Assembly: GCF_009389715.1 (NCBI RefSeq)
Contig: NC_052395.1
Location: forward strand, 5,852,812 to 5,916,811
Length of the DNA stretch: 64,000 bases
Direction of reading: 5' to 3'
From: Phoenix dactylifera
Lineage: Eukaryota; Streptophyta; Magnoliopsida; Arecales; Arecaceae
Both the position numbers and the translations under genes were made by a program. The notes under the pieces were generated by a model, which was given only the letters and a program-made list of their open reading frames with translations, made no database searches and was not told where the DNA came from. Shown piece by piece: positions 1-64,000 of this stretch. Each line of letters opens with the position of its first letter. Positions within the stretch are counted from its first letter, which is position 1.

Positions 1-1169
1 CTATCTGGTCTTTGAAGATCCGGCTGTCCAGCCTTTGATAAGTTGCCCCGGCATTTTTTAAACCGAACGGCATCACTTTGTAGCAGTAAGTTCCCCCGTC
101 GGTGATGAAGGCTGTCTTTTCCTCATCTTCTGGCGCCATGCGGATCTGGTTATATCCGGAAAAGGCGTCCATAAATGCCAGCAGCTCGTGACCTGAGGTG
201 GAGTCCACGAGCTGGTCAATGCTGGGGAGTGGGAAGCTGTCCTTTGGGCAGGCTTTGTTCAGGTCGGTGTAGTCCACGCACATGCGCCACTTCCCGCTGG
301 CTTTCTTGACGAGGACCACGTTGGCGAGCCATTCCGGGTAGGATATCTCCCGGATGAAGCCAGCTTCAAGGAGCTTGCCGACCTCCTCGGCTGCTGCTCG
401 CTGTCGTTCAGGGGCAGCGCCTCGTTTCTTTTGTCGCACGGGCTTGCTGGTTGGCTTCACTTGGAGCCGGTGGACCATGATCTCCGGGTCTATCCCCGGC
501 ATGTCTGCAGGCGACCATGCGAAAACATCCATGTTGTCTTGTAGAAAATTGACGAGGCGACCCCTCTCATGCTCGTTGAGGCCAGAGCCGATCTGCACGG
601 TTAGCCCGGGAGAGATCTCTCGTAAAGGAACTTGAATTAATAACTCACCAGGCTCTACCCGCTCTTTCTGAGGGTTGACCCGTGCCTCCAGAATCTTAGT
701 CGAGGGCTGGTCGGTCGCTGGGACAGGCACCTCGGCTGGTCGCTTTGCCTCGTGGGTCGCCAGGTAGCATCGCCTTGCCACCATTTGATCTCCTCGAACT
801 TCGCCGACTCCCTGGCCGGTGGGGAACCGCATGAGCAAGTGGTGAGTTGAGACCACTGCTCGGAGGGCGTTGAGGCCTGGCCTTCCGAGGATGGCATTGT
901 AGACTGAGGGAAGGCGTATCACGAGGAAGCTCATCCCCACGGTACTTTCACGGGGGGCGAGCCCAACTGTGACCAGTAGGTCAATCTCGCCCTCTACTGG
1001 GACTGCATCCCCAGTAAATCCAACTAACGGAGCATTCATCCTCCGTAGCTGTTCTTTGGTCATCCCCATTTTACAATAGGCACCATAATACAAAACATTC
1101 GCCGAGCTTCCATTATCGACCAAGATGTGTTTTACATCAAATTTGTTTATGATCATGGAGATGACCATG
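1..1169 (-). CDS. pol region (protease and part of reverse transcriptase) of the Ty3-gypsy element
   Basis: An aspartic-protease-like motif (ILVDNGSSANVLYY) lies near 1120-1080 and a downstream hydrophobic ILGRPGLNAL motif near 880. From about 540 to base 1 the text is reverse transcriptase (EWLANVVLVKKASGKWRMC, VDYTDLNKACPKD, FMDAFSGYNQIRM, VMPFGLKNAGATYQRL). The YxDD box, RNase H and integrase would lie beyond the left edge. The domain order RT after protease fits Ty3-gypsy. Confidence 0.8.
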
Positions 1170-2769
1170 GCATCATCATGGGGAGTTTCAACTCCCTCTA
1201 GATCATCATCTGAAAAGGAGATGGCTTCAGAGGCGCGCAGGCGCTTTGAGGAGATTCCTTCCCCTGAAGTTTCTCCAACCGAGGCCCCGCCTTGGATGGT
1301 GTTGATGACGCCGGCGATGGGCCTGTTGGCATTTGAACCTTCAGGCCGTGTGGCTCCTTCGACTGGCTTCTTCTCTTCACGCCGGCCTTGTACAAACCGA
1401 TCGAGCACCCCTCGGCAGATGAGTGCTTCGATCTCGTTTCGGAGCTGATAACAATCCTCAGTATCATGGCCGTGATCCCGGTGGAAACGGCAATACTTCC
1501 GGGAATCACGACAGATTCTGGTATCTTGTTTCGAAGGTGGGAGCCGGATGCGATCCCAACCCTCGATCTCCATGAGGATTTCAGCCCGAGGAGCATTGAG
1601 GGGAGTGTATTTTTCATACCTCTCCTCGGGTGCATGGGCCCGCAGTTGGAATTTCGGGCGGAGTGGTGACCTCTGCTGTGGCGGTCCCCTCAACCGGTGT
1701 GGACTCTTCGGGCGGGGCGGGTTCTTAGCTCGTCGCGGAGACGGGCTTCTGGGCTGGCCGCGCTCCTCGCGGCGTCTCTTCCTGGGGTTCTGCTCGGTGC
1801 CGCCCCGCCTAACGGCCACGGCTTCCTCAGCCTTGGCGTACTTCCGCGCCCGGGCGAGCATTTCGGGGAGGTCCGCAGGAAAATTCTTCTCGATCGAGAA
1901 GAGGAACTTGTAGGACCGGGCTCCAGTCTTCAGTGCTGACATTGCGATTGACTGGTCAAGCTCCCGGACCTCCCATGTTGCGGCGGTGAACCGGTCCAAA
2001 TACTCCTTGAAGGATTCTCCCTCCTTTTGTTTGACATCAAGGAGGGAGTCGGATGTCCGCCGCTGGGGCTGGCTAGCGGCAAAATTGCCAGCAAACTGTC
2101 TGCCGAGCTGCTCAAAGGAGGAGACAGTATTCGGCTTCAGCCCGGTAAACCACAGTCGGGCTGGTCCTCGGAGTGTCGCCGGAAAAGCCTTGCACATCAT
2201 GGCCTCCGAGGCTCCTTGTAGGGCCATTAAGACCCGGTAGCTTTTCAGGTGGTCAAGGGGATCAGCCTTGCCGTTGTAAGGCTCCACCTGGGGCATCTTG
2301 AACCGTAGCGGAACTGGTTCATCTTCGATCTCCGGGGAGAAGGGTGACTTCGTAGTGAACTCGAAGACGCCGTCACGTCCTGATTTTCTCCCGTGGAGTG
2401 CCTGGATCTGGCGCTCCAGCTTCTCGACCTTCTTGTCGAGTTCGTCATTCTGGAGGATTGCTGTAGCGGTTCGTTCGGGTGCAGGTTGCCCTGGAACCGA
2501 CTCAGCTTCTGAAGGTTGTGGCCAGCCTCCGTGGCCTCTGACTGGGTGCTCTCTCCAGAGGGAGGCCTGGACTTGAGAGTCCTGACCTCGAAGGGGAAGT
2601 CCGCTTGTAGGAGGCTCCGAGGCTTGCACTTGTTGCACCAGGGCATCAAACTGCTCCGGCCGGACTTGAGGGGTTGACTCGGCCGGAGGCGGCGAGTTTT
2701 GGACAGAATGTTCAGGACTGGGTGGAGGACGTCGAGAGGCGTTGGAAGCCCCTTTGCTTCTTAGCTTCA
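1170..2769 (-). CDS. gag region of the Ty3-gypsy element
   Basis: The region starts at the ATG at 2769, 35 bases after the LTR end. It encodes a long gag-type protein: a polar N-terminus with a coiled-coil-like stretch (DELDKKVEKLERQIQAL), then the retrotransposon gag core (MPQVEPYNGKADPLDHLKS; ARLWFTGLKPNTVSSFEQL), an Arg-rich stretch, and a knuckle-like CRFHRDHGHDTEDC motif near 1470. It would form the virus-like particle of the element. The boundary with the protease part is approximate. Confidence 0.75.
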
Positions 2770-2803
2770 TGGCAGCGACTCGGGCCCTTCCTCTAGCGCC
2801 AAC

Positions 2804-3922
2804 TGTTGCTGGAAATTGGACCCAGGGGCCGCCACGGAGCCAGGGGAGGAGGAGCTCCGCCGCAGGGAGGGCGGACGGCTGTGCGCCGGCCGGCTGCGTC
2901 CTCCTGGAGGGTGAGCGAGTGAGGGAGAGTGCGTCCTGTCCTGTCCTGCAAAAAAGCCGGTGGCCGGGCTCTCCGGCGCCGGCCCTCCGATGCTTAAGTC
3001 AGAGGGGGCAAATATGTGGAGAGAGCAAGGAGGAGATATGTGGAGAAGATGAAGAATAATGTGCTCAATTGTGTCTGTGCTGTTTACTTGTGTTCCCGTC
3101 TCCCCCTCTTTCCTCCCAGGCTCCCTTTTATAGAAGGATTTAATGTTGCCCGGAAGGTGACAGGGAGTTTGTTCTCTTTTGTAATAATTGGGCACGATTT
3201 GGCCCATTAATGGCGTAGTGGAAAATAAGGCCGAATCAGACCGGAACCAGGGAGTTGTCATGGTCGATCGGACCTGTTGGAGTGGTTGAACCGCCGGCCG
3301 TGGTAGGCTCGGGGTCCATGGATGGTAAGTGCATTTATTACCGAGTGAACCGGCGGTCAGGGAGAGCCATACGCTTTGATGGTTCAGTGATCCGGAGATC
3401 GTCTTGAGCCGTGTTCATTAAATGACTAAGTGCATCGGAGACTTGAGGGGGTCTCATGCATTAATGGCAGGTCGTGCCGAATACCTGCGGAGATCTTATG
3501 CCTTGATGGCTTGGAGATAGCGGCAGGTTGTAGTAGAGTTGTCAGGTCCCTCAGGGGGGTTAGGCAGGAGTTGAACATTTGGTCAAGGTAATCTGCTCGG
3601 CAGGGGTGCCGAGCCGAGCTGGTCGCCCAATGGGGCGCCCTGTGGCGGGGTCGCTTCTAATGCTCCTGGTCGGCGCCCTTTGGTCGAGCGCCTTCTAGCC
3701 GAGCGCCTTTATTTCGCGCTCTTTCCTCTCTGGTCAGCGCCTTCTAATCGAGCGCTTTTCTGGTCGGCGTCCTCTGGTCGGCTCTTTCTTGGTTGTGTTG
3801 GTTGGTCCGAGCGCCTCTCGGCGCTCCCTCTGGTCGGCACTCTTTGGCCGAGCGCCTTTTCGGTCGGCGCTTTTTGGCCGAGCGCCTCCGTGGCGGTATG
3901 ACTTGGGGTTTTTCCCCCAACA
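2804..3922 (-). repeat. 5' LTR of the Ty3-gypsy element
   Basis: On the minus strand this 1119-base block starts TGTTGGGGGAAAAACC at 3922 and ends in CA at 2804-2805, the usual TG...CA LTR ends. It is followed at once by TTGGCGCTAGAGGAAG, a sequence commonly found as the primer-binding region directly after the LTR in Tat-type elements. The gag ATG lies at 2769. The part between 3600 and 3900 is rich in short repeats of the GAGCGCC/GGTCGGCGC type. Confidence 0.85.
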
Positions 3923-4069
3923 CCAATCTAAATGATAATTTCTGAAAGAACTAGATTAGTCGATTTGATTGAGAGAGAATGCAAGGCTTCCATGAGATAA
4001 AGGAGGGTTAAGGGGGAAGGTACCATCCAAAACCCATTTTATGTACCACCTATACACTACAGGAAAAGG

Positions 4070-4192
4070 TACATTTTCCGACGCTTTTTTCCCGACGCTA
4101 GGAAAAAGCGTCGGGATAGTTTTGATCAGCGCGACGACGCTTTTAAGCGTCGCGGTAAGCTGGACCTACGACGACGCTTATAAGCGTCGTCG
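4070..4192. repeat. Left subterminal repeats of the CACTA element
   Basis: Five or so copies of the CGACGCTT / AAGCGTCG motif in both orientations lie just inside the left terminus, several forming short palindromes such as GACGCTTATAAGCGTC. Subterminal repeats of this kind are the known binding sites of CACTA transposases. Confidence 0.8.
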
Positions 4193-4296
4193 TATGCCAA
4201 ATCCTTTCCAACCCTCTCTGCCTTAAAAAGTCTCGTCTCGTCTCCTCTCCTCTCATTCAAAAGGGTCCCCATCTCCTCTCCTCTCCATCTCACTTC

Positions 4297-4475
4297 CCGA
4301 GCTCCGATCGGCGTCCCCGAGCTCCGATCGCCTCTCCATCTCGCTTCCCGAGCTCCGATCGGCGTCCCCGAGCTCCGATCGCCTCCCCATCTCGCTTCCC
4401 GAGCTCCGATCATCGTCCCCGCGCCGACATCAATCCATCGCCTCCCCATCTCGCTTTCCGAGCTCCGATCGGCTT
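4297..4475 (+). repeat. GC-rich minisatellite inside the CACTA element
   Basis: At least six copies of GAGCTCCGATC lie in about 180 bases, linked by CTCCCCATCTCGCTTCCC or GGCGTCCCC spacers. The block lies between the left subterminal repeats and the captured gene, next to a pyrimidine-rich stretch that looks like a plant 5' UTR and first intron ending TTGGTGATTGCAG at 4649. Confidence 0.75.
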
Positions 4476-4671
4476 CCCGCGCCGACATTAATCCATCGCC
4501 TCCCCATCTCGCTTCCCCGCCACCGTCGACCTCGCCCTCCGGTTTCCTTCTTCTTCTCTCGTTTCTTGCATTTTTTGCTCTTGGCTCTAGTATTTTGTGT
4601 TGATTTTTGGGGGTTTTTTCTGATCCCTTTCCTTTCTTGGTGATTGCAGGTGCTTCCGGGATAGTTTAATA

Positions 4672-5605
4672 TCCAGTCAAGAAGACTGCAATGGCTTTAG
4701 GAGAAGCCCTGTTTGATGAAGAGCTCGGCAAACCTATAGGGCAGATTGTTGCCGTATGCGGCCGCAACCAGATACTGAGTTCCACATTGCAGTCAATTAA
4801 GTGGAGGGTCCCTGTGAAGGTGGTGTAGCTGGTCTGAGATAATAATTAACAAGCCTGCATTGTTGGTACATTTTAAGCTTTTGTTTGTTGAGAGCTGTTC
4901 AATATTGCCTTTGTTGTCAGATTAGAGGATTTGAGACCCAGATGGAGAAATGGATGGGTGCTTGTGATTGTATCATAACAAAGGTACCATGGTTTCCTAG
5001 ATGTCCAGATCAGTCTGCTAAGGAGTTTTTTTTCAGATGGCTTCAATGTGCTCTCGTGTTTGTAGGCAGGGCCTGGTACAATTGCTGAGGCATTGATCAG
5101 GGGACTTCCTATCATCCTCAATGACTTCATACCTGGACAGGTCAGTGTCTACTCCCTACTGTCCTGCCATCTCTGTTTCATTCCAACCTCATTAAGTGCC
5201 CATTGACATGTTCTCCATTAAAAGGGCTATATGCCATAGCTAGGCCTCTTATTCAAACTACTGGTTGTAGTCTGAATCAACAAGATTGGTGTTTAGTTAG
5301 CTGCCATGTTCTAAGTGCATGGAGAACTGTAACAAGACTGGTATTTACAGAATGAAGCTATTTCCATCCAAAGAAAAAAAGAAAAAAAGAAAGAAAATGA
5401 AGTTATGGATGATGTATCATGATGCATGAATCTCTACACAAGTGTGTGCATGCATATCTGTATCTCCAACTTCATAAAAACCAAAGTACAAGACCATCTG
5501 CATTTACTCCTTGGAAATATGACTCTGGCCTTGGGTCTCATTCTGGTCTTGCAGGAGGTTGGCAATATCCCATATGTAGTAGACAATGGAGCTGGAGCTG
5601 GACTC
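4672..5605 (+). pseudogene. Captured fragment of an MGDG synthase gene (four exons, three introns)
   Basis: Four exon blocks encode contiguous pieces of the monogalactosyldiacylglycerol synthase catalytic domain (GT28 family, chloroplast envelope galactolipid synthesis). Exon a (4672-4819) reads [20 protein letters not shown] and CGRNQILSS; exon b (4921-4983) reads RGFETQMEKWMGACDCIITK; exon c (5066-5140) reads [20 protein letters not shown]; exon d (5555-~5600) reads EVGNIPYVVDNGAG. Each is bounded by GT and AG, and exons b and c are whole codon multiples. The best match by recognition is the type-A enzyme MGD1. Introns are present, so the fragment was taken from genomic DNA, not from mRNA. 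The N-terminal domain and the end of the catalytic domain are missing, so it cannot make active enzyme. Confidence 0.88.
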
Positions 5606-6237
5606 TTGGCGCTTCCGTGATTGCAGGTGCCTCCGGTTCCGACTTCACAAATTACATATAGATAGTTTAATATGTTTGATGTGTAAGCAAGGTAATCAAA
5701 AATACCTTATTATATATGATGAGACAGTAATTGTACAATATATTCTTTTTCTTTCCCTATGTTAACTAGATATTTACATCAGAAAGAAAAACTTTAACCA
5801 GATATTGGCCTTCATTATTCCTAAAGAGTCCTATATACATCTCAAATCATAAGTTCGAAGGGGCATCTTTCAAAGTTATGATTATTACATATTTTGCTAT
5901 TTTTCAGGGGGCAAGGCATGAAAAGCTTACTCAGAAACTTAGAATTATTATTATGCTACTTCGGAAGGAAGTTATTGAAATGGCCTAGCTGCCAAATAGA
6001 TATCCACTTGCTATGAAAATAATTGCATTTTAATTTCTGCATGACAGCAATTTGTTATATTAATCTCATCATATAAGCTTGTCTTTCAAATTATAGGAAA
6101 GGAAGCATAAGTGATTCGGCATAAAGTTTTAACTTCTTTGACTTTTTGTAAAACAATAAGCTGCAAGATAACTCATGTATATATGTATTTTGACCTTTAT
6201 AATTTACATTCGTATTTTTATTTTTTTTAAAAAATAG

Positions 6238-6612
6238 CAATCCCGACGCTTTAAAGCGTCGGCCAAAATACATTTGCCGACGCTTTAAAGCGTCGGCGAA
6301 AACGCAAAACTGGTTAGTCTATATCGACGCTTTAAAGCGTCGGGAAATCTGTTTTTTCCGACGCTTTAAAGCGTCGGGAAATCTGTTTTTCCCGACGCTT
6401 TAAAGCGTCGACGAAAACGCAAACTGGATTGGGCTTTATCGACGCTTTAAAGCGTCGGTAAAGCCGTTTTTGCCGACGCGGCAAATCCATATTTTTGCCG
6501 ACGCTTTCTCTTAGCGTCGGCAAAAACCGGACCCACGCCCACCTGCCCGACGTCTGACCCACGCTTTGGATCGCGTGGGTTGGAAATTCGCCGACGCTTA
6601 TAAGCGTCGGTA
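6238..6612. repeat. Right subterminal palindromic repeat array of the CACTA element
   Basis: About ten copies of the perfect palindrome GACGCTTTAAAGCGTC and close variants lie within 375 bp, separated by short AT-rich or AAAACGC spacers. The array is richer and more uniform than the left side, an asymmetry common in CACTA elements. Each unit could form a small hairpin. Confidence 0.88.
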
Positions 6613-6658
6613 GAGACAAAAAAAAGCGCCGGGAGTTATTCCTTCTTTTGTAGTGATA

Positions 6659-7309
6659 GGCCCCCATGGCAACAATCTAGTTTATTAAGATTAAGGTTTA
6701 TTATAATTTGGTTTAAAAGTCTTATTCTTGTTATAATTAAAGTTCAAAATTTTTTGTGTATTTCATATTTTAATAATTAATTTCTTTTCATAAAAAAATC
6801 AATCCCTTTTCCTTTGATAAAAAAATGAAAAATGGATAACTTTATTTTATTCTTTACAATATTTTCAAAACTATTTAATTTAAAATATTAAAAAATTACT
6901 GGCTTCAATATATTTCTATATTTGCATGTAATTTTTTCTTACAACTTTAACATGTCAATAATCTTCTTTATGTTGTGATTTTTTGGTACACTTCTTTATG
7001 CTGTGTTTTTTTGGTACATTTCTTTATGCTGTGTTTAAAGAGTCATGGCAGTATTTAATATATAAAATTAATACTTTTATATTATACATATTTTATTTAA
7101 ATAATTTATGATGTTTAAAGTACTTTAATAAAAAAATTTGGCTAGATCGATGATCTAGGTTCTTGGCCAAATCATTCTTGCATATCTTTATTTAGGATTG
7201 GAATTGATCCCAGCATTAATATACACTTTTAGCCAATATTTTTATTTTATGTTAGCTAATACATCTTTAAGGAATATTTCTGACTTATCAGTAAGAAAGA
7301 AAAAATAAT
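6659..7309. other. AT-rich intergenic DNA, no gene seen
   Basis: Strongly AT-rich sequence without a convincing reading frame. A short internal duplication around TTTATGCTGTGTTTTTTTGGTACA lies near 6971-7035. Confidence 0.6.
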
Positions 7310-7317
7310 GACGAGCT

Positions 7318-7745
7318 ACAAATTAATATAGGCAATTTATCATTAAAATGGGGTAAAGTGTTATTTTCTAGTATTTTAAAAAAAATATTGTTAAAATAAT
7401 GCTGCTGATTGTATGATAAAAATGAATTACAAACTAATACCTAGTAATTTATCATAAATATAGGGCAATGTATTATTTTCTGTTGTTTTTTAAAATATTA
7501 CTAAAACAATGGTGCATGATGCACGTTCTTTGATAAAGGGACCTACAAGTTAATACGTATCAATTTATCATAAGTGTAGGATAAAAAAAATATTGCTCAA
7601 CTTTTTTTAAAAAAAATGTTACTAAAATAATATCGTAAAATCTGTGGCAAAGATGATCAACAAACTAACATCGAAAAATTATCATAAAGGTCAGACAAAA
7701 TATTTCTTTAGTAATTTTCAAAATATGCTATCAAAATAATGTTTT
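7318..7745. repeat. Diverged tandem repeat, about 114 bp by 4 copies
   Basis: The phrase ACAAACTAATA and its variants recur at 7318, 7429, 7545 and 7660 (spacings 111, 116 and 115). Each time it is followed by AATTTATCATAA, then a T/A-rich stretch and TTACTAAAATAATG. The copies are clearly diverged, so the array is old. No coding potential. Confidence 0.7.
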
Positions 7746-9755
7746 GGATTCTAATCTTTTTTGCAGTGTTATTAAGTTACCTATAATTCTCCCTCCATCT
7801 TAAAGCAGACCACCGAAACTACAACCTACTTTTATCTTGTAGCAAAAAAGATTATGTGATAATGTATCACCGCTCAAAAGGTTTGCCATGGCAATATGCT
7901 TGCAGAGAAACAAAGCGCGCCATTAAAATCCCAACCAATGAAAATGATATCCCACACTGCATGTCTTATGCGACGAGTCGCACATGAATGGTCCCAAGAC
8001 ACCAACCAAGAGCAGCAACAACGACTGAGTTGCCTCCTATACTGCGCCCTATTTAAAAGAGCTCTGCTAGGAGAGTGTTGAGTCTGTGACTCTGTGTTCC
8101 TTCGCCAACTTTTTTTTTTTTTTTTTTTTCTGGAGTGTGCTTATATACGGATGGTATGAGCTACCACTATATAAATAATAATAATAATAAAAAAATAAAG
8201 GAGCAGCAGCGGAAGAAAATTCAATCTGGCCGGTGATGCTCGTGCACGTGCTCGTCCCCACGGACGTGAGCCGCGCCAACATTATCCAAAAGACGCAAAC
8301 TCCGGCAATGAAACGGTGAAACGGTTATCACGTTACGCTGACGGATAAATAGATAGATAGCCATGTGACCGCCGTTACGTATGTTTCCCTCTGCCACCCC
8401 ACCTATAATATTCCTCCAACGATATCTAAAAAACTTATGTAAGTTTATAAAATAATGTGGGGATATTGGAAAATTTCTTTTGACTTATATCCATATATAT
8501 TATGAGGACCCATGGATGGGCGAGGTGTGTCTGGGGTCACGAGGACGCAGCTCGTATGATGGATTTTTTGAAGTGCTCACCCACCCTCGCCTCTCCCTCA
8601 TGTGACTCTCTCGTTGGACGCCAATCCCGGTAAGTTTGGTTGCAGGGGTCGGTATAATAATGGATAGAGCGAGGAGAGGTTTCTACCGGGGAGGTTGATG
8701 CACGACAGCAGGGAGAGCAAAGGGAGAGAGAAGAAATATAAAAGAAGGAGAGAAGAGGAAGGGGGAGAAAGAATCTGACTTCTCATTCGGCTCTGCTCAA
8801 AATTTCACATGCGAGAGCTTGAAGAAAGAAAATTAATTTTTATTCATCATAGCATAATCCTAAACAATATACGGACTCATGTATATAGGGTCACAAAATA
8901 ATAAAAATATACTTAAAAAAAAACAATTTCATAAACCTTAAAATGACAATATGCAAATAAACTCCTAATATAAAATCAAGCTGACTGAACTGGCTGAACT
9001 TTGTAGCGATCTTAGACTCGAGTAATGATTGACCTGGCACTGGTGTCTGTACCAGAGGTTTACAAAAAAAAACGGTGGATAACCGAAAAATAAGCCCCTG
9101 CATAGAAATGGAGACAATGGATAGTTGCAAAATGTATATCGCCACCTCATCCTGCTACCATCTAATTGATAACGATTGCTAACTAGACCCGTTTTAGTTG
9201 ATTTCCGGCTATCCAGAAATAATTCTTTTTTATCTCTCTTTCTAAATTTTTGTTCAGTTTTCCCCGCGCAAAGCAGGGCTGTAAATGAGTAGGAGCCCTG
9301 AGCAAGCTTTATTTGGGATTAGCTTGATCAGATAACTACTAGAGGTGTTTAAGCTCTTACATGTGAGCTACAAAAATGAGTTACTAAAATGGCTTTTATT
9401 CATCCTTGCAAATCATCTCATATTTCATTTGGCTACTCATGAATGCACCTACCGCTTGGACCTAACTTTTTTTTTTTTTGCCTTTCTAGAAGGTGAAATG
9501 ACTTCACCCTAATACGAAAAGATACTTATCAAGGTTTTTTCCCTCCATAGATCGGTCATTTGCTTTGTTTTTTTTCTTATTTGGTAACCAAACAACACCC
9601 AAGTGCGGTTAGTCATGATTATAAAAAGGCTTGGCTCGTGAGCCATGTAAAAGAGTCAAATATTAATTTGGGCACACCCTTCTATTTATTTAAGTTGGCT
9701 AATGTTCATGATTAATTTATTTTTAGATTCAATTTGTAGTGCTGCTTCAGCTTAA

Positions 9756-9804
<49 letters not shown>

Positions 9805-10402
9805 GATGAGCTTCATAAACCTGCAAACTTAAAAAGTAGAGCTCGACTAGTTTGATTGTGTTAGCACAGCAATGACGAACCTTCTTTCTAGTAACCATGG
9901 GGAAGATGGGATCCACCAATCGGGTGGTAGTGATCATTAAGGATCGGCAAGTAGGAGCACCACAACCTACTTAAAAGTTGGCACACAAGTTTTATAGAGA
10001 GATTAAAACGATCACGGGCATCGGGTGGCCAGCACTTGCTGTTTGGTCGTACACATGATTTTTGTGCACCCCACCTCCCAAAAATATCAAACGCTCAAAA
10101 TTATAAACAAAGAAAAGGAAGCTTGAGAAATGAGAGCACGTCCTTCACAATTTTATATTTTTTTGATTTTTTTTTTATAGAAAAGATGAGTCTGGAGTAC
10201 ATAGTAGAAATTTCCCTGGATGTCTAAGGTTAGGAAAATAAAACAAAAAGAAAAATCGAAGGAAAATTCCAACACAAGAAAACTGCTTCGGAATCCACAA
10301 ATGGAAGTCTAAAATTTTCTACGAAAATTGATCCAAATTAGCCCTACTCAAATTCTCCCTAAATGAGAATTTTTTTTGAGATTTTTCGAGCTCTCCTCAC
10401 CA
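7746..10402. other. Intergenic region with simple repeats, no gene supported
   Basis: Only short chance frames are present. A T tract (8110-8130), an (AAT)n run near 8175-8195 and an (AT)n tract (9758-9801) are visible. A CCAAT motif near 7935 and CTATTTAAAAG near 8048 could be promoter debris, but no following gene is evident. Confidence 0.5.
9758..9801. repeat. (AT)n microsatellite
   Basis: An uninterrupted alternating AT tract of about 44 bases. Confidence 0.95.
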
Positions 10403-10450
10403 TTAGATGAGTTGACGGAAATCGGGCCCAAGGTGGTGGTGAATCAAGAA

Positions 10451-10481
<31 letters not shown>

Positions 10482-12101
10482 CCTCCGTCGTAGACTGCGG
10501 CGCCGCCGGCTTGGAGGAGTTGCTGCGGCTGCAGCTGGAGTTCTTTCTGGCGGCGGAGCTCGAGGACCTTACGGTGGGAGTTGGAGTGCTTGGAGAGCAC
10601 GAAGGTGGGGCTCGCCGCTGGCCGATACTCCGGCACGAGCCGGCCGGACTTGTAGCGGACCCCGCAAGCGTTGCACAGCGTCTTGGGGCCCATCGGTCCC
10701 GTCCGCCATTGCGGCGTCTTCTCGGTGGCGCAGTGGAGGCACTTCCGCCCGTCCGGCGCCGGCGCCACCGCGGGTCCCGCCGACGGGTCCTTCTTCTTCG
10801 CCGGCTTCGCCGCCGCCTTCTTCTCGGAGAAGTTTCCCGCCGGCACGATCAGCCCCGACTCCGCCGACGAAGCCGTCGTCGTCGGAGACAACTCCGGGAG
10901 CCTCGACGACCAGCTAGAAGGGGCAGCGCGGGACCGCTTGCTTCGGGCCTTGCCAGGGACGGGTGCCTCGGCCCGGACGAGGGCGGGCTGGGCAGCGCAG
11001 CCGGCGGCACCGTCGCCGGCAGTGGCGGAAACCTCCGCCGCGTTCTCCGACGCGGGGGAGGAGGACTTGATTCCAGAGATGAGTTGCAGCTTCTGGAGGT
11101 CTTCGCTGGAGAAGGACTCCTCCACGAAATTGGAGAGCCATTCGAGCTCGGCTATTTCCTCGTACTGTGGACAAAAATGATAAAAACAATTAGAATTGGG
11201 AAGCTTTCCCTTCATCTAACTTTCCTTTTCTGGACAGTCCGAAAACCCCCGAATTCTATTTCCGAGAAGATGCTGCAGCCGGGTGTTTCCTTTCCTTCCT
11301 TCCTCTTCTTGCAGTTTAGTGCGTTTTTCGTCGTTTTTTTTTTGTTCGAATTAAAACTGAATTGAATTAAGACAAGGAAGGGAAGAATTGCACTAATTTA
11401 AAAAATTTCCCGGTAATTTAATACTCAGAGACAACGGTTTCCTATAAATTAAGAAAAGTACATCATAAAGGATTTAAAATTTAAAATTGGCCAATCCAGA
11501 GAAAAAGTGATCACCTAAATTTTTTAAAAAAGTCGAGGAAATAAAGAATAAGGAGGCAATGATACATATAAACTACTACAATTTGGGGAAAAATCGTATT
11601 TTTCGTAAAAACAATCTGTTCTTTTGCTTGGAAAATTACTATAAAGTATGAATTAAAGACAAAAGGAGAAATAAACAGTGATTATGAAAACAGAAATGGG
11701 GAAATTTATCAGAAAAACTTAATTTATGGTTCCGGGCCTGCGGCCTGTCGGGGCGGAGGTGGAATTACCGGCTCGTAGAGATCGCCAGAGAGTCTGGCGT
11801 CGGCGAAGCTCCGGCAAACGAGGTCACGGGCGAAATGCGGGTCAGAGCCGGAGAATGAGTTGCTGCAGCTGTCCACGGCGGTGACGGTGGAGGAGTCCGT
11901 GGAGTTCCCAGCCACGGGGTCGAAGCCTGCGTCATCCCCTCCGACCGCCATCCCGACCTTGTCCTCCTCCTCGTTCGAGAAGTCCAGAAGCTCCTCCACC
12001 ATGAAATGCTCCCCCCCTCCGCTGCCGGCCTTCTTCTCCGGCGCGAATTGGGGGGTCCCCGCCCTGTAGTAACCTCCATGCAAGTACTCCGGCGCCTCCA
12101 T
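10403..12101 (-). CDS. GATA-type zinc-finger transcription factor (GATA9/12-like), two exons
   Basis: Exon 1 is 12101-11769 and exon 2 is 11164-10403; the intron has a GT donor (CCG|GTAATT) and an AG acceptor (CCACAG|TACGAG), both phase 0. The joined protein is 364 residues. It starts [12 protein letters not shown], has an acidic [14 protein letters not shown] segment, and reads [21 protein letters not shown] across the junction, a hallmark of subfamily I plant GATA factors. A basic GKARSKRSR patch (about 182-190) is a likely nuclear signal. The finger is C-x2-C-x18-C-x2-C (Cys 253, 256, 275, 278) with [20 protein letters not shown], and should bind WGATAR sites. An Ala/Asp run precedes the conserved C-terminal [12 protein letters not shown]. 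Plant class I GATA factors act in light, nitrogen and growth control. The closest paralogue cannot be fixed by eye. Confidence 0.95.
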
Positions 12102-12280
12102 CAGAGCTCCACAGAGCCTAAATCAGGGTAAGGGTTTCCGCTACTTCGATCAAAGAAGACGAAAAGTGAGAAGAGGGAGAGAGAGAAGAGTGGGGGTTTA
12201 TTTGAAGGTCAGAGGCGGACAGCTGAAATGAGGGAAGGATTCGGAGGAGAAGATAAAGCGAAAGGTAGGGTGAAATAAAA

Positions 12281-12287
12281 TTATATA
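12281..12287 (-). promoter_or_regulatory. Probable TATA box of the GATA gene
   Basis: The minus strand reads CGGTATATAATTTTAT, with TATATAA about 180 bases upstream of the start codon. It is followed by a CT-rich stretch (CTCTCTCTCCCTCTT, 12176-12192) typical of plant 5' UTRs. Confidence 0.55.
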
Positions 12288-13032
12288 CCGCCGAGAAAAG
12301 AAAAAGGCCATGCTTCACCTCCCGGGAAAACCCCTCATATACTGCGGCTCCTTTTTCCTAACGCCCCTCCGTTTTGACTCAATTTATACGCTCCCTCGCA
12401 CCCAATCGCGTGATCAAATCGGACGGTTCGTCATGGGCGAATAGAATTTGAAATGATGACCTTGTCCTTGTCTTAAACTACACGAATTTCCCGGTTTAGC
12501 GCTCTAATAAGTAATAAGTGCTCAGGATCTAAGAGAGGAGAGTTATATATTAGGGTAAAATTAAGGAGGGGCCGTCTCGGGAATGCAATTAAAATTTGGG
12601 TCGGTGTCCAGGGATCGCATGGTAACCGTAATTTGCCACGAACTGGTATTTAATTAAGTAAAGATGAAGTTACTCCGCCATTGATCCATCTGTAATTGAT
12701 TAAATTAACAAAAATAAGGAGAAAAAAATAATTCCAATTTGTTTTCAATTCAACTCTCCTTAGGAATCGATCTATCAGCGCTTGTCGCTGCGACTCGTGC
12801 ATTGGCATCCAAGTTTACAGCCGGAATCCTCTGCGCCCTTTTTTTTGTTGCTGTTATTTTCCCTCTCCCCGTGAGTTGCTTTTTCTTTTTTGTTTTTAAT
12901 TATTATTTATTATTTTTAATCACTCGTTTCATCTACTCCCGCTTCCATCCGGGCCTTTTAAAATTCGGTATCCCACGTTTAAGCACGGCGGTTACAGCTA
13001 AACCCTGATTAATCCAATGACCCTAATCTCGC

Positions 13033-13875
13033 CACGTGTAACTCCGCAGGAGACTCTGTCGGGTTGAATTAATCAATCAATTAGCCGATTAATTAAACAG
13101 TTTATTTTAACTTTGCACGCCGCGGGGCGCTTGGTCCACCTAGGTCGGGGCCGGGGAAAATGGTCGGCGAGCAGAGCGGGCTTACCGTCGGATTCTCGTC
13201 TTCCCATACGTGTCGCGCATCCGGAAGCCGGCAGTGAAGGGCGCTGGGGCGGGACTTCGTCATATGGGCCCGGGTCCCACGTCTCTGATCCCTACGTGTA
13301 GCGCGACGTAGAGGGGTACAATATGACGTCTCAATTTTTTTATTCTTTTCCTCGGGATCCTTTCGGTGTACTCGTTCAGAACGAAGCAAATAGTACGAAT
13401 CAACGGAGGTGGTCGTTGATCAAAGTTTATGATTCGAATTAACGGTGGTGATTCTGAAGGGGGTGTGATGGGTCTTTCGTCACCTTTTTATTTTTGCTTG
13501 GATTAAAAGGAAAGGCTGGGAAAAGAGATTGGCGTTGCTTGGCGTGGAGTTTCTTTTTCTGTTTCCAGGTGGGTCCTGCTCTTGTATGGCTTTTTTTAAT
13601 CTTTTATTATAATTGAGCCAGGGCCGGGGATGGGGGGATTAATAAGTGGGCGGTGGGCCCTCGTGGAGCACGTGATGGGGTGTCAGCGATCATGTGGCGC
13701 GGCCCCTGGGTCTGCGCCAAAAGCCCAAGACGAGCGGTGGTCAATTTACACGTGGCCGGATGCGATTGCGTCTCGCGCCTCTTCTTTAGTTGCTTCTCCG
13801 CACGTGCTTCGTGGGCTCCGCCCACGAGCCCCCGGGGTTCCCTCTCACGTCATCGAGTCACGCCGAGGACACGTG
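13033..13875. promoter_or_regulatory. Cluster of G-box (CACGTG) motifs
   Basis: Perfect CACGTG hexamers occur at 13033, 13669, 13749, 13801 and 13870, with further ACGT cores (ACGTGT near 13194 and 13292, ACGTCAT near 13847). G-boxes bind bZIP and bHLH (PIF/MYC) factors in plants. The cluster lies 0.9-1.8 kb upstream of the GATA gene's start, in GC-rich DNA with no gene of its own. Four of the five hexamers lie within about 210 bases. Function is inferred. Confidence 0.5.
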
Positions 13876-13942
13876 AGACATCCTTTGAAGAAGCCGGGTG
13901 GGCAAAATTGTCTTTTGGTGGCAATGCAAGAGCTTATTGGTC

Positions 13943-14773
13943 GGGTGGTTCTATATACACCCCCCCCCTATTGCTCAGGACACCCCCCAAAAATTAAAAA
14001 AAAAATAAATACTCTCTACACCCCCCATTTGCTAAGGACACCCCTAAAAAATTAAAAATTCCTAAATTACCCCCCACCCTTCCCACCCCCTCACCTAAAT
14101 TGCTCTCTACACCCCCCAAACCCCCCCCCCACCCCGCTCTTCCCCTCCAAAACACCCGCCGGCTTCTCCCTTCCGCCCAAAAAACCTCGCCTCAAGCACC
14201 TCCCCGGCCATCTCCCGAGCAACGAGCACCTCGCCGGCGGAGGAGGAGGGGGGAGGCGGAGGAGGAGGACGGGGAGGCGGGGGGAGGCGGAGGGGGAGGT
14301 GGGGGATGGGGAGGAGGAGGAAGGAGGACGGGGAGGTGGGGGAAGAGGGTGAGAGGAGGTGGCGGAGGAGGAGGGGGGAGGCGGAGGAGGTGGAGGGGAG
14401 GTGGAGGGGAGGAGGGGGGGAGGTGGGGGATGGGGAGGAGGAGGAAGGAGGACGGGGAGGTGGGGGATGGGGAGGAGGAGGAAGGAGGACGGGGAGGTGG
14501 GGGAAGAGGAGTGAGAGGAGGTGGCGGAGGAGGAGGGGGGAGGCGGAGGAGGAGGACGGGGAGGTGGAGGGGGAGGTGGAGGGGAGGACGGGGAGGTGGA
14601 GGGGAGGAGGGGGGGAGGTGGGGGATGGGGAGGAGGAGGAAGGAGGAAGGGGGGGTGTACTGAGAAAATTTCAAGGGCAATATAGTAATTACACTAAAGG
14701 TTAGTTTGGGTATTTTTTTTTTGGTTTTTGGGGGGTGTCCTGAGCAATAGGGGGGGTGTATATAGAACTACCC
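13943..14773. mobile_element. Non-autonomous Mutator-like element (copy 1)
   Basis: The termini are GGGTGGTTCTATATACACC at the left and, inverted, GGGTAGTTCTATATACACC at the right; the similarity runs inward over CCCCCCTATTGCTCAGGACACCCCCCAAAAA. A perfect 9-bp direct repeat TTATTGGTC flanks it at 13934-13942 and 14774-14782, which is diagnostic for MULEs. There is no transposase. The inside is a pyrimidine/C-rich left part, then a G/purine-rich array. It shares its outer ~150-200 bases on each side with copy 2 next door. Confidence 0.9.
14238..14652 (+). repeat. G-rich purine tandem array inside MULE copy 1
   Basis: Irregular repeats of GGAGGAGGAGG, GGGGAGGTGGGGGATGGGGA and GAGGAGGAAGGAGGACGGGG fill about 415 bases. 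Almost every base on the plus strand is a purine, mostly G in runs of 3-7. Such DNA can form G-quadruplexes or triplex (H-DNA). The open frames here (for example a Gly/Arg-rich one) are composition artefacts. Confidence 0.85.
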
Positions 14774-14800
14774 TTATTGGTCCGATAACACGAGGACTAG

Positions 14801-15676
14801 GGGTGGTTCTATATACGCCCCCCCTATTGCTCAGACACCCCCCAAAAATTAAAAAAAAATTAAATACTCTCTACACCCCCCCATTTGCTAAGGACACCCC
14901 TAAAAAATTAAAAATTCCTAAATTACCCCCCACCCTCCCCACCCCCTCACCTAAATTGCTCTCTACACCCCCCAAACCCCCCCCACCCCGCTCTTCCCCT
15001 CCAAAACACCTCGCCAACGCCCAAAACCCCCCCGTTCCTCCTTCTCCCTCTCGTCGCCGGCATTCTCCCGATCTCCGACCACCTCGCCGGCTTCTCCCGG
15101 AACCACCTCGCCGGCTTCTCCCGAAATTTTTTTTTTCACGGTTCGTGCTCCGTTCGGCACTGGATCGCCGAACAAAAGGCTTCTGTTCGGCTGAACAGTG
15201 CCGGACAGAAGCCTTCTGTTCGGCACTGTGCAGCCGAACATATCTGTTCGGTTGAGGGTTGCCGAACAGAAGGCTTCTGTTCGGCACTGTTCAGCCGAAC
15301 AGAAGCCTTTTGTTCGGCGATCCAGTGCCGAACGGAGCACGAACCGTGAAAAAAAAAAAATTTCGAAACAAGGTGGAACACGTACCTTTGTGGCCGATTC
15401 TTCGTCCCAAATCACTAGTTGCTTGTCCATGCTTCGAATGGGGCTTAAATCTCCTTCAAAGATCGCCTAAACGATGTAAATGGATCGAGGGGTTTAAGGG
15501 GGGTTTGAGGGGTGTTTTTTTTTTTCTTTTCAAAACGAAACGGAGGAGGAGGAAGGGGGGTGTATGAGAAAATTTCAAGGGCAATATGGTAATTACACTA
15601 AAGGTTAGTTTGGGTATTTTATTTTGGTTTTTGGGGGGTGTCCTTAGCAATAGGGGGGGTGTATATAGAACCACCC
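14801..15676. mobile_element. Non-autonomous Mutator-like element (copy 2), possible Pack-MULE
   Basis: It has the same termini as copy 1 (GGGTGGTTCTATATACGCC at the left; the right end mirrors it, ending GAACCACCC at 15676). The flanking 9-mers GAGGACTAG (14792-14800) and GAGGACTAC (15677-15685) match at 8 of 9 positions. The inside differs from copy 1: it contains a long hairpin (15122-15365) and, to its right on the minus strand, an exon-like start (ATG at 15430, MDKQLVIWDEESATK, then a GTACGT donor-like site), possibly captured from a host gene. No transposase is present. Confidence 0.85.
15122..15365. repeat. Long near-perfect inverted repeat (hairpin) inside MULE copy 2
   Basis: The left arm (15122 to about 15226) and right arm (about 15258-15365) are reverse complements over roughly 100 bases with one or two differences, around a ~30-base centre. 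Each arm itself carries repeats of GTTCGGC / GCCGAAC and GAACAGAAGCC / GGCTTCTGTTC, so smaller hairpins nest inside. The outer ends are CGAAATTTTTTTTTT and its complement. If transcribed it would give a long double-stranded RNA. Confidence 0.92.
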
Positions 15677-15685
15677 GAGGACTAC

Positions 15686-16828
15686 CGGCTATGAATAACT
15701 CTTCTTTCCGAAACTGCCCTTCTCTTCAAGACTTCGTCTAGTGATGGATTCCTCTCTCTCTAGCAACTAGCAACTAGCAACTTGTCATGCTAGAGACCAC
15801 GAAAAGGAAAAATTAATTGTTGGATCGGATCCATGACTAAGCTAGTTGATCAGTCCAATCACAAACAAACACGACCAAGCTTGAAGAAAGTAAAAAAAAA
15901 AAAAGAAAAAAAAAAGTGTCGGGTTGCTTTATGGTTGGATCTGTCCACCAATTTAGAGATGGACCTGGTCCGACTAAAATTTCTCAATGAAAGGAGGGTA
16001 TCAAATGACTTGCTAACTGCATTGCATGTGTAACAAGAGACTAGAGTCTCCCCAATCAAAATCTTGTTCCCATTCTAGCCAACAAGTTCTTCATAATTTA
16101 ATAACTTTGCTGGGTTGCAGAGCATATTATCATGTGAGGCTGCTCTTGTGAGCTGATCCTTTGGATCACCGACATTCCGAGCAAGTCGTTCCTGCATGAG
16201 GCCCCTCTAAGGAGCAGCTCCTTTAGTCCTTTTAATCTCTTCTGTGCGATTGTGTTTGATGCAGAGAGATGAGAAATTCTCTTGGTTGTTCTAATTATCG
16301 CATTGTACGGCAGCTTCTATGATGTTGCCTCCAGTGATTATTTTCCAAGTTTTTGTATCCATGTCAGTTCAGGACAGTTTGGCATCCAGAAGCGACAATT
16401 TTTTTTTTTTTTTTTGTGGATTGTTGATGAGGGAAAAATATTTTGAGTTCCAGTCCAGATTTTGTCTGCTCAATATTTGGTGTGATAGGTAAGTCTAACC
16501 ATGGGGCCAAACCTGTCACGGAGGGCCCCAGTCTCTTTCGATGAATCCTCTTTTTTTTTTTTTTCTTCCTTTCCTTTTCATTTACACCTGAAAAAATTAA
16601 GTGGGGTGCGTGATTTCTTGAATTTACCTGCGAAACAAGTATTTTGGAAGAAAATTGGCATGTAAAAGGTTAAAAAACTTGGTCCAATTAAAATACTGAG
16701 CATAACAGATTGAGATAGAAGTCTCGGAATCCTTTAAGTATTTTATTAGACATCTAAGGGATTTAACAAGATCTCACACAGTCAAGGCCTTTTCGAAAGC
16801 ATCAACTGGAATCCTACTTTGCTACTAA
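15686..16828. other. Intergenic, no gene seen
   Basis: Contains A- and T-tracts (around 15890-15915, 16400-16418 and 16550-16564) and no convincing coding region or structured element. Confidence 0.5.
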
Positions 16829-17108
16829 GGATGTATTTAGTTCGCGATCAGAATCAGAATCAAAAGAAATTAAAACAAAAATTAAAATAATCATATTTTC
16901 TGATGCATTTAGTTCGTGACTGGATTCAGAATCGGAATGAAATTTGAATACTGGGTGAAAGTTTGAATTAGACTTTAGGGGATTGGGGTATTTCTATTTC
17001 CATGGAATCAAAATGGGAATGTTATTCCTTCCCACCAAACAACTGGAATGAGAGTCATTCATTCACATTTTCATTTCAAAGCCCAATGTCCTCCAACCAA
17101 ATATACCC
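16829..17108. mobile_element. Tourist-like (PIF/Harbinger) MITE
   Basis: A 280-base block begins GGATGTATTTAGTTCG and ends CCAACCAAATATACCC, whose complement is GGGTATATTTGGTTGG, so the ends are imperfect inverted repeats. TAA lies directly outside on both sides (16826-16828 and 17109-17111), the TSD used by PIF/Harbinger MITEs. Inside, a second copy of the left end (GATGCATTTAGTTCGTGA, near 16902) indicates an internal duplication of about 73 bases. Confidence 0.72.
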
Positions 17109-17111
17109 TAA

Positions 17112-18202
17112 ATCTTGCGACATCTCGTTTTGAATTATTTGAAGGCTGTCTTTTGTATGCAAGTTTTTACCAATAAGTTTTAAAGAAAGGTTTTTCTTCT
17201 TAATAATTAGGCATGATGCCTTGAGACAATTTTCACATGAAATCCAACCATTATACTTTCAACCAAGATTCTTTGTAGTGTGGCCCGTGTACCACAGAGT
17301 ATTGTATATTCCTAGATAGCCATCATCAAGAAATGGATAGCCATCAAACAATGCCCACCATGCATGACACGACATGCGTTCGTGGACTGTTTTGTTTGAT
17401 AGCCATGTATCTTCTGATGGTTGTCATCTATGATTGCACAACATTTTGTGGTGCCATATGCATACCATAAAGGATCTGTATTCTTGCACTTAGGACTCAA
17501 TTGATTCATGGGAAGAATTTTTTTCATTAGAATTTTTTTTCTTCTGAGAAGCTGATTTCTGAGAATATGATGCCTTATAAAATAGTTTTGACATGTTTGG
17601 ATGACTATAGAAAAGTGGTACATTTCAGAGTAACTTATGTTTGGTTGAGCATCTAATTTTCTAGAAAAGTTGTGCAAAATATCTATTATATCCTTAATAA
17701 AGGAAAAGATTTTATCTATAGATTTTGATAGCTTAAGGATAGTTTTGGAAAAAAAAATTCAATTTCCAACTAGCGAGAAAGTAGCTTTTCTATGTCCCTC
17801 ATAGATTTTTTTCTATAAAGTATTAAAATCTTATTTCCATGGAAATACTACTTTCTTATCTATTTTTTTTTTTAAAACTCCAATCAAATAAGAAGTCTTT
17901 TTCATTTTTTCATTGACTACAATTTTTTTCCTTTCTTTTTCTGCGAACCACATGAGTCCTTAGACTCTCCTGGTAACCGTTTCTTTTTCTTCATTTTTGT
18001 TGAAAGTTTATCATAGTGGCTCTACAAACACTAATACTTTCCACAAATACGCTCCCTTTAGATCTATGACAACCAACATATGCCTTTCTTCGTTGTTTTT
18101 ACTCTTACAATATGTGATCTCCTAACTAATCTTAAGATATCTTAATCCTCTAAATGGATATCTTTCCAAGTATTGATAGTGCATGAGGTCCGTGTTTTAG
18201 AG
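17112..18202. other. Intergenic AT-rich DNA, no gene seen
   Basis: Only short frames interrupted by homopolymer runs are seen; nothing recognisable. Confidence 0.5.
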
Positions 18203-18207
18203 CTTAA

Positions 18208-18869
18208 TGTTGGAGAAATATTGCCTAGAAATTGATATATCATTATTTTATAAAAGAATAATTCACTAAAATGAATTTAAAAAATTGAAAAAAGCTTGCC
18301 TGGATCGAAGCATGTGATATACACTGCCTTAAGAATGTGATTCGCCCCCTATGTGCGAGTTTGCGGCGATCTCGTCCCCAAGATACAACAACCCGGCTCA
18401 GCTCGATCCTCCTTTAGCGAGCACAATTGCTGGAGAAGCTTGACCCGATCGATTCCTTCAGTTGCCTAAAAAATAAAAGAAGATAGAAAGTAGAAAGTAG
18501 AAAAATAAAAGAACTTTGTGTGTGAAAGAAACTCTTGGAAGACAGAGTATCAATAAAAAAGAGAGAAAGAGAGATTGAATTTTATAAGAATTAATCCTAA
18601 AGAAGTCTATTTATAGACTCTATTCGGAAAACCGATGTAGCGTTTCCGAAAATGCGATATTTCAGAAACATTGCATCCCTACGGAAACCAAAACCAACGT
18701 TCTTTTTTCATATGTTATTTTTAGAAGAGTCGCACCTCTTCTGAAAGAAGTGTCTAAAGAAAAGTATAAGAGCTTTATCGTATATTTTAAAACATCTAAA
18801 ATTTAAGGGATAAAGCTGGTATATTTATTTTTTAAAATTATTTTTTTAAAAAAAATTAAAACTCCAACA
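18208..18869 (-). mobile_element. Solo LTR with 5-bp TSD
   Basis: A 662-base block is bounded by TGTTGGAG and CTCCAACA. CTTAA occurs directly outside both ends (18203-18207 and 18870-18874), the 5-bp TSD made by LTR retrotransposon integrase. Nothing internal is present, so it is a solo LTR left by recombination. A TATAAATAG motif on the minus strand near 18610 suggests minus orientation. Superfamily unknown. Confidence 0.82.
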
Positions 18870-19453
18870 CTTAATGCATATATCATACATACAACTTAAA
18901 TTTATAGATAATGGCAAACAAATTTCTACTAAAAAAGGCATGATCTAAATGTACTCGTGACAATGTTCACTAGCATTAGCTAGACATTTGGCTTCTCCAT
19001 TAGCCCCTATCTAAACATGTGTAACTATTATCATGTCAAACAAGCTTGTTACACTGTAAACATCGGACATGATGGATTTTATGATCAAAAGCACTTGCTT
19101 TGGAGATCCGTTAGTTAATCTGTGCCTGAAAAACATGCTTATTTCTTTTTTTTAATGGCTAAACAATCAATTGCTTGCACTTTCTAGCCATATGATAAAA
19201 GCCATTATGGATGACATCACAGATATGGTCATGTTGGATTGCTGAAAGGCACTTGGACAGGAATCCAATTTTTCTGATGCTTCTAACGGTTTGTTTGGAT
19301 GATTGAGCTGAAAACTCTATTAGATTCGTAGATAAAGCCAGAATAACCAGCAAAATCAAGAATTACATACTAAGCGAGAGATGTAGGTACACCTCAAAAT
19401 CATGCCATTATCCTAACCTAGAATCTTTACAGGCAAGAAATGCTGATGATTAG

Positions 19454-19978
19454 TGATGGGGGAAATATTGAACACCCTGACCTCGGACCTGACCGACCTC
19501 TCTGTCTGCGAATGTAAACCAAGATGAACAACTTCGGCTCCGACTGAGGAGTCGCCCCAACAACTGACAACTATGTCAGTCCGTGATCATGGCAACCCCA
19601 TATCCCGCACCAGACCTGCACTGCACTCTTCTCACACGAACTGACCCTCACGCCACAGCCATACCATCAGCCGTTGCCCGACGTTATTGCACGTCATGTC
19701 GGTACAGGTAACGACAAGGTTGGCTCTCCTATATAAGAGGAACAATCCAGAGACCTGAGGTACGCAATACGCTACCATTCTTACAGAGTCGTCACTCTGC
19801 TGAAATCTCTTTCTTTCATACTGTTGCCTCGTTGTTCTGACTTAGACATCAAAGGGTCCGCCACCGAAAATCTTCTAGCAAGTGGACTTCTTACAAACCG
19901 TCCGTCAGCGTCTAACGTCTAAATCAATCTGCTCAATTCGTCTCTAGCGGACGTCAGAGTCCGAATACGGTGGCAACA
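19454..19978 (+). mobile_element. Solo LTR with 5-bp TSD, second family
   Basis: A 525-base block starts TGATGGGGGAAATATTG and ends GGTGGCAACA. The 5-mer ATTAG flanks it on both sides (19449-19453 and 19979-19983). A TCCTATATAAGAGG box at about 19728 suggests plus orientation. Its composition and TGATGGGGG start recall Ty3-gypsy LTRs, but no coding part exists to prove it. It differs from the solo LTR at 18208 and from the Ty3-gypsy LTR at 2804. Confidence 0.85.
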
Positions 19979-19983
19979 ATTAG

Positions 19984-20779
19984 GTTGGATGCTTATTGAT
20001 GTATCTCGACCACTATCTTGTGCAACATCTTTTCGCCACCAACCAATAAATGGTGCATCACTTGTTTGGCTGTTTCACACGAGACCTTTCCATAGACCAT
20101 GGTTCCTGTCATTCCCTCTCAAGGGAGCTTTGAGTGATTCACCAAATCCCTCGTCCAACCCAACTGTTCCAAGGAAAAGAAAACCGCCTGTCTTGCATTG
20201 ATATCATATCCATAATCCTCCTTAAGTACCACCTGAGATTGGATAAAGATATGCGGCCCCCACTATGTTCCCCGGAAGATAACATTTGACCTAGAATTTG
20301 AGGGAAATAACCCATAGGAAGCTTGGTCCTGAAAACTGCTGCAATTATCTATGAATTGGCTTCAACCTTTGTTTGCAAACGCTGAGAGATAATGATGAGG
20401 AGAGCAGAGCATTTTAATCATTTTACATATGTCTTATTTTTTCTTCTTCTTTTTTTGAGATACACCAATATGTAGTTGATTTCAACTACTTACACATCTT
20501 ACATGATGAAAACTTAATTCTTCATTCCTCCCTATCAACTTCTTGCAGATGCACAAGAGCTAACATTCCTTGCATTTGGAAACCAGCACAAAGTTCTTTC
20601 TGTCGTTTTTGTTATGCACAAGTTTGAACCCCAACTCCATCATCTTTTTCTTCCATTTTGTCTATAGTCCTCGTTGGAAGGGCTTTACAAGGCTTAGGTC
20701 GCTAGGTTGTATCCCAATGCTGGCACTTTTCATCGAGGTGGGCCTTGCTTAAATCTCGCAGAAGTCATCTCGTATCGTG
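19984..20779. other. Intergenic, no gene supported
   Basis: Short frames only. The right part may belong to the upstream body of the LINE remnant that follows, but I cannot show it. Confidence 0.4.
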
Positions 20780-21058
20780 GTGTGCATTTAGAGGACATCA
20801 GTTGATTACTGCAGGAGTATGCTATTTTTCAGATTGGCCACATATTCCGGAAGACAAACAGAGCTGCTGACTGGGTCGCCTCATTTGCTGCTCATCATTC
20901 TAAAAAGATTCTTTGGATATGCAATGTACCTATCCCTCTACTGTTGTGGAGTATTTTATCACCTGACTCTGTAGGCAATGCTCACGCGAGATTAGTGTAA
21001 GCGGCCGGTTTACACCCATGCCCCCCCCCCCCCCCCCCCCCCCCCACAAAAAAAAGAA
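20780..21058 (+). mobile_element. LINE 3' end (RNase H tail), truncated
   Basis: The plus strand encodes IGHIFRKTNRAADWVASFA, the end of the RNase H domain found at the C-terminus of plant L1-type LINEs, then a short 3' UTR with GCGAGATTAGTGTAAGCGGCC. The tail is odd: 25 consecutive C bases (21021-21045) followed by an A/G-rich run. The same 3' UTR text recurs in the LINE copy at 38790-39406 (GCGAGATCAGTGTGAGCAGCC), so both belong to one family. Only the last few hundred bases remain. Confidence 0.75.
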
Positions 21059-21127
21059 AGAAAAGAAAAGAAAAAGTGTGCAATTTGGTTTGAGTAGCAT
21101 GGTAGTGCAGATCATGCGTGGCTCAAC

Positions 21128-21733
21128 TGTTGGAAGTCTCCTTTCTTTTTGGTAGTTTGTAATATTGAGAGGAGTTTTAGTCCTACATTGCTTGTGTTGA
21201 GTTTTTTAGATAGCTTTATAAGCATTCATATCCTACACATGTTCACCTAACATTTTGGTGGAAATTAGAGGAGAAAAAGCCAATATTATATTAATCAAAG
21301 ATTGGCACTTGGCACTTGGACACGTGGAACGTGCACGTGTAAAATTTAGATTGGTTATGAATTTATTTATTTATTTATTATTATTATTTTAAACACTAAT
21401 ATAGTTTTGTACAACATAACTGCCAAAGGCAGTTTTTATTCGTTATATTTTGAATAGACATTGTTCCAATAGTTGTGTTAGTTCAGAGTTTAGTTCAGGA
21501 TTATAAATATCCAATGTTCTTCACAGATTAAAGGTAACTTCTTCTAAACTATTCATTCAGTTGTTTTGGGGAATCCTAATTTTGCTGGCTAGGATTCTAT
21601 TTCGGTTTTGTTGTATCCTGGAGCGAATTTGCTGCATCACCAACAGCAACATAGTGGTGGCAAAATTCACTTAAGGACAGTGTTAATTCACGCTTCAAGT
21701 CCGATTTCAAAATTTAGAGATTCTGCTTCAACA
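21128..21733 (+). repeat. 5' LTR of the Ty1-copia element
   Basis: Starts TGTTGGAAGTCTCC and ends GCTTCAACA. It contains TTTTAGTCCTACATTG, a GGACACGTGGAAC box and TTATAAATATCC, a probable TATA region. Confidence 0.9.
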
Positions 21734-21762
21734 ATCTTAAGCAAATTCTATTATATTCTACA

Positions 21763-22590
21763 ATGGAGCCCAAGGTGATTAATCAAGATGTTTACAAGGT
21801 GGAAAGGTTTGATGGGATGAACTTTATGCGCTGGAAGGACAAGATGTTCTTTCTCCTCTTTGAATTGGCTATAGTGTATGTTCTAAATCAATCATCGCTG
21901 CCCGAACCACAACCTGATAATTTTGATGAAGGCTGCCCAGAAGAAACGTGAAGATGATGAAGTGCGCTGTTGAGGGTACATTCTGAACCATTTGTCAGAC
22001 CGACTTTATGATCTATTTAGATCTATCCAGTCTCCAAAGAAAATTTGGGCCACTCTTGAGGACAAGTATACTTCAGAAAAATAAGGTACTGACAAATTTA
22101 TTTCTTTAAAGTATTTTGAGTTTCAAATGACGGATGATAAATCTGTTATGAATTAAGTTGATGATCTACAAGTTTTGGTATCCAAACTCAAGGATCTGAA
22201 AGTGGAAGTTTCTGAACCTCTTCAAGTTGCAGCAATTATTGCAAAATTACCTCAGACTTGGAATAATTATTGAAAGAAACTATTGCACACTTTAGAGGAT
22301 TTTATAATTGACCAACTCATTAAACACATTCGGATTGAAAAAAAAAAACAAAGATCCGTGAAAATAGGGGTGTTAGCGAGTTTGGAATTAAGGTGAATAA
22401 TGTTGAGTTTGGCACCAAGAAAGTCCAAAAAAAATTCTAGAAATAAGAGAAAAAATCCAGAATCAAGTAAGCCAGATGCAAGTAAGAAAAATAAGACAAT
22501 CTTCTTTTGTGGAAAGAAAGGGCACTTTAAAAGAGATTGCAAGTTTAGGAAAAGGCTGAAAATTGAGAATGATTCTAAGGGTAAATAAGC
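21763..22590 (+). CDS. gag region of the Ty1-copia element (broken)
   Basis: The start MEPKVINQDVYKVERFDG and FMRWKDKMFF is the typical copia gag opening. A zinc knuckle of the CX2CX4HX4C type (CGKKGHFKRDC within IFFCGKKGHFKRDCKF) lies near 22500-22545. Interrupted; not functional. Confidence 0.8.
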
Positions 22591-22679
22591 CAATATGACT
22601 GAACCAGAAACTTCTGAAATTGTTGGTATGATTTCTGATCTGAAAATTAGTATGATAACTGAGTTGAATATGGCAACAA

Positions 22680-24011
22680 TAATGAAGTCTTCTGATTGGT
22701 GGTATAATTTTGGTGCAACGGTTCATGTGTGCAATGACAAGTCTAAGTTCAAAGACTATGAAGATTTGTCATAAGGAGAGAAGCTTCTGATGGGTAATCA
22801 TGACACTGCAAAGGTCGTTGGAAAAGGAACTATTGAACTGCAACTTACTTCTAAAAAAAATTAATTCTTACTAATGTTCATCATTTTTCGGACATTAGAA
22901 ACAATCTGGTTTCTGAAAGTCTTCTCTGCAAGAAGGGTCTCAAAGTTGTAATAGAGGCTGGAAAATTAATTATTTCTAAGAGTGGTGTATTTATTGGACA
23001 AGGATATGCTTGTGATGGAATGTTCAAGCTTAGTATTAATAAAGTGAATGTTTCTGCTTATATTGTTGATTCATCATTTTCTTTATGCATTATCGTTTAG
23101 CACATCTGAATTTTAGATCATTAAAGTTTATGTTCAATCATGGTTAAATTTCTTATTCTGATCATAGTGATAAAAGGTGTGAAACTTGCATTCAAGCAAA
23201 GATGGCTAAGAAACCTTTTTCTAAGAATGAAAGAACTACTAATATTCTTGAACTAATTCATTCTGATATTTGTGAATTGAATGGACTTATAACTAGAGGA
23301 GGAAATAGGTACTTTATCACATTCATAGACAATTCTTCTAGGTATACTGTTGTATATTTAATGAAATCAAAAGATCAAGTTTTCGACATGTTTAAGAGTT
23401 ATAAGGCTATGGTGGAAAATCAACAAGAGAAGAAGATTAAAACTCTATGTAGTGATAAAAGTGGGGAATATTTCTCTAATGATTTTTCTGATTTTTGTGA
23501 AGAACATGGTATAATTCATCAAACTAGTGCACCATATACCCCACAACACAACGGATTGGCCGAAAGGAAAAACCGAATGCTTGTAGAGATGGTAAATACC
23601 ATGCTCCTACATGCCAAGTTGCAAACTAACTTATGGAGAGAGGCTTTGTTAACGGCTTGTCATGTGCATAATCGCATTCCCTCAAGAAAAATGAAAGAGT
23701 CTCTGTATGAAAGATGGAGAGAAAAGAAGCCTAATTTAGGTTATTTGAGTGTATGGTGTTGCATAGCTTATTACAGAATTTCAGATCCTAAAAGAATAAA
23801 GTTAGGTCCTAGAGCTCTCAAAATTATATTTGTGGGATATGCAGAAAACTCTAAGGCTTATAGGTTATTGGATATTGACTCAAACGTAATTGTTGAGTCT
23901 AGAGATGTTGAATTTATTGAAACAAGTTTTCTTAACGATTCAAATGTCAATCTAACACCCATGGTTATACAGGATAGTAATGAGCTTTTATACCACAAGA
24001 TACAAGTTTAG
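22680..24011 (+). CDS. protease and integrase region of the Ty1-copia element (broken)
   Basis: A protease-like segment begins near 22690. The integrase core lies at about 23200-23700, with HSDICELNG, FITFIDNSSRYTVVYLM and TSAPYTPQHNGLAERKNR, the familiar copia DDE integrase blocks. It is followed by the GKSx-type C-terminal region (ALKIIFVGYAENSKAYRLL). Confidence 0.85.
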
Positions 24012-24022
24012 ACCCTAGTTCT

Positions 24023-25723
24023 TTGGTTAACAATAAAAGGAAAGCACTTGACCCTCCTAGTGAACCTAGGAGAAGTCAAAGAGCTAGAAAGAAGAAGAAC
24101 TTAGGTGATGATTTTATATCTTCACAAGCTATAGTATTTTTAGTCGAAGGGAGTAGAGATATCGTGCTTAATAAAATACCAATAATCATGCATGTTGAGG
24201 AAGATCCTAAAACGTATACAGAAGCTATGGCGTCTGGAGACTCTGCTTTCTGGAAAGAAGCAATCAATGATGAAATGAATTCTTTGTTATCCAACAATAC
24301 ATGGGTGTTGGTGGATTTACCTCTTGGTTCTATACCCATTGGTTGTAAATGGATCTTTAGACGGAAATACAATACCGATGGATCCTTGCAGACCTTTAAG
24401 GCAAGGTTAGTAGCCAAGGGCTTTAAGCAAAGTGAAGGTGTTGATTATTTCGACACATATGCTCCGGTGGCAAGAATAACTTCTATTAGAATTTTATTTG
24501 CTTTAGCATCAATTTATAATTTGTATATCCATCAAATGGATGTTAAAACAACATTTATAAATAGTGATTTAGATGAGGAGGTTTATATGGAGTAGCCTGA
24601 AGGTTTTGTGTTACCTGAAAATAAGAAGAAGGTTTGCAAATTGGTTAAATCGTTGTATAGTTTGATACAAGCACCAAAACAGTGGCATGAAAAATTTGAT
24701 TCAGTGATCTTGTCCCATGGTTTTAGCCACAATAGTGTGGATAAGTGTGTTTATTCAAAGTTTACTAAAGAATATGGTGTGATTATATGTCTTTATGTTG
24801 ATGATATGTTAATCATTGGGACCAACATGAAAGGAGTAAGTGAAACTAGGAAGTATTTAACTTCTCAATTCAAAATGAAGGAACTGGGAGAAGTTGATAC
24901 TATCTTGGGAATCAAAGTTAAGAAACATAGTGGGGGTTATGCTTTATGCCAGTCTCATTACATTGAGAAGTTGCTAACTAAATTTAATCATTTAGGTATA
25001 AAAGAATTTAATACACCCCTAGATGTTTCAAACAAGTTGGTTGAGAATTCAGGTAGGTCTACTAGTCAAATTGATTATGCAAGTACCATTGGCAGCTTAA
25101 TGTATGCCATGCATTACACTAGGCCGGATATTGCTTTTGCAGTTTGCAAACTCTCAAGGTTTACTCACAACCCTTGCACTGGATATTGGAAAGCTATAGG
25201 AAGAGTTCTTGGATATCTTAAAAGGACTAAATCCTATGGGTTATTCTATAATCAGTTTCCTAGGGTGTTAAAGGGTTATACTGATGCTAGTTGGATTACT
25301 AGCATTAGTGACAACAACTCTACGTCTGGTTGGATCTTCACTTTAGGTGAAGGAGTTGTCTCATGGAATCTAACTTATTCCACAATGGAATCTAAGTTTA
25401 TAGCTTTAGCGGCAGTAGGCAAAGAAGTAGAATGGCTAAGAAATTTGTTGTTAGATATAAAGTTGTGGCCACAACTGATGCTAGCGATTTCTTTGCATTG
25501 TGATAGTGAAGCAATAATGTCTAGAGCTTTTAGCAAGATTTATAACGGCAAGTCTAGACACATTAGTTTAAGACACGAGTACGTAAGGCAACTTATATCT
25601 GAGGGGATCATAATAGTTGTCTATATAAGATCCAGTAATAATTTGGCTGACCCATTAGCCAAAGGACTCTCGAGAGATATGATTAGGAAAACTGCCATAG
25701 GTATGGGTCTAAAGTCATTTTAA
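24023..25723 (+). CDS. reverse transcriptase and RNase H region of the Ty1-copia element (broken)
   Basis: RT blocks include GCKWIFRRKYNTDGS, RLVAKGFKQ, VDYFDTYAPVARI and the catalytic box LYVDDMLIIG. RNase H follows, with YTDASW and FIALAAVGKEVEWLRNLL, ending near 25723. This is the copia C-terminal arrangement. Confidence 0.9.
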
Positions 25724-26172
25724 ACTTTGTCACTAGTAATAGGAACCAGTAATAACAAATTTCTGATAAGTGATGGTTTCAAGTATTAGAGGCTAATACT
25801 TATTAAAGGAGGGTAGGTATAGATATTGCCTTTAATGAAGTTTGTTTGTTCGGTTTGAACATGGGAGCCATGTACTAAGGCTCAAAGGAACATCACCTAT
25901 ATGAACATAGAAGTGGTGCCGCTTCTAACAGAAAATTGGATATTAATTTTTTGTACATGTTCATGAATCCAGGATGTAGCATAAGGCCATATACGGTGCT
26001 AAAACTTACGGTATACTTCCAGCTTTGGTAATAAGGAATCACGGTTTAAACTTAAGTTACTGTTGATTTCGTCGAAGTTTTAAAGTGCTTACACTAAGAG
26101 AAAGTTTAATTCGAAAGAAACTTTCTCAATCCATACACTCGAATAATTAGCATTACAAACTAAGTGGGGGAT

Positions 26173-26759
26173 TGTTGGAAGTCTCCTTCCTTTTTGGTAG
26201 TTTGTAATATTGAGAGGGGTTTTAGTCCCACATTGTTTGTGTAGAGTTTTTTAGATAGCTTTATAAGCATTCATATCCTACACATGTTCAAGTTACGTTT
26301 TGGTGCGAATTAGAGGAGGAAAAGCCAATATTATATTAATCAAAGATTAGCACTTGGGCACGTGGAACATGCACGTGTAAAATTCAGATTGGCTATGAAT
26401 TTATTTATTATTTTTTTTACACTAATATAGTTTTGTACAACATAACTGCCAAAGGCAGTTTTTATCCATTATGTTTTGAGCAGACACTGTTCCAATAGTT
26501 GTATTGGTTCAGAGTTTAGTTCAAGATTATAAATAGCCAATGTTCTTCATAGATTAAAGGTAACTTCTTCTAAATTTTTCATTCAGTTGTTCTGGAAAAT
26601 CCTAGTTTTGCTGGCTAGAATTCTATTTCGGTTTTGTTGTATCCTGGAGCGAATTTGCTGGATCACCAACAGCAACATAGTGGGGGCAAAATTCGCTTAA
26701 GGACAGTGTTAATTCACGCTTCAACATCGGTTTCTAAATCTAGAGATTCTGCTTCAACA
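26173..26759 (+). repeat. 3' LTR of the Ty1-copia element
   Basis: Starts TGTTGGAAGTCTCC directly after the polypurine tract and ends GCTTCAACA. It aligns along its whole length with the 5' LTR, with scattered substitutions and small indels. Confidence 0.9.
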
Positions 26760-26764
26760 ACAAT

Positions 26765-27560
26765 TAGGTCAAAAATATCAAAAAGATTTGTCGCTGTTTG
26801 GCAGTAGTTAAGTATCTCTCACTAGTCGACATTAAAAGTTTAAGTGTGTTTCTACTTGACGTAATTCACGGGCTTGTCAATGTTTGACATAGTCAAGTTG
26901 GTGCAAGTGCAAGAAGTTTAGGATTTAAATATAATTTAAATTTTAGAGTGAATTATATTGATTTTTTTTTGAGATTTCAGGTAATTACAAATTTCATCCA
27001 ATATTCCGGAAACATACATTCCACCATCTAAGTTTTACCATCTGTGTAATAAATAATTCTCTATCATTATCTTTTTATTAAACAAGCTCACAGGGTCGTC
27101 TCTCTCTAACCTATTTAAGTCTTAAAATATTTTAACCATTTTTTATAAGATTAAAAAGACTAAATTATCCCAAATTAGCTAAACTCAATCTTAGTTTTCA
27201 AGATTAATCCGATCTTTTTAATCTTGTCCCAAATCACCTCAGATATTTTAAGAGTCAAATAAGTTATGGAGTGATAGGGTTGGCAAGGTCCGTTAGCTTA
27301 TTTAATAGGAAGATTATCATGAGAGGTTATATCCCATATATATTGCATAAAAAATAGATAGTAGAATGTATATTTTCCAAATACTTGAGTGGAAATCTAT
27401 AATTACTTTAAATCACGAGTGATCAATCTAATTTACTCTAAATTTTAATGTAAGCAAAGATCTTTGCAACAGATTCATTTGTTGCATGAAGCGGCGTACG
27501 TTCACGTAAAGCAAATGACATGAAAACAGATCTGCCATCCATTCTAAATCCGGACAACGG
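26765..27560. other. Intergenic, no gene seen
   Basis: AT-rich sequence between the copia element and the PPR gene promoter; no recognisable feature. Confidence 0.5.
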
Positions 27561-27580
27561 CATCAAGTTGAGTGCATTGT

Positions 27581-27590
27581 GGCCTATATA
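27581..27590 (+). promoter_or_regulatory. Probable TATA box of the PPR gene
   Basis: GGCCTATATATCATC lies about 80 bases upstream of the chosen start codon, the usual spacing for a short plant 5' UTR. Confidence 0.5.
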
Positions 27591-27664
27591 TCATCATTAG
27601 CCCTTTGGCCTTTGGACTTTTGGAGTTTCCTCTCTTTACCTCCCCTCTTGCCTAAACCCGCCGC

Positions 27665-29050
27665 ATGTATTCGCCTCACTCTCTCTTCTCTCGGCACCCC
27701 AATACCCCCAAACCCAACCCATCCTCCCTTATTCTCCCCCTCTTCAACCAAATCCAAACCCAAACCCCCTCCCCAGAATGCCATTACAACCGAGCCACAG
27801 CCTTGGCAACCCAACTCGAGTCCTGCGCCGGCCCATCCGAGCTCGCCCCAATCCACGCCTACGTCCTCCGCCGCCACCTCCTCCTCGCCCCCTTCCATTG
27901 GAACGCCCTCATGCGCTCCTACCTCCGCCACGCCCGCCCCCTCCGCGCCCTCCTCCTCTTCGCCCAAATGTCCTCCTCCGGCGCCACCCCCGACTCTTAC
28001 TCCCTCCCCATCGCCCTCAAAGCCGCCTCCCAGACGTTTTCTCTTTCCTCCGGCCGCCAGCTCCACACCGCCACCGTCAAGCTCGGCCTCGAGTTCAATG
28101 AGTTCTGCGAGAGCGGCCTCATCAGCATCTACGCCAAAACCGGCGAGTTCGAGTCTGCCCTCAAGATGTTCGACCAAAATCCCCAACGAAAGCTCGGCTC
28201 CTGGAACGCCATCATAGGCGGCCTCGCCCAAGGCGGCCGCTTGGCCGAGGCTATTGACATGTTCATCAAGCTAAGGCGAGCCAGTTTGGTCCCGGACGAC
28301 GTGACCATGGTCAGCGTCGCCTCGGCTTGCGGCGGGTTGGGCGACCTCAACCTAGCCCAACAGGTCCACAAATGTGTCCTCCAAGCCCAAAATTTAGGCA
28401 GACTCGACGTTATGGTGTGCAATTCCTTGGTGGACATGTATTCCAAGTGTGGACGGACGGATTTGGCTTATCAGGTTTTCCGCAGGGTGACGCCGAAGAA
28501 CGTAGCAACGTGGACGGCTATGATCATGGGTCTGGCGACGCACGGGAAGGTGGGTCCCGCGCTGGAGTTTTTCAAGGCGATGAGGGAGGAGGGGGTGAAG
28601 CCGAATCACGTGACGATGGTTGGCGTGCTGTGCGCGTGCGCGCATGGAGGGAGAATAGAGGAGGGAATGAGGTATTTGAATGGTATGGCAAGGGAGTGGG
28701 GGGTGGAGCCAACAGTGGCGCATTATGGTTGTGTGGCGGATATGCTGGGGAAGGTAGGGAGGCTGGCGGAGGCGCGGACGGTGGTGGAGAATATGCCGGT
28801 GGCAGCGAACGCGGTGGTGTGGGGGACGCTGCTGGGGGCAAGCGAGAAGCACGGTGATGCCGAGGTGGGGGAGTGGGCGGCGGGGAAGCTGCTGGAGCTC
28901 GAGCCGTGGAATGATGGGGTGTACGTAGTGCTGTCGAATATTTATGCGGGGAAGGGGATGTGGGGGGAGGTGGAGAGGTTGAGGAGGTTGATGAGGAAGA
29001 GGAGGGTGGCAAAGACGCCAGGGTATAGCTTGGCAGCCATGTCAGCTTGA
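27665..29050 (+). CDS. Pentatricopeptide repeat protein, PLS class with E motifs (At1g77170-like), intronless
   Basis: A single 461-codon frame. After a Pro/Ser-rich N-terminus that could be an organelle targeting peptide come PPR units: HWNALMRSYLRH (~80), FCESGLISIYAKTGEFESAL (~145), SWNAIIGGLAQGGRLAEAI (~180), CNSLVDMYSKCGRTDLAYQV (~255), TWTAMIMGLATHGKVGPAL (~285), then VTMVGVLCACAHGGRIEEGM and HYGCVADMLGKVGRL. The C-terminus has the E region (VVWGTLLGASEKHGDAE, LEPWNDGVYVVLSNIYAGKG) and ends KTPGYSLAAMSA without a DYW domain. Such proteins bind organellar RNA, often for C-to-U editing. The length and the LEPWNDGVYVVL block fit the Arabidopsis protein At1g77170, annotated mitochondrial. 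Codon use shifts from C-ending in the 5' half to G-ending in the 3' half. The ATG at 27665 opens the frame. Confidence 0.93.
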   Translation: MYSPHSLFSRHPNTPKPNPSSLILPLFNQIQTQTPSPECHYNRATALATQLESCAGPSELAPIHAYVLRRHLLLAPFHWNALMRSYLRHARPLRALLLFAQMSSSGATPDSYSLPIALKAASQTFSLSSGRQLHTATVKLGLEFNEFCESGLISIYAKTGEFESALKMFDQNPQRKLGSWNAIIGGLAQGGRLAEAIDMFIKLRRASLVPDDVTMVSVASACGGLGDLNLAQQVHKCVLQAQNLGRLDVMVCNSLVDMYSKCGRTDLAYQVFRRVTPKNVATWTAMIMGLATHGKVGPALEFFKAMREEGVKPNHVTMVGVLCACAHGGRIEEGMRYLNGMAREWGVEPTVAHYGCVADMLGKVGRLAEARTVVENMPVAANAVVWGTLLGASEKHGDAEVGEWAAGKLLELEPWNDGVYVVLSNIYAGKGMWGEVERLRRLMRKRRVAKTPGYSLAAMSA

Positions 29051-29099
29051 ATTGGAGCGGCATTTGCTGGTTTGAGTCAAAGAGGACTGCGCGGGGCGG

Positions 29100-29820
29100 G
29101 GCGGGGGGGGGGGGGGGATTTGGAGAAGCTATTTAGAGCTTTTGAAAGTAAAGTTTTTATAAAATGTTGTTTGCTATTTGGTAATTATATTTCTAAAGTG
29201 CTATGAAACTTTTACATCTGTTTGGTAAACAAACTGAAAATGTATTTTTTTTACGACAAAATGACTATAAAAGACATTACATAGTATTATACAATAGAGT
29301 ATAATAAAATTATGTATTAATATTGCTCTTGTGGCTTGAAAATGATTCCCTATATTAATATAATATAATATTATTATAATATAGTAATATAATATTATAT
29401 ACTATAACATAATAATTTAATATAATAATACACTGATATATCATATATCATATATCATAAATATATGATATAATGTACTATAAGATTATATTTATAGTAT
29501 AATACCATAATAAAAATATAAAATATTATAATAATAATAATTATATATTAATATTATTATTTTCTATAACTATTATATTTTATTATGAGTATTTTGGTCC
29601 AAAAAAAATTATAACTCAAAATAGCTTTCCGATGGATTCTAAAAGTTCTTTTCTAGAGAAGCTCCAAAATAGCTTCTCCCAAAAGGCTCTTTTACCTTCT
29701 TGACAAAACTAAAAATAGCTTTTCAAAAATTTTACTAAATATTTCTATTTTATTTAAAAGTACTTTTGGAGATTCAAAAAGTATGTTTTAGCCCTCCAAA
29801 AGCTTTTCCAAAACGGACCT
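29100..29820. other. Very AT-rich intergenic block, possible MITE-like remnant
   Basis: A G-run (29107-29118) is followed by AT-rich DNA with many TATAATATAATATT-type repeats (29350-29580). The outer parts (AGCTATTTAGAGCTTTTG at the left; CCTCCAAAAGCTTTTCCAAAAC at the right) look loosely like inverted ends, so an old MITE is possible, but boundaries and TSD are not clear. Confidence 0.35.
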
Positions 29821-29839
29821 CATTCATCTTATTTTGTTA

Positions 29840-29872
29840 TGGGCCGAGATAGGTCTCGGGCTGAAGGCCCAG
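29840..29872. promoter_or_regulatory. Site II-like TGGGCC/GGCCCA motifs upstream of PTH2
   Basis: TGGGCC at about 29840 and GGCCCA at about 29866 form the paired site II type element common upstream of plant housekeeping genes and bound by TCP factors. They lie about 400 bases upstream of the PTH2 coding start. Confidence 0.35.
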
Positions 29873-30247
29873 GATGTCGTAGCGAACTTTCTTATTAGGC
29901 TAGCGAAATTATACAGCATCGCCGTTTATTGTCACCAATCCAGAAGGATATACTTATCCGGGATAGTCTAAAGAACCAAACTCAGGAACGGCAAAACCTC
30001 TCTTCGACCGCCCTCTCTCTCGCCCTCCCAAATCCGAACCAATCGCTGGCGGACAAAGCAGGAGGCAAGGAGGGTAAATGTTTCCTTTCCGGCGAAATCC
30101 ATCCCAACCTTCGAAAAACGTATCCCCTTTCTCCGCCCGCAAAATAACTCGACTCTCTTTACCCTCCCTCCCCCCGCTCTTCTTGCATTCCTTCGAAAAC
30201 CTTCTGATTTCTTCTCTCATCTCTCGAATCCACAGAGGGAGGAGCCA

Positions 30248-33200
30248 TGGCTGGCCGCCAGCCTGAGGCCGGAGAACTTCCTTCCAGGGCTCGTAATCGG
30301 GTTTCTTCTGGGCCTGTTTATCGATCTCACTGCTTCCAATAGAAGCAGCTCCAAGGGGAAATCCTCCTTTCCGTCGGGCAAGCACCAGTCGGTCGTTTCC
30401 TGCGGCAACGGTGAAGAACTCAAGATGGTATGCTTATTCTCTCCTCCACCTTCCCGAATTTGGAAGGGAACGTGAAAAGGATTTGGGTTTTACTTCACTG
30501 CTTTTTGTCTCGCCCTCCCTTATTTTTCTTTTCTTTCTGAAGTGAAGAAGGAATTATAATCGAATCCCAATTTTTTTTTTTTTTTTTTTTTGTTTAAGTG
30601 TTTTATGCAGTTATCTTGATTGTAGAAATTTTGCAATTTATTGATCACGATCATGTTGTGGCATCCAATTATCCCAATTGAGTCTATATCATGCCGAGGC
30701 ATCCACTCTTTCTCAACATTCATGACTCCACATTCTTTGCCAAATATATCTTTTTCTCCCTCGCATCAGCCACAACTTAAGAATTGAAAGCAACAGGAAG
30801 ACTAGAAGCCAGGCAAAGGTTGTGGTGATTCTCAGCTGCGCATCCCACGAATCAATCTGCCGCCTGATTGCCTCCCAAAATGCATGAGTAGCTTGAAAAG
30901 CCTGCAATTGTATCATGCATGAATGAATATCTCCGAGAAGTGGCAGGGCATGGTCATCTATAGCACCTTTTGCATTAATCCAATCAATGACAGTTCCTGG
31001 ATCACCCTTTAACCTAGCCAATTATAACATCCAGCTGTCCACTGCTAAATATAAAGTTAATCTTACTCTTAGGCATTACTATCTTGTATTGTCTGTCTGC
31101 AATTCTACTTTCTGACTTCAATACAGCTGTAATCAAATTTATGTGATGTCATGTGCTTTCTCTCAGCTGTCTCATTTTTGCTAAATATTATTTCTTGCTT
31201 GATATTGCTTTTTTTTTCATACTTTATCCTATTAAAAGATGTGAAAGAGATGAAATTTATAAGAAGCAAGATAAGTACCTAGGTTATAAAAGTTTTTATT
31301 TGAAGTAGTTCTTCTTTCAGGAGCTTTACTAACATACCATCTTAGGATAAGAGAAGCTTTCTTTCATTTCGATATACAATTTGGTATGTTTAGATATTGA
31401 CAATTAAGTCTCGTAATCTACTACATGAGTCATTTTGTGGCAAAAATTAGCTAACAATGGATGTACTGCCAATTGCAGGTTCTAATTGTTCGACAAGATT
31501 TGAGGATGGGAGCTGGAAAAATTGCTTCTCAATGTGCTCGTACGATACATTAATTGATAAATTTGGCATCATCAATAAAAATATATATTATTAGTTCATT
31601 TTAAATAATTATTTTGTCCATATTGTTGGTTTTCTTACTTGCTGGTGTGGTCTCCATTATTTCCATATGATAGTGAGCCATCATCCTTTGAAGGATCATT
31701 AGTCAAGAATGATTGCACACTTTCAGTAGCCCCTCCCTATCAAAGGACCAGCTATTAGTGCCAAATTTTAATCATCTTAATCTTCCAAACTCGGCCACAT
31801 TTGTAGTCTCGTCACTGTATAAATTTTAAAATTTTGGTTGGTTGTCCCCTTTTTGTCACTAACTACATGCCACTCATTTGAAATGACAGATGCAGCCACT
31901 GGCATGTATGCAGAGATGTCGCAAAGGTACTATTATGCTTTCATATCCTATTCCATTTTCAGCCATTTTTGGTTCAATGACATTTCTATACTCTCTGATC
32001 GTCTGTTATCGACTGACATGTACAGCTCATCAGACTTAATGTAGTTCTCTTTGCTGCATGTGGCATTGCTCAAATTGGCTTAGTCTTGTGTGTATATTTG
32101 TCTGTGGCTGAAAGGAGGGATGAATTTGATGGTTTAATACATAAGAATTTTAGGCCTCTTCTAGATTTGATGGTTTAATTTGTCTATGTCTGCAGCAATC
32201 AGGCTGTTTCTATTGTTGAGTTTTAAAAGGCCTTGAATACTGTTTTCATTATTTCTGAGTAGTTCATGCATTATATACAAAATTATGTTAAGCAAGGGCA
32301 ATTAGAGGCCATTTGTTATCTGTAAATCAGATTTGTGGGCATACAATCTGAAAACATGGAAACACTTGGGATTTAAATTAAGTGTTATGCCAAGTATTTA
32401 CAGGTGAATACTTGTTTAGCTTCTGCAGAAGTTCTTCATGATCTGGTGCTCCTTTTAACATTACATTCCAAGATCTGTAATTTCGGTACCGGGTACCGTA
32501 TCGGTACCTTATTGGTTTGGTTCAATGCAGTATGGTACGGGATATTTCTATACAGAAATAACTCTCTAGCTATTTTTCTCAATTTTTATTTTGGTATGCT
32601 TCGATATAAGTTGGTACGCCTCGGTACGGGCCGATATGCATCTCGGTAGACCTCGGTACATCTCAGTACAGGTCGGTGCACATCGGTATGGGGTAATACG
32701 CTTCAGTACGGACTTGTACCATTTTGAAGTTAAGTTTCATACCTATTTCCTTCTAGTACGGTACAGTGTGCCTCATACCAAGCGGTGTGGGGCAGTACGG
32801 TGGACCATGATATATGCTTTATTACAATCTTTGTGCTTCTTTGTTGTACTAACTATCCAACACTGCTAAGCACTTGTACTTGCAAATGATATGAACGGTG
32901 ACTACAAATCTGGCAGTATGTATGTCTCTTTCATTTGATCAGTAGTTGCATTGGTTATGGTTTGTCAAAGTTTGTTTCTTTAGTGATCATTTATTGGTGT
33001 ATCTCAGCCAGTGTTTCTATTGTTTGAGCAACAAATCTTGTTGCAAGAATTCTGCAGGCCCTCTAATCTCTCTTCTTTCAGCCACCGATCTCTTTTGAGG
33101 CAATGGGAGCAATGTGGCCAGCCTAAAATAGTTTTGTCGTGCAAAAATCAACAAGAAATGTAAGCAAGCAGTCCTTTTTCTTTCCCAATTAAATGCACAA

Positions 33201-35371
33201 TGTTGACCTTGATTTTTGATGACTTTTAAAAATATCTTTTCACATGTCAGTTTTTCTTTTTAATTTTTATAATGTGTCTTATTAGGAATAAGATGAAGGA
33301 AACAGCAGATCGGTGTGGCCTTCCAACTTTTGTTGTTTCTGATGCAGGGCGCACACAGGTTTATTTTTGTTTTTATCATGTAAATGTAAATATTACACAA
33401 TGTGGTTTCACTAAATATTCACAAAGGAGTTGTCGATTATGTTACTGAAAATCATGCTACTGAGCATGCTTCGTAATGATCATCTCGAGAACATGAAACA
33501 ATCATAATTAACATGCAAAAGCGACAAAAACAAGTAAAATAGATTATCTGCACAGTCGTGTACGGTATAGAATTAAATACCTCATAATAATTTTTTCTGT
33601 TAATGGATGCAGAATATTCTAATTCTGTCATGAAACCCTTGAAGTTCTGATGGTAAGGACTTATGAATAAATTACTTTGTTCAATATTATTCATATAATT
33701 ACTCCCAATTAATTGTACATGAAATGGATGGAATGCTCTTGGGAAGACCAAATTGGTTCAAGATCCATCAAGAGGGAGATGGACATTATTTGGACCCAAA
33801 TTTTTTATCTTGAATCTCCTTCCTGTCAAAAGTTATCCTTTGAATATGATGGATGCTCAATGCAAGCCACTATATGCACAATAACGCTGCCTCGCTGTCA
33901 TTTGTTTTCCTGGTGGTTTATTTGACAAATGTATGCACATTGCTATTGCAACAAACAACATCCATCTCAGCTATATTGGATGCAATACATGAATGGCTTG
34001 GTGAATTTTACTTTTACTGTTTTTTCTCTTTTTTCCCCATACGGATGTTTGATGAGGTAGGATCCAATTATCAATACACTTATTATCATGATTTGTTAAT
34101 TGTGTCCAAGCAAGATTATGCTCTGTGCTGTAGTCATGATTAAAATCTCATGCAGGTTCAAGCTGGGTCGAGGACAGTTCTTGCCATTGGGCCAGGTTAA
34201 GTCCTCCCTACAGCTTGTATATGAAGTTATTCTCATTTATATTTAGAATCTATGTTATTTTTTCTTACAATTGCTTTCAAACAATCTGCATTTGTTTTTT
34301 TAATTTAATATGCTTTCCTCTCAAACAAAAATAAAATATTGGCTTTAAAAAATTTAGAAGAAAAAAAGGAGGTAGAAGGAATAGATAAGATAATTTGAAG
34401 GATCTTGATGAATAGGTAGAACTTGACAATCTTCAAGGGGAAAATTGTTAGTGTAATATTCATAAAAATTGTATGGGGTTCATGAAATTAACCAAATATT
34501 AGAATTTAAAACTAAAACTAATGTCGAGAGGTGTTGAACTTGAGCTAAAACTTCGAGGAAGGAAGGGAGTGTCCGCACAACCAATTGTGATAAGACAAAA
34601 ACCTCACTACAACACATACGGCAAAGGGTGTCAGAACCTTAGTGGCAACGGTGACCTGCAAGCCAGTAGGCTCTCAATGGGGGTGGATGGTAGGTAGAAG
34701 AGGAGCAGGGCAGATCATTCTCTTACAAGGCTGAAAACACTATCTTGGCTGGCCTCTCTAAAGATACACCTCTCACGATGCTCACTCACAAATTCTAAAA
34801 ATCTGCCAAAAGGTAGGTGAGAGAATAGAGAGAACACAATGACAAGTCCTACAAGGGAATTCGCACTAATCAATAACTCAAGTATGAGTACAAGAGGAGC
34901 CCCAATGGGATATTTATAAGTGGTACAAAGGAACTCTTTTCTTCACCTTTCCAATGTATGGTTCCTAATTTTATGATGACTCGAATAACTCTAACTATTA
35001 ACTTTCCTAATAATATCAAAAGTCGTCGAAAGAGAAGTTCACAAAAATTAAAACTTCTTAAAATTGATCAACATCAAACTTTCCTAATAGAGAATTGGCG
35101 TCCAAGTGGCATAGCACCCAATGTGGGACTCAAACCCACTCACCCTACAGGTGAATCCTAGATGCTCCAACGTCAAAAACCATATACTGTAATTAAGCAG
35201 GAATAAAATCAGGAAAAGAAGTTTGTTCAGCAATACTCATAAGATCTGAAAATTTTAATGTTTCTGAAGGTTAGGGAGATGTTTATTAGAAAACACAAGG
35301 GCATTATTATGCAGCAATGTTTTGGAGCTTTTCTAGAAATGACTTGCAAGGGATTTGGATTTACTTTGAGA

Positions 35372-35434
<63 letters not shown>

Positions 35435-35944
35435 CTTTGCAAAAGATCTTAAATTTGCCCTATGTAAAGTCAATGAAAAAACTTCATTTATTTATTATAT
35501 GGTTTGATGTGGGTGGTTAAAGCTTATCGGTAGAGCTAATACAAACTATATCACGTGGTGAAAATGTTGATAATTGGTTGTCTAATGATCTGTGTAATAT
35601 GATGGGAAGGATAGACTTGTCTAATTAACAATATTTGTTGACATACTTGATTCAACTTCAATTGAAAAAATGGCTATCTAATTATAATACTTTCACATTA
35701 TATTGTGTATGGTTGCCCTTAATTCTATTTACTTTTATTTGTCTTAATTTTTGTCAAGCATCTGATGGCAAAGCAATTCAGTCCAAAATAAGCACCCTTT
35801 TATATTGCCTGTACTAGACTATCCTGCTTTCTGTCTAATTATTATCTGTTAGTCTTATATTATTAATACTATGTTATTGGATGTTATCAAATAGGGAGGA
35901 AAGCAGATATTGATTCGGTTACCGGAAAACTGCGGCTACTTTAA
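30248..35944 (+). CDS. Peptidyl-tRNA hydrolase 2 (PTH2 family), seven exons; start codon unclear
   Basis: PTH2 releases tRNA from peptidyl-tRNA that drops off ribosomes. Exons: 30248(?)-30427, 31479-31539, 31890-31926, 33082-33159, 33286-33358, 34156-34195, 35895-35944, all with GT-AG borders and keeping frame to a TAA at 35942. The core reads VLIVRQDLRMGAGKIASQCA, HAATGMYAEM, CKNQQEMNKM, FVVSDAGRTQ and VLAIGPG and ends GKLRLL, the whole Pth2 fold with its GK.A.QC.HA and DAGRTQ motifs. Exon 1 adds PENFLPGLVIGFLLGLFIDL, a membrane anchor as in plant PTH2 homologues. No ATG lies in this frame upstream: the only nearby ATG (30247) is in another frame that soon stops, as if the start region had lost or gained bases. 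Translation from the Met at 30425 would still give a complete 113-residue soluble enzyme. A likely 3' UTR intron spans 35962-36042. Confidence 0.88.
32478..32800. repeat. TCGGTACG-type degenerate repeat block in a PTH2 intron
   Basis: The motif CGGTAC and close forms (TCGGTACC, CTCGGTACA, TCGGTATGG, CAGTACGG) recur more than a dozen times in about 320 bases, spaced mostly 10-20 bases. A shorter block of the same kind lies at 41370-41530 in another gene's intron, so it is a dispersed repeat family. Confidence 0.7.
34525..35172 (-). mobile_element. Probable solo LTR or LTR remnant in the last large PTH2 intron
   Basis: On the minus strand the block has LTR-like order: TTGGAGCATCTAGG start, GAGTCCCACATTGGGTG, then TTATAAATATCCCATTGG (TATA-like) and a CT-rich stretch. 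AGTCCCACATTG is shared with the copia LTR at 26173. Ends and TSD are not clear, and there is no coding part. Confidence 0.4.
35376..35432. repeat. (GA)n microsatellite
   Basis: About 28 uninterrupted GA units in a PTH2 intron. Confidence 0.97.
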
Positions 35945-36120
35945 AATGGGCAGCCACAAGGGTCAGTACATTATGCCATTATTTCCTTTTATCAACCTGT
36001 AAAAACTGTTAGTTATAAATTTGCTTGCATGTTTCTTTGTAGGATGTATACTTCATTCGGACCAGGGAAGGGAAAGAGAATGATTCTATGATGAATTTCA
36101 CTTCTCAGATTGTGTTGCAA

Positions 36121-38785
36121 GAGAATTTTGCATGAAGTGGAATTAGGTGATAAGTTATCTAAAATGGTTGCAGGAGAAATTCTTAGACGATGTAACGCTA
36201 ATTAATATACATACATATTAAGGAACTTGGTGGGGGGATTAAGAAGAAAATATCAGAAAAAAAATGGAGAGTGGGGTTTGTAAGAAACGATTTTAATGAT
36301 CTTGCACTGCATAGATTATTTAGACCTCCAGATGAATGAAATATGAAGTATCCAAAAAGTGTATCATGGGCAATTTATGAGTGGCGAGTTAAGTATGTTC
36401 AACCTTGTTGCTAGAGTTTATGCAACAAACCTACTTCATGTTACAAGAAGCCTCTCATGTTATTAGCATACGGCTGTTGTATTTTATATGAGTTTCGTCT
36501 CTTAAACCATTCATTTTAGTTGTATAGATTCATCTCCAATTTTACATCTTCCAGGCCCTCCTCTTCAAGTGCCTAGCTTCTGAAAATAGTATAATTTTAT
36601 ATCTTATCCATCAGCTTTGACTAAGGAGTTTGTTTTCTTAGTTGGAGTTTTGGAGGATCTCTCTGTTTCTGTTAATACGATGCCAATATGTAATTCTGGC
36701 CCTATGGAAATAAAGAAGAGCTGCTTCATTCTGCCTCAGCCTTACAGATCTAGCAGTTTTTATGAGCCAATCCAACAAGACTTGGCCACCTCATTACGCA
36801 TTGTTTGAGAGAGGCTGAAAATATTGTTGGACAACTATATAGTTCATGCAATGAACTCTGGACCAAAATAATGGAGGATGTTTTATTATAAAGACCTTGA
36901 AATTGAATGCTAGCAAATATAGCATTTTTAATGGGAATAATGTTGTTGTTGTAAGTTTGGTTAATCAATGCGTAGAATAAGGGAGAGATGGATATAGTGA
37001 AGAAGAGCCAATTCCATCAGTTTTGCTATGTACATACTGTAGAGCAATTGGGAAGTTGCACGTGCTTGAGCACAATGGAGGTAATGATGTTATGGTGCAC
37101 AGGTGGCAAATTAAGGTGCTCATATCTTGGTTGATGAGCTCTAGAGACTAGAAAATGTGTATCAGCCTAATTATCAAATGTTGCTGTTATTATTTACAAA
37201 ATTGTGGTCAGACACAATAACTCCCTAAGGATCCTTTTTTCTTTGCATTAATAGTTGCGTGCTCTTGTTTGGCAGTGTGTTAATAAATCATATATCAATT
37301 CTATTATTAGACTATTTATGGTTGGTTGATCATTTTTATTAGAGACTGATCCATTATATGGCAGATTTTCCAGTACAGGAATGAGGAAGGCTCCTCTATC
37401 TTGGTGTTTTTCCTAAGGGATTCTTCCGAGGTGCCACGAGTGCAAGCAAAAGCCATGATTGTTCAGGGATTTAGTGAAGTCTTAACTAAAGTACGACGAC
37501 GGTCCTCTGCATGGCCTCCTCTTCCCTATCTTCTGTTGAAACAGCAGCTCTTGACCCGGGAAAGCCAATCAAGCAATGTTCATATCCAACTGCTAACTTC
37601 TGCAGGGTATTGGACTTCCATTTGATTTCTATTGGGGTATTATTGCAAAAGCTCCAATGTGGTTTGAGTTCTGTGTAATTTTCATGTGTTTGTTGAACAA
37701 CTCTTAACCTTTGAACGCACATATTTATCCAAAAACGGCTCCTTGTATGTTTTAGTTTGTACCTTTTCCTTTTTAATCTAATCATATTTCCTTGAAGTGT
37801 TATACAATGGAAGATTTCATTCAGCAGGTTAGCTCTTGTCAGCTGCAAAAGAAGGTATTCCAATTTGTTGCTCGCGTAAACCACTCTTTTTGTGGATTGC
37901 AGTAATCAATAGTGACATGATTGCAAAACCCAAGGAAAATGTAATATCTGATGTGAAAAGTATCCACCTTTATGATAAACATAATCATTAGCAGGAGTTC
38001 CAGCTTGATTATCCTTAAACCCAATTTGAGTTTTTCTATTTTGACTTGCTCCTCACGACATATTTTGACTTGCTCCTCCGTCGTGATCGAACGAGAAGGG
38101 ATAAGAGGTTTGTAGGATTGGTGTGATAGGATAATGATGGTTGTATTGCTGGAAGAATTTCAGGCTGAAAGTAAAAAATTAATATAAAATATTAAGACGA
38201 ATGGTCTGGCCGGTTGGGTAAAAAATAAATAAATAAATAAAAGAGAGGAGGATAAGGAGGGCTTCTCCCTGTTCAATTATTGCTGGCAATTGTGCTCAGC
38301 ATTGGTGTCAAAATGTTTTTTCTTTTCTTTTTATACTTTTAGATAATAAGAATAAGCCAAATATATTTTTATAGGAATATTGTAACAAAATTAAAAAATA
38401 TATATTATAGAGAGTGACAGGAACAACTGATAATTCTGTCCACAATATGCCCCCAGAATGCTGCCATATAAGAAGCAAAGATTGTTCTTCCAAACGTTCA
38501 ATTGACCCTACCAATAGTTTCAAGGGAGAAAAGGAAGAATAACCCCAACAACCTCCTTTTCCCAACCCAATTTTGCCAGATTCTTAATTCTTCTTAGGCC
38601 CTGCTGCCGACCAGTTTTGGTTCGGACCCATTTCGTAGCCAGCGTCCCCATGGTGAGAATTTCTCCTTTTTTTTTTTCCCCCAAAATAAGAGAAAAACTT
38701 TGATAAAGAAATACGCGGTGCCATTGACACTGCCACGTGCACAATCTATGGTGGCTAGGGACATCTAGGGCTCTCTCTCCATTTT
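36121..38785. other. Intergenic, no gene supported
   Basis: PTH2 3' flank and spacer before the LINE. Several short open frames exist, but none matches a family I recognise or has credible splice structure. Confidence 0.5.
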
Positions 38786-38789
38786 TTTA

Positions 38790-39320
38790 GCATGCAAATT
38801 TGCTTTCTGGGGAGCCTCCATCCCTCTTATCACCTTAAGGTGAATTTTGATGAAAACTGGTCTAACGGTGGCGATGGTGCAGGAATGGCATTTATGATCA
38901 GAGACTATTGTTCCAGGTTGATTGCGACGGGGGAGGCGGTCTTTCGAGGCATCAACATTTGGGGCGAGGCTCAAGGCTGCATGGGAGGAACTTGCTTATG
39001 CAAGACATATTCTGGAGGCAAGTTACATCATCCTGATAGGAAACTCAGCCTCGTTGATTGAGCGCGAGAGGGGAGGCCGGAGGAGGCAAAGCATCATCTT
39101 CTAGTTGACACACGTTTGCTTCGGAAGTGCCACGCGGTCCAGGTTAGGCACGTCCTACGGAAGGCGAACCAGGCTGCTGATTGGATCGCCTCATTCGCTA
39201 CTCATCATTCGAGAGATGTTCTCTGAGCTGAGCTGTCTTCCGTTCCTTCTGCTTTGTGTAGTCTTATTGTTAGTGATGTAGTTAGTTGTGCTAATGCGAG
39301 ATCAGTGTGAGCAGCCAATG

Positions 39321-39406
<86 letters not shown>
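38790..39406 (+). mobile_element. 5'-truncated LINE (RNase H 3' end) with 82-base poly(A)
   Basis: The plus strand encodes RNase H pieces of a plant L1-type LINE: VNFDENWSNGGDGAGMAFMI, then in a shifted frame EELAYARHILEASYIILIG, and near the end VRHVLRKANQAADWIASFAT. The short 3' UTR (GCGAGATCAGTGTGAGCAGCC) matches the copy at 20780-21058. The tail is 82 consecutive A bases (39325-39406), then GAAAGAAGAAG. The frame shifts show this copy cannot make a working enzyme. The 5' boundary is approximate and no TSD could be set. Confidence 0.85.
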
Positions 39407-39408
<2 letters not shown>

Positions 39409-39525
39409 AAGAAGAAGAAGAAGAAAAGAAAACCTTCGGAAACCCTCGCGCACTTTGCCCTCACGGTTCTCTCTACGACTCTCGTCGCCCGCTCCATCCT
39501 CTGTTCCTCTTCCAGTCTCCATCTC

Positions 39526-42500
39526 ATGGCCTCTCGTTGTCGTTCGATCTCGAGACCTGCCGTCTCTTTCCTCAAGTCTTCCATGAGGAAAACCATCAGC
39601 CCGCTCTCTCCTAATCTTCTCACTCGTCCCGTTCCTTCTTTTCCGAGGCAAGATCTTTCTTATGTTCGTCACTTCTTCCCCTCCTGTATTTGTTTTTTTT
39701 TCTGATCTCTTTTGGTTTTCATTTTAGGGTTCCTCGCGCGATGGGTTCCTTGCAATCCCTCCTGCCGTTCCACAGCGCGGTGTCTTCGGCTCGGCTGACC
39801 TCGCGGCTCGGGATAGACTCCACGGCGGGCTCGAGGTCGCTGTCCCAGGGTACGCTCTGCAGTTCCAACCCCGGAGTCTGATCCTTTCTTTCCCCCCAAT
39901 TTCTCTCTGAACTATCTTGTGGAGTAAGACACCGTTCTCTTTTTTTCTTTTTCTATTTATCTCTTTCGACTCATTGACTCATGCGTGTGACAAACTTTTC
40001 TCGTAAGATTTATGCGATTTCGAATTCTTATAGTTTTGGTTGCAACGTGGTTCTATTTGTTTGTTGGGAGGCTCAATATATGATCCGACATAGGGAAGCT
40101 GCATTTGGCGTTGCTTTCTGGGATCTGGTCAGCTGGCTATTGTATGATTTTTAAAGGAGAGGCCTTTGCAGTGAAGCGAATGTGATAGATTTTTTTTCCC
40201 GATTATGGTTGTTTTCACTTAATATACACTGATGAGAAGCTGAAGTTTTATTTGGCTCGTGACTGTAACACCGATGTATTGATCAAGAGAGCTGAAATGG
40301 CTTATGGATTATGGATGTGCATGAACTAAGCATGCCAAAGATGAGTTGGGTTTATCAGTAAATAAAACTTTAAGAATGCATTTGAGAAAAAAGAGGATAG
40401 GGAATTTCTTAGGCTTGTTCTGGAGCTGAACGAACGCAGGTGCTTCATAAAACATGCCACAGATGAGCCTTGGTACCAGATAGTTGCAAACTTGACATGC
40501 TTCTATCCTCAAGATCATGTGAATCTTTTGTCATAATCACTTATTAGAATGGCAGCTTTGCAAAACAATTCTATCCTTAGATATAAAACATATTCCTATG
40601 TGCTAGAAACTAAGTATCATTCTTATGTATGCTTAATCTATCTCCCATGGTTGAACAATGAGAGACAAGCTAGAATACTTCAGGGAATTGTAAGATTCCT
40701 TACAATGCTCTGAGGCGCCCACTATCAAACCAGGGAAAAAAAAAGAGAAAAAGGAAACCATTTAGCATGTGTTTTGGTTTCCAGGAGAGCTCCATTCTTC
40801 GTGCTTTAGATGATACCTGCTTTTTGTGCTTATGCACTAATTGAACATGGTGCTGATTTATCATGCTGTAACATATTGATTTCTTTAATGTGGAGTGAAG
40901 TTTTATTTTATTGACTTGTAGAGGTTTCTTTTTTTCACCATGAATGGTCGAAATATTTTGCATAATGCAAATATATTGTGAAATCAGGATTAGAGTTATT
41001 TAGTTATTTTATCCACAAAAACAAGGGGTTTTGAAGTTGGTTTCTTATAGGAGATCCCTATATAATCTAAGGCCCTCAAGTATCAAAGTGTTAACTGATG
41101 ACTCTTCGAAGGGTTACAAGCTTTATCGACTAAAGATATTAAGAAGTTAGAGTGTTGATCAAATGGTTTAAAAGGCATACACGACCTCTCCGGGGGCTTG
41201 AAGATGAAGACTGCTAGAAATGCGTAATTAGGTGGACATCATAACTGAGAAGCATCCTCAGTGTTTGATGTGTATAGTGGAATATCATCTTGATGTGGCT
41301 TGGTATTTGCATGGTTCTCTTTTAGCTGCACAATGTTTTAAATCCCTATAATGGACCCTATACAGATATGGGTCAGATCGGTATGGTAAATCCATGTACG
41401 GACACACGGTATGCTGTTGGAGTTGGGACAACAGATGTATTATGTGTTGGTACGGGGGCATAGTGAGCCCCCTACCACACCAGTACCGTGCCAGGTTGGT
41501 AATATATGCCCATATAGACAGTACGTGTAAGTACTGGAAACCTATAAGCCGGGCATATTTTGATAGCTTATTTTAACATGCTTTGTGACTTCTGCATTCT
41601 TGGGTGTTCCTGCAATTCATTTTCTAAAAACTTGAATTTGATATAATTGATAATTTACCTCAGATGATGATAAAAACGGACAGTTATTTGACATTTGATG
41701 TATTGATTCAATGGGATCCAGCAGGATGCTTTATTCATGAAAAGGTTCTACTTTTGCTTCTTCTTTTTTCATCTAGGCTTCTATTTCCTTTGCAAATCCC
41801 CACTCTGGATTCAAAATTAATTATGTCATAACAATTTTATAATCTAGGAAAGATGGGCACTTAGGCAGCCGAGCCGAGCCCGAGCTTGGGAAGAAAGAGA
41901 ATTGACATATCTTTTAATTGTCAGGTTCATGACGAGCCGAGCCGAGCCCGAGTAGAGTTTGATCAGGTTCATGAGTGAATTAGCAATTCTGAAATGCCTA
42001 CTGACCGAACAGGGCAAGAAAGAGAATTGACATATCTTTTAATTGGATTTCTAGAAGTTTATATATAAATGTTTGTGATTTCATGATCTGCAATTTTTTC
42101 TCTGAGATAGTTTCTACTATCATGCTATTGCTATTGAAAGACGACTCCAGCATGCTATGAAGTTCAAGGTCGAAAGCTCCTTGTGTTAACCCAACTTTTT
42201 GATGGCAGTTAGAATTTTTTGCCTGCCATATGTATTGTTCAAGGAGTGAAGGTTTCAGGAAATTATTCAGTGTAAGTTCTGTGGAGGATAAGTAATTAGT
42301 GGAGATCTACTAGACTAATACTAAGCAAGCATGACAATTGACAAAGGCAGCAAACTTTTGTTCATCATCTTTTAGATATACTTCACCAATATAACAACCT
42401 TTGTTAGTCTGGTTCTGGAAAAGCACAACTCTAGGACAGTGGGTTGCTGTAGTGTTTTCCCTTGATCAACTTGGTGTTAAGATACCATGTCTGAGTAAGA

Positions 42501-43692
42501 ATAACATGATAGACTTGAATGTTTACCTAACAAATTCTCTATTTTCCATACCTTTAGTTCTAGTTCAGAGCAAAGGCCTTATGCATCTATGTCTTGCTAA
42601 CGTTCCCATTAGATGTCATTCTTCCTTTGTTTTGTTACTCTTCGGACTTGCTGAGGGGCATCAGCCATTGTTGGTTTTATGCTTGACTGAGCTTTACAAC
42701 TGCATTAAGGAGATCATCAAGTTCTGATTATTCTATTTTTGATGTCCTATCACAGACTAATGGATAAGCTTATATTGTAATTGCATCCATGTAATTGGAC
42801 TTTGTAGCCAAGCTATCCTGCTAAAATCAATATTCTCATCCCAATGCTTTAAAAGATGAATCATTTCTTGCACCATAAGAGGATATGCTCGGATGGATTC
42901 ATAATGTTGGATCGCAAGAAGAATAATTGAAATTGCTCCAAAGAACTATTGGAATGTTATGTTTTCCCTTATTAAATGGTTTACGATTTGACTAAACTAT
43001 TCATATTTTTGTCTGCTACCTGAAGCCTTAGTTTAAGTTCCATTAACATGTGCTGAAATATTATGAAATGCATATATAGGTACTAATACGACTAGTAATA
43101 GAATGAGATCACATTTGCCATAGACTACTTCATTGGCCTAATTTCCTTGTAGAATTAACTTTCTGTGCATCACATATAATGAACTCGTGTGCCTCTTTAT
43201 ATATGCTTCTAAGATATAGTAGCATGTCCGAAAATTATTCATTTTATGTTCAATAAACTAATTGTTAGTTACAATTTTGGTTGAGGCAATAAGTCATAAC
43301 TTCTATTTCAGTTACATGTAACTATATTTTTTGTTGGTTGGAAATTTCCTGGAGAACAGCTGATTATCTTAGGAATGGCTAGCAATAAAATTCCCTCATG
43401 TCTACCCCACAATTATGTATGTTGTGATTTACAGAACACTGCATTTGGCTGGTTATGATATGTAATGTGGACTGAAAAAGTAGATGTAGTTAACAAAATG
43501 ATTGTACAAATTTCTGGCTGTTTTTCAAGAGCTTTATGTTCTCCCATTATTCTATGTAACTAATCAAATCAACCATCACATGGTGTGTATTAATATTTTG
43601 TGTTCATTACCATTGGATTGATGCTTTGTTTCCCAAAGTATGGTGTTAATGTGTTTCTTGTTTGTCTCTCAGAAACAGGCCTTTTTGATTGA
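39526..43692 (+). CDS. Small NFD6-like organellar protein with alternative C-termini
   Basis: Exon 1 (39526-39647) encodes MASRCRSISRPAVSFLKSSM..., an Arg/Ser-rich N-terminus that looks like a mitochondrial or plastid presequence. Exon 2 starts at 39728. The first intron has a GC donor (CCGAG|GCAAGA) and AG acceptor (TTTTAG|GGTTCC), keeping frame. Exon 2 carries MGSLQSLLPFHSAVSSARLT, the core of the plant NUCLEAR FUSION DEFECTIVE 6-like small proteins. If read through, it ends SLSQGTLCSSNPGV at 39881 (91 residues), the ending I know from family members. If spliced at 39850 (G|GTACGC) to an exon at 43673, the end becomes SLSQETGLFD (87 residues); this joins in frame after a good CT-rich acceptor. 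The biochemical role is unknown; NFD6 is linked to polar nuclei fusion and organelle function. Confidence 0.8.
41370..41530. repeat. GGTACG-type repeat block in the NFD6-like gene's long intron
   Basis: Several CGGTATGG, TGTACGGAC, TGGTACGGG and CAGTACCGTG units occur here, of the same kind as the block at 32478-32800. Confidence 0.5.
41866..42045. repeat. Local direct duplication of about 125 bp offset
   Basis: The 30-mer beginning AAGAAAGAGAATTGACATAT recurs exactly at 41891 and 42016. Between the two, GAGCCGAGCCGAGCCCGAG recurs at about 41868 and 41934. This is a local rearrangement inside an intron. Confidence 0.8.
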
Positions 43693-44045
43693 TAAAAGGC
43701 TCTATTGGCTGCGGATGTAGTTTACCTCAAAGCTTCCTTAGAAAAAAACTTTGATCTGGACATTTGCAGTTTGAGCTGCACGAAAATTGAGTTGAGGTCA
43801 TTGTTGTAAGGCACTCATCTTTGTTAAATTATGAATTATGTTACACCCCTCACAAAGAAGGGAGCTGATTTATTTTGGGGTATCGTACTGTTGTGTGTTT
43901 CTCAAAAAAAATTGTAACTCTTTGGCGCATGTCATATTATCATATCTGTTCTAAAACCTTGAGGAGCTGCAGTTCTCAAATTTGTCACTGAGAATCTATT
44001 GTATAATACATGGTCACTGGAGAATGTGATGATGGAATTTCAGTC

Positions 44046-44052
44046 AAATAAA
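44046..44052 (+). terminator. Possible poly(A) signal of the spliced NFD6-like transcript
   Basis: CAAATAAATCAG lies about 355 bases after the alternative stop codon at 43690. It is a plausible near-upstream element, but plant signals are degenerate. Confidence 0.35.
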
Positions 44053-44800
44053 TCAGCAGGCCGGCCTTTCCTCCGTATGAATGAGATCTCTTTGCATGGT
44101 ATTGATGTTTATCTGGTTTTAACTGCAACCTCCAAGTGGAGGAAATAGATAAAGAACTTTACCCTTCTGGATCAGCACTTCAATTTGCTGTTTTATTGCT
44201 AAATCTTGAAGCATATATGGGACTGTAGCTATTGTGCCTTGGTGAAAAGAAATCCTCTTCTTCAATCTCTCCTAGATATATCATTCAGTCTCACTCGATC
44301 ATTGTCGGTTTGCGACAGTTCCTAAATCTTGACTTGATGATCTATAATAGATTGCCAACCAAATGTCGATTAGAAACATTTTTCTCCTCACTGGGATGGA
44401 CCCCCTAGGGTATTCAAGCCTAATCATTCTATAGGCTATCTAATCTAAAATTGCTCAATTGAACTTAATTGGTCCGTTATAATACTCACAAAATAATCAC
44501 CATATAACAACAACAAACGGTTGTTGATAAACGATGTAGCAAAGCTATCACGGTTAGGATTGAGAGCCATGCGGCCACCATTTTCCATCAGAAAATGTGC
44601 ACCAAATCGTGCATTTTGGACCAAAATTCTTGTAGGCCAAACTGCTCCTCGTTGGACGCCTGCGATTATGAAAAAATTAAAAAAAAACGCAAAGAGGTAA
44701 GGGTATTTTTAGTTAAATTATTACTTCGCTCTCCAGCGGAATAACTGGGGTTTTCCGACAACGTCGAACTTATATTATTTTCCCCCCCAAATTCGAAAAT
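44053..44800. other. Intergenic spacer and NUP35 promoter region
   Basis: No gene seen. TTATATTATTTT near 44770 could be the TATA region of NUP35. Confidence 0.45.
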
Positions 44801-44812
44801 TCCCCAGTCTCC

Positions 44813-44844
44813 ATACGTCATTACGTCCCCAAAATTTAGGGTTT
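44813..44844 (+). promoter_or_regulatory. ACGTCA motifs and telo box in the NUP35 5' region
   Basis: TACGTCATTACGTCCCC (TGACG-type cores, about 44813-44829) is followed by TAGGGTTT at 44837-44844, the telo box common near the start of plant genes for growth and translation. The start codon is 46 bases further on. Confidence 0.5.
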
Positions 44845-44889
44845 AAGGTGTCAGTTCTCGCCGGAAATCAGAAGGATAGTGGATCGGAG

Positions 44890-47800
44890 ATGAGCTCCTC
44901 CCGGTTGCCTGGAAGCTCGAAGCCCGGGCGGTTGTCCCCGTTCTTCCGCGACCTCGCCTCCCCGATCTCCGCCCACCACCGCGGCGGCCGCTTCGCCACA
45001 CCCGGCCAGGCTGCCGCCGTGTCCGCCCTCTGGCGGGAGAACTTATCCTCCTCCGACCCCCCTCCGCCTCCCGTCTTCACCCTCGACGACCGCGCCGACT
45101 TCTCCCCCGAGCCCGCCCTCGCCGAGCTCCACCCACCCTCGCCGGCGGCCCGGTCCGGCAGTAGGAGCCGGACCCCGCCGCCGCTTTCCCGGGGCGGCAG
45201 CGGCTCCTTTTCCCGCTCCCCGTTGCTTTCCTCTCCCTCGGTTTTGAAAATTAGGGCAGAGGTGAATGGATCCGAAGGGAAGCAGGCGGCGCCCCAGAGC
45301 CCCGAGAGCTTGAGCTGGATCCACCAAGGCGAGAAGGAGAACGGTTCGCCGGTGGATGGAGTTGTCGAACAGGGGGCCTTGCTCATGCTTCCGCCGCCAA
45401 GGGAGGTGACGAGGCCGGAGGCGCAGAAGAGTAGCATCGTGCCCAACGGCGGGCTTAACGAGGAGGCGTGGGTCACTGTTTTTGGGTATGCCTTAACTTT
45501 TTTTTTAAAAAAAAACTCTTTTGGATTCTAGTCTTATTTCAATTGAATGTCAATGTAATAGCATGTTTCATGTTCAGAAATTAGCTTTATTTATATCATT
45601 CTTCTGCTGAGATTGACTTGAAATTTAGTATAGATTAAGTACAGCTTGTGATGATAGGAAATGTAGCTATATTTTAAACATTCGCCTGCTGAGGTGGGGT
45701 AATTAAGTATTACTTGTGAATATTAGAAGTTTAGCAATGTTTGTGACATTCTTCTGCTGCTATTAAGTATATAACGTAGCTAGATATTAAGTAGGGCTTC
45801 TGGTAGAGACTCATATAACCAAGTTAAACTTTAGATGTTGTTAAATGCCTGCTTGGGGGGTTGGAATGGTAGACTTTGAATAGGAATTGTTGATTCCCTC
45901 TCTTGATGTAGGCTGTGGTTTCAGAAACTGTTGATACGGGCAAGAGGTTATTCTAGAATTCTATTAGTACCAGTGTGTTGTTCTATGTTGGTGTTTCTAA
46001 TTCTTTACTAACTACTGTTGTTGGCTATATATTGTTTGATTCAGTAATCTCGGATCTTAAATATCATTGAATTGTATCTGCAAAGACCTTATTGGATGTA
46101 TGCGTACTAGAACTATATGAATCATCCATTTCAGCAAAAAAAAGGGGGGGGCATGCTTTATTTTCAATTGAGGTCTAGAATTGTCGCACTTGGATGACAT
46201 TACTTGTTGTGAAAGTTTCATTTTGGTTCTATTGAATGGCGGGTTGTGGTTTGGAGAATATCAGTTTTTCCTCTCAATTAAAATTGGTTTACATCTTCCG
46301 TTGTGTCAGACCTTTTATTCATGTTCTTTTCTCAGAGGAATTAGTTGGTTGGCTGTATAATTTAAGAAGACTTTAGTGCATTTTTTAGATATTTACTTTC
46401 TTGTGTGCATAATTATGTATCCTCTGATGGCACTTGCAATGTTTAGCTCATGATTTTTTTTAAAGAAAAAAGCCTGGCCTAACTCACCCTTTAAAGGAGT
46501 CACATAGAGTCGATCCTATTTTGAGCTAAATTTTTTTTCTTTTCTTGTTCTTGTGTTGTTAATGTAGTCATATCCTTGTTTGTTAATACTCACGTGGATT
46601 TCCAGATCCTGGATAACAGTGAGATAACTTTATTAGTGCGACCAAATTAAATTCCACATTTCTACTTTTTTCGTGGTTGTGGTGCTGGACATAAGTGCGT
46701 GGTGGTTGGCTTGATGGTTGAGGTCGAGGGATCTTGCTGTTGTAATTAGTTTCCAAGGGCCATTTAAAATGTCCATCTCTTGAATGACAAAATTATCTAA
46801 TAGTTGTGAAATGAGATGTTTTACACCTTATTCCAAGAGTAAACCTCTTGAAGATGCTTAACTATTTTGCATTGACTAAATCTTGCAATTACTGTCTGTT
46901 AATGTTCTTTTTATTTCGATCCATATTGTTGAATTTAATATTCGATATTTCTTGTTATTTGAATTTATGTTGGGTCTATTATATGTAATGCTACTCTTTT
47001 CCCCTTTCCAGATTCTCCCCTGGTGATACCAACTTGGTAGTACGTGAGCTTGAGAAATGTGGTCCAATACTGAAACATGTCCCTGGTCCAAGGGATGCTA
47101 ACTGGATGCACATTTTATATCAGGTAATTCTACTGCATTTTGTATATGATACTTGCAGTAGTATATAAGGACCCATAACCTCAACCAAAAAAACTAGTTA
47201 GAATGTATTATTTGGGTTCCTTAGCCCTGTGTGAGTATCCAAGATCTACCTAGTGCATAATCGATGTTGGACTAGACGCATGCTTGTACGGGCTCTTGCA
47301 GTATACATTATAGTCCTTGATGTTATTTATTCTTCACTAGTTGAAACAATTAGCTATAATAACTATGTTTTTTATGCAAACCACTGGTCATTTAAGCCAC
47401 TTTTACTTGCAAAGCTGCTTTCATGCAGTGAAATAGAGGCATTTGTTTCTTCAATTTACTTTAGCCACACCAAATGCTTAATTGCTTTTCATGCATACTT
47501 GCATGTATACATGAATGAATGGAATAGGCATTATCCTTATTTTGTGCAGTGGTGCTAGACGTGAATTCTTTGTGGATCTCTAGACAGTTTGTAAATTACC
47601 CTTAAACTTGCCCATCATTAGATTGTCAAAATCACTTCATATTTTTCCCCATTAAAAAGGTATTGAAAGCATGGAGATGACGTGATTTCTAACTGGGGCC
47701 TTTCTCAGTTCCCCCGCCTCTTCATTCTAACCTTGACCAAAGACCAGAGGCTTTCTCGGGTTTGTCTATGTTATATCTGGTTCTATTCTGCAACAAACAA

Positions 47801-48532
47801 TTTGCTATATAAGTGTAGGATTGTCTTCATGTCTCTAAGGGAACAAGTTTGGCTACTTGTGAACAAGGGTGTTGTGATGAGTTAGAGTTTGGCACTTATT
47901 TTGCACTGCTACAATGTCATGCTCCAATTTACATTTGTAGTAGTTGGAATTCCCAATTTAGATTATTCTACCAGTTTCAGAATTCCATATTAGTGGTTGT
48001 AAGTTCTTGTTAAACATTCTGAAACCATTTTATAACATGTTGCTGCTTTTTTGTTGTCAATTCTCAATAAGGATCACGTATCAGGTTCGGATTAGCATTT
48101 ACAATTAAAACTAAATTCTCTTGGTAATGCCATATTCAACACTGATTAGTTTTTTCTTGTTACTGTTCTTGCCTCTTTTTTCTCTATGAGCAGAACCAGT
48201 ATGACGCTCAAAAAGCTCTTGCAAAGAATGGGACACAAATAAACAATGTTCTAATAATTGGGGTGAAACCTGTGGACCCTATGCAGTGCCAATTTCTGAC
48301 TGAGAAGCACAACAGCATAAATCATGGGGGCTTCATGGTTTCATTGCCCTCAAAGTTACATACTGCAACGAGTTCCGCTGCACCAAGTTCTTTGGGATCT
48401 CTCCCTCGCCCCTATCATCCACAAACCCGCACCAACGCCGTCAGTGACAGCGGACACCATTCTGCAGGAACGATTGCTTTCCCAGCAAAATCAGTTGTAT
48501 CAAAAGTCAGGGATTTGATGTTTGGCATATGA
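44890..48532 (+). CDS. NUP35: Nuclear pore complex protein NUP35 (MPPN/Nup35-type RRM), three exons
   Basis: Exons are 44890-45485, 47012-47123 and 48194-48532; the borders GG|GTATGC, TTCCAG|ATTC, CAG|GTAATT and AGCAG|AACC keep one frame of 348 codons. The start is the ATG at 44890 (MSSSRLPGSSKPGRLSPFF); the upstream in-frame stretch has only a GTG. The N-terminal part (RLSPFFRDLASPIS, RFATPGQAAAVSALWRENL, TLDDRADFSPEPAL) matches plant NUP35 proteins. The Nup35-type RRM (about residues 193-255) reads AWVTVFGFSPGDTNLVVREL and QYDAQKALAKNGTQINN. The C-terminus SKVRDLMFGI matches the amphipathic membrane-binding helix of the Nup53/Nup35 family. The protein links inner-ring nucleoporins to the pore membrane. 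Exon 1 is very GC-rich. Confidence 0.96.
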
Positions 48533-51170
48533 GTTGGATAGGTGACAATTCTTTGTTGAGATGTATTTTCAGGTGTTTCTTTTTCTTTGTTGCAGCTACC
48601 AGAGTACGTTTAGGCCGCTCGCTGAAGTTAAAATCCTCTTCTTTAGGATGGTCAATGAGGATCATATAATCAAATTGGTTTGCCTTGATTTTTGCCAGTG
48701 TTACATACAAACTATGCCTGTTGTCTTCTTGGTATGCTTGGTGAGTTCAAAATGTATGTGGCAGACTTGCAGTGCAACCTCGAAGTATTATAGCAGCTTT
48801 CTAGTCTGCCACCCTTGTAGTGTGATGTAATCTGAGTTTATACCAACTGTTAAACAGACCCAGTAGATGAGTTAGCTATATGTTATTTTTACAGACCAAG
48901 TGAAACTTGAATTATGATCATGCGGCTCTTTCCCTGAGAATTTCTGGCGTTTAAAAATGTAGAGGCTTCTTGAAAGGATTATATATATGTGCATTACGTG
49001 GTTGCATGCGAGTTTGTGCATATTTTTGTCCAATCAACAAGTTTCTCCTACTTCATATAAAGCAAACTTCCATCAAAATAATATAATGAAAACGGTATGG
49101 AAAGTTGGAAACTGGACGCTGAGGCCTTTCTCTTGAAAGTATTTGTACTATTATTGCAGTGCCTGGAAGCTTGAACTATTTTAGTGCAAGAATTACCGTA
49201 GCGCTATTCTGATCTCCCGGACGCGTTGCAGGGAGCGAAACCCATCTGAATTTTAATGTGCCAAACACCATTCGGTTCTAATCTGTTGCACCATGATATC
49301 AAGTTCTCCTCACTCCATATGGGATTTAACTCCACTAGTAACTTCAAAAATAAAATAAAAAAAAGTCAGTGCGGCTTGCTTATTAGTTTATGCTTTCAAC
49401 ACAGAACTGCAATTGGTAGCATGGTACATTGAGGTACCGCTCTTATCACGGGGTGGAGACCGAATCAATCTATCTATCGAGACTGGATCTCCAAGATGAT
49501 GTCTTGCTTGCCGCATCTGTTTGAGTACCGGTTGTCCATGAATCTCTCAAATGTAGTGGCTTGAAAATCTTGAGGCTTGGTATCAGCGACAGCTAGTAAA
49601 GCAGAATTGTTAAATGAAACAATAATTTGATTATGGCCCTAGTTAAGAACTTAAACCTTTGTGCACCTCCTGGGTTAGCTGCTTTTTTTTCGTATGCATA
49701 TAAAATCATGGCACTTGTCATTATTATACTCCCATCCGCCCTCATATGGCCATGTAATAATATGTTATTCCTCGGAATTGATCTTTCACCACCTAGATTT
49801 CCTTTTCTTTTTCTTGATTTGAAGTCAGGAGTTCCTACGATTTCAAAACTTGTAACGAACAGGAGGATACGGATTGGGAACTCGAAATGTTAAGACCTTG
49901 GCACGTAAGCGTTCGCTAGAGGCGCCAAGGCAAATAGGTGACGAGATGGTGAACAATCACAACCCGAACGGTTTGCCCAAACGAACGAACCATACAGAGA
50001 AGTTTCAAACACGGGCCTTCCTTCCCAAGGCAGAAATGGACGTCAAGATGGTGAGTCAAAACCTAGACCTGAGCATTACCCTCCCATAAGCAGATGAATT
50101 AAGGATCTCCCAAAATTTTTGAAAAAAAATAGATAGGCGAAGTGATGAATAATTGAGCATTGACTCTTGGAAGTTGGGATGTTCTAAATACAGTACCGGG
50201 GGTGGTAGAAGTCATGAATTGAGGGACATGGAATCACAGCGACGACTCAAAGATATAGCATCCTATGGTCCTTTTCAAGCTACATTCGAATCAAGAGCGG
50301 CTCGATGTATTTGAGGGCCTAAGACGAACTCACTGAAAAAGACCTTTTTTTCTTTTTATTTTATCTTTGAGGCCTTTCCTGCAATGGACCAGCCTAAAGC
50401 GAATTTACTAAGAGAGATCTTTTTTTCTTTTTATTTTATTTTTAAGGCTTTTCCTGCAACGGGCTTTTTTTAGGCTAAGGTCTTAGGCGACCACCTCAGT
50501 CGCCTAAGGCTTGGGCGAGCTATGATTCAAACAAATCTAGTTAGAGATAACTTTAACTAATGATATTCGTCAACCGGTCAATAAAATATTTTATAATAAT
50601 ATTAATATTATTATATTAACAAAGCATCATATAATAATATTATATTGTAATATAATAATGTTAATGTTTTGCGATACGAAATATGTAAATAAATTTGTTC
50701 TTTTCTCCCCGTCGGGCTTGATAGATGAACTCCAAGAAAAGCAACTCGTAGCTCCATACATAACATGTCAGCAAGGGTTGAGTTATGATATTAAAAACTG
50801 TTAAAATAATTTTAGGAATCACATAACAACCTGCATCACTCATAATATTTTTTTTTTATCACCGTGATTCTGTGTCAACCTATATTAGTTTTCTTTATTA
50901 CCATAATGTTGTTAAAGTACTTTTAGATATCGCATGACAATCTGCATCACCTATAATATTTTTCATTGTTAATGAGATTCTATATCAGCCTATTTAATTT
51001 TTTTATGCATGGAGTCTGTACATAGGTATATATAACTCCTGAGATGTACTGAATATGAAAAAACAGATAAATAAAATTACTTCTATCTTTTTCTTTGTTT
51101 TTCTCTTCTCCAATTATTTCAACATCGTACCAGCACCACCAATCACGTAACCTATTGTCATCTCTTCCGC
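48533..51170. other. Intergenic after NUP35
   Basis: NUP35 3' UTR, then AT-rich spacer without a supported gene. One feature stands out: a duplicated ~110-base unit at 50290-50510. Confidence 0.5.
50300..50500 (+). repeat. Imperfect tandem duplication with T-rich core
   Basis: The units ACCTTTTTTTCTTTTTATTTTATC...GAGGCCTTTCCTGCAATGG and ATCTTTTTTTCTTTTTATTTTATT...AAGGCTTTTCCTGCAACGG lie about 75 bases apart, followed by the near-palindrome TTAGGCGACCACCTCAGTCGCCTAA at 50491. Origin unknown; possibly a dispersed repeat. Confidence 0.5.
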
Positions 51171-51199
51171 CTTTGTTGTGGTAGTCGTCGTCACTTGCA

Positions 51200-52900
51200 A
51201 ATCCTTTGTCTCCTACCTCGTTTGGGGGATACCCGAGGCTTCGGCCTTGGTGGCTTTCAAAGCCCCCTTCAAATCTGAAAGAAATCTAAACTTTTCTTTT
51301 TATTCATCTTTACTACGATCGAGAAGAGATGTCAACCCTACTTGTGTAGGCGCTGCAGTTGCCTCTCTTGGCTATGCTCTCGCCTGGGATGGCTCTCTTC
51401 CCACTCTGGGACCATTTTCCAACGGCGCTATGACGGTGGCGGACCTCGAACATGCCTCCCTTGCAATCCACGCACGCCTCACGTGCCGGCCAAGCCCATC
51501 TCTTCACCTCCGAGCGTCGGAGAAATAGAGAGGGAAGATAGGGAATCCCTAACTCCCAATCTTAAAGAGGGAAGATAGGGAATCCTTAAGTCCCCATCCT
51601 CTCTTTGATCTGATTCCACCCCACAAATCTGTCCATTGCTTCAAGTTCTCTACGGATCCTTGGTAGCGTAGTCTATGATCGCCGGTACTTCCTCCTTCAC
51701 CGAAAAGATCGGCAACGGCAACGAGCTCGACGACAACGAGACCGAGAAGGCTGACCTGACGTACACCACCGTGGCCGCCGTTGCGGTCTTCAAACGCCCG
51801 CACCGATCTACTTTGGGACCATCTCAGCGTCCGGCCTCATCCTCCCTGTCTTGAACATCGCCGCCGCCGTCGGCTTCCTGAACGTTTCCAGCGGCTCCCC
51901 TCACTTCAGGATTGTCACCTACCCCGCCGCGGGGCGTTTTCCTTCACTAGTCTTGGCCGGCTTGACAGAGCCCTCCCGCTGCTTCCCTGGTTGATCCATC
52001 CAGGTCCCTCTACCGTTCGATTTGGGGTTCTCTCAATCGTAGAAGCCGTTGTTTCTTCGTTCTCTTCTCGATTTCCCCGATATAAGTGCTGGTTCAGAGG
52101 ATCCTCGGATGCGCCATGGCTACAGGCGATTCTGCTCAAGCGATGGCGATCTAGTAAGCGCGAGTTCCAATCCTCCACAGCCTCGTCGGACGAGGACATG
52201 TCGACGCCATCGGAGATGAGGAAGTTAAGCTCTTTGAGCACCCGCTTCCGGTGCTCCTGTTCTTCCATGTCAGTAACCTCCTCCATAGCCTCGTCGAGCG
52301 AGGACACGTCGGCGCCATCGAAGATGAGGAAGTTAAGCTCCTTGAGCATCCGCTTCTGGTGCTCCTATTCCTCCGTATCGCTGACCTCCTCCACAGTCTC
52401 GTCGGGCGAGAACACGCTGGCGCCACCGAAGATAAGGAAGTTAAGCTCCTTAAACACCCGCTTCCGGTGGTTCTATTCCTCCGTGTCGATGACCTCCTCC
52501 ATAGCCGTGTCGGGCGAGGACATGCCGGTGCCACTAGAGATGCGGGAATTAAACTCCCTAAGCACCCACTTCCGATGCTCCTATTCCTCCATGTCGGGCA
52601 AGGACACGCCGACACAACCGAAGATGAGAGAGTTAAGCACCTTGAGCACCCACTTCTGGTTCTCTTATTCCTCCGTCGAGGCGGCAGGCGACGCCACCCA
52701 AGAGAAGCCCTAGAGGTTGGTGGTGGTGGCCATGAAGGCCTCCATCAGAGGCGATGTCGTCAGTCTACAAGTTCATCTAAAGCACGGTAGTCCTCAAACT
52801 CCGTCACATCAAGAACCGGCCGGCAGGGTAACCGCGGTATCCTCAACTCCGGGACGGGACCAAAGCTACCTTAGGCTTCTTCATCATCAAGTTTGAGGTC
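51200..52900. pseudogene. GC-rich gene-like remnant of unknown family
   Basis: A GC-rich island in AT-rich surroundings. Part of it (51675-51960, plus strand) reads like protein in two frames: IAGTSSFTEKIGNGNELDDN and TYTTVAAVAVF, then, one frame over, YFGTISASGLILPVLNIAAA and GFLNVSSGSPHFRIVTYPAA. This looks like a frame-shifted old coding region. The longest plus frame here (51781-52713) starts at TTG, not ATG. The right part is the minisatellite described separately. I do not recognise the family. Confidence 0.4.
52175..52675. repeat. 108-bp coding-phase minisatellite, five copies
   Basis: ATGAGGAAGTTAAGCTC and variants begin at 52216, 52324, 52432, 52540 and 52624; spacings are 108, 108, 108 and 84, all multiples of three. 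On the minus strand a unit reads EHRKRVLKELNFLISDGVDM followed by SSSDEAVE, a plausible charged repeat, but some units contain stops in that frame. On the plus strand two frames stay open. Which strand was coding is not settled. Confidence 0.75.
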
Positions 52901-53029
52901 TCTTACTCTTCTTTCATTGTGCTTTTATCTACAAGCATCGTTGAGCTTCAATTGCCTTTTCTCTAATATCTCTCCTCGCTGCAATCTTTGTTTCTCGCTG
53001 CCACATCATCAAGCAAGCCAATCAACCAT

Positions 53030-56000
53030 ATCGACAGACATATTATATAAAATTCTAAAAATCTGAGGAACCAATCAGCAATGAATCAAAAATAATAAAA
53101 CAAATTAAACCAAGAAAACTAAATCGAGGCACAGAACAACCCCTTTGCCGGGCATTTTGTGAGTCTTAGACCTAATTTAAGCACAAATATAAGACCATCC
53201 AAGCATATGCTTTGCTATTAAAGATAAGATGTATAAGACCCGGTATTCACCTTATAGCAGAATCAATCCTTGTTCCAGAGATTATGAGAAGGGAGAACCT
53301 CTTAAAGAGAACAAATAAGATTGGTAAATGTTATAGCCAATCATGGCAAAAGTTCAAGCATTCAAGAACAATTAAGCTAGGGACAAAGATCTGATATACT
53401 AAAAAAACAAAACATAAAAAAAAAAAAAAAAAAATCGTCCAGACTTGAGAATAAATTTACATATCTAGTAGTAGGGGAGGGGAAAAAAGAATGTAAAAAT
53501 TACTGGTATACATCTTTTCATGCAAAGAGAAACAACGAAGAAAAAATTGTCCAAATGATTCTAAAAGCACCGCAAAGCAAGGAACACCAACCATGGATTT
53601 TCAAGGCACTGTTATCTGCATAACAGTGATAGTCTTCGGAAGGTACAATGAATTGAGAAGGGAAAGAGCTGTGAAATCGGGTTTGGGGTGCAGAAGAATC
53701 CATAAATTTATGGAATCCAATCACCTTCCAACCACTCCCACCTAAAAATGGCTGCAACTGGTTGCCCATGAGGGCAGTTCACGCAAGTAGCCCCACCATC
53801 ATCAAAGATAGGAAGAGGAGAGATAAAGGGCTTAATTACTAATGGTTCCATGGCATGCAAAGATACCATAAACAGAATCATATGATTGTGGCTTATCATC
53901 ACCACCTGTTAACAAGCATACATACAGAATGTGAATAGTGATGGGAGAGCAAAAGGTCGCCCAGATTTACCTACTTTCCAGCATTGTGCTATGAGAAAGA
54001 TGAGAAACCCACCCACACAGCAAATGGGAACAAATGGCAGAAACTGATTGCCTGCCACACAGCAGATAATTAAATATTCATCTCACTATATCCAATCAGA
54101 ATAAAGAATTACAGCACACAGCTTAGCAAATCCATACAATGGACACAGTCATTCAGTGTCGAAGAAAATAAGTTTCTATATAATCAAAACTAGAGAAATA
54201 GTCTACAAATATTCACCCATAAAAATTGAGAAAACTAAAAAAAAATGAATGAAGATGCATTTGCATATAACAAGATTTAGAACCAAAAACCAGGATATGT
54301 ATGTTCAAGCATATATGTGGATAGATATAAAAATTTTCACATGCCCATGTATTTTATATGCATATAGAAAAGAGTGCAGAATGGCTGGAATTTATGGAAG
54401 AGCTGCTGTCTCACTTTCCTAGTGTAAATACATTCTAGTAAATATGCCCTCCATGGTTGCTCCCTAATAAATAATTAAGAGAAAGAGGAAACATGCACAT
54501 AGACAAAAATGGGAAGTAAGTTCACCATATTAATACCTAACAGCACTGATAGATGAGATCATAGTCAAGCATCCCAAGCTCTTTTTTCTTTTTGAATAAA
54601 CAACATGCATCATACATGACCAACAACAGTGCAAGTCCAGGTATACTTACGTATGCATGTGTGTGCGATTTTTGTTCATGTATATTTACAATGCCCGTAT
54701 GTAGGCATAAGATGTGTGCTAAACCAATCTTTTAAAAAATATTAAAAAATATAACAAAGGGGTATGTAATCTGGAACAATCAAAAAATGTGAAAGTTATT
54801 GCTGGAGTTTTGGTTTCAGAGTATTACATGCAAACTACACATCTTCTACTGGGAAATTACATTCAGAACATCTCATTATCACCTCAGTAATCTAAAAACT
54901 GATAATAACAGATCATGGCCTGACAAATAAGGCTCACTCCTATACAAATGATCACTAGTTTTAGACTGGAAAGAAGGGGAAAGAAAAAAGGATATTGATA
55001 CCACCCTCCAACTCCAGCACCAAGAAGGTGCAATGGGTTAATAATAAGAGAATTACTGTTTTAGAAGAGGGGAAAGCCTTTCACGCAATCATCATCATGA
55101 CCACCACAAAACATATGCATCTAAAAGTTGCTGGAGGAAAAGGCCTTGACATTAAAAAAAAAAAATGATAAAAGAATAGAGTACAATAATTAACAAACAA
55201 TAAAAAGGAAGCAAAAAAATGGCTTGTTTGGTACAATTTACCAGAAATCTTGTGCCATCTCCAAATTAATACTACATTTTATTTCCACCTTGACCCCAAA
55301 AAAATTGGGGCATAATACTACAAAATATAGAATAAGTATAAGTTCTCAAAAATAAAAAAAAGTTTACATTTTTGTTTGAGACATCCATTAAGGATATGTG
55401 GAAAATGATTACATGAATGAATGATTTCAGTAGACAAGAAATGCTGATATGTTTAAGAGGAAAGGGTATTTCATGGATGGTGTTAGCCCACGGAGTACAT
55501 ATCAAATCCAAACAGGTTGTATAAAAAGCAGGTTTTTAAAGCACAGAAGCATAAAAGCAAGCAACTTACTACTATCATTGCAGAGTAAAGTAGAAAGATT
55601 AAGGGAAAAAAAAGTAGATAAATTTTTATAGGTTCCTACAACTCCAGAATAGAGGCTAAAAAGAATAGTGAGTCACAAGTCCACTCAGCCCCTAAGTAAG
55701 CCATGTTAGAAAAGCAATGCTAGAGAAAGCAGCTCAGGAACCAAGTAGTTACTGCAAAATAGAATTTGGTCTGGAGCATAGCATTGGAGACTTTTCAGAT
55801 TGTCTTTTCATAATATTGATGCTCGAAAGAAGAAGGAAAAGACTGCAAGATTAAAAGGAAGGCAATGCAAGATTAAAACCATCATTACATGGGAAAAACA
55901 ACTTGAGTAAAAAAGAAGAAAAGAGTCAGAATTGAGAACACTGTGGAACCATAATAACAAGCAAATATTCTAACTTTCAAAAAAAAAATCAAAAAAAAAA

Positions 56001-56860
56001 TATTAAGGACTCAGGTTCTCAGAAGCCTAGCTACTATTGATGCAGTCCCCATCCCTGATCATTCATCAGCCTCCAAAACCTATGAATTTTTGTAGAGCCA
56101 CACGGGACCAGCTCATCATACAAAATTGATTCTAGAAAAGAAGTTAAAAGCATTGAAATGTAGAATCTTCAAAAAGAAAATAAACAGAAATTAAAAAAGT
56201 GAAGGGGAAGAAAAAAAAGGAGGCTCAGGTTCACTGTTTAATCCAGCATTGTATAATTACTTCGAATACCCTCTACAGAATTAAACCAAATCAGCTGTGA
56301 TCAGTTGCCTGCTAAACAGTAATAGGCCATCCATGATCGCCTTGCCATTTGGAATTAACTGTTTTCCGATTCACAATGCCACAAACCCTCTGCCCAGATT
56401 CATTACAGCCTCTTCTACTAAAGCAATAGAAAAGAAAAGACTAAAGAGAAAGGAGGAGAGCAAGAGGCAGAACATCACAGCATTTACCCACTGGAAGTAG
56501 CAAGAAGAAAAGGAAGAAAGAGAAGAATGGTGGACGCAAACTAGGAGGCTCAGAGGAACTCTTGAATCGATGGAACCAAATGATCTCCCTTCTCTGCTCC
56601 TCCGGCCGGCAACCTCTCCATCTCATGATGGCTGCAGATGGGTTGCCTGCAGAACAAAAGAACTTCAGAGCTACCTGGCCTGTTATTTAAGAAGAGTAGA
56701 CAAGCAGAGAGACGAGAGATGGGGGTTGATCTTAATGACATTGCTAAACCAACAAATGAGAAAAACACTTACATGCTTCCCATCATCGCCTCATTACACT
56801 ATGATAAATTACTTCATTTATTTTTCAATAGAGGCAAGCTAGAATAAATGTTGCAAAAGA
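53030..56860. repeat. Segmental tandem duplication, copy A
   Basis: Aligns in order with copy B (57877-62200). Examples are AAAATCTGAGGAACCAA at 53056 and 57897, CCATGGCATGCAAAGAT at 53848 and 58680, ACCACCACAAAACATATGC at 55100 and 59910, and AATCGATGGAACCAAATGATC at 56564, matching about 61937. The copies are clearly diverged with many small indels. No certain gene lies inside; short minus-strand frames such as the one starting MRWRGCRPEEQRREI (56626-56441) have a counterpart in copy B. Confidence 0.85.
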
Positions 56861-57149
56861 TCCAGGAATGTGGCTTCAGGCATTTTCTCTAGTTATTTTA
56901 TGACGGCGATCTTTTTTATGAAACTAATTCAAATAGAAGTGGATTGGGAGAAGATTTTAATGTTTTATAGAAGAAAGCCATTCCCATACTTGATTATATT
57001 AATTAAAAATCTTCCTATTAGTCTTTTTTCCATCTCTTCCTGGAACTAAAGAATCGATTAGAAATTTACTAGATATCTATTCCATTTGGGTTGTATAGAA
57101 ATTTATGCCATAGCCATGATGCACTCGGCTTAAAAAATACAGGGGATTT

Positions 57150-57640
57150 GGTTCAGGTTTCTGAAGCATAAAAGCATACAAAGCAAATTCTCACCATCTC
57201 TATAGATCTAAGTAAAAAGATAAACAAATATAAAAAAAAGAATTCTTAGATAATAAAGAGTTGTATTGAAGAGGTTAAGAGCATCATTAATGGAGTGTCA
57301 AAGTCGAGAACCTTTTCATTGGTGCCATCAAAAATTCTGTTTGAGCTTTTAAAATGCTGCTGCATAAGGGAGGTTTAAACTATAACCAAAAAAATTGAAG
57401 AATCTCCAATACTCCACCAACCACCAAGTAATCTGTATCTAATAATGACACTGCCAGGAAAACCAATTTACCGGACATCATTGCTACAGGTCTCATGCAT
57501 AGGATTTTTCATTTTACATTTGAGATTTTCTAATGTTATCTTTCAACGTGGGAAAAGGAGTAGTAACAGAAAAAAGCAGAAAAGTAAAAGGAAAAAGGGA
57601 ACTCAGATGAGACCAAAACCCCTGTGACCTGCAAAAAGGA
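57150..57640. repeat. Displaced partial third copy of the duplicated segment
   Basis: CTGAAGCATAAAAGCATACAAAGCAAATTCTC near 57160 and TTGTATTGAAGAGGTTAAGAGCATCAT near 57260 resemble copy B at 60810-60960 and copy A near 55540. Its position, before the start of copy B, shows it is out of register. Confidence 0.55.
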
Positions 57641-57876
57641 AAAACTCAAGTAAAAAGGATGAGTCAAGGGAACAACATGAAGAAAACCCACACTAGCTAT
57701 TTATTTAGATCAATAGGGCATCAAGATACTTCAGGAGTTGAACTTTGATGTTTCATTGGACCAATAGCCAGTTTTCACTTTCTTACTAGGATTCAGCAGC
57801 CAAAATTTAAAGAGAGTTTAAAATATACTAAAGTAAAAAGGTTTTAGTCACTTATCCCTCCAATCCTTCAGACAAC

Positions 57877-60800
57877 ACCATATCAGATAAAATTCTGAAA
57901 ATCTGAGGAACCAAGCAGCAGAGAAACAAAAACAAGAAAACAAATTAAAAAATAGAAAAGTAAATGGAGGCATAGAACCACCATTTTTTCAGGCATTCTT
58001 TACGTCTTTGACTATTTGCAAACAGCTGCAACTGGTTGTGTGAGAAACAGCAGAACATCCAAGCTTCCATTGTGTTAAAGATAGGGGTATAAGACCTTGT
58101 TGTTTCCACTTTGTAGCAGAATCAATCCTTGTCCCATAGATCATGGGAAGCGAGAACTTCTTAAGGAGAAAAAATATTTTGACAAATGTTATAGCCAACC
58201 ATAGTCGCAAATTCAGCATTCAGTAACACAATTAAGCTGGGGGCAAAGATTTAATATACTAAAAATACAAATCATAAAAAGAATTTGTCTAGACTTGATA
58301 GCAAATTTTAGATAACTAGATTTACAGGAGGACAAAAAAACAATGTAAAGTTATTGGTGTATGTGTATCTCTGCTCATGCAGAGAGATATATTAAAGAAA
58401 AAATTGCCCAAACTCTTCCAAAAGCCTCATTTCACAAGGAACACCAACCATAGACCTCTGAGGCACCTTTATTTTCATATATATAATGAACTTGAGACGG
58501 GAGAGAGAGCTGTAAATTAGAGTTTGAGGCTCAGATAAATCCATATATCTATCAAATCCCATCACCTACCAATTACCACGTAACAATGGCAGTAGTCAGC
58601 CATGCAAGTAACCCCACCATCATTAGACAGGAGAGGAAGAGGAGAAGTGATAGGGATAAATTGGTAATGGTCTAATGTTCCATGGCATGCAAAGATGCTA
58701 TAGACTGAATCACATGATTATGGCTTACCATCATCACCTGAGTAGTGATAGAGAGAAAAAGGAGGTGCTCACATTTGCCTATTTTCTGACATTATGCTAT
58801 GAGAAAGATGAGAAACGCTTCTACACAACAGATGGGAGCAAATGACAGAAACTGATTGCCTACCACAGAGAAGATAACTAAATATTCATCTCACCATATC
58901 CAATCAGAATATTGAAATGACAGCACAATTTACCAAATCCATACGAGTTACAGTCATCCAGCATACAGCAAAATAAATTACTAAATAATTGAAACTAAAG
59001 AAATAGTATAAAAATATTCGCCCATAAAAAGTTGGGAAAACTAAAAAAAATTGAATAAAGATGCATTCAGATATAACAAGATTTAGAATCAAGAAAACCA
59101 AGATAGGCATGCACAACCATATGTGTATGTGTGCGTGTAACTGTGAAAGAGTGCAGTGTGGTTGAAATCTATTCAGAGCTGTTGTCCCACTTTATTAATG
59201 TAACAACATTCTTCTTTTAGTAAATATGCCCATCAATGGTTGCTCCCAGATAAATAGTTAAGATAAAGGGGGAAAATGCACAAAGGCAAAAAAAGGAAGC
59301 AGGTTCAAAATATTAACACCTAGCAATGGTAATAGATGAGATTATAGTCATGCATTGCATGCATCAGATTGTCCTTCCTCTTGAACACACAACATGCATC
59401 ATACATGAGCAACAATTATGCATGTATAAAGAAATTTACTTATGCATGTGCATATGCATGTATTTGCAACTTTTTGTTCATAAGGATTTACAATGCATGT
59501 ATGTAGGTATAAGATGTGTACTAAGCCAATTTTCTAAAACATATTAAAAATATACAACAAAGGGGTATATAATCTGAATCAATAAAAAAAATGGAAGTTA
59601 TAGCCCGAGTTTTGGTTTCAGTGGAGAGTATTACATGCAAACTATACATCTCCCAGCAAAACATATTCAGAAAATCTCATCATCACCTCAGTAATATGAG
59701 AAAAGCAATGATAACAGAATCATAGCTTGACCAATAAGCCTCAATCCTCCTTCACAAATTATCACTCATTTTAGATTGGAAAGAAGGGGAAAAGGAAAGA
59801 ATATAGATACCACCCTCCACCTCCACCACCAAGAAGAACCCATGGGTTAATAGCCAGAGAATTAGTGTTTTAGAAGAGAAGGCAGCCTTTCACGTGACCA
59901 TCATCATGACCACCACAAAACATATGCTTCTAAAAGTTGCTAGAGGAAATGGCCTTGGCATTCTTAAAATATTGTTTTTGATAAAAGAATAAAATATAAT
60001 ATTCAACAACAACGAAAAGGAGGCATAAAAATGGCATGTGGAGTTGAGCAGGAGGAAGGGCTTATTCGGTCCCATTTACTAGAAATCTTGTGCCATCTCC
60101 AATAGGTTGCAGCAGTAGACTGCAGAACAACAAAGCTTCCAAATTGCAAATAACACAACTTTTTCCATTTTATTTCCACCTTGACTCCAACTAATTGGCA
60201 CATAACACCACAAAATACAGAGTAAGTATAACTTACCAAATATTTAAAAAACAAAAACATTACATTTTTGTTCGAGATAGCTATTAAGAATATGTGGCAA
60301 ATAATTACATAAGCGAATGATTTCAGCAGACAAGAAATGCTGATATATTTACGTGAGAACCCCGACGGCCGTATGTTTAGTCCCGCATCGATTATTCGCG
60401 GGGTGGATCTTGAGTGCTTATACAGGATTAAGGAACCCAAATAATACCTTCCGGCTAGCCATTTTGAGTGAGATCCTAGGTTATTACAAATAGTGTCAGA
60501 GTGGACCCAGCTCATAATCTATGTGGATTAGGAGACACTACAGCACGAATCCATTGGGGCTGACCACGGGCCGATCGTGGTGCTTGTAATTAGATTTGAA
60601 TGAATTTGAACTCTTAGCCTAACGAAGACGTTAGGGCTTAAACAGGATAAAGTATGTAAGGATCCGTGCGGGCGTGTGTTTAGTCCTACATCGGTTATTT
60701 GAGGTCCTAGGTTGTTACTTTTTAAGAGGAAGGCATATTTCATGGATCTTGTTAGCCAACATGTTACACATCAAATCCAAGCAAGTTACATAAAAGGCAG

Positions 60801-62200
60801 GTCCTTTAAGCACTGAAGCATATGAACAAAGCAAATTACCACTACATCTGCAGAGTTAAGAAGGAAGATTGAGAAAAAAAATAAAAGCAGATAAAGAAGC
60901 AGCATAAATAATTGAAGGGTTGTATTTATTTTTAATGAGATTAAGGACATCATGGAGGAAGAGTTGAAGTGGGTGACCTTACCTACTACCAACTCCAGAG
61001 GAATTTCTAGAGGGTCCTGGAACTCCTTCATACGGGCTTGAAAAAATACTGCAACGCGAAGTTGTCACAAAGCCCAGTCAGCCCCTAAGAAAGCCATATT
61101 AGAAGAGCAACGCCAGAGAAACCAGCTCATGGAACCAGGTAGTTACGGCGAAATAGAATTTTCTGGCTGTCTTTTCGCCATATTGACGCTCAAACGAAGA
61201 AGGACAAGACTAAAAAATAATGGAGCAAAAGGAAGCCAATAGAAGATCAAAACCCTTGTTACATGGGTTAAAAATAACCTAAGTAAAAAAACAAGAAGAA
61301 AAAAATTGAGCCAAGATCGAGAACAATGTGCGACCCTAATAGCAAGCAAATATTCCCTGATTTTCGAAAACGAATTCTCTAAAAAAAATATTTAGCATTT
61401 GGGGGTTTCTCGGAACCCTAGCTAATATTGATGCAGTCCGTCTCGGATGATTCATCGGCCTCCAAAATCTATAAATTGTTGAGGAGCCACAAGAACAACT
61501 CTCCAAAAATATGACAAAGAAGCGTTGAAAAATTGAAACTTGGGAAAGAAAAAGAACAGAAATTAGAAAAGTGAAGATGTTAAAAGGAAAAAGGAGGCTC
61601 AGATTCACCATTTAATCCTGCATTGTAACGTTACTTCGGGTATTCTCTACAACTAAACCAAATCGGCTGGGAACGGTTGCCTGCTAAACAGCAGCAGGCC
61701 ATCCAAGATCGCCTTGCCGTTTGGAATTAACCATTTTCCGCTTCATTATGCCGCAAACCCTCTGCCCGGAGTCATCACAGCCTCCTTATAAAGCAATAGA
61801 AAAGAAAAGAAAAGAAGAGAAGGGATGAGAGCCAGAGGCAGAACAACACGGCCTTCACCTCCTGGAAGAGCAAGAAGAAGAAAAAGGAGAACGATAAGAA
61901 TAGTAGAAGCAAACAGGGAGGCTCAGACGAATCTTGAATCGATGGGACCCAAAGATCTCCCCTTCTCCTCTCCTCCAGTCGAGGACCTCTCCATCTCAAG
62001 ATGGCTGCAGATCGGTTGCCTGCGGGACATCAGAACCCCCAGAGCTGTTTAATTAAATTAAATATTATTGATTTATCAATTATATTTGTGCTTCTAGACT
62101 AACAAGGGCTGCCTCGCCTATCGTTCAAGAAGAGAGAAGACAACCGGAGGAGAGGAGAGATGGGGGTTGGTTTTAACAAAGACCAACGCTAAAGAACAAG
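57877..62200. repeat. Segmental tandem duplication, copy B
   Basis: The second copy of the segment, about 4.84 kb from copy A at the left end and about 5.37 kb at the right end. The growing offset is partly explained by the TRIM-like insertion at 60352-60719 and by extra sequence at 60740-61170. Same weak minus-strand frames as copy A (MRWRGPRLEERRRGDLW, 61999-61775). Confidence 0.85.
60352..60719 (+). mobile_element. TRIM-like miniature LTR element inserted in duplication copy B
   Basis: A 137-base left terminal repeat (60352-60488) and a shorter right repeat (60655-60719) share TTTAGTCC.(A/G)CATCG.TTATT and GTCCTAGGTTGTTAC-type text. A region resembling the tRNA-Met primer-binding site (GTGTCAGAGTGG) directly follows the left repeat. 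There is no coding sequence; total length is 368 bases. The flanking 5-mers ATTTA and TTTTA are close to a TSD. Copy A lacks the element at the matching place (near 55450), so the empty site is visible. It is incomplete at the right. Confidence 0.75.
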
Positions 62201-62600
62201 AACTACACTAACAATTTGCCCACCATCTCCAAGAAGATTGCGTTGAGTAGGAGTAGGAGAAGACGAAGAAGAACGCCAAGAAGAGAGAAAAAGGGAACAG
62301 TTCTCGAAGCTCTTGAAGCTAAAAACGCTCGCTTACCGATCGACCGAACCCCAAGAAGATGAGAAATTATACCCTACACTGCATGCACCACGAGAGACCC
62401 AAGAAAACGGAGGGAGAAATAAGCGGTCAGCCGCGCTGCTGCCCTTTATTTAAGCTACCAGCCATTGTCTATGGATCTTTTACCCGTTACGGGAGACCCC
62501 ACAAGCTTACGTCTACCGCGCTTGATGTAGACCGTAGCGTCAAGTTATCGGCGAGAACTTTTAATTTGATCTGACTTATGAGTGGATCAGCGGGCAGAAC
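62201..62600 (-). promoter_or_regulatory. Possible minus-strand promoter and leader at the right edge of the duplication
   Basis: On the minus strand CTTAAATAAAGGGCAGC (about 62443-62457) is TATA-like. It is followed by a leader with CTTGGGGTTCGGTCGATCG and a donor-like GTAAGC near 62334, then CT-rich sequence. This could be the start of a transcript running leftwards through the duplicated segment. No protein is recognisable, so a noncoding transcript is possible. Confidence 0.3.
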
Positions 62601-64000
62601 CCCCGTCGTTGCTTTGTAATTTTAAAATCCAAAATCCGTGAAGGCCATGTACCTGCGGAAGAGCTTCTTTTCTTCACGCACAAAGACACTCCTAACAAAA
62701 TTATTTACAAGCCACAACGATTGTAGCGCGGTAGGAACGGAGCTTTAATTTTATCGAAGTGGCTCAAGTTCAAAATGCACATGCATCGATTAAATATGAA
62801 GATCAAATATTTTTCACTTGATTCATCCAATAGAATTGCTATCTGGTCTACTGGTACCGAGGTGGCGCTGGGATGATTATTGATCTCAGTAGAAGAACCC
62901 ATAGGTCGAAGAAGGTACGCAGAAACTTGCGACTTGCATCAAACATTTTCTGATAGAAGGGGAACCAGTGGGGACTGCTGCGCGGGTGAGGTTCTTCTCT
63001 CCTCTCTTCTATTTTTCAGCCAAAAAAAATATTATTTACAACATAATGTTTAACATATTTAATTTATTCAACTTAGTTCAATTTATCATAGATCGGATTG
63101 AATTATTTATTTAGTCAAACAATCAGGTTCAAATTTAAATTTCCGATTCATCTAATAAATAAATCCATCATATTCAGATTGAATAAAGTTTTAACTTATT
63201 CTTTATCCACCCCGGCCTGTGTATAGTCCAATTTGATCCGCTGCCACCCTAATTCAGTAATCCTATTACTTGTCCTCTGAGATAGGATCATCAGATGAAT
63301 AAACATAGTAGTTTTTTTCTCTTTATTAGTAAGAGTATTTTTAATTTTTTTATTATCAATTGGAGCAATGGGGGTTGGCAACTTCGATCTTTCCTATGGT
63401 AGTATAATTTTTCATGTATAGAAAAAGATGAATCTAAAATCGATTTCAGTGTTATGGCATTAAGAGTTATCGTTTGATTATTCTTTATTTTTCTAAAAAC
63501 AAAACTTTGGCCATATTAAAAGATTAGTTTTCAATAATTTAAGGATAAGTCAACCTTATGAAGTAAGTAGGTCATATATCTACAATTAATATTTGAGATT
63601 TTTTTTTTTGTTCGCATTAAAGCCTGATAAAATTAGATGGAAATCTGCTAACTCAAGCTTATCGATTTAGGTCTAGCTATGCTCCAATAGTCTTGGAGAA
63701 AAGATATAGAAAAGTAGAACAAACTAATTTTTCTGATAAAAGATGTAAAAAAAATTTAGAATAATCTCAGTTTTGCAAAATTTAGGGTTGAAATTGTGGG
63801 AAGAATGGATCAGATTTGCTGGGAATATTGAGATTGAAACACGATGGACTCTCTTTACATAGTAGTCCATTGGAAAATGAAAATCTTTAGCCTGCACTCA
63901 GACTTGAATATTTTAGATATTTGACTCTCAGCTTGCTCGCCTTAGAGCCCTGAATTTTGGTTTAATATATAAGTAAGTCAATAAAGCTTTTAGGATATCA
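62601..64000. other. Intergenic, nothing recognised
   Basis: AT-rich DNA without a supported gene, repeat or element. Confidence 0.5.

Follow-up and report, generated by a model that had tools for sequence, protein, structure and literature searches.

How plant DNA transposons acquire host genes is still debated, and several described systems bear on the question. In soybean, the CACTA element Tgm-Express1 carries pieces of five host genes with both exons and introns kept, and chimeric transcripts have been proven for it, as described in excerpts of the report (PMC1947982); nowhere does the text of that paper use the word 'filler'. The Pack-CACTA and Pack-TYPE elements of rice, maize and Arabidopsis likewise combine CACTA ends and captured coding DNA with several copies and modular relatives, and the portion of the published account at hand favours the fusion of neighbouring insertions as their origin (PMC8903248). 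For gap-filled animal Pack-TIRs, the available sections describe capture by template switching during repair, microhomology at the breakpoints and the growth of multicopy families by later transposition (PMC8277862). At transposon excision sites in rice, foreign filler of 1-123 bp occurs at breaks, with synthesis-dependent strand annealing given as one route in the available part of that study (PMC4423477). Finally, a 2026 review describes, in the sections at hand, neighbour fusion and allows that another, undiscovered mechanism may exist for unlinked genes (PMC13317346). The literature searched, in which few subscription papers were covered, held no account of the date palm element described below or of filler from the opposite side at Pack-CACTA seams. 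Within that literature, no related paper was found for MGDG synthase together with CACTA, judged by the listing, and no transposon gene capture for Phoenix dactylifera together with CACTA among the matches listed, judged by titles.

The window, a 64,000-nucleotide stretch of date palm DNA (C4:5852812-5916811), contains a 2,601-bp CACTA-type element whose bases are numbered W1-2601 from window position 4055 (Table 1). A CACTA element carrying DNA of an MGDG synthase (MGD) gene is real at this place, and the termini, subterminal palindromes and flanking ATA duplication of the original prediction were all confirmed by the sequence and by motif counts. Its CACTACA...TGTAGTG ends are inverted to each other, the match being the first 7 bases, and the 8-bp subterminal motif CGACGCTT / AAGCGTCG occurs 11 + 10 times within the element and nowhere in the remaining 61.4 kb of the window. 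Inverted CACTA ends, a 3-bp duplication and repeated subterminal motifs place the element in the CACTA (En/Spm) superfamily. Host pieces from an MGD gene and from the neighbourhood of a kinase gene lie between these ends in several copies, as in Pack-CACTA elements, with no match to a transposase family in the 10 of 33 element ORFs (ORFs of at least 40 aa) that were scanned. This date palm transposon belongs to the non-autonomous CACTA (Pack-CACTA) elements, a kind already known, and is an unusually legible example. Like Tgm-Express1, it holds several host-gene pieces with exons and introns kept, from two host genes here as opposed to five in the soybean element (PMC1947982, in excerpt).

Table 1. 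Features of the element and its immediate borders (window coordinates; element coordinates, with W, in brackets)
Feature	Position	Strand	Remark
Target site duplication ATA, left	4052..4054	.	seen in sequence
Left terminal inverted repeat (TIR) CACTACAGGAAAAGG	4055..4069	+	
Left arm A: TIR, subterminal palindromes, C/T-rich leader with 51-bp repeats	4055..4660	+	
Left subterminal palindromes (CGACGCTT...AAGCGTCG)	4079..4194	.	
Putative 3' splice-site-like GTGATTGCAG at arm A end	4640..4649	+	
13-bp filler GATAGTTTAATAT	4660..4672	+	identical to 5661-5673 in kinase piece
Captured type B MGDG synthase genomic segment, 925 bp	4672..5596 (W618-1542)	+	nearest gene on C7 (L019:5083-6078)
MGD exon piece 1, 5' part of exon missing	4673..4819	+	
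MGD exon 2 of fragment, whole	4921..4983	+	
MGD exon 3 of fragment, whole	5066..5140	+	
MGD exon piece 4, 3' part missing	5555..5596	+	
44-bp patchwork filler: GCTGGACT (MGD), CTCTTGGCGCTTC, GTGATTGCAGGTGC, CCTCCGGTTCC (arm A)	5597..5640	+	
Second captured host piece, downstream of receptor-like-kinase-like gene	5641..6177 (W1587-2123)	+	copies on C4 (22.6-23.9 Mb) and C319
Right arm with subterminal palindromes	6178..6655	+	common to L016-L018, L032
Right terminal inverted repeat, sequence ending CTTCTTTTGTAGTG	6642..6655	-	
Target site duplication ATA, right	6656..6658	.	seen in sequence

Relatives were sought in the element's own assembly (773,078,369 bases, 2,391 contigs). With the whole element as query, 40 of the 1,544 first-look candidates were scored, so that the relatives counted are a lower bound, and at least eight matches to the whole element were found in that sample (W1-2601, in one case W78-2601; 93-100% identity). 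The MGD piece, for which all 16 of 16 first-look candidates were scored, was found at 16 places: eight copies of the element structure, three of the first 542 bp of the piece, two loci on C7, and three distant MGD matches on C22 and at C1:36.26 Mb and C1:21.39 Mb (71-79% identity, with an additional 53-base row at 85% on C22). Exact 3-bp duplications flank seven of the seven copies of the element with both ends covered (ATA, TAT, TTT and TAA once each, CTA in three). The eight copies represent five distinct sites, not eight, because three of them (L010, L011 and L012) have both flanks in common and the right flank of a fourth (L015) is nearly the same as theirs. Separate 3-bp duplications at separate sites mean that the element is mobile. 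The mobile family that had been predicted was therefore found, with the same structure elsewhere in the genome and its own 3-bp duplication at each site, and an origin as a degraded local gene, the outcome named as contrary to that prediction, is excluded by copies of the whole structure at other sites.

The four copies with common or nearly common flanks lie on small contigs (C1925, C1007, C2294 and C1316) and look like one insertion, so these contigs are probably duplicates or haplotigs within the assembly. Another copy, L014 (C14:20539715-20542368), sits next to AAGCGTCG motifs, its site apparently lying inside the subterminal repeats of another CACTA element. Over the MGD and kinase pieces, divergence is 0.4-0.5% among the window copy (W), L009, L010 and L013, and 1.2-1.4% between these four and L014; L015 differs from the other copies except L014 by 0.8-1.2%, and from L014 by 2.0%.

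Compared with the parent gene, the MGD piece comprises two whole and two partial exons and three introns, blocks 1 and 4 being cut inside exons. Joined, the four exon blocks give 116 codons with no stop, the final 7 of them falling in filler past 5596. Over residues 1-109 the product matches A. thaliana MGD1 (4wyi, E 5.7e-46), and in Pfam the fragment has a hit to PF04101 (E 3.7e-8). GT...AG is kept in all three introns. The piece is collinear, introns included, with the nearest gene, L019, except for ~72 bp absent from intron 3, a loss seen in 5 of the 5 copies aligned (W, L009, L010, L013, L014). Identity to the parent is 98% over the first 607 bp; the exons differ from L019 by 4 bases, all synonymous (a fifth differing codon was already filler and was left out of the count), and the introns at 19 of 596 positions (3.2%). 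Much of the original account of this piece stands, namely four exon blocks in order with their splice borders and capture at the DNA level, as the collinear introns attest, and the genome search that it had proposed located the parent on C7. A retro-copy (processed pseudogene) is excluded by the three introns and their collinearity with the gene. The homology had been drawn to 5605; it ends at 5596, where the filler begins. The parent had also been taken for a gene essential to thylakoid lipids; judged by residue identity, it belongs to type B, nearer MGD2/MGD3 than MGD1, the piece being identical to date palm P0242 (MGD synthase 2 isoform X2) at 109/109 residues and to Arabidopsis MGD1 (4wyi) at only 69/109, which excludes a type A MGD. 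On C7, L019 and L020 (C7:7733082-7734077 and 7783113-7784111) are MGD2-like loci ~50 kb apart with 2 differences in 994 aligned bases, and L020 has single-base indels in exons; the pair is either a recent tandem duplication or an assembly artefact.

Capture from a single gene had been supposed, and here the account has to be extended, since a second host piece follows the MGD segment. It matches 7 listed places on C4 and 1 on C319, and at four of four loci examined among these eight (L023, L024 and L028 on C4, L025 on C319) a reading frame like the C-terminal end of a receptor-like kinase stops ~100 bp upstream of the match, the frame being broken in L024. Against PDB, the L028 frame matched LysM receptor-like kinase 3 (E 1.7e-4) and BAK1 (E 4.5e-4), and the kinase C-terminal piece gave no Pfam match. 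The receptor-kinase identity of these frames also leans on what we take to be kinase motifs. From its neighbours, we take the second piece to come from downstream of a receptor-kinase-like gene and to lie in sense orientation; its interpretation as CACTA-internal sequence was dropped once kinase-like frames were seen upstream at four loci.

Both seams of the MGD piece are nearly unchanged in several copies, which makes the mechanism of capture readable and countable. The left seam runs from arm A through the 13-bp filler GATAGTTTAATAT into MGD, and this filler has a single occurrence in the kinase piece, on the far side of the MGD DNA. When 13-mers were simulated from the dinucleotides of the kinase piece, none of 5000 matched the piece in full and 2 of 5000 matched over at least 12 bases. 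A rival source exists for this filler inside arm A, where GGGATAGTTT, 10 bases overlapping the left filler and the end of arm A, recurs near the arm's start. The right seam runs from MGD through 44 bp into the kinase piece, and three words of its filler, CTCTTGGCGCTTC, GTGATTGCAGGTGC and CCTCCGGTTCC, are found in arm A of a related element, L021, at 575, 640 and 533. Together, 8-mers of L021 arm A and MGD cover 43 of the 44 bases; under a Markov null the mean cover is 8.9 and the maximum 39, with 43 reached in 0/3000, and the maximum among 578 control stretches of the same length from the window is 32. Cover is likewise 43/44 with arm A of L009, L010, L013, L014, L021 and L022 (0/1000 null each), 36/44 with W's own arm A (0/1000 null) and 17, at chance level, with that of L026 (162/1000 null). 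Four other copies of the element keep all three source words, of which two are gone from W's own arm. An account of the seams as element sequence duplicated on either side of an inserted MGD piece was dropped, the right filler consisting of three separated arm A words and not of one unbroken copy.

Searched genome-wide, the left-junction pattern occurs at 10 places, seven in the element structure and three in the elements L016-L018 (reversed control 0), and the right-junction pattern at 6 places, all in the element structure (control 0). These patterns miss some copies, the left one that on C2294, the right one those on C14 and C1316, and the kinase-to-right-arm pattern that on C14; L014, the C14 copy, differs by single bases at its right junction. 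The pattern search found no intermediate that has this right junction but lacks MGD.

Since the filler at each seam appears to be copied from the opposite side, template switching is favoured over the fusion of neighbouring transposons; filler of this sort at both seams is what broken ends that switched templates would be expected to leave. A break-repair origin by template switching, followed by transposition to at least five sites, is the preferred reading, at a probability of roughly 0.75. The process would have started with a double-strand gap in an element with arm A on its left and the kinase-downstream DNA and common right arm on its right. The gap would have been healed by template-switching synthesis (synthesis-dependent strand annealing or polymerase-theta-type end joining), in which the broken ends took short copies of each other, together with ~1 kb from an MGDG synthase gene of type B with its introns, and were then joined. 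A transposase acting in trans would then have carried the finished element to five or more sites, each of which gained a separate 3-bp duplication, and a 0.6-kb part (arm A end, left filler and 542 bp of MGD) would later have been taken up by a second CACTA element that has a different left arm. Such a course resembles that of the animal Pack-TIRs, in capture by template switching during repair and in multicopy families by later transposition, and differs in its multi-piece filler from the opposite side as against breakpoint microhomology (PMC8277862, available sections). Foreign filler at breaks is shared with the rice excision sites, but here it lies inside a surviving mobile element, beside a 925-bp capture (PMC4423477, available part). 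With Pack-TYPE elements the date palm transposon shares CACTA ends, captured coding DNA, several copies and modular relatives, whereas its seams favour template switching over the fusion preferred there (PMC8903248, portion at hand).

Some observations count against the break-repair origin. The arms of W and of L026 cover the right filler incompletely, the left filler has its rival source in arm A, and the kinase and MGD pieces are unequally distant from their hosts, which is unexpected for one event with both assembled donors. More than one order of captures would fit, because L032 (on C155) has the kinase-to-right-arm junction with only 95 bp of kinase DNA and a different left part. The kinase piece differs from C319 at 2 of 466 positions (0.4%), against the 19 of 596 intron positions for MGD and C7 (Fisher P 0.001, for a contrast chosen post hoc and with several host copies of the kinase DNA to pick from). 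Were an unconstrained element branch to account for half of the MGD divergence, the exons should show ~4 amino-acid changes, and 0 are seen (P 0.018; P 0.13 if the share of that branch is a quarter, 0.45 if a tenth). No closer MGD copy than C7 was found in the assembly (16 of 16 candidates scored). The unequal distances of the two pieces from their hosts and the synonymous-only exon differences both fit a working MGD donor different from the assembled gene, and on this evidence the true donor may be absent from the assembly. It is tempting to suggest, at somewhat less than even odds, that one break-repair episode built the whole unit of leader, exons and downstream DNA, with a functional allele or paralogue outside the reference, for example from another Phoenix lineage, as donor. 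If so, the element would be the fossil of a missing MGD gene copy, and its seams would record the assembly base by base.

Among five copies of the element, mutations are unevenly spread, being commoner at C/G positions of the arms than of the MGD piece. Changes at C/G positions reach 2.1% at CG in arm A and 4.0% at CG in the right arm; in the MGD piece they are 0.2-0.3% at CHH and CHG and 0 at 10 CG positions, and in the kinase piece 1.5% at CHH. Methylation-driven decay may explain part of this pattern, and it is not the whole explanation, because A/T positions are also raised in the right arm (1.1% vs 0.3-0.4%). Whether the MGD piece is silenced cannot be gauged from the mutation pattern.

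Parts of the element recur in related CACTA elements, and arm comparisons indicate that its left and right parts differ in origin. W1-606 or parts of it occur in L021, L022, L026, L027 and L029-L031, which carry other cargo. L021 holds a piece of a membrane transport protein (PF03547, 4e-11), presumably PIN-like, and L029/L030 a quinolinate phosphoribosyltransferase (PF02749, 8e-8). A different CACTA element with another left arm is represented by L016-L018 (~3.8 kb in L016 and L018), in which the arm A end and the left filler are present along with 542 bp of MGD that match W exactly, and the kinase piece is lacking; L016 has an additional HpcH/HpaI aldolase piece (PF03328, 3e-7). The identical 542 bp and the same left filler make one capture the most likely source of the MGD DNA in both element types, and if the filler derives from the kinase piece, the stretch in L016-L018 would have come from a W-type element. 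L032 combines its 95 bp from the kinase piece with a right arm of the common type that is interrupted by ~590 bp, and its left part matches none of the arms compared. Matched 3-bp duplications were found for L016, L018, L021, L022, L031 and L032; in L029/L030 the duplications at the ends found do not match. Pfam searches gave no match for 6 of 8 peptides (the kinase piece included) and for 2 of 3 in a second set. The seam test applied above is applicable to the relatives carrying membrane transport, quinolinate phosphoribosyltransferase and HpcH/HpaI aldolase pieces.

Such modular exchange bears on the fusion model (Catoni; Gisby and Catoni), under which two related CACTA elements inserted on either side of MGD DNA and, once their inner ends were gone, transposed together with the DNA between them. 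Arm A and the right arm each also occur with other partners, as that model would have it; examples of fusion are given in PMC8903248, which proposes it, in the portion at hand, for all superfamilies studied there; and inner deletions could also heal with filler, so that filler alone does not exclude it. Fusion does not, however, predict seams filled from a side ~1 kb away across the MGD stretch, and the kinase copies lie on C4 and C319 but the MGD gene on C7. For the date palm element it appears unlikely.

As to function, the most likely biological effect is none beyond the dispersal of pseudogene pieces. A chimeric transcript from the element is possible, by its layout, because the leader, the MGD exons and the kinase-downstream DNA point the same way and arm A ends in a splice-site-like sequence. 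A working chimeric gene, in which the arm A leader, the MGD exons read from an internal, in-frame ATG (110 codons) and the kinase-downstream DNA would yield a truncated protein or regulatory RNA, is decidedly unlikely. Its parts do stand in sense order with splice borders intact, W165-606 is without ATG, all four exon differences from the parent are synonymous, and in the excerpts on Tgm-Express1 exons can be spliced into transcripts (PMC1947982). However, a dinucleotide model gives P ~0.095 for the missing ATG, and the ATG-free leader was rejected as proof of a gene on that account; moreover, the exons of L014 carry several one-base insertions, the N-terminal domain is missing from the fragment, and a functional donor other than C7 also explains the synonymous differences. 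Silencing of the parent MGD gene by element-derived small RNAs, for which the near-identity to the parent could be cited, is highly improbable given a type B parent that in Arabidopsis is not thylakoid-essential, and the lesser C-to-T change among copies in the MGD piece than in the arms, with only 10 CG positions, carries little weight either way. The element does not point to a thylakoid-lipid effect.

Elsewhere in the window, a GATA zinc finger transcription factor frame (PF00320, 6.9e-15) lies at 10403-11215 on the minus strand. Pieces of a Copia-type retrotransposon occupy 23202-25723 (+), with an integrase core (rve) and an RVT_2 reverse transcriptase in separate frames, and a PPR protein is encoded in one open frame at 27665-29050 (+), one relative matching it at 91% and Musa at 66%. 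At 52171-52596, inside a long open frame that matched nothing in Pfam, there is a 108-bp tandem repeat (3.9 copies). Finally, a 33-bp tandem repeat at 15167-15333 is present in 5.2 copies, and its consensus holds the near-palindrome GCCGAACAGAAGCCTTCTGTTCGGC.
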